From the NCBI GenBank assembly GCA_018433765.1, contig JAHDQO010000006.1, positions 1-64,000 of the forward strand: a DNA stretch of 64,000 nucleotides, in the 5' to 3' direction. Shown here one piece after another: positions 1-64,000 of the stretch; position 1 is the first letter of the stretch, and each line of letters opens with the position of its first letter. The position numbers and the translations under genes are program-made. The DNA comes from Tissierellales bacterium. GTDB taxonomy: Bacteria > Bacillota > Clostridia > Tissierellales > Sedimentibacteraceae. The notes below the pieces were generated by a model. It was not told the DNA's origin and did no database searches. It was given only the letters and a program-made list of their open reading frames with translations.

Positions 1-137
1 AGTCAACAAGATGGCAGGCTTTTGAGAAACTCGAAGTTCGAGGCGTGCCGAAAGCGAGTAAGCGGAGCGTATATAGAAATACGTGAGCATTCTCGATTGA
101 GGCAACAACGATGAAATTCGGGTTTGTCAATAGCCTG
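1..137 (+). repeat. dispersed structured repeat, copy 1 (left end cut off by window)
   Basis: About 130 of 137 bases match the repeat at 50165-50316. The left end is missing because the window starts inside it. As + strand RNA it can fold into an outer stem (CAGGCT 15-20 with AGCCTG 132-137), a stem TTGAGAA 22-28 with TTCTCGA 90-96, and two hairpins inside it (30-42 and 67-84). It ends exactly where a perfect hairpin (138-158) begins, downstream of the eamA stop. No ORF of note is inside. I do not recognise a named family; it looks like a MITE or a mobile structured RNA. Confidence 0.85.
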
Positions 138-158
138 AGCTATCTTAGTCAGATAGCT
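138..158 (-). terminator. hairpin after eamA; terminator remnant or half
   Basis: AGCTATCT (138-145) and AGATAGCT (151-158) form a perfect 8-bp stem with a 5-base loop, just after the eamA stop. Reading on the minus strand no T-tract follows; the dispersed repeat follows directly. This mirrors the copy of the lrp terminator hairpin at 50317-50339, so the T-tract-bearing copy may lie beyond the window start. Confidence 0.5.
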
Positions 159-164
159 TTGCCT

Positions 165-1046
165 TTATATATTCTTTTTTCTGTTTAATAAAGCTTTAAA
201 ATCTACTTCAGTCATTAACATTCCACTTAAAATCAACACTGCTCCAATGGTTCCTTTTGTGTTTAATAATTCTCCTAAAATGATATATCCAAATATAGCT
301 GCAAATACTGGCTCTGCGGTATAGATTAAAGCCGTATGAGTTGGACTTGTAAATTTCTGTGCTACGCTTTGCACAATATAAGCTCCAGAAGTACATGCTA
401 CACTTAATATTATAATATTTATCCATGCATTATAATCTGTAGGTATTGTAGGTGTTTCTACAGCAAAAGATGTTATTAAGCTTAACAGACTGACAACACC
501 TAATTGTATAATTGCTAATGATATAGACTCAACATTTACTGTATACTTTCCTACTAAAATTATATAAAAAGCAAATAGTACTGCACAAATAAACGTATAT
601 ATATCTCCAATATTAACTCCTAATGCATTTTTATTTAATGTGAGCATAGCTAAACCAATAAAAGCAATAATTGTACTTATAACAGTTTTTTTATTGGGGC
701 TTTTTTTCATTAATAATGTTGAAAACACAGGAACTAATATAACATTTATTCCAGTAACAAATGCAGATTTAGAAACTGTAGTATAGTTTAATCCAACGGT
801 TTGAAATGCATAATGAGCAAACAATAGTACTCCAAGAATAATTCCATACTTTAAAGTATTTTTATCTATCTTTATCATCTTCTTTATAAAAATCATAGAA
901 GATAGAAAAAAAGCTAGAAAAAATCTAATGGCTAAAAAATTATATGTAGGCAAATAGTCCAAAGTATTTTTAGTTAATAAGAATGATGCACCCCATCCAA
1001 TAGTAACGAGAAATAAAGCTACATCAGCCTTTAGCTGTTTTGTCAA
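165..1046 (-). CDS. EamA/DMT family transporter
   Basis: A 293-residue integral membrane protein of the drug/metabolite transporter superfamily, with about ten hydrophobic segments forming two EamA repeats. The first repeat starts near FLVTIGWGASFLLTK and the second near YTFICAVLFAFYIILVGK. I chose the TTG at 1046 because a strong AAGGAGGG lies 8 bases upstream; the in-frame ATG at 1079 lies upstream of this site and has no good site of its own. It follows the ornithine racemase gene on the same strand after a 160-bp gap that holds a dispersed hairpin, so co-transcription is uncertain. Substrate unknown; amino acid or metabolite efflux or uptake would fit the context but is inference. Confidence 0.85.
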   Translation of the reverse strand: MTKQLKADVALFLVTIGWGASFLLTKNTLDYLPTYNFLAIRFFLAFFLSSMIFIKKMIKIDKNTLKYGIILGVLLFAHYAFQTVGLNYTTVSKSAFVTGINVILVPVFSTLLMKKSPNKKTVISTIIAFIGLAMLTLNKNALGVNIGDIYTFICAVLFAFYIILVGKYTVNVESISLAIIQLGVVSLLSLITSFAVETPTIPTDYNAWINIIILSVACTSGAYIVQSVAQKFTSPTHTALIYTAEPVFAAIFGYIILGELLNTKGTIGAVLILSGMLMTEVDFKALLNRKKNI

Positions 1047-1124
1047 ATTAATTCCCTCCTTGAGCTTATATTGCTCCACAATTAAGTTGAGAGTTAGAAT
1101 ATTTTATTTATTTCTATTAAAATT

Positions 1125-1142
1125 GCTTTACATTAGTAAAGC
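1125..1142. repeat. dispersed hairpin GCTTTAC-ATTA-GTAAAGC
   Basis: A 7-bp stem with a tetraloop, between orr and eamA. It is one of five near-identical 18-base hairpins in the window (also 2331-2348, 31171-31188, 60340-60357, 60401-60418). It is followed by CTACCATAACTTTT, also seen after the copy at 31171. Confidence 0.8.
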
Positions 1143-1207
1143 TACCATAACTTTTCACTTTACACTTTTATCTTATATCTTAAAAAACTAGCTCGTGAAA
1201 TTCACTA

Positions 1208-2269
1208 TTACACTATTTTTTTAATTACATAAGGTGATGTAGTTGCAGATAGTATTCCACCATATGTTAATTTAAAATCAATTATATCTCCAAGTTTCAA
1301 ATCTTTTTTAACTTTTGTAATATCTAAAATTAAATGGTCACTACTTGCTCCAATTACTTTAATATTTGAATCTATAGGAATTAGTCCATCAATATCAATA
1401 TCCTGCCTACCTATGGCACATATACATCTTTTCATATTTCCTTTATCTTCAAATACAGGTTTATTACCAAAAGCGTCCATACCTATTTCACCGATTGGAA
1501 CTGATGGTTTAGTTTTTATTTCTATGATTTCTGTTTTTAAAATAAAAGCATCATCATAAGTGTTTTCTATTGGTTTTCCATACGCTGTTTCTCTGCCTAA
1601 AACTAATGCTTCTCCTAATCTCAGCTGATTAATTCCTTTTGGTAGTTCTCCTTTATCTAAAAGATACAAACTGCTTGAATTTCCACCTGAAATAGTTTCT
1701 ACTTTATAATCAATTATTTTTTCAATTCCTTGTTTTATTTTTACTAGTTCTGATAAGTTATCTTTCTTTGGTATAATACCTCCATAACAGGTCAAGTTTG
1801 TACCTATTCCTTTGATTTTTATACCTTTAAAATTCTTTATTTTATTTACTATATCAAATAATTCTTCTCTGTCAAATATGCCTTCTCTTAAGTCACCTAA
1901 ATCTACCATTATTATTATTTGATGAATTTTGTTTTTTTCTATTGCTTTGTTTGATAAAAGTTCAATAACTTCAATTTCTGAATTTAATGAAACGTCTGAA
2001 TATTCAATTATTTCATCTATTTTACTTTTAGCTGGTAATCTTAACAGCCATTTTTCTATATTTATATCTTTCAATTTTTTTAGGTTTTGGATTCTAGAAT
2101 CAGCAATAGCAGAAACTCCTCCATTTACATAAGCCTTTGCAACGACTGGATCGGCACAAAAAACTTTTGTAACACCTGCTATTTTTATGTTTGAATTTGA
2201 GCATTTCTTCACTAATGTTTCTGTATTATGCCTTATCTTTTTTATATCTATTTCAATTCTAGGATACAC
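1208..2269 (-). CDS. orr: ornithine racemase (PLP, alanine racemase-like)
   Basis: 353 residues of the alanine/ornithine racemase N-terminal-barrel family. The PLP lysine is K35 in AGVTKVF, and the glycine-rich GGNSSSLYLL segment fits the phosphate-binding region. In ornithine-fermenting clostridia this enzyme makes D-ornithine for the aminomutase; the adjacent oraSE genes make that assignment strong. It starts at GTG, preceded by GAGGATG. It is 104 bp downstream of the reactivase gene, with a dispersed hairpin between them. General alanine racemase is less likely because the protein is close in size to Orr and lies in the ornithine cluster. Confidence 0.9.
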   Translation of the reverse strand: MYPRIEIDIKKIRHNTETLVKKCSNSNIKIAGVTKVFCADPVVAKAYVNGGVSAIADSRIQNLKKLKDINIEKWLLRLPAKSKIDEIIEYSDVSLNSEIEVIELLSNKAIEKNKIHQIIIMVDLGDLREGIFDREELFDIVNKIKNFKGIKIKGIGTNLTCYGGIIPKKDNLSELVKIKQGIEKIIDYKVETISGGNSSSLYLLDKGELPKGINQLRLGEALVLGRETAYGKPIENTYDDAFILKTEIIEIKTKPSVPIGEIGMDAFGNKPVFEDKGNMKRCICAIGRQDIDIDGLIPIDSNIKVIGASSDHLILDITKVKKDLKLGDIIDFKLTYGGILSATTSPYVIKKIV

Positions 2270-2330
2270 TCAGCACCATCCTCTCTTATACAGTTGATAG
2301 TTGATATTTGATAATTAATAGTTAAATGAA

Positions 2331-2348
2331 GCTTTACTAACGTAAAGC
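2331..2348. repeat. dispersed hairpin GCTTTAC-TAAC-GTAAAGC
   Basis: Reverse orientation of the hairpin family at 1125, 31171, 60340 and 60401. It sits in the glmL-orr gap, surrounded by degenerate words such as GTTGATAGTTGATA and TAATAGTTAAAT. Confidence 0.75.
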
Positions 2349-2373
2349 CTCCTTACTTTTAACTTTTATTTTC

Positions 2374-3738
2374 TTATATCTGTATGCTTTGTTTAAGTAG
2401 TTTTAATGCAAACTCTGGATATTCTTTTGACATCACTCCTAAAGAAGCCATAATATAATAATTGTCAACTAACATATGAACAGTTTTTTTAGGTAGTAAT
2501 TCATTGCCTTTATTGCATAAAGGAATTTGCTCCATTATTTTGATTCTATTTGGCAGTCTTGTTAAAGCTCCACCTGTTCCTATAATATATTTTACATTAG
2601 TCAAATCTTTACCTTCAGCCAACGTTTTTTTGCCACTTGAGCCGTATATATCTCTTAGTTTTCCAGCATGTCTTTTAACTCCTGTAACAACGGCTTCTAA
2701 TGTCAATTCTTCAACTAATTTTTTTTCTAAATTTGTTTTCGGTATAGGTTTATATTCATATAACATTTTTTCAACTACTGACTGCTTTAAGTTTAATCTT
2801 TTTACTAATTCGTCTATACCTATTCTATTAACTATATTTCTCATATTAACATAAACACCTAAGTCACCCTCAACAGTCCTCTTTGCTTTAGGTTCAGGAC
2901 TTATTAATATTCTATTTATTTCGTCACTGCCCTCAGTAACAGAATGAACGTCTGTTGTAGCTCCTCCAACATCTAATGTAACTAAGTCACCTATTTCCTC
3001 ATATGCTAATTTTGAAGCTAGCATTACTGCTCCCGGTGTAGGAATTATAGAGCCATTTACCATTTCTTTTACTTTATTCATTCCAGGTGCATGTATAATA
3101 TGTTCTTCAAAAACTTGTTGAATAACTTTTCTTGTAGGCTCAATGTTTAAAGTATCTATCTTAGGATAAACATTTTCTACAACATAAAGTTTAGTTTTTG
3201 TATCTTTAAAAATCTCTGTAATTTCTTCTTGATTTTCTATATTACCAGCATATATAACAGGTACATCAAGATTCATATCAGCTATAAGTTCAGCATTGTA
3301 TATTGCAGTATCTCTTTCACCATAATCTACTCCACCTGCTATTAGGATTATATTTGGATTGGTTTCCCTTAATTTTTTTATATCTGTTCTTCTAAGTCTG
3401 CCTGCAGTAACCATATGCAAATTAGCTCCAGCACCAAGTGCTGCTTCTTTTGCAGCTCTTACAGTCATATCGTATACTAGTCCATGAACAGTCATCTTTA
3501 GTCCGCCTGCTGCACTGCTAGTAGCGAGGAGTTTATCATATTCTATAGTATCAACGCCTATATTATGCCTCAAGTCATCAATAGCTTCCTTAAGACCAAT
3601 GTTGACATCTCCTTCTTGTACTGATGTTGGGGCTTGACCTTGCCCGATAAATTTCGGGCAAGTGTCAAATACTCCATCAAATGCATTAATTACTGTAGTA
3701 GTACTTCCTATTTCAGCAACTAAAACATTAATTCTCAT
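2374..3738 (-). CDS. GlmL/MutL-family ATPase, likely reactivase of ornithine aminomutase
   Basis: 454 residues of the GlmL/MutL family, actin-fold ATPases found beside B12-dependent mutases. Phosphate-binding segments are visible at the N-terminus (EIGSTTT, residues 9-15) and at 256-263 (DVGGATTD). Genes of this family usually sit next to glutamate mutase or ornithine aminomutase. The ATG start overlaps the end of oraE by 11 bases, so the two are translationally coupled. By analogy with diol dehydratase and glutamate mutase reactivases it probably swaps damaged cobalamin out of OraSE; that role is inference. The name MutL here is unrelated to mismatch repair. Confidence 0.85.
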   Translation of the reverse strand: MRINVLVAEIGSTTTVINAFDGVFDTCPKFIGQGQAPTSVQEGDVNIGLKEAIDDLRHNIGVDTIEYDKLLATSSAAGGLKMTVHGLVYDMTVRAAKEAALGAGANLHMVTAGRLRRTDIKKLRETNPNIILIAGGVDYGERDTAIYNAELIADMNLDVPVIYAGNIENQEEITEIFKDTKTKLYVVENVYPKIDTLNIEPTRKVIQQVFEEHIIHAPGMNKVKEMVNGSIIPTPGAVMLASKLAYEEIGDLVTLDVGGATTDVHSVTEGSDEINRILISPEPKAKRTVEGDLGVYVNMRNIVNRIGIDELVKRLNLKQSVVEKMLYEYKPIPKTNLEKKLVEELTLEAVVTGVKRHAGKLRDIYGSSGKKTLAEGKDLTNVKYIIGTGGALTRLPNRIKIMEQIPLCNKGNELLPKKTVHMLVDNYYIMASLGVMSKEYPEFALKLLKQSIQI

Positions 3739-5944
3739 TCTGCATTTCCTTTCTCTTTTTAACTAAAAATGTTGCGACATGTATTCCCTTAGAACCTCTT
3801 CCAAAACCTGCATCTATACCATTTTGTACAGCTATTTCAGGTGTAACTTGAGTTCCTCCACATGCTATAATAATTCTGTCTCTTATACCTTTTTCGATGC
3901 ATAGTTCATGTATCTTTCTCATGTTTTTATAATGAATGTCATCATGGCTTATAATAGTAGATGCTAGTATTGCATCTGCATTTACTTCTATAGCAGCATC
4001 TACAAGTTTTTCAACTGGGCATGATGTACCAAGATACTCAACTTCTATACCAAATTTCTCTATTCCTCCATGTTTTATATCTATTATTTCTCGAAGTCCA
4101 ACTGAATGCTCATCTTCTCCTACAGTTGCAGCCACTACTTTCATAGGATGTTGCTCTATTTCTTCCCAAAGTTCTTCGAAACTCCATACTTCTGGTTCTT
4201 GAGGTATTTCTAACTTTGATATGTCAACATCAAAATCTACTTTACCCTTAACTTGAACTCTAATTCCTTCAGCAGGATGAAGCACTTCTACATGTATAAC
4301 TTCAGGATCTTTTAAATTCATTTTTTTTGCAAACTCTATTGCTGCAAATTCTGCAACTCTTTTACTAGTTGGGAGACACAATTCTACTACTACAGTTCCG
4401 TCTGCCAACCATTCTACTTCTGGTTTTACTAAATTTGAATTTCTATATTTTTCAGACTCGTCTAGACGTGTATTAACATTATCATTTTCATCTAGCTCAT
4501 CTATGTAAATTATTTTTTCAGGTTTTTCAAATGTACATCCGTCAATTAAGATTGATGGATTATCTACTGCATTTTTATCATATTGAGCTACGTTGTTATT
4601 TCCAAAATGAGCTGTAACAGGTGCCATATAGTCATTATCTCTTTTGTATACTGTTCCTACACCTACACCGCCATTAATTTTTCTTCCTATTCCATCACCG
4701 TTTCTTTCAGGATACATGCCTGAATCTACGAAAAAGCCTTTTTCAACTGCTTCAAAGTAACCGCCAACTTCAATAAGTTCTTCTAAATATAAAACTGCTC
4801 TTTCTTTCAATTCTCTAACTTTTTCAGGTAAATATCCTTCTTGTTTTAATTCAACCATTTCTAACAATCCATCTAAACCTACTAAAGTCTGCTTAGCTGT
4901 ATCACATGCTTCTATGTTATTCATATGCCAAGGAACATTTCTACCTTCATCAGGAGTTATTGTTGACTGAATATCTGCTCTTGTAAGTTTTGATATCATC
5001 ATATTCAAAACATGAGTAACTGTAGCTTCTCTTGATGATGAAGTTATATATTTAGTATTCTGCTGTGCTCTCATTTTATATTCGTCGAATAAGTCTCTAA
5101 GTGCAACAGCATATGGTAAATCATATTTTGTACAAGGCACTGGAGCAGCTGAAGGTGGAACAGTTGATAAACAGATGTTTTCCTTTTTCATACCAACTTT
5201 ATATGAGAATATTGAATTAATTGCATGCTGAACCATTAATTCAGGCATTACTTTCCATGCATCTCTTGCAGTAGCATTAGCATTGTGTGCGCCATCTATC
5301 TGAGCTATATCAGCCCATGCCATTACTTTTTTAGACTCAGCAGCATCTACAAAAGAACGTACCATGTTAATATTTCTGTATAATACATTGTACTGAGGGT
5401 CTTGATGTGCTCCATTTACACCTTCTTCTGCAAACATAACTGCTATGTCTGGGCCTGCAACCCCTGAAACATATGAGTGATAATTTATTGGTCTTCCTAC
5501 TTCTTCTTCAATAAAATCTAGCGCTTTTCTTTGTGCTCTAACTTGTTTTCTAGTTACTGGTATACCACCTATACCTTGCGGAGAACCCTCTATTAGTCCA
5601 TCATAATGGGATTGACCTGCTGTTCTTATAACCATTAGGTGATCCGCACCGTGCCAAGCAGCCATTCTCATTCTTCTAATATCATCTTCAAATCTACCTG
5701 AAGCTATTTCAGTAGTAATGGTCTCTTGCGGTTGAGGGTCTAAATTATCAAAGTACTGCACTGCTGCTGGTATACCTATAGAATTATTTAAAGGTTCCGA
5801 ACAATCAGAATAAATATGATCACTCATTTCGAATTGATCTTTCTTTTCTCTCCAAACCCAACCTCTTCTCTTAGGTCGATAATTTTCAAGATCATTTAGA
5901 ATTTCTCTTACATCCATTTTTTCATTAATATCATATTTTTTCAC
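3728..5944 (-). CDS. oraE: D-ornithine 4,5-aminomutase, large subunit
   Basis: 738 residues, the usual length for OraE. It binds adenosylcobalamin and PLP and moves the terminal amino group of D-ornithine to C4, giving 2,4-diaminopentanoate. The base-off cobalamin motif DxHxxG is present as DEHSVG with the cobalt-ligand histidine at 613. A lysine 11 residues later (K624 in IIDIK) matches the spacing of H618/K629 known for the Clostridium sticklandii enzyme, where the lysine holds PLP. The N-terminal two thirds form the TIM-barrel. Start is GTG at 5944, overlapping the oraS stop by one base, with GGGAGGTAAC upstream. Confidence 0.97.
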   Translation of the reverse strand: MKKYDINEKMDVREILNDLENYRPKRRGWVWREKKDQFEMSDHIYSDCSEPLNNSIGIPAAVQYFDNLDPQPQETITTEIASGRFEDDIRRMRMAAWHGADHLMVIRTAGQSHYDGLIEGSPQGIGGIPVTRKQVRAQRKALDFIEEEVGRPINYHSYVSGVAGPDIAVMFAEEGVNGAHQDPQYNVLYRNINMVRSFVDAAESKKVMAWADIAQIDGAHNANATARDAWKVMPELMVQHAINSIFSYKVGMKKENICLSTVPPSAAPVPCTKYDLPYAVALRDLFDEYKMRAQQNTKYITSSSREATVTHVLNMMISKLTRADIQSTITPDEGRNVPWHMNNIEACDTAKQTLVGLDGLLEMVELKQEGYLPEKVRELKERAVLYLEELIEVGGYFEAVEKGFFVDSGMYPERNGDGIGRKINGGVGVGTVYKRDNDYMAPVTAHFGNNNVAQYDKNAVDNPSILIDGCTFEKPEKIIYIDELDENDNVNTRLDESEKYRNSNLVKPEVEWLADGTVVVELCLPTSKRVAEFAAIEFAKKMNLKDPEVIHVEVLHPAEGIRVQVKGKVDFDVDISKLEIPQEPEVWSFEELWEEIEQHPMKVVAATVGEDEHSVGLREIIDIKHGGIEKFGIEVEYLGTSCPVEKLVDAAIEVNADAILASTIISHDDIHYKNMRKIHELCIEKGIRDRIIIACGGTQVTPEIAVQNGIDAGFGRGSKGIHVATFLVKKRKEMQNEN

Positions 5945-6321
5945 TATTCGTTACCTCCCTTAAAGATTGCAACTGCATCGTCCCAGTGCTTACCTTCAAT
6001 CATTTCTAATCCTGCTTGTCTAAGAGGTATTTTCTTTTCTTTTGATATTCTATATACAACATGACCTACACCTTTACCTATGAGCCCTCTATCTATTGCA
6101 TTTTCTACTAACGGCTTAGCTTCTAAGCTTGAGAATCCCATTCTAAGGAGTACAGAACGTTCAATAGATGGTGATGTATTAGTTCTAGCTAATTCAAGTA
6201 AAGGCTCCACAGCCTGCTCAGCTAATTTCCAAAATCTCTGTTTTAATTCTTCATCACTTAAGTTGGCTAAATGTTGTCTTCTAACTTGAAAATCATCTTG
6301 TCGCTTTAAATATCCTTTCAT
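5944..6321 (-). CDS. oraS: D-ornithine 4,5-aminomutase, small subunit
   Basis: 125 residues, normal for OraS, the small partner of OraE. Recognisable features are the basic N-terminal stretch MKGYLKRQDDF and the LLRMGFSSLEAKPLVENA segment. It lies directly upstream of oraE with a one-base stop/start overlap, and 44 bp downstream of ortB. ATG start with GGAA upstream. Confidence 0.95.
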   Translation of the reverse strand: MKGYLKRQDDFQVRRQHLANLSDEELKQRFWKLAEQAVEPLLELARTNTSPSIERSVLLRMGFSSLEAKPLVENAIDRGLIGKGVGHVVYRISKEKKIPLRQAGLEMIEGKHWDDAVAIFKGGNE

Positions 6322-6365
6322 ATATCATAATTCCTTTCTAATTTAGATTAAATATACAAATGACT

Positions 6366-7790
6366 TTAACTTAACAAATTATTATCTATTTCATTAATAA
6401 CATTTTTTACAAAGTCTTCTGTTGTATTAGTATCTTCTATTAAGAACTCTAAATCTTCTTTTGATATTGTTTCAACTTCTGTATTTTTAATACAATTTTT
6501 TATATATGATTTTTTTAGTTTAATTAAATCTAGTTCTCTAGCTTTAATTAAATCAGGAGTTTTAGGCAAAATAATATTTTTACCAACTATTTCTTCTTCA
6601 GGATTGCCAACTTTTATTTCTACTCCGTTCTCTTTTGCAAATGTTAATTGAGGCTGTATATGCTTACCTGCTCCAGTATATTCAGTCTCCTGTACTACTA
6701 TTATTTTATCTTGGTCAAGTTCTTGTGCTAATGAGAAAGCAGCTGTTAAAGAAGTATTTCCTGCAGGACCTCTTTCTAATCCTTCGATTTGTGCTAATGC
6801 TTCTGTCATGTAGAAAACTTCTCCTTGATTAACTGTTACATATCTATCCATGTATCTTAAAGGTCTTCCAGCTGATCTAGGTACATCTGATCTGTCAGGC
6901 CATGTAGCAAAAGGTATTCCAAAGCCTGTATGGCCTGTTGTGAAAGATTTTTTATTAAACTGCTCATCACTAGCCATGTGAAGTCCTTTTAGATTAACAC
7001 TTGCTCCAACAACTTGAACATCTGAAGCACTTGCTTTTATTAATCCCCTTGCAGTACCTGTTAAGTTTCCTCCACCTGCATTAGTAGCTACCACAACATC
7101 TGGATCTCTTCCTTCTTTTTGTCTCATTTGCTGAGCTATTTCGTATCCTAATGTTTCAACTCCAGCTATTCCAAAAGGAGTATATAAAGAAGCATTAAAA
7201 TATCCTGTTTTTTCTAAAAGTTTTAAGAATGTATAAAATAACTCAGGTCCAACAGTAAGCTGAACAACTTCTGCTCCATATGCCTCACATTTTCTAGCTT
7301 TTTCAATGATTTCCGGCTGTCCTTTTCCTTTTGAATCATAACACTCTTGAACTATAATACAATTTAGCCCTCTCATACATGCCTGGCTAGCTACTGCTGC
7401 ACCATAGTTTCCACTTGTTGCAGCTATTACACCTTTATAACCATATTTTTTTGCATGATATACACTTATTGCTGCTCTTCTAGCTTTAAAGCTTCCAGAA
7501 GGATTAGATGCCTCATCTTTTATGAATATACGAGCACCTTTACCCTTGGGTGCATACTTTCTTGCAAGTTTTGTTATATTTTTAAGTTCTAATAGTGGTG
7601 TGTTACCTATACCTGTTTCTTTTTGGATTTCTATCATTTGCTCTAATGAATATCCAGCTTCTTTCATCATTTTTTCATAATCAAATGCTATGCCTTTACC
7701 TTCAAAACTAGAATAGTCAATTCTAACTGCATCTTTCATTATTTGATTTTTTCTAGACATTACACTTTCATAACTCATATCTTTACTCAT
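6366..7790 (-). CDS. ortB: 2-amino-4-oxopentanoate thiolase, beta subunit (PLP)
   Basis: A threonine-synthase-like fold II PLP protein. OrtAB cleaves 2-amino-4-oxopentanoate with CoA to alanine and acetyl-CoA. The PLP lysine lies in NPSGSFKARRA, about residue 102 from the chosen start, and the glycine loop in ATSGNYGAAV. I chose the ATG at 7790 because AAAGGTGGTGA sits just upstream; a GTG at 7802 is in frame but overlaps that site. The start overlaps the 3' end of ortA by 8 bases, as expected for a two-subunit enzyme. Confidence 0.95.
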   Translation of the reverse strand: MSKDMSYESVMSRKNQIMKDAVRIDYSSFEGKGIAFDYEKMMKEAGYSLEQMIEIQKETGIGNTPLLELKNITKLARKYAPKGKGARIFIKDEASNPSGSFKARRAAISVYHAKKYGYKGVIAATSGNYGAAVASQACMRGLNCIIVQECYDSKGKGQPEIIEKARKCEAYGAEVVQLTVGPELFYTFLKLLEKTGYFNASLYTPFGIAGVETLGYEIAQQMRQKEGRDPDVVVATNAGGGNLTGTARGLIKASASDVQVVGASVNLKGLHMASDEQFNKKSFTTGHTGFGIPFATWPDRSDVPRSAGRPLRYMDRYVTVNQGEVFYMTEALAQIEGLERGPAGNTSLTAAFSLAQELDQDKIIVVQETEYTGAGKHIQPQLTFAKENGVEIKVGNPEEEIVGKNIILPKTPDLIKARELDLIKLKKSYIKNCIKNTEVETISKEDLEFLIEDTNTTEDFVKNVINEIDNNLLS

Positions 7791-8094
7791 TACATTCACC
7801 ACCTTTTAGTATATTCCTTAATTGTCTACCTATATAAAGTGTTTCAGTAACACATTTTCCATAGTCATGATCATAGTATGGATTAATTTCTATTAACTTT
7901 CCTTTTATTTTTCTTCCTATATATGTTTCTACTTCAACAATATCTCCTATTTCTGCCTCATCATCTATTAAAAATCCTTTGTTCCACATTTCTAATGGAA
8001 CATTTTTTGTATCTTCTGGTACTTGTGGTGCACGTTCTTCTGGGGTTAAAACTACGCCATATATTCTAACCCAATCATTTTTATATGCTTTCAC
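7783..8094 (-). CDS. ortA: 2-amino-4-oxopentanoate thiolase, alpha subunit
   Basis: 103 residues matching the small OrtA subunit (KNDWVRIYGVVLTPEERAPQVPEDTK). It partners OrtB in the thiolytic step of ornithine oxidation. GTG start with AAGGAGTGG upstream. It heads the ortA-ortB-oraS-oraE-glmL-orr series. A 402-bp gap with a hairpin separates it from ord, so it may have its own promoter in addition to read-through; I could not settle on one. Confidence 0.93.
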   Translation of the reverse strand: MKAYKNDWVRIYGVVLTPEERAPQVPEDTKNVPLEMWNKGFLIDDEAEIGDIVEVETYIGRKIKGKLIEINPYYDHDYGKCVTETLYIGRQLRNILKGGECNE

Positions 8095-8233
8095 TTAATG
8101 TCCACTCCTTCCTTATTATTTATATAGACAGTTGTCAAATTTATAATATTGATATTACTTGTGTTCATTATGTATATTAAATTTTATCACTACAGTTATT
8201 TATCAAAATGTACTCTTGCTACTATATACATAC

Positions 8234-8316
8234 AAGATTCTTCTATTCCGCTCTGCTCTACTCAGAAAGACCGATAGAGAGTCATGCTGAGCAAACATAG
8301 TAAGTCGAAGAATCTT
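8234..8316. repeat. 83-bp inverted-repeat intergenic element
   Basis: Perfect 10-bp terminal arms AAGATTCTTC (8234-8243) and GAAGAATCTT (8307-8316). The inner part carries ACTCAGAAAGACC and GTCATGCTGAGC. A decayed relative seems to lie at 58874-58940 (CAAGATTGTTCGAAT, TCAGGATGACC, GTCATTCTACGC). Sequences of this kind are scattered in many genomes; no function is implied. Confidence 0.6.
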
Positions 8317-8351
8317 AAATCGCCTATTTCTAATTATAAAGCTAGTAAAGA

Positions 8352-8379
8352 GAAATGAGTAATAATATTTACTCATTTC
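8352..8379 (-). terminator. possible weak terminator after ord
   Basis: GAAATGAGTAA pairs with TTACTCATTTC (11 bp, loop 6). On the minus strand it is followed by TCTCTTTACTAG, a poor T-tract, so termination may be partial and allow read-through into ortA. Confidence 0.4.
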
Positions 8380-8496
8380 CTTAATTATTGTTTAAACTAA
8401 TTATTAGTAATTAACAACGAATAATATAAATCAAGTTTTTATATTTATAAAAAATATCCATGTCTCTATTTTCTCATTACTAGTTTCTCGTTTATA

Positions 8497-9537
8497 CTAT
8501 TCAACAAGATCTCTCATATCTCCCATGATTGCTCTTGGAACTGGTAAATCTAACATTGTTTTCAACCCTGGTTTAGCATTTATAACATGCGGAATCATGT
8601 TTACACACATAGCTATTGTACCAAGTCCACCATCTACTTCAGGTTTTATTGACATATTAACTTCAGGTGTTCCTTTTATTGTTATATAATCGCCTGTGTG
8701 AGTTCCTTCCATTTCAGGCTCTATTTGCTGTGGATGAATCATATCTATTTTTAATTTTCCATCTACATATCCTTGACCAGTCATGTTTACTCCTGCAACA
8801 TCTCCTGCTTTAGCAAATCCATATGGTGATTTTCTATCTACAGTAGTTAATATTGGCTTCATTTGCTGTTCAAATTTTTCTACTTCCCATCCTATTGCTT
8901 CTGATATCATACCAACAGATTCAGCAAATCCAACATGTCCAGAAAGTTTTCCTTCTTCCATTCCTTTTAAGAATTCTTTTTCTGTTATGCCTACACCTTG
9001 TTCTTCCATTACTTTTGGACCAAAAGGTGATAAGCTGTTTACTCTTTTACATTCTATGTAGTCTACATCAGTCATGCATCCAGTTAAGCATACTGCTAAT
9101 AAATCCATAATTAATCCAGGATTTATTCCTGTACCTAAAACAGATACTCCGTTTTCTCTAGCAATTTTATCTATTTCTTCTGCTAACTCAGGTTCTTGAG
9201 CTTTTGGATATGCCATTTCTTCTGCACTTGAAATTACATTTATTTTTTTCTCTAAGCAAAATTTAATTTTTTCAAAAGCATCTTTTGTAAAAGAGTCTGT
9301 ACATAATAGTACTATATCTGCTGCTTTTTCTGTTATTACTTCATCAAGTGGTTTTAATATAATATCTTGTCTATTACCTTTTTCAATATTTAAATAATCG
9401 TACATATTTGTACCTATTTTTTTTCCTCTTGCTACAACGCCTACTATATCTACTCCTTTTTTGTTTAACAGCATTTCTGCCATTCCTGAGCCCATTGCTC
9501 CTAGTCCCCAAATTATAACTTTTACGTTTTCTTTCAT
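8497..9537 (-). CDS. ord: 2,4-diaminopentanoate dehydrogenase
   Basis: 346 residues, dihydrodipicolinate-reductase-like fold. It oxidatively deaminates 2,4-diaminopentanoate to 2-amino-4-oxopentanoate with NAD(P)+, releasing ammonia. The nucleotide-binding GLGAMGSG is at residues 11-18. The segment GTGINPGLIMDLLAV matches the family's substrate region. Strong GGAGGTAATTATTAT before the ATG. It is transcribed first of the cluster and is preceded by a sigma-54 promoter (9579-9594) and paired dyads, so it is probably under the activator encoded just upstream. Confidence 0.95.
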   Translation of the reverse strand: MKENVKVIIWGLGAMGSGMAEMLLNKKGVDIVGVVARGKKIGTNMYDYLNIEKGNRQDIILKPLDEVITEKAADIVLLCTDSFTKDAFEKIKFCLEKKINVISSAEEMAYPKAQEPELAEEIDKIARENGVSVLGTGINPGLIMDLLAVCLTGCMTDVDYIECKRVNSLSPFGPKVMEEQGVGITEKEFLKGMEEGKLSGHVGFAESVGMISEAIGWEVEKFEQQMKPILTTVDRKSPYGFAKAGDVAGVNMTGQGYVDGKLKIDMIHPQQIEPEMEGTHTGDYITIKGTPEVNMSIKPEVDGGLGTIAMCVNMIPHVINAKPGLKTMLDLPVPRAIMGDMRDLVE

Positions 9538-9578
9538 ATAATAATTACCTCCAAATTTACTTATTTCTTATAATATAT

Positions 9579-9594
9579 AGCAATTCCTATGCCA
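9579..9594 (-). promoter_or_regulatory. sigma-54 promoter of ord
   Basis: On the minus strand TGGCAT-AGGAA-TTGCT matches the -24/-12 consensus TGGCAC-N5-TTGCW with the invariant GG and GC. It ends 42 bases before the ord start, leaving room for a start point near 9567. An adjacent gene encodes a sigma-54 activator. Confidence 0.88.
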
Positions 9595-9691
9595 ATTTTA
9601 GAAACTGCGTTTCAATTTGCTACTTTCATTAGTTTTTCAATATAATACAATTTTCGACAGATATAGATTACTTATTACTTCTTTACTAAAT

Positions 9692-9729
9692 AGCAAGATT
9701 TATTGCTTTTAGCAGCAAAAAAATTTGCT
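9692..9729 (-). promoter_or_regulatory. paired dyads, likely activator binding sites for ord
   Basis: Two dyads share identical arms and spacing: AGCAA-N6-TTGCT at 9692-9707 and at 9714-9729. Their centres are 22 bp apart, two helical turns, on the same DNA face. They lie about 105-130 bp upstream of the sigma-54 promoter, the usual distance for enhancer sites. The Fis-type HTH of the neighbouring activator is the natural candidate to bind; this is inference. Confidence 0.75.
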
Positions 9730-9770
9730 TATAATTGATAATTTTAAATACATTTTGTTTTAATTATAAT

Positions 9771-11165
9771 TTACTTTTTAATTTTATACTGTAAACCTTG
9801 TCTTGTTATTCCTAATATGTTTGCTGCTTTTGTTATATTTCCTTTAGTAATTTCCAAAGCTTCTTTTATTATTTCATCTTCAATTTGCCTTAAATACTGT
9901 GCTAAATTTACTTTTTCATTATACATTTTGCTTATTAACCTTCTATCAATAAAATCCAATTCACTGTGTTCTTTCTCATCTGTATTACCTCTAATATAAT
10001 AAGGTAAATTCATCATTTTAATTTGTTTTCCTTCTCCAACTATATTAGCACACCCTTCTAATAAATGCTGAAGTTCTCTAACATTACCCGGCCAATCATA
10101 AGAATAAAAGAATCTTCTTACTTCGTCGGAAATTCCACCTATTTTTTTTAACATTTTCTGTTCTATTTGTGATGTAAAGTATTCTGTTAAAATACCTATG
10201 TCTTCTTTTCTTTCTCTTAGAGGAGGAACAAATAGATTTATTACACTTAATCTATAGAATAAATCTTCTCTCATCTTTTCTTCTTTAATTAGTCTCAAGG
10301 GATCTTTATTAGTTATTGCAATTATTCTTACATCAACTTCTATTTCTCGTTGTCCACCTAAAGATCTAAAACTACCATTTTGCAGTACTCTCAATAATTT
10401 TGTTTGCAAATTCATAGGCATAGAACTAATTTCATCAAGTACTAAAGTACCTTTATCAGCTTGTTTAAATAATCCTTCTCTGTCAACTGCACCTGTAAAA
10501 CTTCCTTTTTTAGTACCAAATAATAATCCTTCTAATAGATTTTCAGGAATAGCTGCACAATTCTCAATGATATATGGTTTGTTCTTTCTAGAACTATGTT
10601 GGTGTATACTTTGAGCAAACAGTTCTTTACCTGTACCTGATTCACCTATAATTAAAACGTTCGAAGATGTTTTGCTTGCCATCTTTGCTATATCTTTAGC
10701 TGAATTTATTTTAGGTGATTGACCTATTATATCTCTAAATGAACACATCTTACGATTATTTTTTTTCTTTTCATTAAGTTCACCTTGAAGGTCAAAAATT
10801 TTATCTCTTAACTCTCTAATTTTGGTTATGTTTTTTGCTATTTCTATAGTACCTTCAATTTTATTATCAATTATTATTGGTAAAGTAGAATTAATTGTTG
10901 ATATTTTCTTACCATTCTCATTAAAATATGATTGAAACTTATTTAGTATAGGCTTATTTTCAAGTAAAACCCTTAAATGTGTACTTTCATTTTTTAAGGA
11001 GGGCATTACTTCCATAAGATTTTTATTCATTACGTCAGCTTTGCTTAATTCTTCTAACTCAGCCATAGCGTTATTATATACTATAGTATTTCCCTTTTTA
11101 TCTACTACATGTACACCTTCTTCTAAGTTTTCAAGTATTTTATTCAAAAGAATCTCTTTATCCAT
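9771..11165 (-). CDS. sigma-54-dependent activator, PAS-AAA-HTH, likely regulator of ornithine genes
   Basis: 464 residues. An N-terminal PAS-like sensor (about 5-115) is followed by a coiled linker (115-140), a sigma-54 AAA+ domain with Walker A GESGTGKE at 174-181 and the sigma-contact loop GSFTGA (221-226, Ser where most members have Ala), and a C-terminal Fis-type HTH ending TRQGLQYKIKK. I prefer the ATG at 11165, 8 bases after AAAGGAG, over the GTG at 11174. It sits between fhs and ord; the promoter and dyads upstream of ord make that cluster its likely target. A related regulator of ornithine genes has been reported in Clostridioides difficile; identity with it is not shown here. Confidence 0.9.
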   Translation of the reverse strand: MDKEILLNKILENLEEGVHVVDKKGNTIVYNNAMAELEELSKADVMNKNLMEVMPSLKNESTHLRVLLENKPILNKFQSYFNENGKKISTINSTLPIIIDNKIEGTIEIAKNITKIRELRDKIFDLQGELNEKKKNNRKMCSFRDIIGQSPKINSAKDIAKMASKTSSNVLIIGESGTGKELFAQSIHQHSSRKNKPYIIENCAAIPENLLEGLLFGTKKGSFTGAVDREGLFKQADKGTLVLDEISSMPMNLQTKLLRVLQNGSFRSLGGQREIEVDVRIIAITNKDPLRLIKEEKMREDLFYRLSVINLFVPPLRERKEDIGILTEYFTSQIEQKMLKKIGGISDEVRRFFYSYDWPGNVRELQHLLEGCANIVGEGKQIKMMNLPYYIRGNTDEKEHSELDFIDRRLISKMYNEKVNLAQYLRQIEDEIIKEALEITKGNITKAANILGITRQGLQYKIKK

Positions 11166-11198
11166 TAATTCCACTCCTTTTTTGTTTCTCTTATTTCA

Positions 11199-11226
11199 AT
11201 TGTACCATTTTTAAAATTAAACGCAA
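11199..11226 (-). promoter_or_regulatory. vegetative promoter of the sigma-54 activator gene
   Basis: On the minus strand TTGCGT (11226-11221), 16-base spacer, TACAAT (11204-11199) with an extended TG upstream of the -10. It lies between the fhs terminator and the activator start, which suggests sigma-A expression of the activator and sigma-54 expression of its target. Confidence 0.6.
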
Positions 11227-11245
11227 GAGATTTTGCACTGAGTGT

Positions 11246-11276
11246 TAAAAAATAAGACCGCTATTTTTAGCGATCT
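11246..11276 (-). terminator. intrinsic terminator of fhs
   Basis: AGATCGCTA pairs with TAGCGGTCT (9 bp with one G-U, loop AAAA) on the minus strand, followed by TATTTTTT. It lies 18 bp after the fhs stop. Confidence 0.85.
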
Positions 11277-11293
11277 CATTTAATATGTTATTA

Positions 11294-12976
11294 TTAAAAT
11301 AATCCTTTTATTCTTCCATCTGCATCAACATCTATTCCTTCAGCGGCAGGTACTTTTGGTAATCCAGGCATTTTCATTATATCACCTGTTAAAGCAACTA
11401 AGAATCCTGCACCTGCTGAAACTGTTATATCTCTTACTGTGATATTAAAACCTGTAGGTCTTCCAAGTTTTTTAGCATCATCTGTGAGTGAATATTGGTT
11501 TTTAGCCATACAAATAGGAAGTTTTCCAAATCCAAGTTTTTCAAGGTTAGCTATTTCTTTGCTAGCTTTTCTAGTAAAGTCAACATCATCAGCTCCATAC
11601 ACTTTCTGAGCTATTGCTTTTATTTTTTCTTTAATTGGCATTTCAAGGTCATATGCAAATTCTAATTTACTTTCTATTTCTGTTAGCTTAAGTATTTCTT
11701 TTGCTAAAGCTTCTCCGCCTTCTCCACCTTTTGCCCATACTTCTGATAATGCAACATTTACACCTAATTCTTTACACTTATTTTCAACTAATTTTAATTC
11801 GTCTTCAGTATCTGTAGGGAATTGGTTAATTGCTACTACTGCCGGAAGTTTAAATACTTGTGTAATATTTTCTACATGTTTTAATAAATTTGGAATACCT
11901 TTCTCTAATGCTTCTAAATTTTCTTGGTTAAGTTCATTTTTAGGCACTCCACCATTGTATTTAAGTGCTTTAATTGTTGCTACTATAATAACTGCATCTG
12001 GCTTTAATCCCGACATCCTGCATTTTATATCTATAAATTTTTCAGCTCCTAAGTCTGCTCCAAATCCTGCTTCTGTTATTGCATAATCAGCTATTTTGCT
12101 TGCCATTTTTGTTGCCATAACACTGTTACATCCATGAGCTATATTAGCAAATGGTCCACCGTGTATAAATGCAGGTGTTCCTTCTAATGTCTGAACTAAG
12201 TTAGGTTTTAATGCATCTTTTAGCAATGCTGCCATTGCTCCCTGTGCATTTAAATCTCCAGCTGTTACAGGTTCTCCATCTCTTGTATATGCTACTACTA
12301 TTCTTGCTAATCTTTCTTTTAAATCTAATATATCATTTGATAGACAGAAAGCTGCCATTACTTCTGATGCCACAGTAATATCAAATCCATCTTCTCGTGG
12401 AACTCCGTGTGCCTTTCCACCCAAACCATTTACTATATTTCTTAACTGCCTATCGTTCATATCTACTGCTCTTCGCCAAACAACTCTTCTTGTATCAATA
12501 TTTAATTTATTACCTTGATGTATATGATTATCTATCATAGCAGCTAATAGATTATTAGCTGCACCTATAGCATGAAGGTCCCCAGTAAAGTGCAAATTTA
12601 TATCTTCCATTGGTACTACTTGTGCGTAGCCACCGCCAGCTGCACCACCTTTTATACCAAATACTGGACCTAAAGATGGTTCTCTTAAAGCAACTAAAAC
12701 ATTTTTATTCAACCTTTTTAACGCATCCGCTACACCTATTGTCGTAGTTGTTTTACCTTCGCCAGCAGGTGTTGGATTTATTGCTGTTACTAATATTAAT
12801 TTAGCTTCTTTATTGTTTTTTATTTCATTCATGTACCTATAGTCAACTTTAGCTTTATATTTTCCATAATTTTCAACATACTTTTCTGGTATTCCAATTT
12901 CTTCAGCAATTTGATTTATTACTTTCATTTCCGCTTGCTGTGCTATCTCAATATCAGATAAAAATTTTTTTGACAA
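11294..12976 (-). CDS. fhs: formate-tetrahydrofolate ligase
   Basis: 560 residues, standard bacterial length. It makes 10-formyl-THF from formate, THF and ATP in one-carbon metabolism. The ATP-binding [13 protein letters not shown] lies near residue 66-78; [22 protein letters not shown] and the C-terminal [14 protein letters not shown] are diagnostic. ATG start with AGGAGGTAC upstream. It stands alone with its own terminator; its promoter region (12977-13250) holds an 11-bp tandem repeat. Confidence 0.97.
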
Positions 12977-13016
12977 TTTAGTACCTCCTGAGTTTTTTCT
13001 TTATAGTATTAGTTTT

Positions 13017-13038
13017 ACGTCTATAAAACGTCTATAAA
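13017..13038. repeat. tandem 11-bp repeat upstream of fhs
   Basis: ACGTCTATAAA occurs twice in direct succession (13017-13027, 13028-13038), inside a wider inverted repeat AGTATT (13005-13010) / AATACT (13039-13044). It is 41-62 bp upstream of the fhs ATG, within the leader or promoter. Possibly a regulatory site; no family recognised. Confidence 0.5.
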
Positions 13039-13250
13039 AATACTAAACAGAAATTAATTTAATATTTATATTTTAACTATTTATAATAATTTATCACAAA
13101 AGTATAATCAAAACAATATAAACTATTCACTATAATATTTAAATATTAAATATTTTAAGTATTAGATTATGCTAAATGGTATTGACATAAGTGTGTTATT
13201 AATGCTAACTTTATATTATACAAAGTATTTATTTATTATAGGGTGGTATT

Positions 13251-16130
13251 ATGGATGAAATATTTATAAATATGTTAGGTATACCAACGGTAAAATACAA
13301 TAATCAAGAAATTCATTTCCCATACAAAAAAGCTGCTGGCCTTTTTTATTATATGTGTATATGTAAAAAATCTACAAGAGAAGAACTTATCAATATTTTT
13401 TGGGCAGACTCTTCTGAAAAATCTGCACGTAAAAATTTAAGAGATGCTCTTTATAAAATAAGAAAGACCTTTAATTATGATGTTCTTATTTCTCCAATAA
13501 AGTCTGTAATTGAACTAAACAATAACTGTCTTTTTATCATAGATACAGATAATATTACTGCATCTAATACTTTAGATATTTATAAAGGTGACTTTTTAGA
13601 AGGTTTTAATATTAAAAATTGCTATGAGTTTGAAAGCTGGATGCTTGAAAAAAGAGATAATTTTAAATCAATTTATATTAAATCCATACATAATAAACTT
13701 CATGAAATGGTTAATATCGGAGACATGAAAAAAATTGAATCTCTTAGTAATATATTAATAAATTATGATCCTTATAATGAAAAATTTTATAGAGACATTA
13801 TGAAAATACATGCTCTTAAAGGTAATTATAATAAAGCTATAAAATTATACCATAATCTTACTTCATTACTTAATGAAGAGTTACACGTCGAAGCTGAAAA
13901 GAGTACAAAATTATTATATAAAGAAATATTGGAACTTAAAGATACTAGCAGCATGATAAGCGAAAAGTCTTCATATTTTTATGGAAGATACAATGAATTA
14001 TATAAAATTAATGAAAATATAAACAACTTTATTAATAACTCTGGAACATCTATGATTATTACAGGTGAAGCAGGTATAGGTAAAACATGCTTAGTTAATA
14101 AATTAGTTCAAACATTACCAAATGACAATTTATATGTTTTCAAATCAAATTGTTATAAAGCTGAAGAAAACTTTTTCCTTAAGTCATGGTACAGTATATT
14201 TTCTTCAATTAATGAATTAATAAAAAAGGAAAAAATCAATATACCTAATTCATGGAAAAGCATAATAAGTCTCATTTTTCCTAATTTCTCAAATGATAAT
14301 ATTGATTTAAGTTATGATTTTGTAGAATATATAGACACAACAAAATTTCAAATTGCAACTGAAGCTATTGTAAACCTTTTCAAAAAATTAATAGTTAAAA
14401 AGAAAATAATAATTATTTTTGATGATATTCAATGGATGGATGAAATGAGCAAGGTTTTATTATCTAATATTTTACTTCAATTAGCTCCACAGAATATCAT
14501 GCTGATATGTACAAATAGAGATGATTTTGAAGAAAAATTGTCTATTTTTACTATACCTTTAATGCGTAACGAATTATTAAATGAGATAAAATTAAATAGA
14601 TTTTCTTATAATGAGACAAAAGATATTACAAAAGAATTTTTAGTAGGCAAAGATGTAAATAATAAATTGATTAATAACATATATAAAGACACAGAGGGCA
14701 ACCCTTTGTTTTTAATGGAAATGCTAAAAGTTATAAATGAAAAAGGATATACTAAAGAATTATCCTCAAAGGCTGCAAATATTATTAAAAGCAGAATAAT
14801 ATATCTTGATGACAATGAAAAAAAATTACTTAATGCGATATCTATGTTTTTCGATAGAGTAAATATAGAAAAGCTTAAACTGTTAATAAAAACTGAAGAA
14901 CTAGAAATTTTTGATATTATTGAAAGCCTTCAAGCAAAACATTTAATTAAAGAAGTAATATCAGAAAATGATATTTATTATAGTTTCACTCATCAAAAAA
15001 TTAGAGAATATGTTTACAATTCTCAATCTTATGGTAAAAAGAAAATTTTACATAAAAAAATTTGTGAGTTTCTTGAAAAGAAACTAATTAATAATGGTGA
15101 AGATAAGTTTATATACCCTAATTTAATCTATCATTTTGAAAGATGTGGTAATATAAAAAAAGCTGTTAAATATAAAATAAAGAATTTATCTGAATATTAT
15201 AGTATTTCGCATGAAACTTTTCCTATATTTTTGAATAATAATTTTAAAATACAATCAAAAGAGATTATATTTAATGTTGAAGAAAAACTTATGCATATTG
15301 ATGAACAATTAAATACTGTTCAAGATGACAGCTGTGAATACAAAAAATTAAAGATGGAATTAGAATATTTATTCGGAAGGTATTATATACGTATTGGTGA
15401 ATACTCTTCAGGTTTAAAAAATATAGATGCTAGTATGAACTTAGCTTGCCTTTTTAAAGATGAAAAATATCTATTATATAATTATAAACAAATGATTTAC
15501 TATGGTATACAAGTTCATGATATGACTACAATGCATAAATATATTAATAGTAGTCTAGAAGTAATTGAAAAAACTGATAATATAGAAGAAAAAGGTACAC
15601 TTCTAAGATTAAAAGGATTGTATTTTATAAAAATAAAAGACTATGATAATGCTAAAAAATTGTTGAATGAATCGATTAATATATTTGAAAATCTAAATAA
15701 AATGCAAAATAAATATTTCTTAGCTATAGCAGCTGGTTACAATTATATTGGACAGATTTATAAATATAACAGTCAATTTAATGAAGCTTATGATTACTAT
15801 AGTAAAGCAATTAAAATTTGTGAAAAAAATCATATTAATAAAGGTTTATATATTTTTTATACTAATGCTGGACAAGTGCTTTATGAAATAGGAGAATACG
15901 AAAAGTCTGAATATTATATAAATAAATCTTTAAAACTTTTTAGCAATTATAACGACTATTGGGGTCTTGGAATGGCAGAAGGATATGCAGCTTTATTGTC
16001 TATTAATAAAAAAGATTTGTCAAAAGCTAATTTACACCTAAAAAAAGCTGAGAAAATAGCTAAAAAATTTAATAATCCTAGGGCCTTAAATTTGGTAGAA
16101 AGAGTAAAAAAGGAATTAAAGAAATATTAA
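13251..16130 (+). CDS. large BTAD-type regulator with AAA ATPase and TPR repeats (paralog 1)
   Basis: 959 residues. Residues 1-95 resemble a winged-helix domain as in SARP/AfsR regulators (FPYKKAAGLFYYM, REELINIFWAD, ARKNLRDALYKIRKTFN). Residues 95-230 are a bacterial transcriptional activation domain of helical repeats. An ATPase follows, with Walker A GEAGIGKT near 274 and Walker B IIIFDDIQWMDE near 389. The C-terminal 400 residues are TPR-like (YNYIGQIYKYNSQFNEAYDY). It shares this whole plan with the gene at 22099-25197. The two bracket a metabolic block and may control it; the ligand is unknown. GGGTGG precedes the ATG. It ends 3 bp from a convergent gene. Confidence 0.85.
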   Translation: MDEIFINMLGIPTVKYNNQEIHFPYKKAAGLFYYMCICKKSTREELINIFWADSSEKSARKNLRDALYKIRKTFNYDVLISPIKSVIELNNNCLFIIDTDNITASNTLDIYKGDFLEGFNIKNCYEFESWMLEKRDNFKSIYIKSIHNKLHEMVNIGDMKKIESLSNILINYDPYNEKFYRDIMKIHALKGNYNKAIKLYHNLTSLLNEELHVEAEKSTKLLYKEILELKDTSSMISEKSSYFYGRYNELYKINENINNFINNSGTSMIITGEAGIGKTCLVNKLVQTLPNDNLYVFKSNCYKAEENFFLKSWYSIFSSINELIKKEKINIPNSWKSIISLIFPNFSNDNIDLSYDFVEYIDTTKFQIATEAIVNLFKKLIVKKKIIIIFDDIQWMDEMSKVLLSNILLQLAPQNIMLICTNRDDFEEKLSIFTIPLMRNELLNEIKLNRFSYNETKDITKEFLVGKDVNNKLINNIYKDTEGNPLFLMEMLKVINEKGYTKELSSKAANIIKSRIIYLDDNEKKLLNAISMFFDRVNIEKLKLLIKTEELEIFDIIESLQAKHLIKEVISENDIYYSFTHQKIREYVYNSQSYGKKKILHKKICEFLEKKLINNGEDKFIYPNLIYHFERCGNIKKAVKYKIKNLSEYYSISHETFPIFLNNNFKIQSKEIIFNVEEKLMHIDEQLNTVQDDSCEYKKLKMELEYLFGRYYIRIGEYSSGLKNIDASMNLACLFKDEKYLLYNYKQMIYYGIQVHDMTTMHKYINSSLEVIEKTDNIEEKGTLLRLKGLYFIKIKDYDNAKKLLNESINIFENLNKMQNKYFLAIAAGYNYIGQIYKYNSQFNEAYDYYSKAIKICEKNHINKGLYIFYTNAGQVLYEIGEYEKSEYYINKSLKLFSNYNDYWGLGMAEGYAALLSINKKDLSKANLHLKKAEKIAKKFNNPRALNLVERVKKELKKY

Positions 16131-16133
16131 ATA

Positions 16134-16724
16134 TTATTCCAATTTACTTTCATAATATTTAATAATTCTTTTACCTAAATAATTAATTACTACTACTAAA
16201 CCAATAAAAGCAGCTGATCTTAAAGGATTTTGTATAAATGATCTTATGTTTAGTCCAATAAATGCTAGTGAAAACATCATCAATAATTTTGATGGAATCA
16301 AAGCAGCAAGAAAATGCTTGCTTTCAACATCTGCTAATGCTGAAGACCCACTTATTAAAAATGAAGGTGTAAAAGGAAAACAATATAAAATAAATAATAT
16401 AGTAAAATCATTATTATTAATCTTATTTAAAAGATTCTTAATTTTACTATTTTCTATTTTGCTTTGTATTTTACTTTTATCTATTTTTTTTATTAAAAGA
16501 AATAATAAAAATGATCCAAGACAATTTCCTATCCATGAATAAATATAACCTTTAACAAATCCAAAAGCAGTTATATTAATTGTAACAAATAGGACTAATG
16601 GTAATATCGGAAAAAATGCTTCAATTATAGGCATTAAAACTCCTCCGAGTATACCTGTACTTCTAACAAAATCAATTATTAAGTCTATATTTTCTTGAGT
16701 GAAAAAATTATCTATTAGTTCCAT
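16134..16724 (-). CDS. VTT-domain membrane protein (TVP38/TMEM64/DedA-like)
   Basis: 196 residues with five to six hydrophobic segments and the SNARE-associated/VTT signature seen around CFPFTPSFLISGSSALADV (about residues 113-131). Proteins of this superfamily include lipid scramblases and undecaprenyl-phosphate carriers in bacteria; which activity this one has cannot be read from the sequence. It is convergent with the regulator at 13251 and 51 bp downstream of the PHP gene. Confidence 0.75.
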   Translation of the reverse strand: MELIDNFFTQENIDLIIDFVRSTGILGGVLMPIIEAFFPILPLVLFVTINITAFGFVKGYIYSWIGNCLGSFLLFLLIKKIDKSKIQSKIENSKIKNLLNKINNNDFTILFILYCFPFTPSFLISGSSALADVESKHFLAALIPSKLLMMFSLAFIGLNIRSFIQNPLRSAAFIGLVVVINYLGKRIIKYYESKLE

Positions 16725-16775
16725 ATCTCTAGCTTGTTATATCCTCTTTTTCTGTTATTTAATATTGTTTTTTAT

Positions 16776-17513
16776 TTACTTACTTCTTCTCATCTTCAAA
16801 AAATCTTTCAATTTATCTTTTGATGTTGTTATTATTAGTTCTTCAGGAAAATCTACAATCTCCATAATTTTATATATTTTATCAAAATCACAAAGTCTAT
16901 AATGTATATGTGAGTCACTTCCTGTAGTTATGAAGGCTCCATACTTTTTAGCCTTTCTAGCAATTTCTATACAATTTTGCCAACTTTTAGACCTGCTTCC
17001 TTCAAATGAACCGCTGTTAAGTTCTATTAAAACATTGTTTTCAACAGCTGCCCTAACAAACCTATCTATATCTATCGGATATAAAGTGTTACCGGAATGA
17101 CCTATAACATCGACAACTCCACTTCTCATAGTATTGATTAATGTTTGTGTATTTACTTCAATTGTTGAAGACTCTATACACGGTGTATGCAGGCTTGCCA
17201 AAACTATATCTAATCGTTTAAGTATAAATTCAGGTATATCTATTTCACCTTTATAATTAATAATATTAGCTTCTGCTCCCTTAAGTATTTCAACATTTTC
17301 TATAATACTTGGGATTTCTTTTTGATTTCCTAAATGAAATATGTGAGGTCCTCCGGGCATTTCAGGGCCATGATCTGTTAATGCAAACATCTCAACATTT
17401 TTTTGTTTTGCTATCCTTATATAATCACTTAAAACGCTATAAGCATGCCCACTTGCAATAGTATGCACATGTGTATCTATTTTTATGTTTAAGATTTCAA
17501 ACACCTCTTTCAT
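16776..17513 (-). CDS. PHP-domain phosphoesterase, YcdX-like
   Basis: 245 residues with the four PHP metal-binding stretches: DTHVHTIASGHAYS (13-26), DHGPEMPGGPHIFH (about 47-60), ASLHTP, and the C-terminal GSDSHIHYRLCDF. This arrangement is that of the YcdX group of metal-dependent (trinuclear zinc) phosphatases. The physiological substrate is unknown. It lies downstream of the aminotransferase terminator, so it is likely a separate unit with the VTT gene. Confidence 0.8.
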   Translation of the reverse strand: MKEVFEILNIKIDTHVHTIASGHAYSVLSDYIRIAKQKNVEMFALTDHGPEMPGGPHIFHLGNQKEIPSIIENVEILKGAEANIINYKGEIDIPEFILKRLDIVLASLHTPCIESSTIEVNTQTLINTMRSGVVDVIGHSGNTLYPIDIDRFVRAAVENNVLIELNSGSFEGSRSKSWQNCIEIARKAKKYGAFITTGSDSHIHYRLCDFDKIYKIMEIVDFPEELIITTSKDKLKDFLKMRRSK

Positions 17514-17592
17514 TTATATATTTTGTTATACTATAATTAGTATATTACAACAGTTTTATTATTTATTCTATTAAATTTAAATTAAATTTAAA

Positions 17593-17616
17593 AAAGTTTT
17601 GCTTTCGCAAAACTTT
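17593..17616 (-). terminator. intrinsic terminator of the hutH-type operon
   Basis: AAAGTTTTGC pairs with GCAAAACTTT around a TTTC loop (10 bp). On the minus strand it is followed by TTTAAATTTAATTT. It comes 6 bp after the aminotransferase stop. Confidence 0.8.
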
Positions 17617-17622
17617 TCTCTA

Positions 17623-18858
17623 TTAATCTACTTTTAACTTCTTTACTGCAGTTTCAAGACTTAAAAGTGCTTTTTCTAATTGTTTTATCGAGCATCCAAT
17701 ATTAATACGTACAAAATTTTCTGCATCAACTCCAAAAGTAAATCCAGGATTTACTCCTATTTTTGCTTCATTAACAAAAAAATCCATTAACTCTGTTCCT
17801 TTTAAACCTAGCTTACTACAATCTAACCATACAAGATATGTTCCTTCAGGTTTTATAGGTTTAATATCAGGAATATTGTTATTAAAAAAGTTTATTAAGT
17901 AATTTAAATTTTGTTCTAAATATTGAAGTAAATTATCTACCCATTTTTCTCCATAGGTATATGCTATTTCTGCTGTAAGAGTTCCAAAGACATTTCCTCC
18001 ATCTAATTCAAGGGTATCTAATGTTCTATTAAATTTTTCTCTTAACTTTTCATTGGGTATTATTATTGAGGATGTAGCAAGCCCTGTCAAGTTGAACGTT
18101 TTCCCTGGTGAAATACATGTTACAGTAATATTTTCAATTTCTTTAGATAAAGAGGCTATAGGAATATATTTATAATCTTTGTATACAATATCAGAATGTA
18201 TATCATCTGAAACAATGATAATATTATTTTCTAAGCATATTTCTCCTATCTTTAATAATTCTTCTCGTGTCCACACACGCCCTGTAGGATTATGTGGATT
18301 ACATAAAAAGAGCATTTTTATACTTGAGTCAAATTTACATTCTAAATCATTAAGTTTTGAAGTAAAATAAGTATTTTTTATTCTCATTTTTTTATTTAAA
18401 TCTTCAAAATCTATTACATACCTGTTATTAATAATTTTTAGTTTATTTTTTATTAGTTTTCGTCCATTATGTTCTACTACACTATAAAATGGTGGATATA
18501 CAGGTGTTTGAGTAATAATCTTATCTCCTGGATGAGAAAAACTTGTTACACACATGCTTAATGCTGGTACTATCCCCGGACTAAAAGTAATCCATTCATT
18601 TTTCACATCCCATTTATATCTATTTTTAATCCATTTAATTATAGAATCGTAATAAGATTTTGATCTAAATGTATACCCAAACACTCCATGTTCTGCCCTT
18701 GTTTTGATAGCATCGATTATTCTTTGATCAGTTCTAAATTCAGTATCAGCAATCCACATGGGAATAATATCATCTCTTCCAAATCTATCCTTTGCTTTAT
18801 CCCATTTGAATGAATCTGTTCCTTTTCTATTAACGATTTCGTCAAAATTGCAAAACAT
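17623..18858 (-). CDS. MalY/PatB family PLP aminotransferase (C-S lyase type)
   Basis: 411 residues of fold I aminotransferases in the MalY/PatB group. N-terminal WDKAKDRFGRDDIIPMWIAD is the group's hallmark. The PLP lysine lies in SPGKTFNLTGLATS. LFLCNPHNPTGRVW carries the conserved Asn-Pro-Thr-Gly segment and the C-terminal FVRINIGC the carboxylate arginine. Members are cystathionine beta-lyases or aminotransferases; the substrate is open. The start is 25 bp after the AGCS symporter stop, in an apparent three-gene unit with the symporter and the ammonia-lyase. Confidence 0.85.
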   Translation of the reverse strand: MFCNFDEIVNRKGTDSFKWDKAKDRFGRDDIIPMWIADTEFRTDQRIIDAIKTRAEHGVFGYTFRSKSYYDSIIKWIKNRYKWDVKNEWITFSPGIVPALSMCVTSFSHPGDKIITQTPVYPPFYSVVEHNGRKLIKNKLKIINNRYVIDFEDLNKKMRIKNTYFTSKLNDLECKFDSSIKMLFLCNPHNPTGRVWTREELLKIGEICLENNIIIVSDDIHSDIVYKDYKYIPIASLSKEIENITVTCISPGKTFNLTGLATSSIIIPNEKLREKFNRTLDTLELDGGNVFGTLTAEIAYTYGEKWVDNLLQYLEQNLNYLINFFNNNIPDIKPIKPEGTYLVWLDCSKLGLKGTELMDFFVNEAKIGVNPGFTFGVDAENFVRINIGCSIKQLEKALLSLETAVKKLKVD

Positions 18859-18883
18859 ATATAATCCTCCATTTTTTAAATAA

Positions 18884-20344
18884 TTATTTATTTGTTATTT
18901 TACTTTTATCTTCATAAAATAATTTAATTTTAGATGGTTCCCCTTGAGATTTTCCTAATTTAGTCTTGTTGTAATCACGTAATAATTCGAAGAATTTACC
19001 GCTAAGCAGTAGTATAGCTATCAAGTTAACAAATGTAGGCAATGCTGTTACCATATCTGCAAATAACCAAATTATAGATGATGGTATGCCTTTTTTTACA
19101 GCATATATTGTTAAGCATAAGCCAGGAAGTGCAACACCATATCTCATTAATTTTATTATTGTTTTTCTTATTTTATAATTTTTACCTGTAGCATGTCTCA
19201 AAATAATCTCATAATTAGTATATTTAGCAGTTACAGATGTCCAACCTAATAAGAATATACCTAATGTTAATATAATAGATCCCCATGTGCCTAATCCTGA
19301 CTCAAAAGCTTTTAAAGCCAATGCTGAGCTAGATAAACCTGAATTCCATACTCCAGTATTAATTATTACAAGACCTGTAATACTACAGACAATTATAGTA
19401 TCAACAAACACCTCAACAATTCCCAATAATCCCTGCTTTATAGGATGATCAACCTTAGCTGTTGAGTGGATCATAGCTGCAGTTCCCCAACCAGCTTCAT
19501 TGCTATAAATACCTCTTGCAATACCTGTTCTAGCAACAAGCATTATACTCGCTCCAGCAAAACCTCCAACAGGTGCAATAGGTTTAAATGCAGATTTAAA
19601 TATTAATTCAAATGTTCCGGGCAACGATGACGCATCTTTTAATAAAATAAACACCCCTGCTAATACATAAAATATTGCCATAATTGGTACAACTACTGCT
19701 GAAACTTCACCTAATCTTTTAATTCCTCCTAAAATAACAGCATAAACTAATATTGCGAATCCAACCCCAACAGCAATCTGATTAATATTAAATGTTACAC
19801 TTACGGCCTCAGAAATTGTATATGCAGACATACCTAGAAAATAATCGCTCATAATTCCGAAGCCAAAAATAACTGCAAGAGGTCTCCAGCCAAAAAATCC
19901 TTTTTCTTTAAATCCTTTTTGTAAATAATATGTAGGTCCACCATACGCTTCACCATCAGGATCTTTAGTACGATAATACAATGCTAAAGTTATTTCTGCC
20001 ATCTTGGTTGCCATACCTATTAGTGCACATACCCACATCCAAAACAAGGCTCCTGGTCCACCGATAGCGATTGCACTTGCTACCCCGGCAATATTACCTA
20101 TTCCTATTGCAGATCCTAAGGCTGTTGCTACTGCTTGATATGAACTTAATATCCCACCTTTTTCTTCATTGTTTCTATCTTTTTTCAATAGAGAAAAAGC
20201 ATATTTCCATGCGTGCTTAAAATATCTAAACTGCCAAAACCCACTTTTAATTGTAAAAAATATCCCTACGCCAAGAACACTGACTAACAAAGGTAAGCCC
20301 CATAATAAACCAACTATCTTATCCATAATTTCTGCTATACCCAT
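18884..20344 (-). CDS. AGCS family sodium:alanine/glycine-type symporter
   Basis: 486 residues, about ten to eleven membrane segments. The AGCS signature GIARGIYSNEAGWGTAAM is near residue 280. It imports a small amino acid with Na+ or H+. Being 33 bp downstream of the ammonia-lyase and 25 bp upstream of a PLP enzyme, it probably supplies the substrate of one of them; members are known for alanine, glycine and, in some cases, other amino acids. GGAGG lies before the ATG. Confidence 0.92.
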   Translation of the reverse strand: MGIAEIMDKIVGLLWGLPLLVSVLGVGIFFTIKSGFWQFRYFKHAWKYAFSLLKKDRNNEEKGGILSSYQAVATALGSAIGIGNIAGVASAIAIGGPGALFWMWVCALIGMATKMAEITLALYYRTKDPDGEAYGGPTYYLQKGFKEKGFFGWRPLAVIFGFGIMSDYFLGMSAYTISEAVSVTFNINQIAVGVGFAILVYAVILGGIKRLGEVSAVVVPIMAIFYVLAGVFILLKDASSLPGTFELIFKSAFKPIAPVGGFAGASIMLVARTGIARGIYSNEAGWGTAAMIHSTAKVDHPIKQGLLGIVEVFVDTIIVCSITGLVIINTGVWNSGLSSSALALKAFESGLGTWGSIILTLGIFLLGWTSVTAKYTNYEIILRHATGKNYKIRKTIIKLMRYGVALPGLCLTIYAVKKGIPSSIIWLFADMVTALPTFVNLIAILLLSGKFFELLRDYNKTKLGKSQGEPSKIKLFYEDKSKITNK

Positions 20345-20377
20345 ATTTTCCTCCTATTATTATAAGTTTTTTATTAC

Positions 20378-21994
20378 TTAATCTAAACTACCTATCTTAC
20401 TCTCTACTTCATATAACAGTTGTCCATTTTGAACTAATTTTATAGCGGGTCCAGATTGCGCCGGCATATAACTATCGTCTTTTGTAAATGGTATTTCTTT
20501 TTTTAATATATCGTACACAATTTTTGTACCTTCGCCAAGTTCAAATTCTCCTAACTCACCTCCTGTAATAAAAATAGCTCTTGCAGAAAGAAGATATTCA
20601 ATACCTAATATTTTATTTAAGTTATTAATAATCTGTTTTGCCTTTCTACAAGCCCATGGTGCCATACTTACATGATCTTCTTGATTGCTTTTTGTAGGTA
20701 TTGTATCTACACTTGCTGGAAAACATAATGTTTTATTTTCTGAAGCAATAGCTGCCGCAGAACAAGATATTACCGGATAGCCGCAATTAAGACCAATAGG
20801 TTCTCCTACAAGCATTGGCGGTAATCCATAACTTAATGTAGGATCACATAAACTAAAAATTCTCCTCTCAGAAATATTACCTATTTCAGCTAAAGACATT
20901 GATAATATATCCATAGCAAATGCTATAGGCTCACCATGAAAATTACCCCCACTTAAAAAATCTAGTCGATTATCTTCTTCATTCCAGAAGACTAATGGAT
21001 TATCAGTAGCTGCATTTATCTCTTTTTCAATAATTTCTTTTACGTATTTTAAGTTATCTCTACATGCTCCTTGTACTTGAGCTAAACATCTTATTGAATA
21101 TAAATCCTGTACTCTAGGTTTATAAGTTGAATGCAGTATATCATCTTTCAAATGCACTTTTCTTGCTTCTTCTGTAGTTCTCTGACTATTTTTAATTATT
21201 TTTCTTATGTTCTTAGCACATTTTATTTGACCTTCTTGTCTTCTAACAATATGAATTCTCTCATCGAATGCAGCCATTTCTCCTCTCATAGCTTCAATAC
21301 TTAATGATGCTGATATTTCTGCTTCTTTTATTAGTCTTTTAGCATCAAAATAGTTTAAAGCTGCCATTCCTGCAAACATTGTTGTCCCATTAATCAATGC
21401 TAAACTATCTTTAGCTTTTAATTTAAATTTTATTGGAGATATACATGCTTTTTCTAAAGCTTCACATGCAGACATTCTTTTACCATTATAGAAAGCTTCT
21501 GCTTCTTCAACACCTATTAATACAGATGTCATATGAGCTAAAGGTGCTAAGTCTCCACAAGCTCCTACCGAGCCTTGAACAGGAATAACTGGATGAACTC
21601 CTTTGTTCAGCATTTCAATTAATCTATCTATTACTTCTATTCTTAATCCTGATACGCCCTGACAAAATGCATTTAATCTTACAACCATTGTAGCTCTAAC
21701 TACTTCTTCTTGAGCTGGTTCTCCTACACCACCACAATGAGATAATATTATATTTTTTTGAAATTTATCATTTTCCTCCATATCAATATTGTAATCTTTT
21801 AACTTTCCTACTCCAGTGTTAAATCCATAAACAGGTGGAGCTTCATCTGTTATCCAATTCTTTTCAATGTACTTTCTTATCTCTATTATTTTTTTTCTGC
21901 ATGATTCATCAATCTCAACTTTATATCCTTTTCTTGCAACATTTACAACATCATTTATAGTTAAACTATTTCCATCAAGTACTACTTTATTCAT
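20378..21994 (-). CDS. hutH: histidine ammonia-lyase family (MIO) enzyme with Ala-Cys-Gly triad
   Basis: 538 residues, slightly longer than typical HutH. It would convert histidine to urocanate plus ammonia. Family marks: YGFNTGVGKL, SHCGGVGEP, GGNFHGEP, YSIRCLAQVQGA and NQEDHVSM. The MIO-forming triad, normally Ala-Ser-Gly, is Ala-Cys-Gly at 145-147 (codon TGT, 21559-21557), in GSVGACGDLAPLAH. In the Pseudomonas enzyme a Ser-to-Cys change at this site was reported to keep activity, so this may be functional. No hutU or hutI is nearby, so another aromatic or histidine-like substrate, or an aminomutase role, remains possible. It heads the unit with the symporter and aminotransferase. Confidence 0.82.
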   Translation of the reverse strand: MNKVVLDGNSLTINDVVNVARKGYKVEIDESCRKKIIEIRKYIEKNWITDEAPPVYGFNTGVGKLKDYNIDMEENDKFQKNIILSHCGGVGEPAQEEVVRATMVVRLNAFCQGVSGLRIEVIDRLIEMLNKGVHPVIPVQGSVGACGDLAPLAHMTSVLIGVEEAEAFYNGKRMSACEALEKACISPIKFKLKAKDSLALINGTTMFAGMAALNYFDAKRLIKEAEISASLSIEAMRGEMAAFDERIHIVRRQEGQIKCAKNIRKIIKNSQRTTEEARKVHLKDDILHSTYKPRVQDLYSIRCLAQVQGACRDNLKYVKEIIEKEINAATDNPLVFWNEEDNRLDFLSGGNFHGEPIAFAMDILSMSLAEIGNISERRIFSLCDPTLSYGLPPMLVGEPIGLNCGYPVISCSAAAIASENKTLCFPASVDTIPTKSNQEDHVSMAPWACRKAKQIINNLNKILGIEYLLSARAIFITGGELGEFELGEGTKIVYDILKKEIPFTKDDSYMPAQSGPAIKLVQNGQLLYEVESKIGSLD

Positions 21995-22054
21995 TTTACC
22001 CTCCTGTTATTTTTTCTAATTTTACAATTTATTTATCAAAAAATTATAAAAAAA

Positions 22055-22080
22055 TTTCACCTCTATAAATAGAAGTGAAA
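22055..22080 (-). terminator. terminator of the second BTAD regulator (possibly bidirectional)
   Basis: TTTCACTTCTA pairs with TAGAGGTGAAA (11 bp with one G-U, loop of 4) on the minus strand and is followed by TTTTTTTATAATTTTTT. The other side also has a T-run. It separates this regulator from hutH. Confidence 0.85.
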
Positions 22081-22098
22081 CTTATTTTTTTATATTAT

Positions 22099-25000
22099 TT
22101 ATATTTTATCTATATACTGTCTATCAACAGGAGAATACACACTTTGATGTATCTCTTTTACTTTTTCTTTGTAATGGATTACATTTTTGTCTATTAAATT
22201 TAAGAATACACATTTTATATTATTATTTGTAGAAAATAAATTTCTTATTTGAGCAAATATTCTAAAAACTACGCCTTGTTCATAAGGACTTTTGAGTTTA
22301 ACAGCATATTCTTTAGCTTTTTCTAGATATTTTAAGGATTCTTCATATTCTTTTTTTATCAGCAGAATCAAAGAATAATAACTATAAGCCAAAGCCCTTC
22401 CCCATAAAGAATCTGCTTGCTTATAATATTCAATAGATTTCTTTAAATATTCTTCAGCTAAAATGTAATTTTCCATTTCATATGCTGCTTGACCTGCATT
22501 AGCATAAAATACAGGCAATCCACCTAACAATCCTTTTTCTTCACATATTTTTATTGCTATGTTTAAATATTTTATCGCTTTATCATATTCCATATTTAAT
22601 CTTTTTGCTTCACCAATCCAACCGTAGGAAGCAGCTAGGTTAACTAAATATTTTCTTTTCTCTAAAGAATTTTCAAATATCTCAATTGCTTTATTAAGCT
22701 CTTTTTCTCCTTCACGCGTTCTTCCAGACATTATTTCTTTTAATCCATCTAATCTATACCAAATAGCAATATCTTCAGTTTTGCCAATTCTGTTTACAAT
22801 TAATAATGATTCTTCTATAACTTTATTCATTTTATTAGTATTATAAGTATTTATATGAATACACATAAGCTGCCTATTAGCTTTTATTATATTATATAAA
22901 TTGTTTTCCTTTGAAAAAGGTTTATTTATCTTTTTCAATTCATTTATATATTTTAAACCTGTTTTATATTCACCTTTTCTAATATAAAATCTACCTAACA
23001 TATGTAAATATTCAGATATTAATTCAACATCATGCTCGCTGTAATTTCTTTTTAAATTTTCATCAATCCAAACTGATATTTTCTTAAAATTATGCTCTAT
23101 ATTCTCAATACTAAAAGACATAGATTTATAATAGTTTTGATAATTAGGATTTTCTATCACTGGGAAAAATTCATGTGCCACACATAGATACCCATACAAA
23201 TATTTTATTGTATATCTTAAAGACTTATTAATATCACCACATTTTTCATAATGATATATAAGTTTCGAATATAATAAAGTATCTTTATTATTATTTTGAA
23301 GTTGATTTTCAAAAATTTGTGCAACTCTTTTGTGCAGAATTCTTTTTTTAGCTAATGTCATTTCAGAATAGACATATTCTCTAATCTTTTGATGTGAAAA
23401 AACATAATAAGTATCATTAATATTTCCTTTTTCATTAATTATATTTTTATTTATTAAGGTTTCAATATTTTCGACTAATTCATATCCATTTATATTTGAT
23501 ACTTTTGATAAAAAATCAAAAGTAATTTTGTCAAAGAATATAGCCAATATATCTAAAACTTTTCTTGCTTCAATATGAATTGACATTATTCTATTTTCTA
23601 ATACATTTCTTATGTTAGGAGTTATTTCTTTAAGTGATCCATTATCTTTAATATTATTTAAAATTTCAATTATAAAAAATGGATTTCCTTCTGTTTCTGA
23701 GAATAATATTTTTTTAGTTTTGTCACTAAATTTAAATTCAGGCATTAATTTTTCAGCCATATCAGCTGTTTCTTGAATACTAAATCTTTTAATCATAACT
23801 TTATATAAAAATCCATTCTTATTCATATCAAATATAAATGTTTCAATATACTTGTTTTTTTCCAACCTACATGTGAAAATAAAGAAAATAGATTTATTTT
23901 TATCAGTTGTTAGAATATTTCTAATAAGAGAAATACTAACTTCATCTGCCCACTGAATATCATCAAAGAAAATTATTAATTTCTTCTTTTTAGAAATAGT
24001 TAATAATAAATTTACTATTGATTTCTCAACAGTTTCATATTTAGGGCAAATTAAACTGTCAAAGTCATAACTTTCACTAATAGTATCAGGTTTAAGAAAA
24101 GGGAAAATAGAAACTATTGAATTTAGTAGTTTATTAGGTATGTCCATTTTATTTGCTTCAACTTTATTCATTATCTGACTAAAAATACTCTGCCAAGGCT
24201 TGAGCATATATCTTTCTTCTGCTCTATAACATTGAGTTTTAAAAATGTCTAAAATATTATCTTTAGTAACGATATTTAAAATTTCCTCAGCTAATCTTGT
24301 TTTACCAATGCCTTCCTCTCCTAATAATATAGGTGAATTTGAAAATTCGTTATTACTAAAACTATTAATACTTTGAATTAATTTATGTTTTTCTTCTTTT
24401 CTTCCGTAAAAAGTTGTTTTTTTCTTTTTATTATGTTCATAATTATCTATTTTGATGTTAGTAATATCTTTAATTTCTTTATTTCTTTCATTTTTTGCTT
24501 CTTGAACTATTTTTTTTATATCATCGTTTGGAGAAATGAGTAATTCTTCCATAAGAAGTCTTTCAAGCTTGTTATATACTTTCATTACTTTGCTGTACAT
24601 TTTTTTTCTTTTATATAAATCAATTAAGAGTCTATATCCTCTTTCGTCAAATTCATCAATGTTTATTAGCTTTAAGCATAATCTTTCTCCATCAATAAAA
24701 TTATCTTCACAAATATATTTTTGGGCTTTATTAATTAATTTGTCTATAACATAAATTCTTATCCTCTGTCTGCTTTGTTCTATCCAATCGTCATAAATAT
24801 CACAGTTTTTTAGATAAAAATTTTCTAGAAATTCTCCTTTATATATTTCACATACATCACTAACTCCATTGAATAAATCATATACATCATTTGAAATTGA
24901 ATAGTTTAAATTTATCTTTACAGTATTTTGAGTAGATACAGCAAAAAAATCTTTTCCAAAAGTCTTTCTGATTACATAAATAGCATTTCTCAAACTTTTC

Positions 25001-25197
25001 ATGCATTTTTCTTCGTTATATTTATCTCCCCAAAAAATATCAGCAAGTTTAAGTTTTGATGCCTCTTTTTCAACAATAATATAATAAAAAATTGCTTCAA
25101 CTTTTTTGTACGGTAAAAATATCTCTTTTTTATTCATAATAATTTTAGGCTTGCCAAGTAAATATACTTTTACTTCATTATTTTTTATATTACTCAT
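22099..25197 (-). CDS. large BTAD-type regulator with AAA ATPase and TPR repeats (paralog 2)
   Basis: 1032 residues with the same plan as the gene at 13251. The N-terminus (FLPYKKVEAIFYYII, KLADIFWGDKYNE, SLRNAIYVIRKTFG) aligns well with it. Walker A GEEGIGKT is near residue 289, Walker B FFDDIQWADE near 411, HQKIREYVYSEM near 600, and TPRs fill the last third. It points away from the xdh genes' end by 90 bp and toward the hutH unit. It is probably a transcription factor sensing a metabolite through the ATPase and repeat domains; targets could be the hutH unit or the xdh genes. Function not established. Confidence 0.83.
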   Translation of the reverse strand: MSNIKNNEVKVYLLGKPKIIMNKKEIFLPYKKVEAIFYYIIVEKEASKLKLADIFWGDKYNEEKCMKSLRNAIYVIRKTFGKDFFAVSTQNTVKINLNYSISNDVYDLFNGVSDVCEIYKGEFLENFYLKNCDIYDDWIEQSRQRIRIYVIDKLINKAQKYICEDNFIDGERLCLKLINIDEFDERGYRLLIDLYKRKKMYSKVMKVYNKLERLLMEELLISPNDDIKKIVQEAKNERNKEIKDITNIKIDNYEHNKKKKTTFYGRKEEKHKLIQSINSFSNNEFSNSPILLGEEGIGKTRLAEEILNIVTKDNILDIFKTQCYRAEERYMLKPWQSIFSQIMNKVEANKMDIPNKLLNSIVSIFPFLKPDTISESYDFDSLICPKYETVEKSIVNLLLTISKKKKLIIFFDDIQWADEVSISLIRNILTTDKNKSIFFIFTCRLEKNKYIETFIFDMNKNGFLYKVMIKRFSIQETADMAEKLMPEFKFSDKTKKILFSETEGNPFFIIEILNNIKDNGSLKEITPNIRNVLENRIMSIHIEARKVLDILAIFFDKITFDFLSKVSNINGYELVENIETLINKNIINEKGNINDTYYVFSHQKIREYVYSEMTLAKKRILHKRVAQIFENQLQNNNKDTLLYSKLIYHYEKCGDINKSLRYTIKYLYGYLCVAHEFFPVIENPNYQNYYKSMSFSIENIEHNFKKISVWIDENLKRNYSEHDVELISEYLHMLGRFYIRKGEYKTGLKYINELKKINKPFSKENNLYNIIKANRQLMCIHINTYNTNKMNKVIEESLLIVNRIGKTEDIAIWYRLDGLKEIMSGRTREGEKELNKAIEIFENSLEKRKYLVNLAASYGWIGEAKRLNMEYDKAIKYLNIAIKICEEKGLLGGLPVFYANAGQAAYEMENYILAEEYLKKSIEYYKQADSLWGRALAYSYYSLILLIKKEYEESLKYLEKAKEYAVKLKSPYEQGVVFRIFAQIRNLFSTNNNIKCVFLNLIDKNVIHYKEKVKEIHQSVYSPVDRQYIDKI

Positions 25198-25288
25198 TAC
25201 AACACCTCAAATCATAATAAATATTAAATTAATTTTACCATATATACCTTATAAAAAAAACGTCAAAAATATATCAAATGATTATATA

Positions 25289-27544
25289 TTATTCTTTATT
25301 GGTAATAGCTTCTATTATTCTTTCTGGTGTTGCTGGATACACAGTAATATTAGTATCCAAAGCATTATTTATTGCATTAAGTATCGCAGGAGCAGGAGCA
25401 ACAGCTACAAGTTCTCCTACGCTTTTTGCTCCAAATGGACCTGTAGGCTCGCATTTCTCCACTAGTTCCATTTTTATTTCTGGCATATCAGGAGCATTTA
25501 TAATATGGTATTTTGAAAAATTTTCTGATTTAACTCTTCCATTTTTATTAATTTCAATTTCTTCGCAAAGAGCCATACCAATGCTCATTTGAGCACCGCC
25601 TTGTATCTGACCTTCAACTAAAACTGGATTTATTGACTGACCAATGTCGTGTACTTCTAAGATATCTTTCACTTCTACTTGTCCAGTATATTTGTCTACT
25701 TTAACCTCAACAAAGGACACTGCATATACAGCAGGGTTAGCAGGAGATTTATATGTCATATTAACATTTAAGCTTTCTTCAAGATTTGTCTCTGTTTCTA
25801 GAGCTATTTGTCCATATGTATATTTTTCACTACTATTTTCTTTGTAAATATAACCATCTTTTAAAATTACCTTTTCTTTACTACAGCCATTAAGTTTGCA
25901 GAAATTATTTATTAACTTTTCTCTGATTTGTTCAGCAGCTCTTTTTACAGCTCCACCACATACAAAAGTAACTCTACTCGCTTGAGAACCAGCTGAATCA
26001 TATGGAGATATAAAAGTATCTGCTTGCGGAATATTTATACTTACAGGATCAATATCTAGTACTTCTGCTGCAATCTGCTTCATTGTTTGAACAGTACCAC
26101 ATCCTTGGTCATGAATTCCTACTTTAATCCAAACTACGTTGCTAGGTAATATTGATATATCCACATTTGTGAAATCAGGAAATGCTCCATGATAACCATT
26201 ACCATGCGTTGCACAAGCCATTCCTATTCCATAAGCATATCTATCTGTATTTTTATTATTTATTAATTGCTTTCTCTCATACCAATTAAATCTTTTCATA
26301 CCTTTTGTAATGCACTCTCTTATTCTTGCATTTCCTAGATTCGGAGCTCCAATAGGATCTTCAGCATTTGGACTAACAACATTATTCAACCTAAATTCAC
26401 ATGTATCCATCCCAATTTTTCTAGCAGCATTATCTATGTTTAATTCTGTAACTGCATGTATTTGTGGTGAACCGTAACCCCTACACGCTCCACCCGGTAT
26501 CGTATTTGTATAATACGTATTGCCTGTGAAGATTTGACTATCTATATCATATAATCTAAAAGATTTTTTGCCCATTGCTAAAGCGATAGCTGCTGCATTA
26601 GTATAATATGCTCCACCATCAATATTTGCAGTTATTTCTCTACCTACGATCTTTCCATCTTTAGTAATTCCCGTTTTAACTATAATCCTCGAAGCATTCC
26701 TACTTCTTGTACCTTGTATAACATCCTTCCTATCCATTATTAATTTAACAGGCCTATTTAATTCTTTTGCTGCAAAAGCACATATTGGTCCTAATATAGG
26801 TTGACCCTTTCCTCCAAATGATCCACCCATAATTGATTTTATGACTCTTACTTTGCTGTATGGCATTTCTAAAACCTTTGCTATAATATATTGTTCCTGA
26901 AAAACTACTTGGCATGGCATCCAAACAATAATATTCCCTATCTCATCTTTTTCTGCTAAACATGAATGCGTTTCCATAGCTGCATGATGAATTTTTTGTG
27001 TGGTACCAATATCTTCAATAATAAAATCAGCTTTTTTAAATGATTCATCTATATTTCCACAGGATAATTTTTTACTAAAAGCAAGATTTGTATTGCCTTT
27101 TATAATCATTTCATCTTTTTCTGCTGATTCTATCCCAATAACATTTGAAAGTTCGTTATATTCTACTTTAATTTCTTTAAGAGCTCTATTGACTGATTCT
27201 TTAGTTTCTCCAACGACAATTGCTATTCTATCTCCAACAAATCTTGCTTTATCATTTAAAATATATTCATCTTCTAAAGCTGATACACCTGGATACCATT
27301 GGTGAGAATTATATGCAATTTTAGGGATATCATCATATGTATATATTGCTACTATTCCAGGAATTTTTAAAGCTTGTTTTTTGTCAATCTTAATTTCTGC
27401 ATGAGCTTTTTCACTTAATAATAATCTTGCATGCAGCATATTATGTTTTTCCATATCACAGACATATTTTGCTTTTCCAGAAGCTTTATCATAAGAATCT
27501 TCTCTTATTAAACCCTTCCCAACATACTTTAATTTTTTATTCAT
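25289..27544 (-). CDS. xanthine dehydrogenase family, molybdenum-binding subunit
   Basis: 751 residues from the ATG at 27544, chosen because GGAAGGTGA precedes it; an in-frame GTG at 27553 overlaps that site. It shows the aldehyde oxidase/xanthine dehydrogenase Mo-cofactor segments GGSFGGKGQ, GACRGYGSPQ and, near the C-terminus, GAKSVGELVAVAP with the expected catalytic Glu. With the next two genes it forms a three-subunit molybdenum hydroxylase. Substrate could be xanthine, another purine or an N-heterocycle; the sequence alone does not decide. No cofactor-maturation gene is next to it. Confidence 0.88.
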   Translation of the reverse strand: MNKKLKYVGKGLIREDSYDKASGKAKYVCDMEKHNMLHARLLLSEKAHAEIKIDKKQALKIPGIVAIYTYDDIPKIAYNSHQWYPGVSALEDEYILNDKARFVGDRIAIVVGETKESVNRALKEIKVEYNELSNVIGIESAEKDEMIIKGNTNLAFSKKLSCGNIDESFKKADFIIEDIGTTQKIHHAAMETHSCLAEKDEIGNIIVWMPCQVVFQEQYIIAKVLEMPYSKVRVIKSIMGGSFGGKGQPILGPICAFAAKELNRPVKLIMDRKDVIQGTRSRNASRIIVKTGITKDGKIVGREITANIDGGAYYTNAAAIALAMGKKSFRLYDIDSQIFTGNTYYTNTIPGGACRGYGSPQIHAVTELNIDNAARKIGMDTCEFRLNNVVSPNAEDPIGAPNLGNARIRECITKGMKRFNWYERKQLINNKNTDRYAYGIGMACATHGNGYHGAFPDFTNVDISILPSNVVWIKVGIHDQGCGTVQTMKQIAAEVLDIDPVSINIPQADTFISPYDSAGSQASRVTFVCGGAVKRAAEQIREKLINNFCKLNGCSKEKVILKDGYIYKENSSEKYTYGQIALETETNLEESLNVNMTYKSPANPAVYAVSFVEVKVDKYTGQVEVKDILEVHDIGQSINPVLVEGQIQGGAQMSIGMALCEEIEINKNGRVKSENFSKYHIINAPDMPEIKMELVEKCEPTGPFGAKSVGELVAVAPAPAILNAINNALDTNITVYPATPERIIEAITNKE

Positions 27545-28424
27545 ATAAATCACCTTCCAAGCTTTGTTCTTGTTCTATTAAATCATTTAGTATACTATCT
27601 ACTAAACCTTTTACTGCAATTCTTTTGTAATATCTAGAAGCTCTAGTAGGTATAGCTTCATTTACTTGTAGAGATGATTTATCCAAAAGAACTGATAAGA
27701 CTTCTTTTGAAAATTTTTTACCTACTAATACATTTTCAACTATTTCTGATTTTATTGGTTTTGGTCCGATAGCTCCAAAGTAAACTTCTGCTTTCTCAAT
27801 TAAATTAGATTTATTAATTTTAATCTTAATACAACAGTTAATTTTGGAAATAGTAACAGCTTTTCTAGCTCCTACTTTTGAAAAGGAAGATAACTCATTA
27901 TCTTCTACTTTAAATTTTATTTTTGTAATTACTTCATCTTGATTAAGTAAATTTTTTTCAAGTCCTTTAACTATATCATTAACTTTATTTGTTACTATTT
28001 TACCTTGTGAATTAATAATCTCTACTTCAGCATTATACGTCATTAAAACAGTAAGTGTATCAGCACTTTGTGAAGCATTTGCTATATTGCCTCCTATTGT
28101 TGCTCTATTTCTAATTTGAGTTGAACCAACTTTAGATGCTGCCTTAACAAGTGCAGGTGCATAGACTTTAAGAATTTCACTATTTTCAATAGACTGCATA
28201 GTTGTACAAGCACCTATTATTATTGAATTATTTATCATTTCTATTTTTTCTAATTCTTGTATTTTTGTTATATCTATAATTGAATAATCAAATATTCTAT
28301 TTTTATTTATTTTTACAGCTAGATCTGTACCTCCCGCTGCTATAAAGCAATTTTCTTTCTTAGTTTTTAATGCTTTTGATAGTTCCTTTAAAGTTTGTGG
28401 TGCTGAAAATTTATTCTTATGCAT
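27537..28424 (-). CDS. xanthine dehydrogenase family, FAD-binding subunit
   Basis: 295 residues of the medium-subunit type. FAD-binding loops are visible as AAGGTDLAVKI (about 31-41) and IGGNIANASQSAD (about 106-118). It carries electrons from the Fe-S subunit to the acceptor. The start has GAGGTGA upstream; its 3' end overlaps the Mo-subunit start by 8 bases, so the genes are coupled. Confidence 0.9.
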   Translation of the reverse strand: MHKNKFSAPQTLKELSKALKTKKENCFIAAGGTDLAVKINKNRIFDYSIIDITKIQELEKIEMINNSIIIGACTTMQSIENSEILKVYAPALVKAASKVGSTQIRNRATIGGNIANASQSADTLTVLMTYNAEVEIINSQGKIVTNKVNDIVKGLEKNLLNQDEVITKIKFKVEDNELSSFSKVGARKAVTISKINCCIKIKINKSNLIEKAEVYFGAIGPKPIKSEIVENVLVGKKFSKEVLSVLLDKSSLQVNEAIPTRASRYYKRIAVKGLVDSILNDLIEQEQSLEGDLYE

Positions 28425-28427
28425 TAT

Positions 28428-28892
28428 TTATTTCACCTCACTATCTACTATTTCTTCTACAGCTTCAACTATTTTATTGTAACCTGTACATCTGCATAGA
28501 TTACCTTCAATTGCACGTTTAATTTCTTCCTTAGTTGGATTAGAATTTTTATCAAGTAAAGCTTTACTTGATAAAATCATTCCAGGAGTACAGAATCCAC
28601 ATTGGATTGCTCCATGCTTAATAAATGAATCTCTTATTTTATCTAATTCCCCACTTTTATCTAAACCCTCTAAAGTAACTACCTCACAACCTTGTATCTG
28701 CCCTGTAAAAATAGTACATGAAGTAACTGCTTTTCCATCAAGTATTACTGTACATGCTCCGCACTCACCTTCACCGCATCCCTCTTTAACACTTATAAGT
28801 CTCATATCTTCTCTTAAAAAATCCAATAGTCTTTTATTTGGATCTACATCTTTATTTATTTTTTCTCCATTAATCAAAGCTCTTATAATCAA
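28428..28892 (-). CDS. xanthine dehydrogenase family, 2Fe-2S subunit
   Basis: About 154 residues with two 2Fe-2S clusters. The plant-ferredoxin-type cysteines are in CGEGECGACTVI plus a later Cys (SCTIF); the second cluster is held by CGFCTPGM and CRCTGY. I prefer the TTG at 28892, 6 bases after GAGGTG, over the GTG at 28901. First gene of the three-gene unit; the FAD-subunit gene starts 3 bp after its stop. Confidence 0.9.
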   Translation of the reverse strand: MIIRALINGEKINKDVDPNKRLLDFLREDMRLISVKEGCGEGECGACTVILDGKAVTSCTIFTGQIQGCEVVTLEGLDKSGELDKIRDSFIKHGAIQCGFCTPGMILSSKALLDKNSNPTKEEIKRAIEGNLCRCTGYNKIVEAVEEIVDSEVK

Positions 28893-28955
28893 TGTTAACA
28901 CCTCATTTTCTTAATTGATTATTATTTTAATTAATAAAAGTCAAATAAACGTCAA

Positions 28956-28983
28956 AAATGCTAGGTATATATACCTAGCATTT
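28956..28983 (-). terminator. perfect 28-bp palindrome, likely terminator of the PHP gene
   Basis: An uninterrupted palindrome centred at 28969/28970 (half-site AAATGCTAGGTATA). On the minus strand it follows the PHP gene at 29013 and runs into TTTTTGACG, which fits an intrinsic terminator. It also lies 64 bp upstream of the xdh operon start and could be an operator there. Confidence 0.65.
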
Positions 28984-29012
28984 AATATAACATTATCTAA
29001 AAGACTATAACT

Positions 29013-29831
29013 TTATAATAACTTTTCTATATTTATATCTTCCTTAAATATTTGAGGTTTTCCTAACTGTCTTTCTTTAATAAATAATCCATGGCAGTCA
29101 GACCCACCTGATATCATAAGGCTATTTTTCTTGCAGTAATTAATGTAATACTCAACTTGTTTATTATCTGTAGAATATGGAGTAAAGCATTCTATCCCAT
29201 CTATTCCATTTTCCAGCCAAAAGTTTAGTTCATCTTTTGACAACACACCTATTTTCTTGTAGTATGCAGGGTGAGCCAAGAAAACTTTGCCACCATCTTT
29301 TTTTAATATTTTAAGAACTTCTTGCGGAGTTTTAAATGTAAGTTTTAAATTTGATTTCTCAATATCTTTAAAATGTTCATACATATTATTGTGTATTTTT
29401 CTATCAATCATGTAATTAAGAGTTTTCCAACCACCTCTTTTAACATCATTAACATAATTAAGATAATCTTTTACTGTCACTTTTTCATTTATTTTTTCCA
29501 TGTATTTAATAAACTCTAAATTATATGCAAGTCTTGTTTGTAGATTCCAATTTACTAATTTATTGAAATCAACATTATTTATATCATAATTATACACAGT
29601 CAAATGATATTCTCTTCCTTTATAACTTGTAGATAATTCAACTCCCGGTATAAATATAATATTATCTTTTTTTGTTATAATAGATTGCATATTTTCTATA
29701 TTTTTTATAGTATCATGATCAGTTATAGAGAAAATTTTAATTTTATTCTTGATAATTTCTTTTTTTAACTCAAATACATCCCATGTGCCATCTGACGCAC
29801 AGGTATGTATATGTAAATCAACTTTATCCAT
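29013..29831 (-). CDS. PHP-domain protein, TrpH/RNase AM-like
   Basis: 272 residues. N-terminal DLHIHTCASDGTW (4-16) and SITDHDTIKN (about 36-45) supply PHP metal ligands, with ELSTSY, AHPAYY and the C-terminal SGGSDCHG following. This is the arrangement of the TrpH group, whose members act as phosphoesterases on 3',5'-bisphosphates or short RNAs. Standalone gene with a probable terminator downstream. Confidence 0.8.
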   Translation of the reverse strand: MDKVDLHIHTCASDGTWDVFELKKEIIKNKIKIFSITDHDTIKNIENMQSIITKKDNIIFIPGVELSTSYKGREYHLTVYNYDINNVDFNKLVNWNLQTRLAYNLEFIKYMEKINEKVTVKDYLNYVNDVKRGGWKTLNYMIDRKIHNNMYEHFKDIEKSNLKLTFKTPQEVLKILKKDGGKVFLAHPAYYKKIGVLSKDELNFWLENGIDGIECFTPYSTDNKQVEYYINYCKKNSLMISGGSDCHGLFIKERQLGKPQIFKEDINIEKLL

Positions 29832-30002
29832 TTATGTCTCCTTTATCTAATCTGTAGAATTGAGTAATTAGTAACGATTAACGAGTAACATTGTACAAAT
29901 TTTCTTAACGAAAATTTATTACTACTAAAAAGTTTACTAGTTACTAGTTTCTAATCTCTCGTTTTATTGTTTTTACAATTACTAATTTCTAGTTATTATG
30001 TA

Positions 30003-31010
30003 TTACAGAATTATATTTTCAAATAATATATCATTATGTATTTTAGTATAAAACATTTCTTTTATTTTATTTAAATCTTTTGTTTGACCCATACTCCACA
30101 TTAGTTTAGTTATTGCTGATTCTACTGTCATATCATAAGATTGTAGTATAGGATTTTTCATTGCTCTAATCCCAACTTCATAAATCTCCATGTCACTTCC
30201 TTCTAGCATTACCTGAGTAGATATTACAACTACTTTTCCCTTTTTTGTTACTTCTTCAAGTTTTTTTAAGAAATTTCTTCTGTTTTCAAAAGGTATGCCT
30301 CCAGTACCATAGCTTTCAATTACAATCCCCTCATATTTCTCACCTATATAGTCTAAAACATCTGGCTGCATTCCCGGAGCTAATTTTAATAGAAAAACAT
30401 TAGGAAAAATATCTTTATAAAACTTTACTTCTTCAGTTTGATTATCATCTTTTATAAAATGAGTTATTCTATTTCCATTTATATATGCAGCAAAAGGAAA
30501 ATTAATACTTTCAAAGGCGTCGTAACTTTTAGATTTAGTTTTTCTGCCTCTAGTACCTACTATAGCTTTACCATTGAATACTATATATACTCCTTGTATA
30601 TTTTCACAAGCATATTTTACAGCATCTCTTAAATTCATTCGAGCATCCGTTATTTCTGAATTAATGGGTTTTTGAGCGCCTGTAATGACAATGGGCTTGT
30701 ACGAATTTTGAATTAAATATGATAAAGATGCAGCAGTATAAGCCATAGTATCGGTTCCATGGCTTATTACAAAACCATCATAATCATTATAGTTTTCCTC
30801 AACAGCTTCAACCATCAACTTCCAATGCTCTGGCTGAATATTGGTACTGTCAATATTAAGAATTTGACTAGTATCTATATCACAAAAAGTCCTAATCTCT
30901 GGTACATAGCTAATTAATTCATCAGACGTGACACCCGGAACCAATCCAGCTTCTGTTTTTTTACATGCTATAGTTCCACCTGTTGCGATAAGTAAAATTC
31001 TCTTCTTCAT
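30003..31010 (-). CDS. ansA: L-asparaginase, type I
   Basis: 335 residues from the ATG at 31010; the TTG at 31019 is in frame but nearly touches GGAAGGG. It hydrolyses asparagine to aspartate and ammonia. The first catalytic Thr is in ATGGTIAC near the N-terminus and the second in SHGTDTMAYTA, about residue 85-95. No signal peptide, so cytoplasmic. Stands alone between gene gaps that carry dispersed repeats. Confidence 0.93.
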   Translation of the reverse strand: MKKRILLIATGGTIACKKTEAGLVPGVTSDELISYVPEIRTFCDIDTSQILNIDSTNIQPEHWKLMVEAVEENYNDYDGFVISHGTDTMAYTAASLSYLIQNSYKPIVITGAQKPINSEITDARMNLRDAVKYACENIQGVYIVFNGKAIVGTRGRKTKSKSYDAFESINFPFAAYINGNRITHFIKDDNQTEEVKFYKDIFPNVFLLKLAPGMQPDVLDYIGEKYEGIVIESYGTGGIPFENRRNFLKKLEEVTKKGKVVVISTQVMLEGSDMEIYEVGIRAMKNPILQSYDMTVESAITKLMWSMGQTKDLNKIKEMFYTKIHNDILFENIIL

Positions 31011-31048
31011 ACAAATCAAACCCTTCCTTTTATAATTAATATTAAAAT

Positions 31049-31212
31049 AAGATAAAAACTAATAATTAAAAGTTAAAAGTTAGGGTTAATTTACTCATAT
31101 ATATTCGTAAATTTATTATTTACATTTTTACAATAATATAAGTACCATTTTTTTTATTTTTAATTTTGCTGCTTTACGTTAGTAAAGCTACCATAACTTT
31201 TATCTTTTAACT
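31049..31212. repeat. MITE-like intergenic module with inverted ends
   Basis: Arms AAGATAAAA (31049-31057) / TTTTATCTT (31198-31206) and AAAAGTTA (31075-31082) / TAACTTTT (31194-31201) are inverted. Inside are GGTTAATTTACTCATAT (31084-31100) and the hairpin GCTTTAC-GTTA-GTAAAGC (31171-31188). The same 17-mer and arms recur at 60216-60336. Confidence 0.65.
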
Positions 31213-31230
31213 ATTCACTTAATAAATTTT

Positions 31231-32118
31231 TCAATTCAATAAAGATTGCATATCTTCCGGCATTGGTGCTTCAATTTCTATTCTTTCTCCTGTCCTTGGA
31301 TGTATAAATACTAACTTATAGCAGTGTAATGCCTGTCTATCTATCTTTTCATTAGGAGAACCATATAAAGTATCTGCTACAACAGGATGCCCTATATACT
31401 TCATATGTACCCTTATCTGATGTGTTCTTCCTGTATCAAGTTTTATCTTTAATAAAGTACAATTTTCTAATCTTCTAATTACTTCGTAATGTGTAATACA
31501 TTCTTTCCCTGATGAATGTACTTCTCTTATTATATCATCTGACAATCTAGCTATTGGTTGGTTTATTGTATCCTTATCTTTTTCTACTCTACCTTCTACT
31601 ATTGCATAATAATATTTTTCTACTTGATTTTCTTTCATTTGATCGGATATTCTATTATGGACATAGGCATTTTTAGCTATTACAACTATACCCGATGTAT
31701 TCATATCTAATCTGTTTACTAATCTTACTTTTTTCTTTATTCCTTGTTGATTAAAATAATATGATACTCCATTTGCTATTGTATTATTGTAGTGTGATTT
31801 TGTAGGGTGTACAACAATTTTGGGAGGTTTATTTACTATTAGCAAATCTAAATCTTCATATATAATGTTAATAGGTATATTTACTGCTTCATATTCATCT
31901 TCTTCATCACCAAATATTATGCATAGTTTATCTCCCATGTGAGTTTTTTTGCGTAATTTAGTCGTTTTATTGTTTAATAATATATTCCTATTAATTTCAA
32001 GTTTCCTAGACAATTTTTTAGAAAATTTGAGTTTATCATACATTATTTCCTTTACAGTTTTTTGATTTTGCTGTATTGTATAAACAAAACAACTTTTATT
32101 ATCAATGTTATTAATCAT
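31231..32118 (-). CDS. RluA-family RNA pseudouridine synthase
   Basis: 295 residues. It isomerises uridine to pseudouridine in rRNA or tRNA. The catalytic Asp is in RLVNRLDMNTSGIVV (family motif HRLDxxTSG, here Asn replaces His). The N-terminal 70 residues resemble an S4-like RNA-binding domain (KLSRKLEINRNILLNN), and GRTHQIRVHMKYIGHPV near residue 235 is typical. The exact target site cannot be told. It is divergent from the NAD kinase gene. Confidence 0.92.
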   Translation of the reverse strand: MINNIDNKSCFVYTIQQNQKTVKEIMYDKLKFSKKLSRKLEINRNILLNNKTTKLRKKTHMGDKLCIIFGDEEDEYEAVNIPINIIYEDLDLLIVNKPPKIVVHPTKSHYNNTIANGVSYYFNQQGIKKKVRLVNRLDMNTSGIVVIAKNAYVHNRISDQMKENQVEKYYYAIVEGRVEKDKDTINQPIARLSDDIIREVHSSGKECITHYEVIRRLENCTLLKIKLDTGRTHQIRVHMKYIGHPVVADTLYGSPNEKIDRQALHCYKLVFIHPRTGERIEIEAPMPEDMQSLLN

Positions 32119-32253
32119 ATATATTAGTCTCCTATAATGTTAAGCATAAATATTTTGTAAATGTTTCACAATAATAATAATAATATAAAATAAAAATAAA
32201 AACAATTAATAAAATATAAAATAACCAAAGAACAAAATTGAAAGGAATATGAA

Positions 32254-33057
32254 ATGGACAATAGAGTAATTAATATTCTGACTAATAAAAGCAAATATTC
32301 AAATGAAATACAAGAAAAATTAGTAGATTGTTTAGAAGCAAATGGCTTTACACCTTCTCTTGAATTTAATAAAGATGCTGAACTTATTATAACAATAGGA
32401 GGAGATGGTTCTTTTCTTCATGCAGTAAGAAATAATGGATTCCCAAATATACCTTTTATCGGTATAAATACAGGCAGTCTTGGATTTTATCCTGAGCTTT
32501 CCCCTAATGATATAGCCAATTTTATTAAAAATTACAAATTAAAGAATTACACTATATATGATATTAACGTAGTAGAAGGAATTATTTTAAATAAAGAAAA
32601 GTCTATGCATTTATATGCCATTAATGAAATTGCAATCAAAGGTGCTTCCTCAAAAACTATACATCTAGATATCTTTGTTGACAACAATCATCTTCAAACT
32701 ATAAGCGGTGATGGCGTAATCATATCAACACCATTAGGAAGTTCTGCTTATAATTATTCTTCTGGTGGAAGTTTAGTTTATCCTTCTTTAAAAACTCTGC
32801 AGATAACTCCAATAGTACCTCTAATATCTAACGCATATAGGTGCTTAAATTCAAGTGTTATTGTACCACCTGAATTCGAAGTAGTTATCACACCTGAACA
32901 AAAATATACTAATTCTGTAGTTTTCTATGCAGATGGTGAAGAATATGAATTCTCAAATGTAGATAAAGCAAAATTTTTCATGTCAAAAAAAACAATAAAA
33001 AAATTAACTATAGGCAATTATAATTATTGGAAAGTAATAAAGGAAAAATTCCTATAA
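32254..33057 (+). CDS. nadK: NAD kinase
   Basis: 267 residues, normal for bacterial NAD kinase. It phosphorylates NAD to NADP. GGDGSFLHAVR holds the catalytic Asp near residue 50; GINTGSLGFYPEL and TPLGSSAYNYSSGGSL line the active site. AAAGGAA precedes the ATG. Its stop is 2 bp from the stop of a convergent gene, with no terminator between them. Confidence 0.95.
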   Translation: MDNRVINILTNKSKYSNEIQEKLVDCLEANGFTPSLEFNKDAELIITIGGDGSFLHAVRNNGFPNIPFIGINTGSLGFYPELSPNDIANFIKNYKLKNYTIYDINVVEGIILNKEKSMHLYAINEIAIKGASSKTIHLDIFVDNNHLQTISGDGVIISTPLGSSAYNYSSGGSLVYPSLKTLQITPIVPLISNAYRCLNSSVIVPPEFEVVITPEQKYTNSVVFYADGEEYEFSNVDKAKFFMSKKTIKKLTIGNYNYWKVIKEKFL

Positions 33058-33059
33058 TT

Positions 33060-34202
33060 TTAGGATTTATTTCCCTCTATTCCTATTAATATACCTCCAT
33101 AAAATGCTGTAATGAGTATCATTTGATAAGTAAATATTATCGAATCAGCTATTCCGTGAATTGATGTCATTATAACAATCATAGCGGTTATTACAGCAAT
33201 CTTATCATGTTTATTGTTTTGCAAACGTCTTTTTATGAACATATATATGCGTTTAATTGTATATATTGCTAAAATTAAACCTATTATTCCCATATCTACA
33301 GCTACTTGAATGTATATATTGTGATTATGCTCAACATATGCACTTATAGTATCTGAATAGCTGCTAATATAATCAAAAAGTGTACCAAATCCTATGCCCG
33401 TAATCGGATAATCCTTAAATATTTTAAGACTTGCCTTCCATATTTCAATTCTATATAAAAACCCACTATCATGAGCTGCTTTTATAGGGTTAGCCCTACC
33501 TGTAGACAAAATATTGTCAAATAATAAAATAGATATTGATACTATTGCAGCATATTTTAGAAATTTATAATCTAATAAAAAGCCTGCCACTACAAACGTT
33601 ACACACAATGCCAACCAACTGGTTCTTGAAAAAGTCAATATAAGGTTCATTAAGCCTAAAATTATCGTAATTTTTGATAATGTTTTATTTTTTGTTTTGT
33701 TCTCTATTTCTACACTTGAAATTATCATTATAGCACTAATATAAAATCCATAAATGTTTGGGTTGAAAAAAGTTGAATAAATTCTTTTTGTAATATTATA
33801 ATTATTACTATCTATCCATTTTAATGGTATATTAAATGATGGACTAATATATTGTATTAAACCAATACTAAAAACAGCTATAGATACAATATATATAACT
33901 TTCAATACACTCTCTAGATTTCTTTCTTTTATATATAATGATATATATGCAGAAAAATATAAACTCAATAGTATTGGTATAGAAAACAATAAGCTAACAT
34001 ACCAAAGTTCTGAAAAAAATGTTACTATTACTATAACAATAAACATTGATAATAATAGTTTATTACTTCTTATTTTACTAAACACACTTAAATCATTTTT
34101 AAAAATATTAGTTATTAGGACTGCTGCAATTGCCAAATACGCAGCAGGTATAAAAACTATAGATAATATTAAAACTGTATTTATTATTTTGCTATTCTTC
34201 AT
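33060..34202 (-). CDS. O-antigen ligase/polymerase-like membrane protein
   Basis: 380 residues, about ten to eleven membrane segments. A large loop contains RIEIWKASLKIFKDYPITGIGFGTL followed by HNIYIQVAVDMG, the usual Wzy_C marks. Members join or polymerise surface glycans; the substrate is unknown. It lies 19 bp after the histidine kinase gene and may be co-transcribed with it. Confidence 0.85.
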   Translation of the reverse strand: MKNSKIINTVLILSIVFIPAAYLAIAAVLITNIFKNDLSVFSKIRSNKLLLSMFIVIVIVTFFSELWYVSLLFSIPILLSLYFSAYISLYIKERNLESVLKVIYIVSIAVFSIGLIQYISPSFNIPLKWIDSNNYNITKRIYSTFFNPNIYGFYISAIMIISSVEIENKTKNKTLSKITIILGLMNLILTFSRTSWLALCVTFVVAGFLLDYKFLKYAAIVSISILLFDNILSTGRANPIKAAHDSGFLYRIEIWKASLKIFKDYPITGIGFGTLFDYISSYSDTISAYVEHNHNIYIQVAVDMGIIGLILAIYTIKRIYMFIKRRLQNNKHDKIAVITAMIVIMTSIHGIADSIIFTYQMILITAFYGGILIGIEGNKS

Positions 34203-34221
34203 AATTTACCTTTTATAGTTA

Positions 34222-35478
34222 TTAATTAAACGTTACATTAAAGATACTTCCTTTTCCTAATGTACTTTGTATTTCAATTGTTCCTTTATGAGCATCTACA
34301 ATCCATTTAGCAATACTAAGACCTAAACCGGTGCCTCCTGCTTGCCTATTTCTTGCTTCATCTACTCTATAAAATCTATCAAATATTTTTTTTATATCTT
34401 CTTGTTTTATTCCAATACCTGTGTCTTCAATAGTTAATACTTTTTTATTTTTCTCTGTTTTTAAACATATTTTTATACTACCTTTTTCTGTATATTTTAT
34501 TGAATTATCAAGTAGTATAACTACTAACTGTCTTACTTTATCATAGTCACCCTTAATATAAATATCATCTTGTATTTCTGTTTGTACTTCTATATTTTTA
34601 ACATCAGACATTATTTTCAAATTATCAACTGTAATTAAAACAATATCTGAAAGGTTTATATCCTGAATTTCTAATTTAATTTTATTTGCATCTATTTTAG
34701 CTAATGTAAGTAACTGCTGTATTAATTTGCCCATTACTTTAGTTTCAGAGTAAGCATTATTCAACCAAATACTATTTTCCTTAATAGTTCCTTGATCATC
34801 ACTTAAAGCAGCATCTAAATTTGTTTGTATTACAGTTAAAGGAGTTCTAAGCTCGTGAGAAGCATCAGCAACAAACTTCTTCTGCCTTATCCAAGAATGC
34901 TTTACTGGCTGAATAACTTTTCCTGTAAAAAAGTAACTTATAACAACCATTATTATCATACCTATTGTTCCAATAATCAACAATACACTTCTTAAAAAAT
35001 TTAGAAATATTTTTTCATACGTAGTATCTGCAAAGATTTGGATGACTCCTACAACATCGTTATCATTTACATATTTTGTATATATCCTATAATTTACGCC
35101 TTCTATTTCCTTCTTATCATATATTTCAGTTTTTTTGTCAAATGCTTCTACTGCATACTCAACTATAGCTTTTGCTATCTCTGCATCTTCACTTTTCACA
35201 TAAGCTAAATTGAAAAATTTATCATAATAAATATAATTAATTTTCATCTTTGTATTGTTATTGAAAAAAAATCTATTATTATCTCTAAAATCAAAAAAAG
35301 GGTTTTGCATATTATTTAAAATATCAGGACGAGCTGCTGCAATCTTCATGGATTGTTTAGCAGACAGCTCAAATACACTACTTGTGAAATGATATATACC
35401 AACAGCTAATATGCTCAAAAAAGCCATAAGTATTAATGCCATATATAATGTTAACTTTACATGAAGCCTTCTAAACAT
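34222..35478 (-). CDS. sensor histidine kinase
   Basis: 418 residues. A membrane segment near 10-30, an extracellular sensor of about 110 residues, a second membrane segment near 165-190, then the H-box ADASHELRTPLT (His about 208) and an ATPase with DNSIKYTEKG, EDTGIGIKQED and GGTGLGLSIAK. It pairs with the response regulator 61 bp upstream. The nearby MacAB-like export genes suggest a cell-envelope or peptide signal, which is inference. Confidence 0.93.
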   Translation of the reverse strand: MFRRLHVKLTLYMALILMAFLSILAVGIYHFTSSVFELSAKQSMKIAAARPDILNNMQNPFFDFRDNNRFFFNNNTKMKINYIYYDKFFNLAYVKSEDAEIAKAIVEYAVEAFDKKTEIYDKKEIEGVNYRIYTKYVNDNDVVGVIQIFADTTYEKIFLNFLRSVLLIIGTIGMIIMVVISYFFTGKVIQPVKHSWIRQKKFVADASHELRTPLTVIQTNLDAALSDDQGTIKENSIWLNNAYSETKVMGKLIQQLLTLAKIDANKIKLEIQDINLSDIVLITVDNLKIMSDVKNIEVQTEIQDDIYIKGDYDKVRQLVVILLDNSIKYTEKGSIKICLKTEKNKKVLTIEDTGIGIKQEDIKKIFDRFYRVDEARNRQAGGTGLGLSIAKWIVDAHKGTIEIQSTLGKGSIFNVTFN

Positions 35479-35539
35479 ACTAACACCCTTTCTCTAAATT
35501 CATTTAAATTTTGAACTTTGCATTCTAAATTTTGAATTT

Positions 35540-36211
35540 TTAAGTCTTTTCCTTTAACATATAACCTATGCCCCTAATTGTTTCTATTTTTGCATTGGTT
35601 TTTTCTAATCTCTTTCTTAAATGATGTACATATATTTCAATATTACTTTCCAAAATATCAGCTTCAAGTCCCCATATTCTATCAATTATCTGCTCTCTTG
35701 TAAATACTTGTTTTGGTCTTTTTATAAAAGTCTCCATAAGCATAGCCTCTTTTAATGGAAGTTTATACTGTTTATTGTTTACATACATCAGATAATTTTT
35801 TGTATCATATTTTACATCTTCAAATTCATACATTTCTCCTATATAATCGGTATTCTTTCTTCTTGATAGTGCTTTAACTCTTGCTATTAGTTCTTTAGTA
35901 GCAAAAGGCTTTATTAAATAATCATCTGCTCCCGATTCTAATCCATATACTCTATCATCAATAGAATCTTTAGCTGTTAACATTATTACAGGTGTATTAT
36001 TACCTATTCTTCTCATATGCTTAAGTATATCTATACCATTAGTACCGGGAAGCATTATATCTAAAACTATAACATCGTATATTTCTTTTTCTGCAAGTAA
36101 ACGTCCTTCATCTCCATCGTTAGCAATATCAACTTCAATACTCTGTTTTTTAAATAAAAATTTTAAAGCTTGCGTTATTTTAATTTCATCTTCTACTATT
36201 AATACTCTCAT
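35540..36211 (-). CDS. OmpR/PhoB-family response regulator
   Basis: 223 residues: receiver domain with phospho-acceptor D51 (VIVLDIMLPG), acidic pocket EDE near residue 7-9 and Lys in DYLIKPF; winged-helix DNA-binding domain in the second half ending ETIRGIGYML. It lies between the exporter genes and its kinase, all on one strand. Confidence 0.95.
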   Translation of the reverse strand: MRVLIVEDEIKITQALKFLFKKQSIEVDIANDGDEGRLLAEKEIYDVIVLDIMLPGTNGIDILKHMRRIGNNTPVIMLTAKDSIDDRVYGLESGADDYLIKPFATKELIARVKALSRRKNTDYIGEMYEFEDVKYDTKNYLMYVNNKQYKLPLKEAMLMETFIKRPKQVFTREQIIDRIWGLEADILESNIEIYVHHLRKRLEKTNAKIETIRGIGYMLKEKT

Positions 36212-36291
36212 AAATGTACTCCCATTTTAATTAATCATAAGATTTACCATTATTAATTTTACCCTTAATTGTAGTTATCTGCAAGATTTAT

Positions 36292-37455
36292 TTATTCATA
36301 TCTTAAAGCATCTACAGGTTTTAATTTTGATGCTTTATTAGCAGGATACATTCCAAAGAATATACCTACTCCTAATGAAAATCCAAAAGCTAGTAATATA
36401 ACCTGTATGTTCATAACTGCTTTAATATCCATAAGGCTGCTAATAAGATTATTAACGACAATTCCAAATATAATACCTATTATGCCTCCAAAACAGCTTA
36501 TAACTGATGATTCAATCAAAAATTGTATAAGTATATCCCTTCTTTGAGCTCCAATAGCTTTTCTTATACCTATTTCACGTGTTCTTTCAGAAACTGTTAC
36601 AAGCATTATATTCATAATACCTATACCACCAACTACTAATGATATAGCTGCTATACCGCCAAGCATAAGAGTAAGCATACCTGTAACTTCGTCTATTGTA
36701 GATAATAAATCAGCTTGATTGAATACAAAATATGAATCTTCATCTTCAAAAATATCAAACAAATAATCCTTTAAGTTTTCCACTGCAACATCTGACATTT
36801 CCGATGATTCTGCCTGAACAGTTATACTGCTTATAGTATTAGTCTTCATTTGTCTCATTGCTGTTATTACTGGAATAACAATCTTTTCATTATTACTTCC
36901 ATAAACCGAATCTTCTTTAGATTCCAACACTCCTATAACTGTATATTTTTCACCATTTAATGAAATTTGTTCTCCAATCGGATCTATTTTTCCAAACAAA
37001 TCTTCTGCTGTATCAGTTCCTAGAACAGCTACTTTATTTCTATAATCTACATCTATAGGTGATATGAATCTACCATATCCTAACTCAAAATTGTTTATTT
37101 CTAAATAATTTTCATTAACACCTTCAGCATTTACATTAATATTTTCCAACCCATATTTAGCAGTTACATTACTAGTTACTGTAGGTGTTACCTGCATTAC
37201 CCCTTCTAAATTTTCTATTTCCATAGCATCATCATAATCAAAAGTTTTACTTTTATCTGTTATGGTTACATTTATAATATTTGAACCCATACTTTCTATA
37301 CTTTCTGTAACACTTGCTGTAGTTCCCTGTCCTAAAGAAACTAATACTATTACTGAAAAAACACCAATAATAATACCTAACATAGTTAAAAATGTTCTCA
37401 TTTTATTGGCAAATATAGATTTAAAGGCCATTTTAACAGTATTCTTTATATTCAT
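36292..37455 (-). CDS. MacB/FtsX-type ABC transporter permease
   Basis: 387 residues with the FtsX topology: one N-terminal membrane segment (MRTFLTMLGIIIGVFSVIVLVS), a 200-residue outer domain, and three C-terminal segments with the signature SERTREIGIRKAIGA. Works with the ATPase that overlaps it by 4 bases and the adaptor upstream. Likely exports peptides, antibiotics or envelope material. Confidence 0.93.
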   Translation of the reverse strand: MNIKNTVKMAFKSIFANKMRTFLTMLGIIIGVFSVIVLVSLGQGTTASVTESIESMGSNIINVTITDKSKTFDYDDAMEIENLEGVMQVTPTVTSNVTAKYGLENINVNAEGVNENYLEINNFELGYGRFISPIDVDYRNKVAVLGTDTAEDLFGKIDPIGEQISLNGEKYTVIGVLESKEDSVYGSNNEKIVIPVITAMRQMKTNTISSITVQAESSEMSDVAVENLKDYLFDIFEDEDSYFVFNQADLLSTIDEVTGMLTLMLGGIAAISLVVGGIGIMNIMLVTVSERTREIGIRKAIGAQRRDILIQFLIESSVISCFGGIIGIIFGIVVNNLISSLMDIKAVMNIQVILLAFGFSLGVGIFFGMYPANKASKLKPVDALRYE

Positions 37456-38129
37456 TGTTTCACCACCTCATTAGTTAACAAACCATCTTTAATACTTATT
37501 ATTCTACCGGCTTGTTTAGCAATTTCATTATCATGTGTTATCAATATAATAGTTTTACCTTGTCTATTAAGTTTTTGTATTATATTCATAACTTCTTCTC
37601 CTGATTTACTATCCAAGTTTCCGGTTGGTTCATCAGCTAACAATATTGGGGGAGCACCAACCAGAGCTCTCGCTATAGCAACTCTTTGCTGCTGTCCTCC
37701 AGAAAGCTCTGTTGGTTTGTGGTGAAATCTATTTGAAAGCCCTACACTATCGAGGGCTGAGATTGTTCTTTCTTTTCTTTCTTTTGTTTTAACTCCTCTA
37801 TAAATAAGAGGCAGTTCAACATTTTCATATGCTGTAAGTTTTGGTAATAAGTTAAATTTCTGAAATATAAACCCTATTTTTTCATTTCTTATTTTAGCTA
37901 ATTGGCTTTCATTATAGGTACTAATTTCCTTTCCATCTAAATAGTATTCTCCTGTCGAAGGAATATCTAAACATCCTAAAATATTCATTAAAGTAGATTT
38001 TCCTGAGCCAGAAGGACCTATTATAGATACAAAATTTCCTTCTTCAATGTCTAAAGATATACCTTTTAGTACTTGAAGTTCTATAGAACCCATAATGTAC
38101 GTTTTAGTTACATCTTTAACATTTATCAT
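37452..38129 (-). CDS. MacB/LolD-type ABC transporter ATPase
   Basis: 225 residues. Walker A GPSGSGKST near residue 38, Q-loop FIFQKFNLLP, signature LSGGQQQR and Walker B LLADEPTGNLDSKSG. It overlaps both neighbours by 4 bases, so the three exporter genes are translated as a unit. Confidence 0.95.
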   Translation of the reverse strand: MINVKDVTKTYIMGSIELQVLKGISLDIEEGNFVSIIGPSGSGKSTLMNILGCLDIPSTGEYYLDGKEISTYNESQLAKIRNEKIGFIFQKFNLLPKLTAYENVELPLIYRGVKTKERKERTISALDSVGLSNRFHHKPTELSGGQQQRVAIARALVGAPPILLADEPTGNLDSKSGEEVMNIIQKLNRQGKTIILITHDNEIAKQAGRIISIKDGLLTNEVVKQ

Positions 38130-39757
38130 CTTTTTCCTCCCTCATTCACTTGTTTTGCTGGTTTTGAACCTCCACCCATTCCGGGCATCATAAAGTTTTG
38201 GAAATTCATATCAATATCAGCTTTCTTCATATATACGACTGTATCCCCTTCATTTAATCCACTTGTTACTTCAACATAATCATCACTAGCTAATCCTATT
38301 TCTATAGGAGTCGGTATTTGCTCTCCATCTTCATTTTTTGTCATTACTATATATTTTGTTTGAACTTTTTGAATTGCCTCAATAGGTAATAATAATGCAT
38401 CACTTTTTTGAGCTGCTAAAATTTCTACGTCTACATTCATGCCAGACATAAGCTGCTTTCTATCATCAACTTTTACAGTTACATCATAGTTTGTAACTCC
38501 ATTCGTATTATATCCTTCAAGAGCTATTTTAGAAACTGTTCCTGTAAATTTTTCATCTTCAAATACGTCACATGTTATATCTACTTTTTGACCAATTTTA
38601 ACATTTTTAATATCTAACTCATCTACCCCTATTTTTATTTCCATATCTTCAAGGTTAGCTAAAGTTAAAAGTGTTGTTGATCTATCTACAACATCGTCAT
38701 CTGAAACATTTACTGACAAAATTGTACCTGATACAGGTGCATAAATAGTATCTCCTTCTTGTAGATCATCAAGAGATATTTTTTTCTGGTCAACTGTTAA
38801 TTTTTGCTGTTCTATCTTATATGTTAAATCATCATTTTTTAATTCTATAAGTAAATCACCTTCATTTACATATTGACCATTCTCTACATGTATTTTATCA
38901 ATTTCTCCTGATACATTTGAAGTAATTACAGTAGATTCTTCTTCTATAATTTTTCCATAGTCAGAAGCACTAAAAGTTCCGTTAGCATTTTCTACGGAAA
39001 CTTGAACATTAATATCTTTTTCTATTGCACCCATATTTTCTAATTCTATTTCAACTGCATAACCAACCGCACCTGATCCTAACGGTACAGGAGTGCTGTC
39101 TTTTGCTGATACTTTTCCGCTTTGTGAAACTAAGAAATCTGGGAAGAACAGACTTGCTTCATCTCCAATGTTAATATTATCAAATTGATTTTTAGCAAAA
39201 TAAACCTCAGCTTTAACAGTATCAACATTTTTAATTGATAAAATCTTATTGTTAGTATTATTTGTTATTTCATCTCCAATGTTAAGATTAAAATCTGATA
39301 CTGTACCAGATGTTGAAGCATATATCTTTAAATCTTCCTGCTGTTCATATAAATTATTTAAATCATTTTTAGCAATTTCTAAACTAAGGTTAGCATCATC
39401 AATATTTATTTGATCACTTTTACTATCAGAATCAACCTTTAATGAAGCTAGCAATTGATCTTCTTCTATTAATTGACCTTCTTTAATTAATATTTCATCT
39501 ACTGTTCCATTAATTTCAGATTTTATAACTCTTTTATCAGCAGGTTCTACACTACCACTTCCTGTAACTAAAACTTTTATCTCTCCTCTTTCAGCAGTTA
39601 TTTCAACTTCTTGGGAGGACATTTGATTTAACATGATTTTAGCTTGGTCGGTTGCCTGCTTAATTTTTACACCTACTATTACTACTAAGACTATAATCAC
39701 TATTGCAATTATTAATATAATTTTTTTCTTTTTTCCTCTCTTATTTATATTGCTCAA
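38126..39757 (-). CDS. MacA/HlyD-type exporter adaptor protein
   Basis: 543 residues, longer than classical MacA because it carries two lipoyl-like hairpin segments (around GSVEPADKRVIKSEINGTV and around TVITSNVSGEIDKI). One N-terminal membrane anchor after a basic stretch (KRGKKKKIILIIAIVIIVLV). The C-terminus is Gly/Met/Pro-rich. First gene of the exporter operon; GGAGAATATC precedes the ATG. Confidence 0.88.
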   Translation of the reverse strand: MSNINKRGKKKKIILIIAIVIIVLVVIVGVKIKQATDQAKIMLNQMSSQEVEITAERGEIKVLVTGSGSVEPADKRVIKSEINGTVDEILIKEGQLIEEDQLLASLKVDSDSKSDQINIDDANLSLEIAKNDLNNLYEQQEDLKIYASTSGTVSDFNLNIGDEITNNTNNKILSIKNVDTVKAEVYFAKNQFDNINIGDEASLFFPDFLVSQSGKVSAKDSTPVPLGSGAVGYAVEIELENMGAIEKDINVQVSVENANGTFSASDYGKIIEEESTVITSNVSGEIDKIHVENGQYVNEGDLLIELKNDDLTYKIEQQKLTVDQKKISLDDLQEGDTIYAPVSGTILSVNVSDDDVVDRSTTLLTLANLEDMEIKIGVDELDIKNVKIGQKVDITCDVFEDEKFTGTVSKIALEGYNTNGVTNYDVTVKVDDRKQLMSGMNVDVEILAAQKSDALLLPIEAIQKVQTKYIVMTKNEDGEQIPTPIEIGLASDDYVEVTSGLNEGDTVVYMKKADIDMNFQNFMMPGMGGGSKPAKQVNEGGKR

Positions 39758-39919
39758 TGATATTCTCCTTCCATATCAATTTTATGTTATTATATATTTT
39801 AAATTAATTTTCTTAAATTTTCCTTAAAGTTATAATTTATTGATTTCTCAATTTTCAAACATATGCAATAAATGATTAAATAGATTTTAATAAATAAGAA
39901 TAAAACACGCTATATTTTA

Positions 39920-39948
39920 TTGATAGTTAATAAAGATAGTGCTATACT
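39920..39948 (+). promoter_or_regulatory. promoter of tRNA-Pro
   Basis: TTGATA (39920-39925), 17-base spacer, TATACT (39943-39948), placing transcription start a few bases before the tRNA at 39959. Confidence 0.75.
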
Positions 39949-39958
39949 ATAATAGCAT

Positions 39959-40035
39959 CGGGGTGTGGCTCAGTTTGGTAGAGCGCTTGGTTCGGGACCA
40001 AGATGCCGAAGGTTCAAATCCTTTCACTCCGACCA
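39959..40035 (+). tRNA. tRNA-Pro, anticodon CGG
   Basis: 77 bases including encoded CCA. The acceptor stem pairs CGGGGTG with CACTCCG (one G-U). The anticodon stem CTTGG/CCAAG closes the loop TTCGGGA, giving anticodon CGG (reads CCG). D-arm and T-arm (loop TTCAAAT) are normal. Preceded by a good promoter and followed by a 20-bp terminator stem. Confidence 0.97.
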
Positions 40036-40038
40036 AAA

Positions 40039-40085
40039 AATATATTAAAAAGAATTTGCTTATTACAAATTCTTTTTAATATATT
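40039..40085. terminator. bidirectional terminator between tRNA-Pro and 40117 gene
   Basis: A perfect 20-bp stem (40039-40058 with 40066-40085) around a 7-base loop. It has A/T-runs on both sides, so it can end the tRNA transcript and the converging minus-strand gene. Confidence 0.9.
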
Positions 40086-40116
40086 TTTATTTAATTTAAC
40101 TTATATGTTTTTTTCA

Positions 40117-40692
40117 TTATTCAACAATCTCATAAATAAACACACATGGGCTCTTACCATCACTGTTTAGAATTGATGAAACTACTTCTTTTAACCTTAA
40201 TTTTTCACGTAATGCTTTTTGATAATGAAACCTGAAATGACCCGCACAACATTTACAATAAGACAATGGCATAGGTGAATTAAAAGGTTTAGCACCTTTA
40301 AAATGCCAACAAGGACAAATCATATTATTTCTATCATAACTTCCTACCGCAACACTTTCTATATCTCCATTTTTATTTAAAAATGGTTTGCCCATATATT
40401 TTACATTTCCTAATAAGCTTAGCTTTTCTTCCAATGTTTTGTTATTATGTTCTTTTGCAAAGCTCCTTGAATTTTTTAACCTAAGTCCACTTTTACAGCA
40501 GGCTCTGTCAAACATAACTTCACTAATAGTATCATAATCCAATAATTCCTCACATTTTTGCATAGCAGCAGCCATAAAATTAGCTAAATCTTGTTTTGAA
40601 TCGTCCTTATCTTTAGGATAACTAACATTCATAATTTCACTAATAGTTTCTTCATCAATATTTGATTTTCTTAAATGCTTTTCAAATTCCAT
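40117..40692 (-). CDS. Cys-rich protein of unknown function
   Basis: 191 residues, no family I can name with certainty; it resembles clostridial hypothetical proteins grouped as DUF6144. Cysteines come in close sets: ACCKSG (about 64-69), CPCWHF (about 125-130) and YCKCCAGHF (about 144-152), which could bind metal or a cluster. The C-terminal segment after CKCCAGHFRFHYQ resembles the end of small heme- or substrate-sensing domains, but this is only an impression. Standalone gene between tRNA-Pro and groEL. Confidence 0.7.
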   Translation of the reverse strand: MEFEKHLRKSNIDEETISEIMNVSYPKDKDDSKQDLANFMAAAMQKCEELLDYDTISEVMFDRACCKSGLRLKNSRSFAKEHNNKTLEEKLSLLGNVKYMGKPFLNKNGDIESVAVGSYDRNNMICPCWHFKGAKPFNSPMPLSYCKCCAGHFRFHYQKALREKLRLKEVVSSILNSDGKSPCVFIYEIVE

Positions 40693-40859
40693 TTTTCAAC
40701 CTCACATTGTTTATTAACTAAAAAATTATATCTATTTCTTTTCAATTATAGCACATGTTGTTAATTGTAGAAATATTTATTTATGTGACTATTTAATTCT
40801 TTTTTTGCTAACATTATACTAGAGACTCTTATAATGAATGTAATTTTATCAAAAAAGCA

Positions 40860-40899
40860 AAAAGCTGTTCAAAAATTCATAGAATTATGAACAGCTTTT
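40860..40899 (-). terminator. groEL terminator
   Basis: AAAAGCTGTTCA (40860-40871) pairs with TGAACAGCTTTT (40888-40899), 12 bp. On the minus strand it runs into TTTTTGCTTTTTTG. It lies 38 bp after the groEL stop. Confidence 0.88.
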
Positions 40900-40936
40900 A
40901 AATGTCATCAAAATGTGGTTACATTTTTGAAATTTA

Positions 40937-42577
<1,641 letters not shown>

Positions 42578-42610
42578 TTATTATTACACCTCTCTTTATG
42601 TATTTTTAAA

Positions 42611-42904
<294 letters not shown>

Positions 42905-42980
42905 TTATTTTGTATATAGTATAGTCGTAATTATAATATTTAATCGACTACTTATATATTGTAAATAATTTTTTCTATTG

Positions 42981-43007
42981 TTAGCACTCACCTAAGGAGA
43001 GTGCTAA
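42981..43007 (-). promoter_or_regulatory. CIRCE operator of groESL
   Basis: TTAGCACTC-N9-GAGTGCTAA, a perfect match to the HrcA-binding element, 89 bp upstream of groES. Just upstream on the minus strand TTGATA-N17-TATTAT or an overlapping TTACAA-N17-TATAAG could be the promoter. Confidence 0.97.
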
Positions 43008-43176
43008 TACTTATAGTTTATATAATAATTGATTGTAATAATGATATCAAATTCTATTATAAGTGATTTTTAGAAAATATTGGTGGTTATTGGTTTGTAT
43101 CTTATATTTTTGTCACTAGCACATTTATTTAGTATTATTTCCTTGTATTTTCTCTATAATTCTTTAAAATCTATTT

Positions 43177-44049
43177 TTATTTTTTACCTATACCGTTTTC
43201 TCTAGCATAATAGAATAAATATTGCTGTGCAAATCCAGATAAATCTCCAAATTTATTCTCAGCAAATTCTCTAATTTCTTTATCTTTACTATTTCCTAAA
43301 TAAAGTTCATTCATTACTCTCCTGACCCAAACATCTACAGGAAAAGCAGAAAATTGTCTCATGGAAAAAAGCAGAACACAATGAGCTACTTTATCTCCTA
43401 CCCCATTATAAGTTTTTAAATATTCAAAAGCATCATTATAGTTTCCTTTACTTAATAAATATAGTTTCTCTTTTTCTTGAACAATCCTTTCAGCAGCTTC
43501 TTTTATTCTTTTTGCTCTAAAACCTGCCTTACACTCTCTTAATTCTTCTACACTAGCCTTTGCTAATTGCTCAGGTCGTGGGAAAGAATAATATTTTTTT
43601 CCATTATATTCACATATAAGTTCTCCAAAATTCCTACTTATATTTTCTATTACTTTCTTAATCATAGGTATTCTATTATTAGCAGATATTATAAATGATA
43701 TAAGTGTCTCCCATTCATCTTGGTTTAAAATTCTTATGCCTGTACCAAATTCTATGGCTTTCTCCATAACATCATCTTTGTTAAGTTTTTCTTTTATAAG
43801 AGCATAATCATTATCTAAATCAAAATATTTGCACCAAATACTATTATAATCATTGATATTAGTATTATTTATAGTAAAAATATCATTATCTTTTTTCACA
43901 TTTATTACTTTACCGTAAGCAACACCAGTAAAACTTTCATCCTCTTCTCTAATCCATCTAAAGCACTGACCGCACTCAAATACATGTACTAAATTAAAAT
44001 CTTTTATGCCGTTTAGTATTATTTTATTTCTTTCTTGTATAACTTTCAT
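43177..44049 (-). CDS. OGG-type 8-oxoguanine DNA glycosylase/AP lyase
   Basis: 290 residues. It excises 8-oxoguanine. The N-terminal OGG_N-like part contains ECGQCFRWIREED; the helix-hairpin-helix YNGVGDKVAHCVLL provides the catalytic Lys (GVGDK) and the downstream Asp is in AFPVDVWVRR. Divergent from the sigma-54 activator gene. GAAGGTGGG precedes the ATG. Confidence 0.93.
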   Translation of the reverse strand: MKVIQERNKIILNGIKDFNLVHVFECGQCFRWIREEDESFTGVAYGKVINVKKDNDIFTINNTNINDYNSIWCKYFDLDNDYALIKEKLNKDDVMEKAIEFGTGIRILNQDEWETLISFIISANNRIPMIKKVIENISRNFGELICEYNGKKYYSFPRPEQLAKASVEELRECKAGFRAKRIKEAAERIVQEKEKLYLLSKGNYNDAFEYLKTYNGVGDKVAHCVLLFSMRQFSAFPVDVWVRRVMNELYLGNSKDKEIREFAENKFGDLSGFAQQYLFYYARENGIGKK

Positions 44050-44146
44050 ACATATCCCACCTTCTGATGTATTATATAATACATTTTTTTGATTTCCAAG
44101 ATGAAATTATTTCAAATTACCTCTATTTTTCTCTATATTTTGTCAA

Positions 44147-44175
44147 TTGTACATAAAGTTAAGAAATGCTATAAT
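44147..44175 (+). promoter_or_regulatory. vegetative promoter of second sigma-54 activator
   Basis: TTGTAC (44147-44152), 17-base spacer, TATAAT (44170-44175) with extended TG. It lies 18 bp upstream of the ATG at 44194, which rules out the longer in-frame reading that would start at 44089. Confidence 0.8.
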
Positions 44176-44193
44176 ATTTTTGAGGTGATATTT

Positions 44194-45969
44194 ATGAAAT
44201 ACAATTTATCAGCTATACAAGATACATTGTTTGATATTACTAATGCAATTACTAGTGTTATTAATGTTGACGCTACAATCGTTGACAGTAAGCTAAATAG
44301 AATAACAGCAACAGGAATTTATATGTCTAAATTAGGTAAGAAATTATCTAATAAATGTGTATTTTCTAAATCATTAAATTCACAGGAGAGTTTCATTATA
44401 GAAAATCCTAGAGAGAATATAAGGTGCATTGATTGTGACAATATTGCTCAATGTAAAGAATATGCTCAAGTTTGCTGTCCTATAATTGTAGATAATATAG
44501 CTGTAGGAGTCATTGGATTAGTAGCTTTTAATGAATTACAAAAAAAGAGAATTGTTGGAAATGAAATAAACTTACTCGATTTTCTAGAAAAAATGTCTAA
44601 TCTTATAGCCTCAAAACTCCTTGAACATGAAAGCACTAACAAAATTAAAAAATTAGCTAATGAATTAGATACAACCATGAATTTAATAAATGTGGGAATA
44701 ATCTCAACTGATGAGAAAGGTTTTATTGTACGCTGCAATAAAACAGTACAAAATTTTTTTCACAGCAGTTCCATATCAAATGGTAAGAATATAAAAAATA
44801 TTCTTTCAGATTTTAAACAATACAGCAAAGATAATGTTAAAAATAAAAGTTTTAATTATTATAAGAACAAAAAAAAATTCCAAGGATTTTACAGTATTCA
44901 TCCAATAAAAGTTAATAATGAAATAAATGGCTATGTTATAACAATAAGTGAACTAGAAGAAATGATTGATGTATTTGGTACTATTGCTGGCACATCAAGA
45001 GAAATAACCTTTGACTGCATAATAGGAAAAAGCAATAAAATAAATGAAATCATAAATTATGCAAAGCAATTTTCAAAAAGTACATCTTCAGTTTTAATTC
45101 AAGGTGAAAGCGGAACAGGTAAAGAATTATTTGCTAGAGCCATACACAATCATAGTTCTCGTAAAGATTATCCTTTTATCGCTATAAACTGCTCTGCTCT
45201 ACCAGAAAACTTAATTGAAAGCGAGTTGTTTGGATATGAAGAAGGAGCTTTTACTGGTGCAAAGAAAGGCGGCAATCCAGGCAAATTTGAGCTTGCTGGT
45301 AAAGGTACTATTTTTTTAGACGAAATTGGTGACATGCCTCTTCATTTGCAGTCAAAACTATTACGTGTAATACAGGAAAGATCATATATGAGAGTTGGGG
45401 GTAATAAAACTATCTATATGGAAGCTAGAATAATTTCGGCTACTAACAGAAATTTAGAAAAAATGGTCAATGATGGTGAATTTCGTGAAGACTTATTTTT
45501 TAGATTAAATGTTATACCTCTTAATATACCTCCATTAAGAAATAGAAAAGAAGATATTATGATTATTTCTAAGATTTTTCTAAGAAAGTTTAGCAAGCAA
45601 TTTAATAAACAGGTTCACGACTTTGACGATAATTTAATTAGTTTTTTGACCAACTATAACTGGCCCGGTAATATTAGAGAACTTGAAAATACTATTGAAT
45701 ATATTACTAATGTTGCTTCTAGCAGTATAGTTACTATAGAGAATTTGCCTAATAGGCTAAAGAAAACCGTTATCAAATCTATTGATAAAAACACAATTAA
45801 TGAGGAAATTAGTAATTCCGTTAAACCTCTAAAGGAATTAGAAAAAAAAGAAATAATAAAAGCGCTACAGTTTTATGGTAGAAATAATACGGGTATAGAA
45901 AGATCTGCGTCAGCTTTAGGAATTAGTAGAGCTACTTTATATAGAAAAATAAAAACATATAATATATAG
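44194..45969 (+). CDS. sigma-54-dependent activator (sensor-PAS-AAA-HTH)
   Basis: 591 residues from the ATG at 44194, which has GAGGTGAT upstream. The N-terminal 150 residues form a GAF/PocR-like sensor with a Cys cluster (CIDCDNIAQCKEYAQVCCP, about 69-87) that could bind a cluster or react with thiols. A PAS domain spans about 165-275. The AAA+ domain has Walker A GESGTGKELF and the sigma-contact GAFTGA. A Fis-type HTH ends the protein. The next gene downstream has a sigma-54 promoter and TCTCA/TGAGA dyads, so it is the likely target. A thiol- or sulfide-related signal is plausible from the Cys cluster and the target enzyme, but unproven. Confidence 0.9.
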   Translation: MKYNLSAIQDTLFDITNAITSVINVDATIVDSKLNRITATGIYMSKLGKKLSNKCVFSKSLNSQESFIIENPRENIRCIDCDNIAQCKEYAQVCCPIIVDNIAVGVIGLVAFNELQKKRIVGNEINLLDFLEKMSNLIASKLLEHESTNKIKKLANELDTTMNLINVGIISTDEKGFIVRCNKTVQNFFHSSSISNGKNIKNILSDFKQYSKDNVKNKSFNYYKNKKKFQGFYSIHPIKVNNEINGYVITISELEEMIDVFGTIAGTSREITFDCIIGKSNKINEIINYAKQFSKSTSSVLIQGESGTGKELFARAIHNHSSRKDYPFIAINCSALPENLIESELFGYEEGAFTGAKKGGNPGKFELAGKGTIFLDEIGDMPLHLQSKLLRVIQERSYMRVGGNKTIYMEARIISATNRNLEKMVNDGEFREDLFFRLNVIPLNIPPLRNRKEDIMIISKIFLRKFSKQFNKQVHDFDDNLISFLTNYNWPGNIRELENTIEYITNVASSSIVTIENLPNRLKKTVIKSIDKNTINEEISNSVKPLKELEKKEIIKALQFYGRNNTGIERSASALGISRATLYRKIKTYNI

Positions 45970-46006
45970 AAGTCTCAAAATGATACTACATCTCATTTTG
46001 AGACTT
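45970..46006 (+). terminator. 14-bp hairpin after activator gene (terminator and/or enhancer site)
   Basis: AAGTCTCAAAATGA (45970-45983) pairs perfectly with TCATTTTGAGACTT (45993-46006). It directly follows the activator stop and is followed by GTTTTACC. It overlaps the dyads described separately, so it may do both jobs. Confidence 0.6.
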
Positions 46007-46035
46007 GTTTTACCTTGATTAATCTCAGAATGAGA
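45973..46035 (+). promoter_or_regulatory. TCTCA-N3-TGAGA dyad array, likely activator sites
   Basis: Exact dyads at 45991-46003 (TCTCA-TTT-TGAGA) and 46023-46035 (TCTCA-GAA-TGAGA), centres 32 bp apart (three turns), plus a near copy TCTCA-AAA-TGATA at 45973-45985. They lie 65-125 bp upstream of the sigma-54 promoter at 46099. Proposed sites for the activator encoded just upstream. Confidence 0.65.
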
Positions 46036-46098
46036 TTCTTTTTATTTTAAATATTAATGAACACCTTCATTTTTCTTAAATTAAACATATTTTTATAT

Positions 46099-46114
46099 TG
46101 GCATATAATTTGCT
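46099..46114 (+). promoter_or_regulatory. sigma-54 promoter of the cysteine desulfidase-like gene
   Basis: TGGCAT-ATAAT-TTGCT, the same core as the ord promoter (TGGCAT-N5-TTGCT). It is 45 bp upstream of the TTG start of the next gene. Confidence 0.88.
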
Positions 46115-46159
46115 ACATATGTATTTATAACAAGAAAATATAGAAGGGACTGACTGTAA

Positions 46160-47449
46160 TTGAATTTAAAAAAGAATATATTATATGTTCTTAATAATGA
46201 TGTTAAACCAGCTGTAGGATGTACCGAACCTGTAGCTATTGCATTAGCTTGTGCAGCTGCAAAATCTGTAATTAAAGGTAAAGTTGATAGAGTTGTTATT
46301 AGCATAAGCCCAAATATCTATAAAAACGGAATGAATGTAGGTATACCTGGTATAGATGAGATAGGACTTGATGTAGCCGCAGCTTTAGGAACTGCTAAAG
46401 GGAACCATGAAAACGGTTTACAAATACTTGGAGATGTATCAAATGAAACACAGTATATAGCAAAAACTTTATTAAAAGAAAATAAAATAACAGTTAAATT
46501 AGAAAATACAAGTAAAAGCGTATACATTAAAGCAATAATTTATAGTGACACTAATATTGCAAAAGCAGTAATTGAAGATAAACACGATAATATTACATTA
46601 ATCTCTTTAAATGAAGAACCCATTTTTACTGCTGAAGACAATATTAATATTAATACAAAATTAACTCTAGATTCTGATTTTTTTAATACTTCTATTAAAG
46701 ATATTATTAATGAAATAGAAAAATTAGATTTTTCTGAAATTTCACATATGCTAGATGGACTAGAAATGAACAAAAAAGCAGCTGAATTGGGAATGTCAAG
46801 AAAACTAGGTATAGGTGTTGGTTATGCTATGAAAGAAAGTATAGATAACGGCATATTAACTAAAGACCTACCAAATCTCGCAATGATGATGACTTCAGCT
46901 GCTTCTGATGCTAGAATGTCAGGATTAGTAGTTCCAGTAATGAGTTCAAATGGTAGTGGAAATCATGGACTTACAGCTATTTTACCTATAGCAGCTTATG
47001 AAAAATTATATAATACGGAAAAAGAAAAGTTAGCAAAAGCTTTAGCTATAAGTCATACTATAACAGGTTATATTAAACATTTTGTTGGTCGCCTTTCTCC
47101 ACTCTGCGGATGTTCAATAGCAGCAGCAACCGGTTCAAGTTGTGCAATTGTTTGGCTAATGGGAGGTTCTTATATACATATGCAGGGAGCTATAAAAAAC
47201 ATGTTAGCTAATCAAGCAGGAGTAATTTGTGACGGAGCAAAACCAGGTTGTGCACTTAAGCTTGGAACAGCTGCTGCTTCAGGAGTACAAGCTGCAATCT
47301 TAGCAATCAATGGATTTTCAGCTTGTAAGAATAATGGAATTGTAACCGGATCAGCTGAAGAAGCTATTAAAAATTTAGGTATACTTAGTAAAAAAGGTAT
47401 GTCAAATGTTGATAAAACAATAATTGAAATTATGGAAGCCGCAAACTAG
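46160..47449 (+). CDS. L-cysteine desulfidase / serine dehydratase alpha-like Fe-S enzyme (UPF0597, CyuA/YhaM type)
   Basis: 429 residues. Relatives cleave L-cysteine to pyruvate, sulfide and ammonia (CyuA/CdsB) or deaminate serine with a 4Fe-4S cluster. The Cys residues in GCTEPVAIALAC (from 20), in LCGCSIAAATGSSC and in CDGAKPGC fit the cluster and active-site pattern. The start must be TTG at 46160 because an in-frame stop lies directly before it; GAAGGGA is upstream. Controlled by a sigma-54 promoter and probably the neighbouring activator. Cysteine is the more likely substrate than serine; this is a family-based judgement. Confidence 0.85.
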   Translation: MNLKKNILYVLNNDVKPAVGCTEPVAIALACAAAKSVIKGKVDRVVISISPNIYKNGMNVGIPGIDEIGLDVAAALGTAKGNHENGLQILGDVSNETQYIAKTLLKENKITVKLENTSKSVYIKAIIYSDTNIAKAVIEDKHDNITLISLNEEPIFTAEDNININTKLTLDSDFFNTSIKDIINEIEKLDFSEISHMLDGLEMNKKAAELGMSRKLGIGVGYAMKESIDNGILTKDLPNLAMMMTSAASDARMSGLVVPVMSSNGSGNHGLTAILPIAAYEKLYNTEKEKLAKALAISHTITGYIKHFVGRLSPLCGCSIAAATGSSCAIVWLMGGSYIHMQGAIKNMLANQAGVICDGAKPGCALKLGTAAASGVQAAILAINGFSACKNNGIVTGSAEEAIKNLGILSKKGMSNVDKTIIEIMEAAN

Positions 47450-47460
47450 AACGGTACAAA

Positions 47461-47490
47461 AAACCCACGTACGTTGGTGTACGTGGGTTT
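47461..47490. terminator. bidirectional terminator between convergent genes
   Basis: AAACCCACGTAC pairs with GTACGTGGGTTT (12 bp, loop of 6), flanked by T-runs on both strands. It serves the desulfidase gene (+) and gdh (-). Confidence 0.92.
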
Positions 47491-47527
47491 TATTTGATTT
47501 TGCATTTTGAATTTTTAATTTTAAATT

Positions 47528-48871
47528 CTAAACAATTCCTTGTGCCATCATTGCTTCTGCAACCTTTTTAAATCCTGCTATATTTGCACCTGCTACAAGA
47601 TTATAACCTAATCCATACTCTTCTGCTGCCTTCATTGCATTATTATGTATATTTACCATTATTGTATGAAGTTTCTCATCAACCTCTTCGGCAGTCCAAG
47701 AATATCTCTGGCTGTTTTGAGACATTTCTAACGCAGATACAGAAACTCCACCTGCATTAACAGCTTTTGATGGACCAATAATTAATTTGTTTTCTTGTAA
47801 GTACTCAAGTGCTTCATTTGTAGTAGGCATATTTGAAGTTTCACATACATATTTTATTCCATTTGCTACTATTTTCTTAGCATCTTCAATATGTATTTCA
47901 TTTTGAGTTGCACAAGGCATAACTACATCTACTTTTCTACCCCAAGGTTTTTCCCCTGGGAAAAATTCTACGCCGAACTTATCAGCATAATCTTTAACTT
48001 TATCTCTACCAGAAGCTCTCATTTCTAGCATATAATCAATCTTATCACCCTTAATACCCTCTGGGTCGTAAATATATCCATCTGGTCCTGATAATGTAAC
48101 TACTTTTCCACCTAACTCGTTAATCTTTCTTGTAGCTCCCCAAGAAACATTACCAAAACCTGAAATAGCAAATACCATACCATCTATAGATTTACCTTCA
48201 TGCTTTAACATTTCATTACAAAAATAAACAGCCCCAAAACCTGTTGCTTCAGGTCTTATTAAGCTACCTCCGTATGCTAGACCTTTACCAGTTAAAACTC
48301 CGTTTTCAAAAGCTCCACGTATTCTCTTATATTGTCCATATAGATAGCCTATTTCTCTTTTTCCTACACCAATATCTCCTGCTGGCACATCTATATCTGG
48401 TCCAATATGTCTATATAATTCAGTCATAAAGCTTTGACAGAACCTCATCATTTCTCCATCTGATTTTCCTCTAGGATCAAAGTCACTTCCACCTTTTCCA
48501 CCACCTATAGGAAGTCCTGTAAGTGAATTTTTAAATATTTGTTCAAATCCTAAAAACTTAATTATTCCAGAATAAACTGTGTGATGAAATCTTAATCCAC
48601 CCTTATAAGGTCCTATTGCACTATTAAATTGTATTCTAAAACCTCTGTTGACTTGAACATTACCTTCATCATCTACCCAAGGAACTCTAAATAAAATTTG
48701 TCTTTCAGGCTCAACTATTCTTCCTACTAGATTCTTTTTAACATACTCAGGATGCTTATCAATTACAGGTTCAATAGATTTAAATACCTCTTCAACTGCT
48801 TGAATAAATTCTTTTTCTGAAGCATTTCTGTTTTTAACTGTTTCTAATACTTGTTCTAAATATTTATTCAT
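47528..48871 (-). CDS. gdhA: glutamate dehydrogenase, hexameric, C. symbiosum-like
   Basis: 447 residues. It interconverts glutamate and 2-oxoglutarate plus ammonia. The catalytic region PIGGGKGGSDFDP and the nucleotide loop SGFGNVSWGATRK are clear; the latter and SGPDGYIYDPEGI resemble the NAD-specific, catabolic enzyme of Clostridium symbiosum rather than NADP enzymes such as that of E. coli. I chose the ATG at 48871 with GGGAGGC upstream; the longer reading to 48913 is unsupported. It probably channels amino groups from amino acid fermentation. Confidence 0.95.
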   Translation of the reverse strand: MNKYLEQVLETVKNRNASEKEFIQAVEEVFKSIEPVIDKHPEYVKKNLVGRIVEPERQILFRVPWVDDEGNVQVNRGFRIQFNSAIGPYKGGLRFHHTVYSGIIKFLGFEQIFKNSLTGLPIGGGKGGSDFDPRGKSDGEMMRFCQSFMTELYRHIGPDIDVPAGDIGVGKREIGYLYGQYKRIRGAFENGVLTGKGLAYGGSLIRPEATGFGAVYFCNEMLKHEGKSIDGMVFAISGFGNVSWGATRKINELGGKVVTLSGPDGYIYDPEGIKGDKIDYMLEMRASGRDKVKDYADKFGVEFFPGEKPWGRKVDVVMPCATQNEIHIEDAKKIVANGIKYVCETSNMPTTNEALEYLQENKLIIGPSKAVNAGGVSVSALEMSQNSQRYSWTAEEVDEKLHTIMVNIHNNAMKAAEEYGLGYNLVAGANIAGFKKVAEAMMAQGIV

Positions 48872-48898
48872 ATTTGCCTCCCTTTTTTTATAACAGAT

Positions 48899-48919
48899 TT
48901 TACAATCCATCATTGTAAA
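48899..48919 (-). promoter_or_regulatory. 8-bp dyad upstream of gdhA
   Basis: TTTACAAT-N5-ATTGTAAA, 28-48 bp upstream of the gdhA start. It could be an operator or leader hairpin; it is not a Rex-type site (TTGTTAA-N4-TTAACAA). Confidence 0.45.
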
Positions 48920-49201
48920 TTACTTAAATAAGATATAACAATATTATATATATGTTCAACCATGCTAGATTAGAATTGTATTAAATATTTGTTATTATTA
49001 ACTATTTATACATATATTTAGTATCTTATTATATTTTTTTAAGTATTTTTATTACATTTTTTATATATACTTAAAAAAGTATTACTTTTTTGTAATAAAA
49101 TGTAAAGAAAGGCCGCAAAAAATACAAAATAACCCTAATACACTTATTTTTAATTTAATAGCATACTGGATTATAATATATATTATTTTAATTTAAATTA
49201 C
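48920..49201. other. AT-rich gap between rex and gdhA
   Basis: No ORF. It contains runs such as TTTTTTAAGTATTTTTATT and the short dyad AAAAAAGTA-T-TACTTTTTT near 49075-49093. On the minus strand AAAATAA/TTATTTT followed by GTATTTTTT near 49108-49133 could be a weak rex terminator. Nothing else identified. Confidence 0.5.
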
Positions 49202-49843
49202 TTAGTCATTTATAATTTTATTTTTATAATAATATGTTAAAGCAAACAAACTTTCATTTAAATGAACATTTTCTAAAACTATATCTTTAGGTAATTTAAT
49301 ATCTGTTGGTGCAAAATTCCATATTGCTTTTATGCCACCTTTTATAAGCTTATCAGCTATTTTTTGACTGACACTTTTTGGAGTACATAATACAGCTATA
49401 TTTACTTCATTAAGTTCTAAAAAATCATCTAAATCGTCAATATCCTGTATAGTTTTATCTCTTATAGACAGACCTATTAGCTTTGGATTTTTGTCAAACA
49501 ATGCAACTACATCATATCCCTCTTCATAAAAACCAGTATAATTTGCAATTGCCTGCCCTATATTACCTGCACCTACAATTATAATTTTATATTTCCTATC
49601 AAGCCCTAATATTTTACCTATTTCATTTCTTAAATTTGAAACATCATATCCAAATCCTTGCTGACCAAATCCTCCAAAATTATTTAAATCTTGTCTTATT
49701 TGTGAAGCTGTAAAACCAGTCATATCACTTAATTCCTTTGATGATGTTCTGCTGATTCCAATTTTTGAAAGTTCTCCAAGATATCTATAATATTTAGGTA
49801 ATCTTCTTATTACAGCAGTTGATATTTTTTTGCTCTTATCCAT
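49202..49843 (-). CDS. rex: redox-sensing transcriptional repressor Rex
   Basis: 213 residues, typical Rex. An N-terminal winged helix (VIRRLPKYYRYLGEL, TASQIRQDLNNFGGFGQQG) is followed by an NADH-binding Rossmann domain with IIVGAGNIGQAIANY near residue 90. It senses the NADH/NAD+ ratio and represses fermentative and reductive genes. AAAGGAGGT precedes the ATG. No clear Rex operator was found in this window. Confidence 0.97.
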   Translation of the reverse strand: MDKSKKISTAVIRRLPKYYRYLGELSKIGISRTSSKELSDMTGFTASQIRQDLNNFGGFGQQGFGYDVSNLRNEIGKILGLDRKYKIIIVGAGNIGQAIANYTGFYEEGYDVVALFDKNPKLIGLSIRDKTIQDIDDLDDFLELNEVNIAVLCTPKSVSQKIADKLIKGGIKAIWNFAPTDIKLPKDIVLENVHLNESLFALTYYYKNKIIND

Positions 49844-50141
49844 AAAATACCTCCTTTAATACTATATTTTATCAATATTTATACAATTATGCAACACCAT
49901 TTATTAATTTTTACTATATCCAAAATATTGATATTAATTATTATCACTACACTATAGTTTTTTCTATAGCGAAATAATCAATTATATGCGTTACTTTATT
50001 TACAAATTTATGTATAAATGTACAAATGATCTTATTTTTAAAAGAAGTCACTACGTAACTTCCGCTATAGGAACATTTCCCCCTTTGTCATAGAAATACT
50101 ACAAAAACTTCCCGTCCTTGATATCCTAGTATTTAAAAAAG
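49844..50141. other. rex upstream region
   Basis: No ORF. It contains CTATAG-N6-CTATAG (49952-49969) and GAAGT-N9-ACTTC (50045-50063), both small dyads with no known meaning. Confidence 0.45.
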
Positions 50142-50164
50142 GAATTTACACAAGTAAATTCCTC
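50142..50164 (-). terminator. lrp terminator hairpin, distal copy with T-tract
   Basis: AGGAATTTAC/GTAAATTCCT form a stem around a 4-base loop; on the minus strand it is followed by TTTTTTAAAT. The 23 bases 50142-50164 recur exactly at 50317-50339, on the other side of the dispersed repeat. Confidence 0.85.
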
Positions 50165-50316
50165 AGATTGTTGACAAAGTCAACAAGATGAAAGGCTTTT
50201 GAGAAACTCGAAGTTTGAGGCGTGCCGAAAGCGAGTAAGCGGAGCGTGTATAGTAATACGTGAGCATTCTCGATTGAGGCAACAACGATGAAATTCGTGT
50301 TTGTCAATAGCCTGGC
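50165..50316 (+). repeat. dispersed structured repeat, copy 2 (complete, 152 bp)
   Basis: Nearly the same as 1-137. It is flanked by a perfect 23-bp direct repeat that equals the lrp terminator hairpin, as if inserted there. It has inverted ends TTGACAAA (50171-50178) and TTTGTCAA (50300-50307), and a small hairpin GTTGAC-AAA-GTCAAC at 50170-50184. The inner RNA fold matches copy 1, and the two substitutions in its internal hairpin stems both turn Watson-Crick pairs into G-U pairs in + strand RNA. No coding potential of note. Family unknown to me. Confidence 0.9.
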
Positions 50317-50339
50317 GAATTTACACAAGTAAATTCCTC
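50317..50339 (-). terminator. lrp terminator hairpin, proximal duplicate without T-tract
   Basis: Exact duplicate of 50142-50164, 9 bp after the lrp stop. On the minus strand it runs straight into the dispersed repeat, so it lacks the T-tract. Confidence 0.8.
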
Positions 50340-50348
50340 TATAGTTAT

Positions 50349-50774
50349 TTAAATAGGTTTTCCATCAATAGGACTTGACATTATTATATATGTTTCTGTA
50401 TTACCATAAGATTGAACTTTCCCTACTAATTCTTCTAAATGAGGCATCGCCCTTAAATGTGCTTTCATTATCATGCTATACGGACCAGTTACGTGATGAC
50501 ATTCTACTATTTCCTCTGAATTTCTTGCAAACTCCAAAAATTTATCCTGCTTTTCAGGCTTTATTGATGCATTTATTAATACACATATAGGTTTACCAAT
50601 TTTTTCAGTATTTACTATTGCTTTGTATTTTTCTATTATTCCTGACTCTTCTAATCTTCTTACTCTTTCTGCAACTGCAGGAGGACTCAAAGAAACTAAT
50701 TTGCCTAGATCTTTCATGGAAATTCTTCCGTCGTCTTGTAAAATATCAACTATTTTCAAATCTGTATAATCCAT
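50349..50774 (-). CDS. Lrp/AsnC family regulator
   Basis: 141 residues: N-terminal HTH (DLKIVDILQDDGRISMKDLGKLV, SPPAVAERVRRLEESG) and a C-terminal ligand/oligomer domain (VTGPYSMIMKAH). Members sense amino acids and control their metabolism. GAAGGTGAT precedes the ATG. Divergent from the carboxyltransferase gene at 51049 (274-bp gap), which is a candidate target. The terminator of this gene carries the repeat insertion. Confidence 0.92.
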   Translation of the reverse strand: MDYTDLKIVDILQDDGRISMKDLGKLVSLSPPAVAERVRRLEESGIIEKYKAIVNTEKIGKPICVLINASIKPEKQDKFLEFARNSEEIVECHHVTGPYSMIMKAHLRAMPHLEELVGKVQSYGNTETYIIMSSPIDGKPI

Positions 50775-51048
50775 TTTTATATCACCTTCTTTTAAAATGT
50801 TATTTATAATATTATGAAATAAAAATAAGCATATTACTTTGTATTCGTAATTTTATTTATGTACAAATAATAATTTACATGCTAATATTAAGCTATAATT
50901 AGTATATAAATTATAACATAATTATATTAAGTATTTCAATAAAAAACTTTAATTTAATAACATTTTTATAAGCATTTTATATAATAATAGAATGTGGTAA
51001 CGTATTCAAATTAACATTTTTGATATACAGTAAAGAAAGGAGATTGTT

Positions 51049-52422
51049 ATGGGAAAGTTAAAAATTACTGAAACTGCTTTACGTGATGGTCACCAATCAC
51101 TAATTGCAACTAGAATGACGACAGATGAAATTCTTCCAATATTAAATAAAATGGATAATGTTGGATATTATTCCATGGAAGTTTGGGGAGGAGCAACTTT
51201 CGATTCCTGCCTAAGGTTTTTAAATGAAGATCCGTGGGAAAGATTAAAAAAAATAAGAAATGTAGTTAAAAACACAAAACTTCAAATGCTGTTAAGAGGT
51301 CAAAATATACTTGGTTACAGACATTACCCAGATGACATAGTTGAGTTGTTTTTAAAAAAAGCTATATCAAATGGTATTGACATTGTAAGAGTATTTGATG
51401 CTCTAAACGACGTTAGAAATTTGCAGAAATCTATTGATGTAATTAAAGAAGAAGGAGCTCATTGCCAATGTGCAATCTCATATACTACAAGTAATATTCA
51501 TACTCTTGAATACTATGTTGATTTAATTAAAAAATTTGAAGAGGCAGGAGCTGATTCAATTTGTATAAAAGATATGTCGGGTATATTGCTGCCATATCAA
51601 GCTTATGACTTAATAAAAGCAATTAAAGAAACTACTGACCTTCCTATAGAATTGCACAATCACTGTACTAGTGGAATTGCTTCTATGACACTTATAAAAG
51701 CTGTCGAAGCAGGTATTGATATCGTTGATACTGCTATATCTCCATTTGCTTCTGGAACATCTCAGCCTCCAACTGAATCAATTGCATATACTTTTAAAGA
51801 TACTGAAAAAGATCCTAAACTAGACATGAATGCACTTGTTGATATTGCATCATATTTTAAAGATATTAGAAGTAAGTATTTAGAAAATGGTACTTTAAAT
51901 CCTAAAGTATTAATGACAGAGCCTAAAACTTTATTATATCAAGTACCAGGCGGTATGCTTTCAAATTTATTATCTCAGCTTGAAACACTTAATGCAGTAG
52001 ATAAATATGAAGAAGTTTTAGCTGAAGTTCCAAAAGTCCGTAAAGACTTAGGATATCCGCCACTTGTTACTCCTATGAGCCAGATGGTAGGAATACAATC
52101 TGTCTTCAATGTTGTTACAGGTGAAAGATATAAAATGGTTCCTACTGAAATCAAAAAATATGTTCAAGGTTACTATGGTAAATCTCCAGATAAAATTTCT
52201 AACGAAATAAAGAAAAAAATCATAGGTAATGCAGAAATTATAACTGTAAGGCCAGCAGATTTATTAGAAGATGAATTCGAAAAATGCAAAAAAGAAATAA
52301 ATGAATTATATGAATCAACTGAAGATGTTTTATCATATGCACTTTTCCCACAAGTTGCTAAAAACTTCTTAGAAGGAAGAAAGATTGACAATTATGATAA
52401 AGCAGAAGGATATGTTGGTTAA
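51049..52422 (+). CDS. oxaloacetate decarboxylase alpha / pyruvate carboxylase B type carboxyltransferase, without biotin domain
   Basis: 457 residues with the TIM-barrel carboxyltransferase and its helical end. LRDGHQSLIATRM holds the metal-binding Asp, and IELHNHCTSG the His-x-His metal pair. The family's biotinyl domain (AMKM) is absent, so it must work with a separate biotin carrier protein, which is not in the window. It could serve oxaloacetate or methylmalonyl-CoA decarboxylation or pyruvate carboxylation. GAAAGGAG before the ATG. Divergent from lrp and ended by a terminator. Confidence 0.88.
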   Translation: MGKLKITETALRDGHQSLIATRMTTDEILPILNKMDNVGYYSMEVWGGATFDSCLRFLNEDPWERLKKIRNVVKNTKLQMLLRGQNILGYRHYPDDIVELFLKKAISNGIDIVRVFDALNDVRNLQKSIDVIKEEGAHCQCAISYTTSNIHTLEYYVDLIKKFEEAGADSICIKDMSGILLPYQAYDLIKAIKETTDLPIELHNHCTSGIASMTLIKAVEAGIDIVDTAISPFASGTSQPPTESIAYTFKDTEKDPKLDMNALVDIASYFKDIRSKYLENGTLNPKVLMTEPKTLLYQVPGGMLSNLLSQLETLNAVDKYEEVLAEVPKVRKDLGYPPLVTPMSQMVGIQSVFNVVTGERYKMVPTEIKKYVQGYYGKSPDKISNEIKKKIIGNAEIITVRPADLLEDEFEKCKKEINELYESTEDVLSYALFPQVAKNFLEGRKIDNYDKAEGYVG

Positions 52423-52499
52423 ATTCAAAATGCAAACATTAAATTTAAAATAATATTTAGTTAAATTATAAAAATGCAAAATTAATAATTAGTAATTAA

Positions 52500-52531
52500 A
52501 AGGAGTTTTTGTTTATGAGCAAAAACTTCTT
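52500..52531 (+). terminator. terminator of the carboxyltransferase gene
   Basis: AAGGAGTTTTTG pairs with CAAAAACTTCTT (one G-U, loop of 8), followed by TTTTTAC. Lies 78 bp after the stop. Confidence 0.8.
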
Positions 52532-52713
52532 TTTTTACTATTAAATGCATATTAAACTTTATTTTTTAGTAATTTAGCTTTACTGTATTTATTATAAATG
52601 ATAAACTTTATTATATATAATTATCTTTTATATTAAATTTAGAATTATGCATGATAAATTTGAGTAATATAAATTAAGGATGGATAATTTTTTATAATTT
52701 TTGGAGGATTTAT

Positions 52714-55700
52714 ATGAACAGAATAACTTTAAATGAGCTTCATAAAGAAATATTGCAAAATTTAACTAATAAAGATTTTTTAAAAAAAGTCAGTTTATCA
52801 GAAGAAAAAATTCAAACATTAATACTTAATAGAAATTTTGTAACCAGTCTTTCTTATCTTGTAAACAAGGGAAATATCACTTGTAAAGATGTGTTGGAAT
52901 TATCTAGCGATATAATAACTACTCTTTCACCTAAACGAAATATAGATTGGCTTAGTTATATTTTTAAATATATTCTAAATAAATCTTTTCCAAATGCTGT
53001 TAATGTTAAATTTGATCCAAACAATGAAGATGCAGTTTTAGTGTATTTAGAAATATTGAAAACAGTATTTGAACATGATCAAAAAACTAAACCTTTTGAT
53101 AAATATAATTCTTTTGAATTTTTAACTGATGATGAAATAGAAAATTTACCTAATCCTGAAGAATATATTAAATTTATTAAAGTTTTTAAAGATAATTATA
53201 TATATGAACTAATGAGATTAAGTCAAGAAATCACGCAGCATAATACACTTGAGCATATTGCAGGTGTACATTATGTAGCTATGCAAATTGGACGTCAACT
53301 TTACAAAACTGGTTTACCTATAAACTTAGGTTTGATTTCAGGAGCAGCAGCAGGACATGATATTGGTAAATATGGATGTAAAAATTGCGAAATAACAAGA
53401 GTTCCGTATTTGCATTATTACTATACTGATATGTGGTTTAAAAAATTTGATATACCTAATATTGGTCATATAGCTGTAAATCATTCAACATGGGATTTAG
53501 AACTAGAGAATTTACCATTAGAATCATTAGTACTCATATATGCTGATTTTAGAGTTAAAAATCGAAAATTTAAAAATACTTACAAAATGTATATATATTC
53601 TTTAGAAGATTCTTTTGAAATAATATTAAATAAGCTTGATAATGTTGATGAAGCTAAAGAAAAAAGGTATAGAAAAGTTTATGCAAAATTAAAAGACTTC
53701 GAGAATTATATGTTAAATTTAGGTATTAATATAGATTTTTCTAGCTTAACTCCCAAAAAAATAATATATAAAGATTATTCATTGCTAAATGGCAATAAAG
53801 TTATAGAGAATTTTAAATATATGGCAATAAAATATAATATAACACTTATGAATAAACTTAGCAGCGCTTCCTCTTTTGCCGGAATACTTGAAGCTGCAAG
53901 AAGTAAAAGTAATTGGGAAAATATTAGATCATATTTAAATATTTTCGAAGAATATTCGACTTACATGACACAAAAGCAAAAAGTATTAACACTTAATTTT
54001 CTCTATGAACTATTAGTTCATAGAGAAGGAGATATAAGACGTCAAGCTGGAGAACTTATTGGATTAATAATAGTTGATTTTGATGAAGAATATAGAAAAG
54101 AAGTACCCGAAAATGTTAGTAAACAGAAAAATGAAATTAACAGTTTAACTCTTTTTGAAAAATATTTAAAAATAATAATCTATCCTGATCACAAAACAAC
54201 TGACCAGCATAAAGAATGGATTGGATATGACTTAAAAATACTTATTAAAACTATATTTGAAAACTGTGATGAGACTCTAAAGAAAGAATATATAGATGAG
54301 TTTTTAACATATTTTGAAAAATATAAAGATAATGATTTGACTAATTTTATATTATTAGATTCTTTATGGTATATTCCTGTTAATCTTTGTTCTGAAAAGC
54401 AGCTTAAAAATTTGATAAAATATTCACTTACAGCCGCAGAAAGTTCCTCTATAGAACTTAAACTTACAGCTATTAATTTTATGCTTCATTTATCTCAACA
54501 GTTAAGTTCTTCAAGTGAATTTTTAGATAATATTAAAAAATATATAACGAAAATTGACTATTCTGATAACATAAGTGTTAATTATCTTAAATATAAATCT
54601 GCAAAAAGTCTTAAAATCTCTAAGGAAATTATACAAAATTATAAAATAATATTTGATAAAAATAGAAATAAAATACCAGATATGTTTTTAAACAATCTTA
54701 AAGCAGCTACTCCTTGGATAAACAAAACTGTTAATATAGACTTTGTTTTAGAACATATAAAAAATAATCCGGGAACAATGAATCTTCAAACAGCTGCACA
54801 TTTATGTAATCTTATTAAAGTAAGTGCTAAAGAAGCTGTACGTAATAAAGCCGGTAAAGCACTGCTTGAAATAGCATCTTTATTAACTTTTGATCAAAGA
54901 AATGAAATAGTAATAGAACTTTATAAAGGACTTGATATAGAAGGTTATGAATTTTCTAAATATATACCTGAATATTTAGGACAAATTGCTTTATTTCTAC
55001 ATCCTAAAGAACTTGATGAAATTATTATTGATTTAAATAAAATTTTAAAAGAATCTAACCCTAAAATAAGTTCTTTAACACTAAATACATTAGGCGTAAT
55101 GGTTCAGCATTATCCAAAATACAAAGAAAAATTTAATGAAGCAGATGATATATTTGAAAAAAGGCTAGTTACATTATTAGGCATGATATTAAGTGGTCTT
55201 GCAAATTATAATGAACAAGTTAAACAAGAGGCATTTCTTGTTATAGGTAAAGATATATTCGGCTCTAAAATACTAAATATAAGAGAAAAAAATCAAATAT
55301 TTAGTATAATTGCTAAAAAATTATTAACTCTGCTCTCCGAAAAAGAGCTAAATGATTTGTTTTTCTTTAACAATTCAGCTTCACTTAATCATATATATAG
55401 ATTTATAAGTGATTACAATTTTTATTATGATAAAATTAATTTATTAGAAAGTAATAAAGTAGCATTTTTCCCCGGCACATTTGATCCTTTTTCATTAAGT
55501 CATAAAGGCATTGTAAATGAAATAAGGAATCTAGGTTTTGAAGTTTATTTAGCAGTTGATGAATTTTCATGGTCAAAACGTACTCAACCAAGAATGCTTA
55601 GAAGACAAATAATAAATATGTCTATAGCAAATGAATTTAACATATATTTATTTCCAGATAATATTCCTATCAACTTATCAAATAATCATGATTTGACTAA

Positions 55701-57579
55701 TCTAAAATCGTTATTTGGAAATCAGGATGTTTATATTGTAGTAGGTAGTGATGTTATCGTAAATGCTTCAGCTTACAAATCTAGAGCAACTAAAAATTCT
55801 ATACACAGCTTTAGCCATATTATTTTCCAAAGAATCGATTCTAACTGTGTAGACGATACTATTAAGAAAGCAAATGAAGCTAAAAAGAAAATTAAGGGTA
55901 ATATAATAGAATTAAAACTTCCATTACACTTAGAAGATATAAGTTCATCTCAAATTAGAGAACTTATAGATGATAATAGAGATATTTCTAATCTCGTTGA
56001 CCCTTTAGCCCAGCAGTTTATATATGAATATAGTTTATACTTAAGAGAACCTCAATATAAAACAATAATTAAAACTAAATCTTATAAAATACAATTAATA
56101 GAAGACTTAAGTAAGAATATAGTTGATGAAATTGGTCATTATATTTTTATGTATACTAACCTATATGAAAATATAGGTGAAGAATTGACTTCAATGAATA
56201 TGAATCTGTTAGTAATAAGAGATGGTTCACATTCCGATAAATTATTAGGTTTTTCAGCATTCCATCAAATTAGTACTTCTGACTTATATTCAGAATTTAA
56301 AAGCACTAAAGTTGCTAATTACGTACGTCAAAATACATCGGGAAAAATTATAGTTATTGATGGCATATATACTAATCCAAGCACTCCGCTAGAAAACATT
56401 GAACAAATAATTATAACTGAAACATTAGCACACTGCTTAAAAAAGGATTTTACATATGCTTTATATCATAACATTTTAACTAATTTGAATAAGAAAAAAA
56501 TATTTGAAGTTCTAGAATTACAGGGTTTTACTAAAATACCCGGCTATAATGAGGAAAACGCTGTATATGCAGTTGATATGAAGATGCCAATTACCTTAAT
56601 GTTAGATCTTGAAAGTTTTATAAAAGAACCTCTAAATAAAAACAATGAAGTTCTTCAATCAATAAGAGAAGCTCGTAAAAAACTTCAAAATGCTTTAACA
56701 AACTTATATCCCGGCAACTTAGTATTATCATTTGATAATGAAATACTGCATTATAATTTAATAGATAAAATATGTAAAACTAATAAAGTGCCTAGAGAAG
56801 TTCTTACTAAGAGAACACTTGGCAAATATATGTGTGTTCCTTTTGGTAATATATTAAAAGGAATAGTAGTTCCTAATACAGTAACAAAATCACTGCATAC
56901 AGATAAAACATTTAATCCTGATATTAAAGGATTTAGAATATGTGAATATCCATTTTATTCACCTTTAGTAAATCAAATTAGAACAATTCAATCCTTTGAT
57001 AGACCTGTTATACTTGTTGATGATTTACTCAATAAGGGATACAGAATTAAAGCTGTAGACCCTATTTTTAAAAGAGAAAAAATAACTGTAGAAAAAATTA
57101 TTGTTGGTATACTTTCAGGGCGAGGAAAAGACCTAATGGAAATTCAAGAAAGAGAAGTAGATGCAGCTTATTTTATACCAAATCTTAGATTATGGTTTAA
57201 TGAAAATCTTATGTATCCATTCATAGGTGGAGACACTGTTTTTAGAAATAAAGAGCATGACGGAAGCTTGATTCAATCAATAAACTTAATACTTCCATAT
57301 GTAGCACCACATTTTATTAAAGATGCATCAAATAAAATAATATATGATCTTTCTTTAACATGTTTAGAAAATTCTCAAAATATACTGAAATCTTTAGAAA
57401 GTGAATATCAAATTAAATATGAAAAAAATTTAACCCTTAAAAGACTTGGAGAAGTAATACAATCACCTCGATACCCTGATGTAGGTGAAAATATGAAATA
57501 TGATTTAAATATGAAACCATCTAGTTATATAACCAATGATATTGAAAGATTAATAAGGCTCGAAAATTCTATTAAGTAA
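52714..57579 (+). CDS. 1621-residue fusion: HD + helical repeats + NadD-like nucleotidyltransferase + GNAT-like + PRTase-like
   Basis: No single family name applies. Domains: an HD-type phosphohydrolase at about 165-290 (TQHNTLEHIAG, AAAGHDIGK with H215 D216, VNHSTWDLE, YADFRVK); helical HEAT/ARM-like repeats at about 380-910; a cytidylyltransferase/NadD-type domain at about 915-1110 (FFPGTFDPFSLSHKG, later SSSQIRELI); a GNAT-like region at about 1120-1280; and a C-terminal part with a PRPP-type motif VILVDDLLNKGYR near 1432-1444. In other bacteria NadD and the HD protein YqeK are neighbours, so a fused HD/NadD pair may handle a dinucleotide or NAD-like cofactor. That function is inference. 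TTGGAGGAT precedes the ATG. Followed by an LDH-fold gene after 42 bp. Confidence 0.8.
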   Translation: MNRITLNELHKEILQNLTNKDFLKKVSLSEEKIQTLILNRNFVTSLSYLVNKGNITCKDVLELSSDIITTLSPKRNIDWLSYIFKYILNKSFPNAVNVKFDPNNEDAVLVYLEILKTVFEHDQKTKPFDKYNSFEFLTDDEIENLPNPEEYIKFIKVFKDNYIYELMRLSQEITQHNTLEHIAGVHYVAMQIGRQLYKTGLPINLGLISGAAAGHDIGKYGCKNCEITRVPYLHYYYTDMWFKKFDIPNIGHIAVNHSTWDLELENLPLESLVLIYADFRVKNRKFKNTYKMYIYSLEDSFEIILNKLDNVDEAKEKRYRKVYAKLKDFENYMLNLGINIDFSSLTPKKIIYKDYSLLNGNKVIENFKYMAIKYNITLMNKLSSASSFAGILEAARSKSNWENIRSYLNIFEEYSTYMTQKQKVLTLNFLYELLVHREGDIRRQAGELIGLIIVDFDEEYRKEVPENVSKQKNEINSLTLFEKYLKIIIYPDHKTTDQHKEWIGYDLKILIKTIFENCDETLKKEYIDEFLTYFEKYKDNDLTNFILLDSLWYIPVNLCSEKQLKNLIKYSLTAAESSSIELKLTAINFMLHLSQQLSSSSEFLDNIKKYITKIDYSDNISVNYLKYKSAKSLKISKEIIQNYKIIFDKNRNKIPDMFLNNLKAATPWINKTVNIDFVLEHIKNNPGTMNLQTAAHLCNLIKVSAKEAVRNKAGKALLEIASLLTFDQRNEIVIELYKGLDIEGYEFSKYIPEYLGQIALFLHPKELDEIIIDLNKILKESNPKISSLTLNTLGVMVQHYPKYKEKFNEADDIFEKRLVTLLGMILSGLANYNEQVKQEAFLVIGKDIFGSKILNIREKNQIFSIIAKKLLTLLSEKELNDLFFFNNSASLNHIYRFISDYNFYYDKINLLESNKVAFFPGTFDPFSLSHKGIVNEIRNLGFEVYLAVDEFSWSKRTQPRMLRRQIINMSIANEFNIYLFPDNIPINLSNNHDLTNLKSLFGNQDVYIVVGSDVIVNASAYKSRATKNSIHSFSHIIFQRIDSNCVDDTIKKANEAKKKIKGNIIELKLPLHLEDISSSQIRELIDDNRDISNLVDPLAQQFIYEYSLYLREPQYKTIIKTKSYKIQLIEDLSKNIVDEIGHYIFMYTNLYENIGEELTSMNMNLLVIRDGSHSDKLLGFSAFHQISTSDLYSEFKSTKVANYVRQNTSGKIIVIDGIYTNPSTPLENIEQIIITETLAHCLKKDFTYALYHNILTNLNKKKIFEVLELQGFTKIPGYNEENAVYAVDMKMPITLMLDLESFIKEPLNKNNEVLQSIREARKKLQNALTNLYPGNLVLSFDNEILHYNLIDKICKTNKVPREVLTKRTLGKYMCVPFGNILKGIVVPNTVTKSLHTDKTFNPDIKGFRICEYPFYSPLVNQIRTIQSFDRPVILVDDLLNKGYRIKAVDPIFKREKITVEKIIVGILSGRGKDLMEIQEREVDAAYFIPNLRLWFNENLMYPFIGGDTVFRNKEHDGSLIQSINLILPYVAPHFIKDASNKIIYDLSLTCLENSQNILKSLESEYQIKYEKNLTLKRLGEVIQSPRYPDVGENMKYDLNMKPSSYITNDIERLIRLENSIK

Positions 57580-57621
57580 ATTTAAATTTAAAAATACAAA
57601 ATTTGAAAGGACAATATTTTA

Positions 57622-58866
57622 ATGTTTAATTATTACAAATTTAAAGATGAATATTTATTTTCTTACAAGAAAGATTACAATTATAAGCAAATAGATGCTT
57701 CTGCTGCTTTATCTAATTGTAAAGTTCTATATTATCTAAATGAATTAGATCCTATAATATCTAAAAAAACTTTTTCTGTATCAGACCCTTCTATCCTTTT
57801 TTTAGAAAAAGAAGGATTAGAATTGCTAGATAAGAATTCACTAGATTACAATATTCCTAATGAAATTGAGCAAATGATTGATGCTGGTAAAGTAAAATGT
57901 ATTAATACTCTTTATCCTAATTATGTAGAATCTATTCAATTAGATGAAAAAGTAAAAAAGAAAGTTAATATTCTAGCACTTGGTGATGTAGGAAGTACAC
58001 TTCTGTTAGGACTTCATTTATTAGGCAGCAAATGTATAGACACAATTGGTATATATGATAGAAGCTCAGATAAAATTAAGCGTTTTGAATACGAAATGAA
58101 TCAGACTATGATTCCATTTAAGAATAACGCATTTCCTAATGTAAAAGGAATTACCAAAGACGAACTTTTTAATTGCGATATGTTTGTATTTTGTGCTTCA
58201 AAAGGTGTTCCACCTATAAATTCAAAGATTAAAGATGTTAGAATGATACAATTTAACGAAAATGCAAAAATAATTAAAGAATATGCATTAATGGCAAGAA
58301 AATTAAATTTTAAGGGAATTTTTTCTGTTGTATCTGACCCTGTTGACCCCTTATGCAAAACTGTTTTACTTGAAAGCAACAAAAACGATAATGGTGAATA
58401 TGATTTCAAAGGACTCGCACCTGAACAGATAAAAGGCTACGGATTGGGAGTAATGAATGCAAGAGCATCATATTATGCAAAATGTGAAAATAAATACAGT
58501 CACTACTTAAATGAAGGAAGAGCTTTTGGCCCTCATGGTGAAGATCTTATAATAGCTGATAGTATTAATAATTATAATGATAAATTATCTAAAGAACTAA
58601 CTAAGCTTGCAGTCAACGCAAATATGGATGTGCGTGCAACAGGTTTTAAGCCTTTTATAGCTCCTGCTCTCTCTTCTGGTGCTATTTCTATAATTTTTAC
58701 ACTTAGAGGTGAATGGCACTATAGTTCTAATTTTTTAGGAGGTGTGTATATGGGAGCTAAAAATAGAAATACTACTACAGGACTTGAATTTGAAAGGATA
58801 AATATTCCAAAACCTCTTTACGCTAGACTGGAAAAAACTTATAACATGTTAAAAACAATCAATTAA
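57622..58866 (+). CDS. atypical lactate/malate dehydrogenase-fold protein
   Basis: 414 residues. The middle and end follow the LDH/MDH plan: nucleotide loop ILALGDVGST (about 114-123), CDMFVFCASKG in place of the usual aVixAG stretch, VVSDPVDPL where LDH has NPVDxL, GYGLGVMNAR, and FGPHGEDLI where the catalytic His lies. The first 100 residues are an extra, unassigned domain. Canonical substrate arginines are not obvious, so lactate or malate need not be the substrate. It forms a likely operon with the 1621-residue gene and possibly with the flavodoxin-like gene. Confidence 0.75.
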   Translation: MFNYYKFKDEYLFSYKKDYNYKQIDASAALSNCKVLYYLNELDPIISKKTFSVSDPSILFLEKEGLELLDKNSLDYNIPNEIEQMIDAGKVKCINTLYPNYVESIQLDEKVKKKVNILALGDVGSTLLLGLHLLGSKCIDTIGIYDRSSDKIKRFEYEMNQTMIPFKNNAFPNVKGITKDELFNCDMFVFCASKGVPPINSKIKDVRMIQFNENAKIIKEYALMARKLNFKGIFSVVSDPVDPLCKTVLLESNKNDNGEYDFKGLAPEQIKGYGLGVMNARASYYAKCENKYSHYLNEGRAFGPHGEDLIIADSINNYNDKLSKELTKLAVNANMDVRATGFKPFIAPALSSGAISIIFTLRGEWHYSSNFLGGVYMGAKNRNTTTGLEFERINIPKPLYARLEKTYNMLKTIN

Positions 58867-59092
58867 TAACAATCAAGATTGTTCGAATACCTCTCAGGAT
58901 GACCTTATATCGTCATTCTACGCTAAGCGAGTAAGTTACTAACACCAAATCATAGATTTGTGTTATCTACTTAAACTAGCAAAAAAATTATTAATTAAAA
59001 ACTGGAATGATAAGTTTCAAAACATAATATTAATATAATCAATATCAATTGTTCACATTTGATAACTGTCATTTATCTAAGGAAGGTTTTAT
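58867..59092. other. gap with decayed intergenic element
   Basis: No ORF. It includes CAAGATTGTTCGAAT, TCAGGATGACC and GTCATTCTACGC, a likely decayed relative of the element at 8234-8316, and a hairpin AACACCAAATC-ATA-GATTTGTGTT near 58939-58962. An SD AAGGAAGG precedes the next gene. Confidence 0.5.
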
Positions 59093-60136
59093 ATGTTAAA
59101 TAAAGATTTTTTAATTATTATGCCTGGGACTCCATCTAAAATTTTACAAGAAATGGTACATCATTCAACTGCTAATAAGAATTATTCTATAGTTACAAAA
59201 TTAGATAATCTTACAGATCTAAAAAATAAATGTATACTTTTTGCAATTGAACTAGGAGATTCAGGAATTAATATAGAATTATACAAAATACTTGAGAAAA
59301 TAAAATTATCAGGAACAGATTTTCTAGAAAACTCTGTTGGTGCAGTCTTTACTCACAGCAATAATGAATTGTTTACTCGATCAGCTGCAAGACAAATAAT
59401 CTTATATGCGAACATGGCTGGTTGTTCTTTTCCCGGCAGACCTTTAGTTGAAGCTACCGGTTCATTAAAAAATTTTACTACATTAAAAAAAATATCAAAC
59501 AAATCATATTATAATTTATGCTTAAATTCTTGCACAGATTTAGTCAATAGACTATTGTCTTTTAACATAACCCCTATTAAAAATCCTAAAATACTCGTTT
59601 TACATGCTAGTAACTGGAAAACTTCAAATACATTAATGTTATGGAAATTAATTAAGAAAAATATTAGTTCCAAGAACATAAAAGAAATTCATATAGAAAA
59701 TGGAACTGTAGTTGACTGTAAAGGATGCCCTTATAAAACATGTAAACATTATGGTGAACAAACTAACTGTTTTTATGGCGGCATAATGGTTGAAGAAGTT
59801 TATCCTTCAGTATTGGAAAGCAATATATTAGTTCTGCTATGTCCTAATTATAATGATTCGATAAGTTCTAACATATCTGCTGTAATTAATAGACTTACAG
59901 CACTATTTAGAAAAACTAAATTTTATGATAAATATATGTATTCAGTTATAGTATCAGGACATTCTGGAAGTGATATAATTGCAGAACAGCTTATTAGTGC
60001 ATTAAATATTAATAAGACTTTTATATTACCACCTTATTTTGCAATGATGGAAACTGCTAATGATGCAGGAGCTGTAATGAAAAATGAAAACATAGAAAAA
60101 AGAGCAAAATCATTTGCTGAAAAAATATTGAAGTAA
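59093..60136 (+). CDS. flavodoxin-like NADPH-dependent FMN reductase-type protein
   Basis: 347 residues with two flavodoxin-like halves. The second half shows a FMN-phosphate loop HASNWKTSNT (about 171-180), the Cys set CKGCPYKTCKHYGEQTNC (about 209-226) seen in iron-sulfur flavoproteins, and a later VSGHSGSD. The first half (FLIIMPGTPSKI, GAVFTHSN) lacks that Cys set. Probably an electron-transfer or reductase partner of the two preceding genes; the substrate is unknown. It lies 226 bp after them, with a decayed repeat between. Confidence 0.75.
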   Translation: MLNKDFLIIMPGTPSKILQEMVHHSTANKNYSIVTKLDNLTDLKNKCILFAIELGDSGINIELYKILEKIKLSGTDFLENSVGAVFTHSNNELFTRSAARQIILYANMAGCSFPGRPLVEATGSLKNFTTLKKISNKSYYNLCLNSCTDLVNRLLSFNITPIKNPKILVLHASNWKTSNTLMLWKLIKKNISSKNIKEIHIENGTVVDCKGCPYKTCKHYGEQTNCFYGGIMVEEVYPSVLESNILVLLCPNYNDSISSNISAVINRLTALFRKTKFYDKYMYSVIVSGHSGSDIIAEQLISALNINKTFILPPYFAMMETANDAGAVMKNENIEKRAKSFAEKILK

Positions 60137-60215
60137 CGAGTAATTAATAATGAATAACTAGTAACGAATAACTAGTAACAATGATGATTTACTCATTCTT
60201 CGTAAATCTTATTTT

Positions 60216-60336
60216 AAAAGATAAAAACTAAAAGTTAATAGTTAAAACTAATGGTTAATTTACTCATATTAATTCGTAAATCTATTAATAATATTTATTT
60301 TAATAAAACTTCATTAACTTTTAACTCTTATCTTTT
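60216..60336. repeat. MITE-like intergenic module, second copy
   Basis: Arms AAAAGATAA (60216-60224) / TTATCTTTT (60328-60336) and AAAAGTTAA (60230-60238) / TTAACTTTT (60314-60322). Its inner GGTTAATTTACTCATAT (60253-60269) is identical to 31084-31100. Confidence 0.65.
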
Positions 60337-60339
60337 TTA

Positions 60340-60357
60340 GCTTTACGTTAGTAAAGC
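60340..60357. repeat. dispersed hairpin GCTTTAC-GTTA-GTAAAGC
   Basis: Same 18 bases as 31171-31188 and 60401-60418. Confidence 0.8.
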
Positions 60358-60400
60358 TTCCATATTACTAGTTACTAATTTCTAGTTCCTCATTTTTCAC

Positions 60401-60418
60401 GCTTTACGTTAGTAAAGC
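60401..60418. repeat. dispersed hairpin GCTTTAC-GTTA-GTAAAGC
   Basis: Second copy within 61 bp of 60340, again followed by TTCCAT. Confidence 0.8.
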
Positions 60419-60509
60419 TTCCATGTTACTAGTTCCTCGTTTCTCGTTCTTCATTTTTTACGTTATTGACTAATTATAGTTTTTACAATATAATTAGCTT
60501 AATTGAATA

Positions 60510-60671
60510 ATCTTAAGTTCTTCATCTGAAGAAAGGGAAAGAGGTTAGATTCCTCTACAGCCCCCGCTACTGTATTAAGGGATGAAAATCTATAAGAACC
60601 ACTTGCATTTACTGTTGGGAAGGAATAGATTAGTAATGAGATCTTTAAGTCAGGATACCTTATCTTAAGAT
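60510..60671 (+). ncRNA. cobalamin riboswitch aptamer
   Basis: P1 pairs ATCTTAAG (60510-60517) with CTTAAGAT (60664-60671). The conserved core is present: GGGAAAGAGGTTAG, CTCTACAGCCCCCGCTACTG, GGGATGAA, CCACT, GGGAAGG and the B12 box AGTCAGGATACC. It lies upstream of cobQ/cbiP and would shut the operon down when cobalamin is plentiful. Confidence 0.96.
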
Positions 60672-60720
60672 AAAATTATTATAGCTTCGGTGGGAAGTAT
60701 TTTAGTATTACTATTATAAT

Positions 60721-60745
60721 ACACGCCCTGCGTGTTTTTTATTTT
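60721..60745 (+). terminator. riboswitch-controlled terminator
   Basis: ACACGC-CCT-GCGTGT followed by TTTTATTTTT, ending at the cobQ ribosome binding site. It is the expression platform of the cobalamin riboswitch. Confidence 0.9.
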
Positions 60746-60756
60746 TGGAGGAAATT

Positions 60757-62244
60757 ATGGCAAAGAATATTATGTTTCAAGGAACAGGCTCAACTGTTGG
60801 CAAAAGTCTTTTAAATGCTGCTTTATGCAGAGTCCTTAATGATGAAGGATTTGTAGTTAAACCTTTTAAATCCCAAAACATGGCACTTAACTCATTTATA
60901 ACAAAGAACGGAAAAGAAATGGGTAGAGCTCAAGTAGTACAAGCTGAAGCTGCTCGAATAGAACCTACAGTTGAAATGAATCCAATATTACTTAAACCTA
61001 CAAGTGACAAAGGCAGTCAAGTTGTAGTAATGGGTGAAGTTTTTTCAAACAAATCTGCTGTAGAATATTATGAGCTTAAGGACAAACTTAAAGAAATAGT
61101 ACTTAAATCATATAATAAGTTATCTACAGGAGCAGATATTATAGTATTAGAAGGTGCAGGCAGTCCTGCTGAAATTAATTTAAAAGATAAAGACATTGTA
61201 AATATGGGTATGGCAAACATGGTAGATGCTCCTGTAATACTAATAGGAGATATTGATAAAGGAGGAGTTTTTGCTTCTTTATACGGAACATTGGAATTAC
61301 TTGATGAAGAGGAACGTGCAAGGATTAAAGCATTTATAATCAACAAATTTAGAGGTGATGTTGAACTTCTAAAACCCGGCATTAAAATGATTGAAGAAAA
61401 AATGGGAATTCCATGTCTAGGTGTTATGCCTTATTTTAGACACAGCATAGATGATGAAGATAGTATATCATCAAGGTTAAATATCAATAAAGATGGTAAT
61501 ATTGTCGTTGGTGTTGTTTTACTTCCTTATATGTCTAATTTCTCTGATTTTACAGTTTTTGAAGTTTCCAATAATGTTAAACTAAAATATATTAAGAGAC
61601 CTAACGAACTTAATGATGTTGATTTGATTATACTTCCAGGCAGCAAAAATACTATAAAAGATTTAGATTATTTAAAAGCAAATGGTTTTAGTACAGCAAT
61701 CAAAAAAGCTCACTTTGAGGGAACTCCAGTAGTTGGTGTTTGTGGAGGTTATCAAATGCTTGGAAGAGAGATAATAGATCCACATCTTGTTGAATCTGTA
61801 AAAAAACGAACTTCAGGATTAGGATTGCTAGATGTAATAACTACTATGGCAGAAAAAAAGACTACTAAACAAATAACAGGTAAAATATCTACTAAAACTA
61901 CTTTTATTAATAATATTTATGATTCATCAGTAACTGGATACGAAATACATATGGGTATAACTGAACTTAATAACATTGATTCATTCATTACGTTACAAGA
62001 TGGAAGAAAAGATGGTGCTGTAAGCAAAGATGGACTAGTCATTGGAACTTATCTACACGGGATTTTTGACAATGACAGCTTTAGAAATAATTTATTAAAT
62101 TATTTAGGTTCTAAGAAGAATATTGACATAAAAGAAACTTCTTTTAGCTATGCAGAACTTAAAGAAAAAGAATACGACAAACTTGCTAAAACATTTAGAG
62201 AAAATGTTGATATAGAAGCAATAAAAAAAATTGTAGGAGTATAA
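60757..62244 (+). CDS. cobQ/cbiP: cobyric acid synthase
   Basis: 495 residues. It amidates adenosylcobyrinic acid a,c-diamide at four side chains with glutamine and ATP. N-terminal P-loop GTGSTVGKSLLN and the glutaminase Cys in VGVCGGYQMLGRE near residue 334, with the partner His in YLHGIFD. The ATG at 60757 has GGAGGAAATT upstream; a TTG at 60745 overlaps the GGAGG region. First gene of the B12 operon under the riboswitch. Confidence 0.96.
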   Translation: MAKNIMFQGTGSTVGKSLLNAALCRVLNDEGFVVKPFKSQNMALNSFITKNGKEMGRAQVVQAEAARIEPTVEMNPILLKPTSDKGSQVVVMGEVFSNKSAVEYYELKDKLKEIVLKSYNKLSTGADIIVLEGAGSPAEINLKDKDIVNMGMANMVDAPVILIGDIDKGGVFASLYGTLELLDEEERARIKAFIINKFRGDVELLKPGIKMIEEKMGIPCLGVMPYFRHSIDDEDSISSRLNINKDGNIVVGVVLLPYMSNFSDFTVFEVSNNVKLKYIKRPNELNDVDLIILPGSKNTIKDLDYLKANGFSTAIKKAHFEGTPVVGVCGGYQMLGREIIDPHLVESVKKRTSGLGLLDVITTMAEKKTTKQITGKISTKTTFINNIYDSSVTGYEIHMGITELNNIDSFITLQDGRKDGAVSKDGLVIGTYLHGIFDNDSFRNNLLNYLGSKKNIDIKETSFSYAELKEKEYDKLAKTFRENVDIEAIKKIVGV

Positions 62245-62245
62245 A

Positions 62246-63190
62246 ATGTACAAATTGTTAGCTGCAGCAGCAATTGATTTTGTGATTGGTGACCCTCATA
62301 ATTTTCCGCATCCTGTTCGCTTTATAGGTAAAATTATATATTTTTATGAAAAGAAAATAAGAGAAATTTTTACAAATAATTTGAAACTTGGAGGACTTTT
62401 TTTATGGTTGCTTTCCATCTTAACAACTGTCTTTATTACTAGTACTGTAATAGATATTTTACATATATTTCACCCTTTAGTAGCTTATATTTTTGAAATA
62501 TATATCATTTATACTTGTATTGCAGCTAGGTGTCTGCACAAAGAAGCTTATAGAATTAAAAAATATTTACAGGAAAATGACATCATAACAGCTCGAAAAC
62601 AGCTGTCCTATATAGTTGGAAGAGATACAGAAAACTTAAGCAGCAGCAGTATATCAAAAGCTGTAATAGAAACTGTCGCTGAGAATACTATCGACGGAGT
62701 TATAGCACCATTATTTTTCATTATAATAGGTATATATTTTAAAATACCCGCGCAGATGGGGATTCTATATAAAACTGTAAATACACTTGATTCAATTGTA
62801 GGTTATAATCAAGAACCATATAAAGATATAGGATATTTTTCAGCTAAAATTGATGATATATTTAACTTCATTCCAGCACGTCTTGGAAGCATTATTATGT
62901 TAATTTCAGGTATTATATTGGATAAAGATATAAAAAACGGTTTTAGAATATTTAAAAGAGATAGATATAATCATAAAAGCCCTAATAGCGGACACTCAGA
63001 ATCTGTAATAGCAGGATTATTAAATATACAGCTAGGCGGTACAAACTATTATTTTGGAAAGAAAGTTGAAAAGCCTTATATCGGAGATAATTCAAGAGAT
63101 GTAACATTTAAGGATATTAATAATACAGTACATATAATGTATATCTCAGAAATAATTATATTGATAATAAGTTATTTAGTATTGATATAG
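62246..63190 (+). CDS. cbiB: adenosylcobinamide-phosphate synthase CbiB/CobD
   Basis: 314 residues, polytopic membrane protein. It attaches aminopropanol (phosphate) to adenosylcobyric acid. FVIGDPHNFPHPVRFIGK at the N-terminus, VETVAENTIDGVIAP, VNTLDSIVGYNQEPY and NSGHSESVIAGLL are typical. Starts 1 bp after the cobQ stop. Confidence 0.95.
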   Translation: MYKLLAAAAIDFVIGDPHNFPHPVRFIGKIIYFYEKKIREIFTNNLKLGGLFLWLLSILTTVFITSTVIDILHIFHPLVAYIFEIYIIYTCIAARCLHKEAYRIKKYLQENDIITARKQLSYIVGRDTENLSSSSISKAVIETVAENTIDGVIAPLFFIIIGIYFKIPAQMGILYKTVNTLDSIVGYNQEPYKDIGYFSAKIDDIFNFIPARLGSIIMLISGIILDKDIKNGFRIFKRDRYNHKSPNSGHSESVIAGLLNIQLGGTNYYFGKKVEKPYIGDNSRDVTFKDINNTVHIMYISEIIILIISYLVLI

Positions 63191-63242
63191 TATTTTTAAT
63201 TTTTGTGCAAATATAATAAAGTAAAGAAAGGATAATGACATT

Positions 63243-64000
63243 ATGAATAAACACGGTGGATATTACGGTAAGAAAGAAGGAATGATTGACTTCAGTGTTA
63301 ATATAAATCCTTTAGGAACAAGTCCTTTTATCAAGGATAAGATAATAAACAGTATTGATAGATTAGATAAATATCCTGAAATTGACGGTATTTCAGCAAA
63401 AACTAGTATAGCTAAACATCTGGGTATATCTAAAGATAATATTATATTAGGTAATGGAGCTATTGAATTAATTTATTTATTTGCATCAACTCATAGTAAT
63501 AAAAAAGTATTAATTATACAGCCTACTTTTAATGAGTACGAAAGAGCCTTTAAAATGTCATCATCTAAAATATATTATTTTATAAATACTATAGAAAATA
63601 ATTTTAAGATATCAATTGAATCATTAGAGAAATATATATCAAAAATTTCACCTGATATTATTGTTTTATGCAATCCTAATAATCCTACAGGTGTATATAC
63701 CAATTACAGTACCATTGAGTACCTTTGCAGAAAGTTCAGCAATATAACATGGTTTATTGATGAATCTTTTATTGATTTTTCAAGAAAGCCTGATGGTTTA
63801 CATTTAATTAATAGATATAATATTTTCCTTCTAAGGTCAGTAACAAAGTTCCATGCACTTCCGGGACTTAGAGCAGGTTATGCAATTTCTAGCAAAAAAA
63901 TTATTGACTCAATGGCATCTTTCAAACAGCCTTGGTCAATAAACTTGCTAGCACTTAATGCTTTAAAAAATATTTTTTATGATAATGATTATAAACAAAA
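63243..64000 (+). CDS. cobD: L-threonine-O-3-phosphate decarboxylase (CobD-like), cut off by window end
   Basis: 252 codons are visible; the end lies beyond the window. Fold I PLP enzyme related to histidinol-phosphate aminotransferase. NKHGGYYGKKEGMIDFSVNINPLG is the start region, with LCNPNNPTGVY and the PLP lysine in SVTKFHALPGLRAGY. In B12 operons it makes aminopropanol phosphate for CbiB, which supports the name; otherwise HisC would be the alternative. AAAGGA precedes the ATG. Confidence 0.88.
   Translation, partial: MNKHGGYYGKKEGMIDFSVNINPLGTSPFIKDKIINSIDRLDKYPEIDGISAKTSIAKHLGISKDNIILGNGAIELIYLFASTHSNKKVLIIQPTFNEYERAFKMSSSKIYYFINTIENNFKISIESLEKYISKISPDIIVLCNPNNPTGVYTNYSTIEYLCRKFSNITWFIDESFIDFSRKPDGLHLINRYNIFLLRSVTKFHALPGLRAGYAISSKKIIDSMASFKQPWSINLLALNALKNIFYDNDYKQ

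Follow-up and report, generated by a model that had tools for sequence, protein, structure and literature searches.

A short repeat that duplicates terminator hairpins in Tissierellales is probably a non-autonomous relative of IS1182-family insertion sequences

Introduction

MITEs and other small bacterial repeats that are mobilised in trans are short, contain no open reading frame, end in terminal inverted repeats and are present in many copies. The insertion sequence IS1272/TnSha1 of Staphylococcus, a member of the IS1182 family, targets hairpins, including terminators, with no sequence preference; in the accessible parts of the two papers on it, insertion is accompanied by partial or whole loss of the stem-loop and no target duplication is described (PMC4923244, PMC5678879). 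The figure of the 2017 model for IS1272 includes duplication of the whole stem-loop as a possible pathway b and duplication of the loop as pathway c (PMC5678879). IS1630, an IS30-family insertion sequence of Mycoplasma fermentans, was described in the title of a 1999 paper as an element that targets and duplicates inverted repeats whose length varies (cited in PMC3317919), and the text of the citing paper gives duplications of 16, 23, 25 and 26 bp in four copies (PMC3317919).

Here, we propose that a 151-bp repeat downstream of the lrp gene, in a 64,000-nucleotide stretch of DNA from a Tissierellales bacterium (contig JAHDQO010000006.1 of assembly GCA_018433765.1; hereafter the window), is a non-autonomous, MITE-like DNA transposon whose movement is driven in trans by an IS1182-family DDE transposase, a reading to which we assign a probability of roughly 0.85. 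The repeat has the traits of MITEs named above, and differs from them in duplicating a whole hairpin at its target and in carrying an interior fold that is found across genera. It has hairpin targeting in common with IS1272/TnSha1 but differs, as far as the available text on that element goes, from its loss of the stem-loop without duplication. IS1630 is alike in its duplications (16-26 bp), whereas it belongs to another transposase family and is autonomous. Closer at hand, IS1182 insertion sequences of the same order (NF033551) have similar ends, of the type CAGRYTGNNGACAAAG, and duplicate whole palindromes at 10 of 30 loci examined, but are about 1.5-1.7 kb long and encode a transposase. Because of branch b of the IS1272 model and the duplications given for IS1630, both as far as those sources were available, the hairpin-duplicating behaviour is of a known kind, and the element family offers a clear example of branch b in nature. 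A literature search (open-licence papers, mostly without full text) found no published description of the element itself.

Materials and methods

Copies were sought in the window's own assembly (4.19 Mb, 38 contigs). For alignment A1, 37 sequences were chosen, three of which (L016, L119 and L200) were dropped, the end pattern not having been found in them, so that 34 were used. A profile made from these 34 elements gave 160 unique instances in 281 loci; the 92 that are full length and flanked by 50 or more bases on either side make up the full-copy set.

Results

The insertion behind lrp

The exact 23-base repeat GAATTTACACAAGTAAATTCCTC that drew attention to the locus in a preliminary description is present at 50142-50164 and 50317-50339. 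The element between the two copies, first delimited as 152 bp (50165-50316), is likewise real, and comparison with other copies moves its borders to 50164-50314 (151 bp, CAG...CTG). The target duplication is also real, with 24 bp (50140-50163 and 50315-50338) a better reading than 23: the C that closes the 23-base repeat opens the element on the left side (50164) and lies in the flank on the right, and the right target copy departs from the left one at two bases, both at its start. The inverted ends noted earlier, TTGACAAA/TTTGTCAA, are genuine and belong to terminal inverted repeats about 16 bp long, of which they make up the inner portion (Table 1). As first described, only the lrp-distal copy keeps the T-tract: an A-run adjoins the left hairpin copy alone and, because lrp lies to the right on the minus strand, this run is a minus-strand T-tract and the left copy is the distal one. 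The locus is confirmed as a single insertion event that duplicated its target, a terminator hairpin; the inserted element is too short to encode a transposase of its own and is one case of a family.

Table 1. Features of the locus and of related loci (positions are those of the window)
Feature	Position	Strand	Remarks
Left target copy, terminator hairpin AGGAATTTACACAAGTAAATTCCT	50140-50163	.	with A-run 50135-50140; lrp-distal, keeps minus-strand T-tract
Mobile element, 151 bp, CAGATTG...AGCCTG	50164-50314	+	40 copies in genome, 92 full copies overall, alignment A1
Left terminal inverted repeat CAGATTGTTGACAAAG	50164-50179	+	15 of 16 bases match ends CAGACTGTTGACAAAG of IS1182-family loci L151, L158
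Hairpin 1, TTGTTGAC-AAA-GTCAACAA	50168-50186	+	one pair varies on both sides between genomes
Outer long stem, 5' strand AGGCTTTTG	50193-50201	+	internal partner of the element's right end
Right terminal inverted repeat	50299-50314	-	minus strand reads CAGGCTATTGACAAAC; compare IS1182 locus L159
Right copy of duplicated hairpin	50315-50338	.	lrp-proximal, first two bases altered, without T-tract
lrp, ORF of 141 aa, reads as Lrp/AsnC-type regulator	50349-50774	-	its terminator was hit; named by reading
Second element copy, 5'-truncated	1-137	+	at contig start; right hairpin copy 138-158 follows
IS1182 loci with duplicated palindromes			L149, L152, L154, L155, L157, L159, L162, L164, L165, L177

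Copies and their flanks

The window's genome holds about 40 copies (40 scored matches among 67 candidates), which are 92-100% identical across the element, and the left-end pattern occurs at 41 places compared with none for a reversed-pattern control. Contig ends interrupt ten of the 40 copies; the other 30 retain both flanks. The preliminary description had proposed examining other copies for duplicated flanks, and these were found at 29 of the 30 two-flanked full copies, L019 being the exception.

Across the full-copy set, flank duplication (Smith-Waterman score of at least 12) was seen in 88 of 92 copies and in only 16 of 600 mismatched left/right flank pairs, which excludes chance. What is duplicated is a hairpin: 87 of the 88 duplicated flanks form one of at least 5 bp (the exception is L264), compared with 32 of 88 after shuffling. 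The duplicated target differs in sequence and in length (13-31 bp) from site to site, its two copies are identical in 54 of the 88 cases, and the right copy starts with A in 73. Counting against the pattern are the four full copies without duplication (L019, one copy at L109, L196 and one copy at L275). Among 31 left-end instances, 12 have no exact downstream repeat, and several of these are decayed or truncated copies at sites shared by genomes G006 and G018. At L014 and L023 the stems of the duplicated hairpins match and the loops differ between the two sides, as would result from loop inversion or later change.

The copies are also oriented. Once tandem arrays and L263 are dropped, 36 of 80 copies have an A run of four or more on the left side only and 7 a T run on the right side only, an excess that indicates a tendency of the element to be oriented against the terminated transcript; the copies are related and these counts are hence not independent. 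The polarity is 18 to 2 in the window's genome and 18 to 5 in the others together, 25 to 8 with runs of five or more, and 37 to 10 of 88 before the arrays and L263 were dropped, counted in slightly different windows. Mechanically called ORFs next to 32 copies in the window's genome (both minus 11, both plus 6, convergent 8, divergent 5, one side unknown 2) do not make a convincing case for a gene-orientation bias, although their direction (11 to 6) agrees weakly with the tract polarity.

Relatives and an empty site

A search of 61 genomes, the window's own included, gave matches in six. The longer matches in relatives are 68-75% identical to the window's element and belong to elements of 148-152 bp set between duplicated hairpins, and the full-length diverged elements of four genomes (G005, G012, G018 and G056) show similar behaviour. 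One of them, Clostridiaceae bacterium M8S5 (G056), has tandem hairpin-element arrays. In Sedimentibacter hydroxybenzoicus DSM 7310 (G012), hairpin 1 is missing from 10 of 15 further stretches, and these have no clear duplication. These copies (L188-L195, L197 and L198) start at or near an inner repeat, AGGCTGTTGAAAAAG, and several are bordered by a hairpin on the right alone or by no hairpin, which would fit an inner unit capable of moving, or of being trimmed, independently. A search with one G012 element gave no plasmid or phage match.

The comparison with relatives lacking the element, which the preliminary description had proposed, was made for one insertion, a diverged copy in G018 (L098) whose flanks are alike in G005 and G021. 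The site reads hairpin-element-hairpin in G018 and is a single uninterrupted palindrome in G005. In G021 it holds another sequence with element-like ends, which we read as a decayed element.

IS1182-family insertion sequences of the same order

Among 249 Tissierellales genomes, 49 have IS1182 matches at E 1e-60, and 41 have matches above the curated cut-off (NF033551). At 10 of 30 IS1182 loci examined, a whole palindrome of 19-44 bp is duplicated beside the terminal repeats (Table 1), and L160 is a probable further case. The ends of these elements read, for example, CAGATTGATGACAAAG and CAGACTGTAGACAAAG, while L164 and L165 begin GAG...TCGAAAAA. The other 20 loci, which count against the proposal, lack a clear whole-hairpin duplication: three have short repeats of 8-10 bp, one is masked, several are cut by contig ends, and the rest are unclear or without duplication. 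By reading, the 8-9 bp repeats of L173 and L176 lie on the loop side of a palindrome, the 10-bp repeat of L166 is palindromic in itself, and L167 and L171 look inserted into an inverted repeat without duplication. In sequence, there are hints from a few cases that GACAAAG-type ends may go with whole-hairpin duplication and CTGAAAAA-type ends (L166, L173 and L176) with repeats of 8-10 bp. Whole hairpin, short loop-region repeat and no duplication suggest several outcomes inside one transposase family. Another IS1182 element, L126 in G006, carries an internal deletion; a terminator hairpin adjoins it on one side and an incomplete repeat of that hairpin (13 of 14 bases) on the other.

The ends of the short element resemble those of these insertion sequences. 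In relatives this is seen by BLAST: a G012 element agrees at its left end with IS1182 locus L177 in all 16 bases (E 0.004) and at its right end with L175 and L176 in all 18 (E 0.0002), and a G056 element agrees at its right end with L160, L162 and L172 in all 15 (E 0.014). Both L175 and L176 are among the 20 loci without clear whole-hairpin duplication, L176 having the short repeat. For the window's copy, BLAST against the IS1182 loci gives only 12 of 12 bases (E 0.85), which counts against the link, whereas by reading its left end shows one mismatch in 16 bases with L151 and L158.

No intact IS1182 transposase gene was found in the window's genome, where two fragments are present and where an assembly in 38 contigs may hide repeats. 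The IS1182 transposase gene fragment at L060 (G000 C13:421136-421297) is a C-terminal part. The domain PF05598 (DUF772) gave one sub-threshold match in this genome (E 0.22). The complete genome of G056 has one IS1182 transposase fragment alone, which also counts against the link.

A conserved interior fold

The 34 aligned elements yield 37 consensus pairs. Under this structure 97.6% of cells pair, compared with 34-41% when it is slid by 1 to 3 columns; 150 cells are changed on both sides (shuffle mean 51.8), and the covariation score is 0.368 compared with 0.156 in shuffles. On two measures that are less swayed by relatedness, pairs with both-side change number 15 versus 13.4 in shuffles (8 of 500 as high) and further pair types 37 versus 36.0 (190 of 500 as high). 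Two of the five covariation measures are barely or not above the shuffles; the fold is kept, but the alignment does not show a high count of independent paired changes.

The fold is better on the plus strand in 33 of the 34 elements, and the reverse-complement alignment folds to 23 pairs at -15.3 kcal/mol, compared with 37 pairs at -32.5. G-U pairs outnumber A-C pairs by 142 to 6, a count biased by the structure having been chosen on the counted strand. Of 391 genomes of the class searched with a covariance model, 7 have matches at E 1e-4, including the window's own; the matches are clear in G315 (five places), G451 and G466 and near the limit in the other three, and the match in G257 is mostly hairpin 1. 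Two of ten covariance-model loci gave no match region, and the rest are mostly without a clear hairpin on both sides.

Two possible sources of the core were rejected. There was no Rfam match at E 5 (window 49000-51500) or at E 1 (eight related loci), which argues against a known RNA family, and a 150-bp model of the element gave seven weak matches in 34 IS1182 loci (best E 0.0033, at L161, the others at least 0.035), which argues against derivation from an IS1182 interior.

Discussion

In proposing that the repeat is a MITE-like transposon, we rely on its being short (151 bp), non-coding, bounded by terminal inverted repeats and present in about 40 copies, along with its target duplications and one empty site, that of the diverged G018 copy. 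That it is probably a non-autonomous relative of IS1182 elements follows from the resemblance of its ends to theirs and from the whole hairpins duplicated at a third of the IS1182 loci examined; a link drawn from short ends and target behaviour points to an IS1182 transposase as the probable mover. The preliminary description had taken the 23-bp length as a pointer away from known transposases, a view that does not hold: the duplicated unit is a hairpin, of whatever length, and IS1182 elements of the same order behave alike. Nor is a case for an unknown kind of transposase supported, IS1630 too having been titled as duplicating inverted repeats of variable length.

How might such an element move? 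The transposase would bind element ends of the type CAGRYTGTTGACAAAG and would recognise the target palindrome by its shape, as an extruded hairpin or a cruciform. The element ends would then be joined to the 5' foot of the hairpin on each strand, giving a staggered joint that would span the hairpin, and gap repair would leave two hairpin copies, one on each side. Because this joint would span the whole hairpin, the length and sequence of the duplication would track the hairpin; because terminators offer strong hairpins in abundance, copies of the element would accumulate between genes at terminators; and because the gene-distal copy retains the T-tract, termination could survive. At terminator sites, the element is predicted to lie inside the 3' end of the transcript.

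Could another transposase be responsible? Mobilisation by an IS30-family (IS1630-like) enzyme, the other DDE family known for duplicating inverted repeats, would account for the target, given that IS1630 is described, in the part of the source available, as targeting and duplicating variable-length inverted repeats, with 16-, 23-, 25- and 26-bp duplications in four copies (PMC3317919). We nevertheless reject it as very unlikely, since the IS30 transposase model (NF033563) has no match in the window's genome and the element ends look like those found at IS1182 loci of Tissierellales.

The interior fold invites a further question. It may have been kept through a need for it in movement, through passive descent or through repeated transfer. 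Since it is kept between genera, is strand-favoured and recurs with different ends in other families of the class, and since the element has a preferred orientation relative to terminator polarity, we entertain, as a tentative and rather doubtful proposal, that the core acts as a conserved strand with a structure of its own, either RNA or single-stranded DNA, on which the element depends, perhaps for engaging hairpin targets or the terminator machinery. If so, this would be a non-autonomous transposon with a working nucleic-acid part and shape-guided insertion. A fold that is better on one strand would also fit a structured RNA that moves by reverse transcription, SINE-like, with the hairpin duplicated by target-primed synthesis, and the G012 copies without the left part and hairpin 1 could be 5' truncations; even so, inverted-repeat ends like those of a DNA transposon family with duplications of the same kind make this account highly improbable. 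Least probable of all is that there was no transposition and that recombination, slippage or tandem duplication at hairpins made the hairpin-element-hairpin units, an origin that the tandem arrays of G056 would fit but that is contradicted by the many unrelated sites, each with its own duplicated hairpin, by the empty site in G005 and by terminal inverted repeats like those of insertion sequences.

The mobile element read here, a probable IS1182 relative, provides dozens of natural insertions, each with the whole of its target hairpin as the duplicated unit. It illustrates DNA insertion guided by the shape of the target and not by its sequence, and it makes shape-directed choice testable. In several genera of a single order, this non-coding family makes second copies of the terminators behind genes, and it carries a conserved fold that is absent from Rfam.

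Longer variants also occur in the window's genome: in L071 and L090 the core is lengthened by an additional insert of about 60 bases and a hairpin stands on both sides, and L092 is a truncated copy of this longer variant. The element family in addition breaks draft assemblies. The window's contig itself begins within an element copy, which together with its right hairpin copy, AGCTATCTTAGTCAGATAGCT, spans window positions 1-158; as the left hairpin at the end of contig C28 (L026) has the same sequence as that hairpin copy, C28 and the window's contig are probably neighbours. Other contig ends pair likewise, namely the end of C29 with the start of C32, the end of C1 with the start of C33, and the start of C34 with the start of C18.
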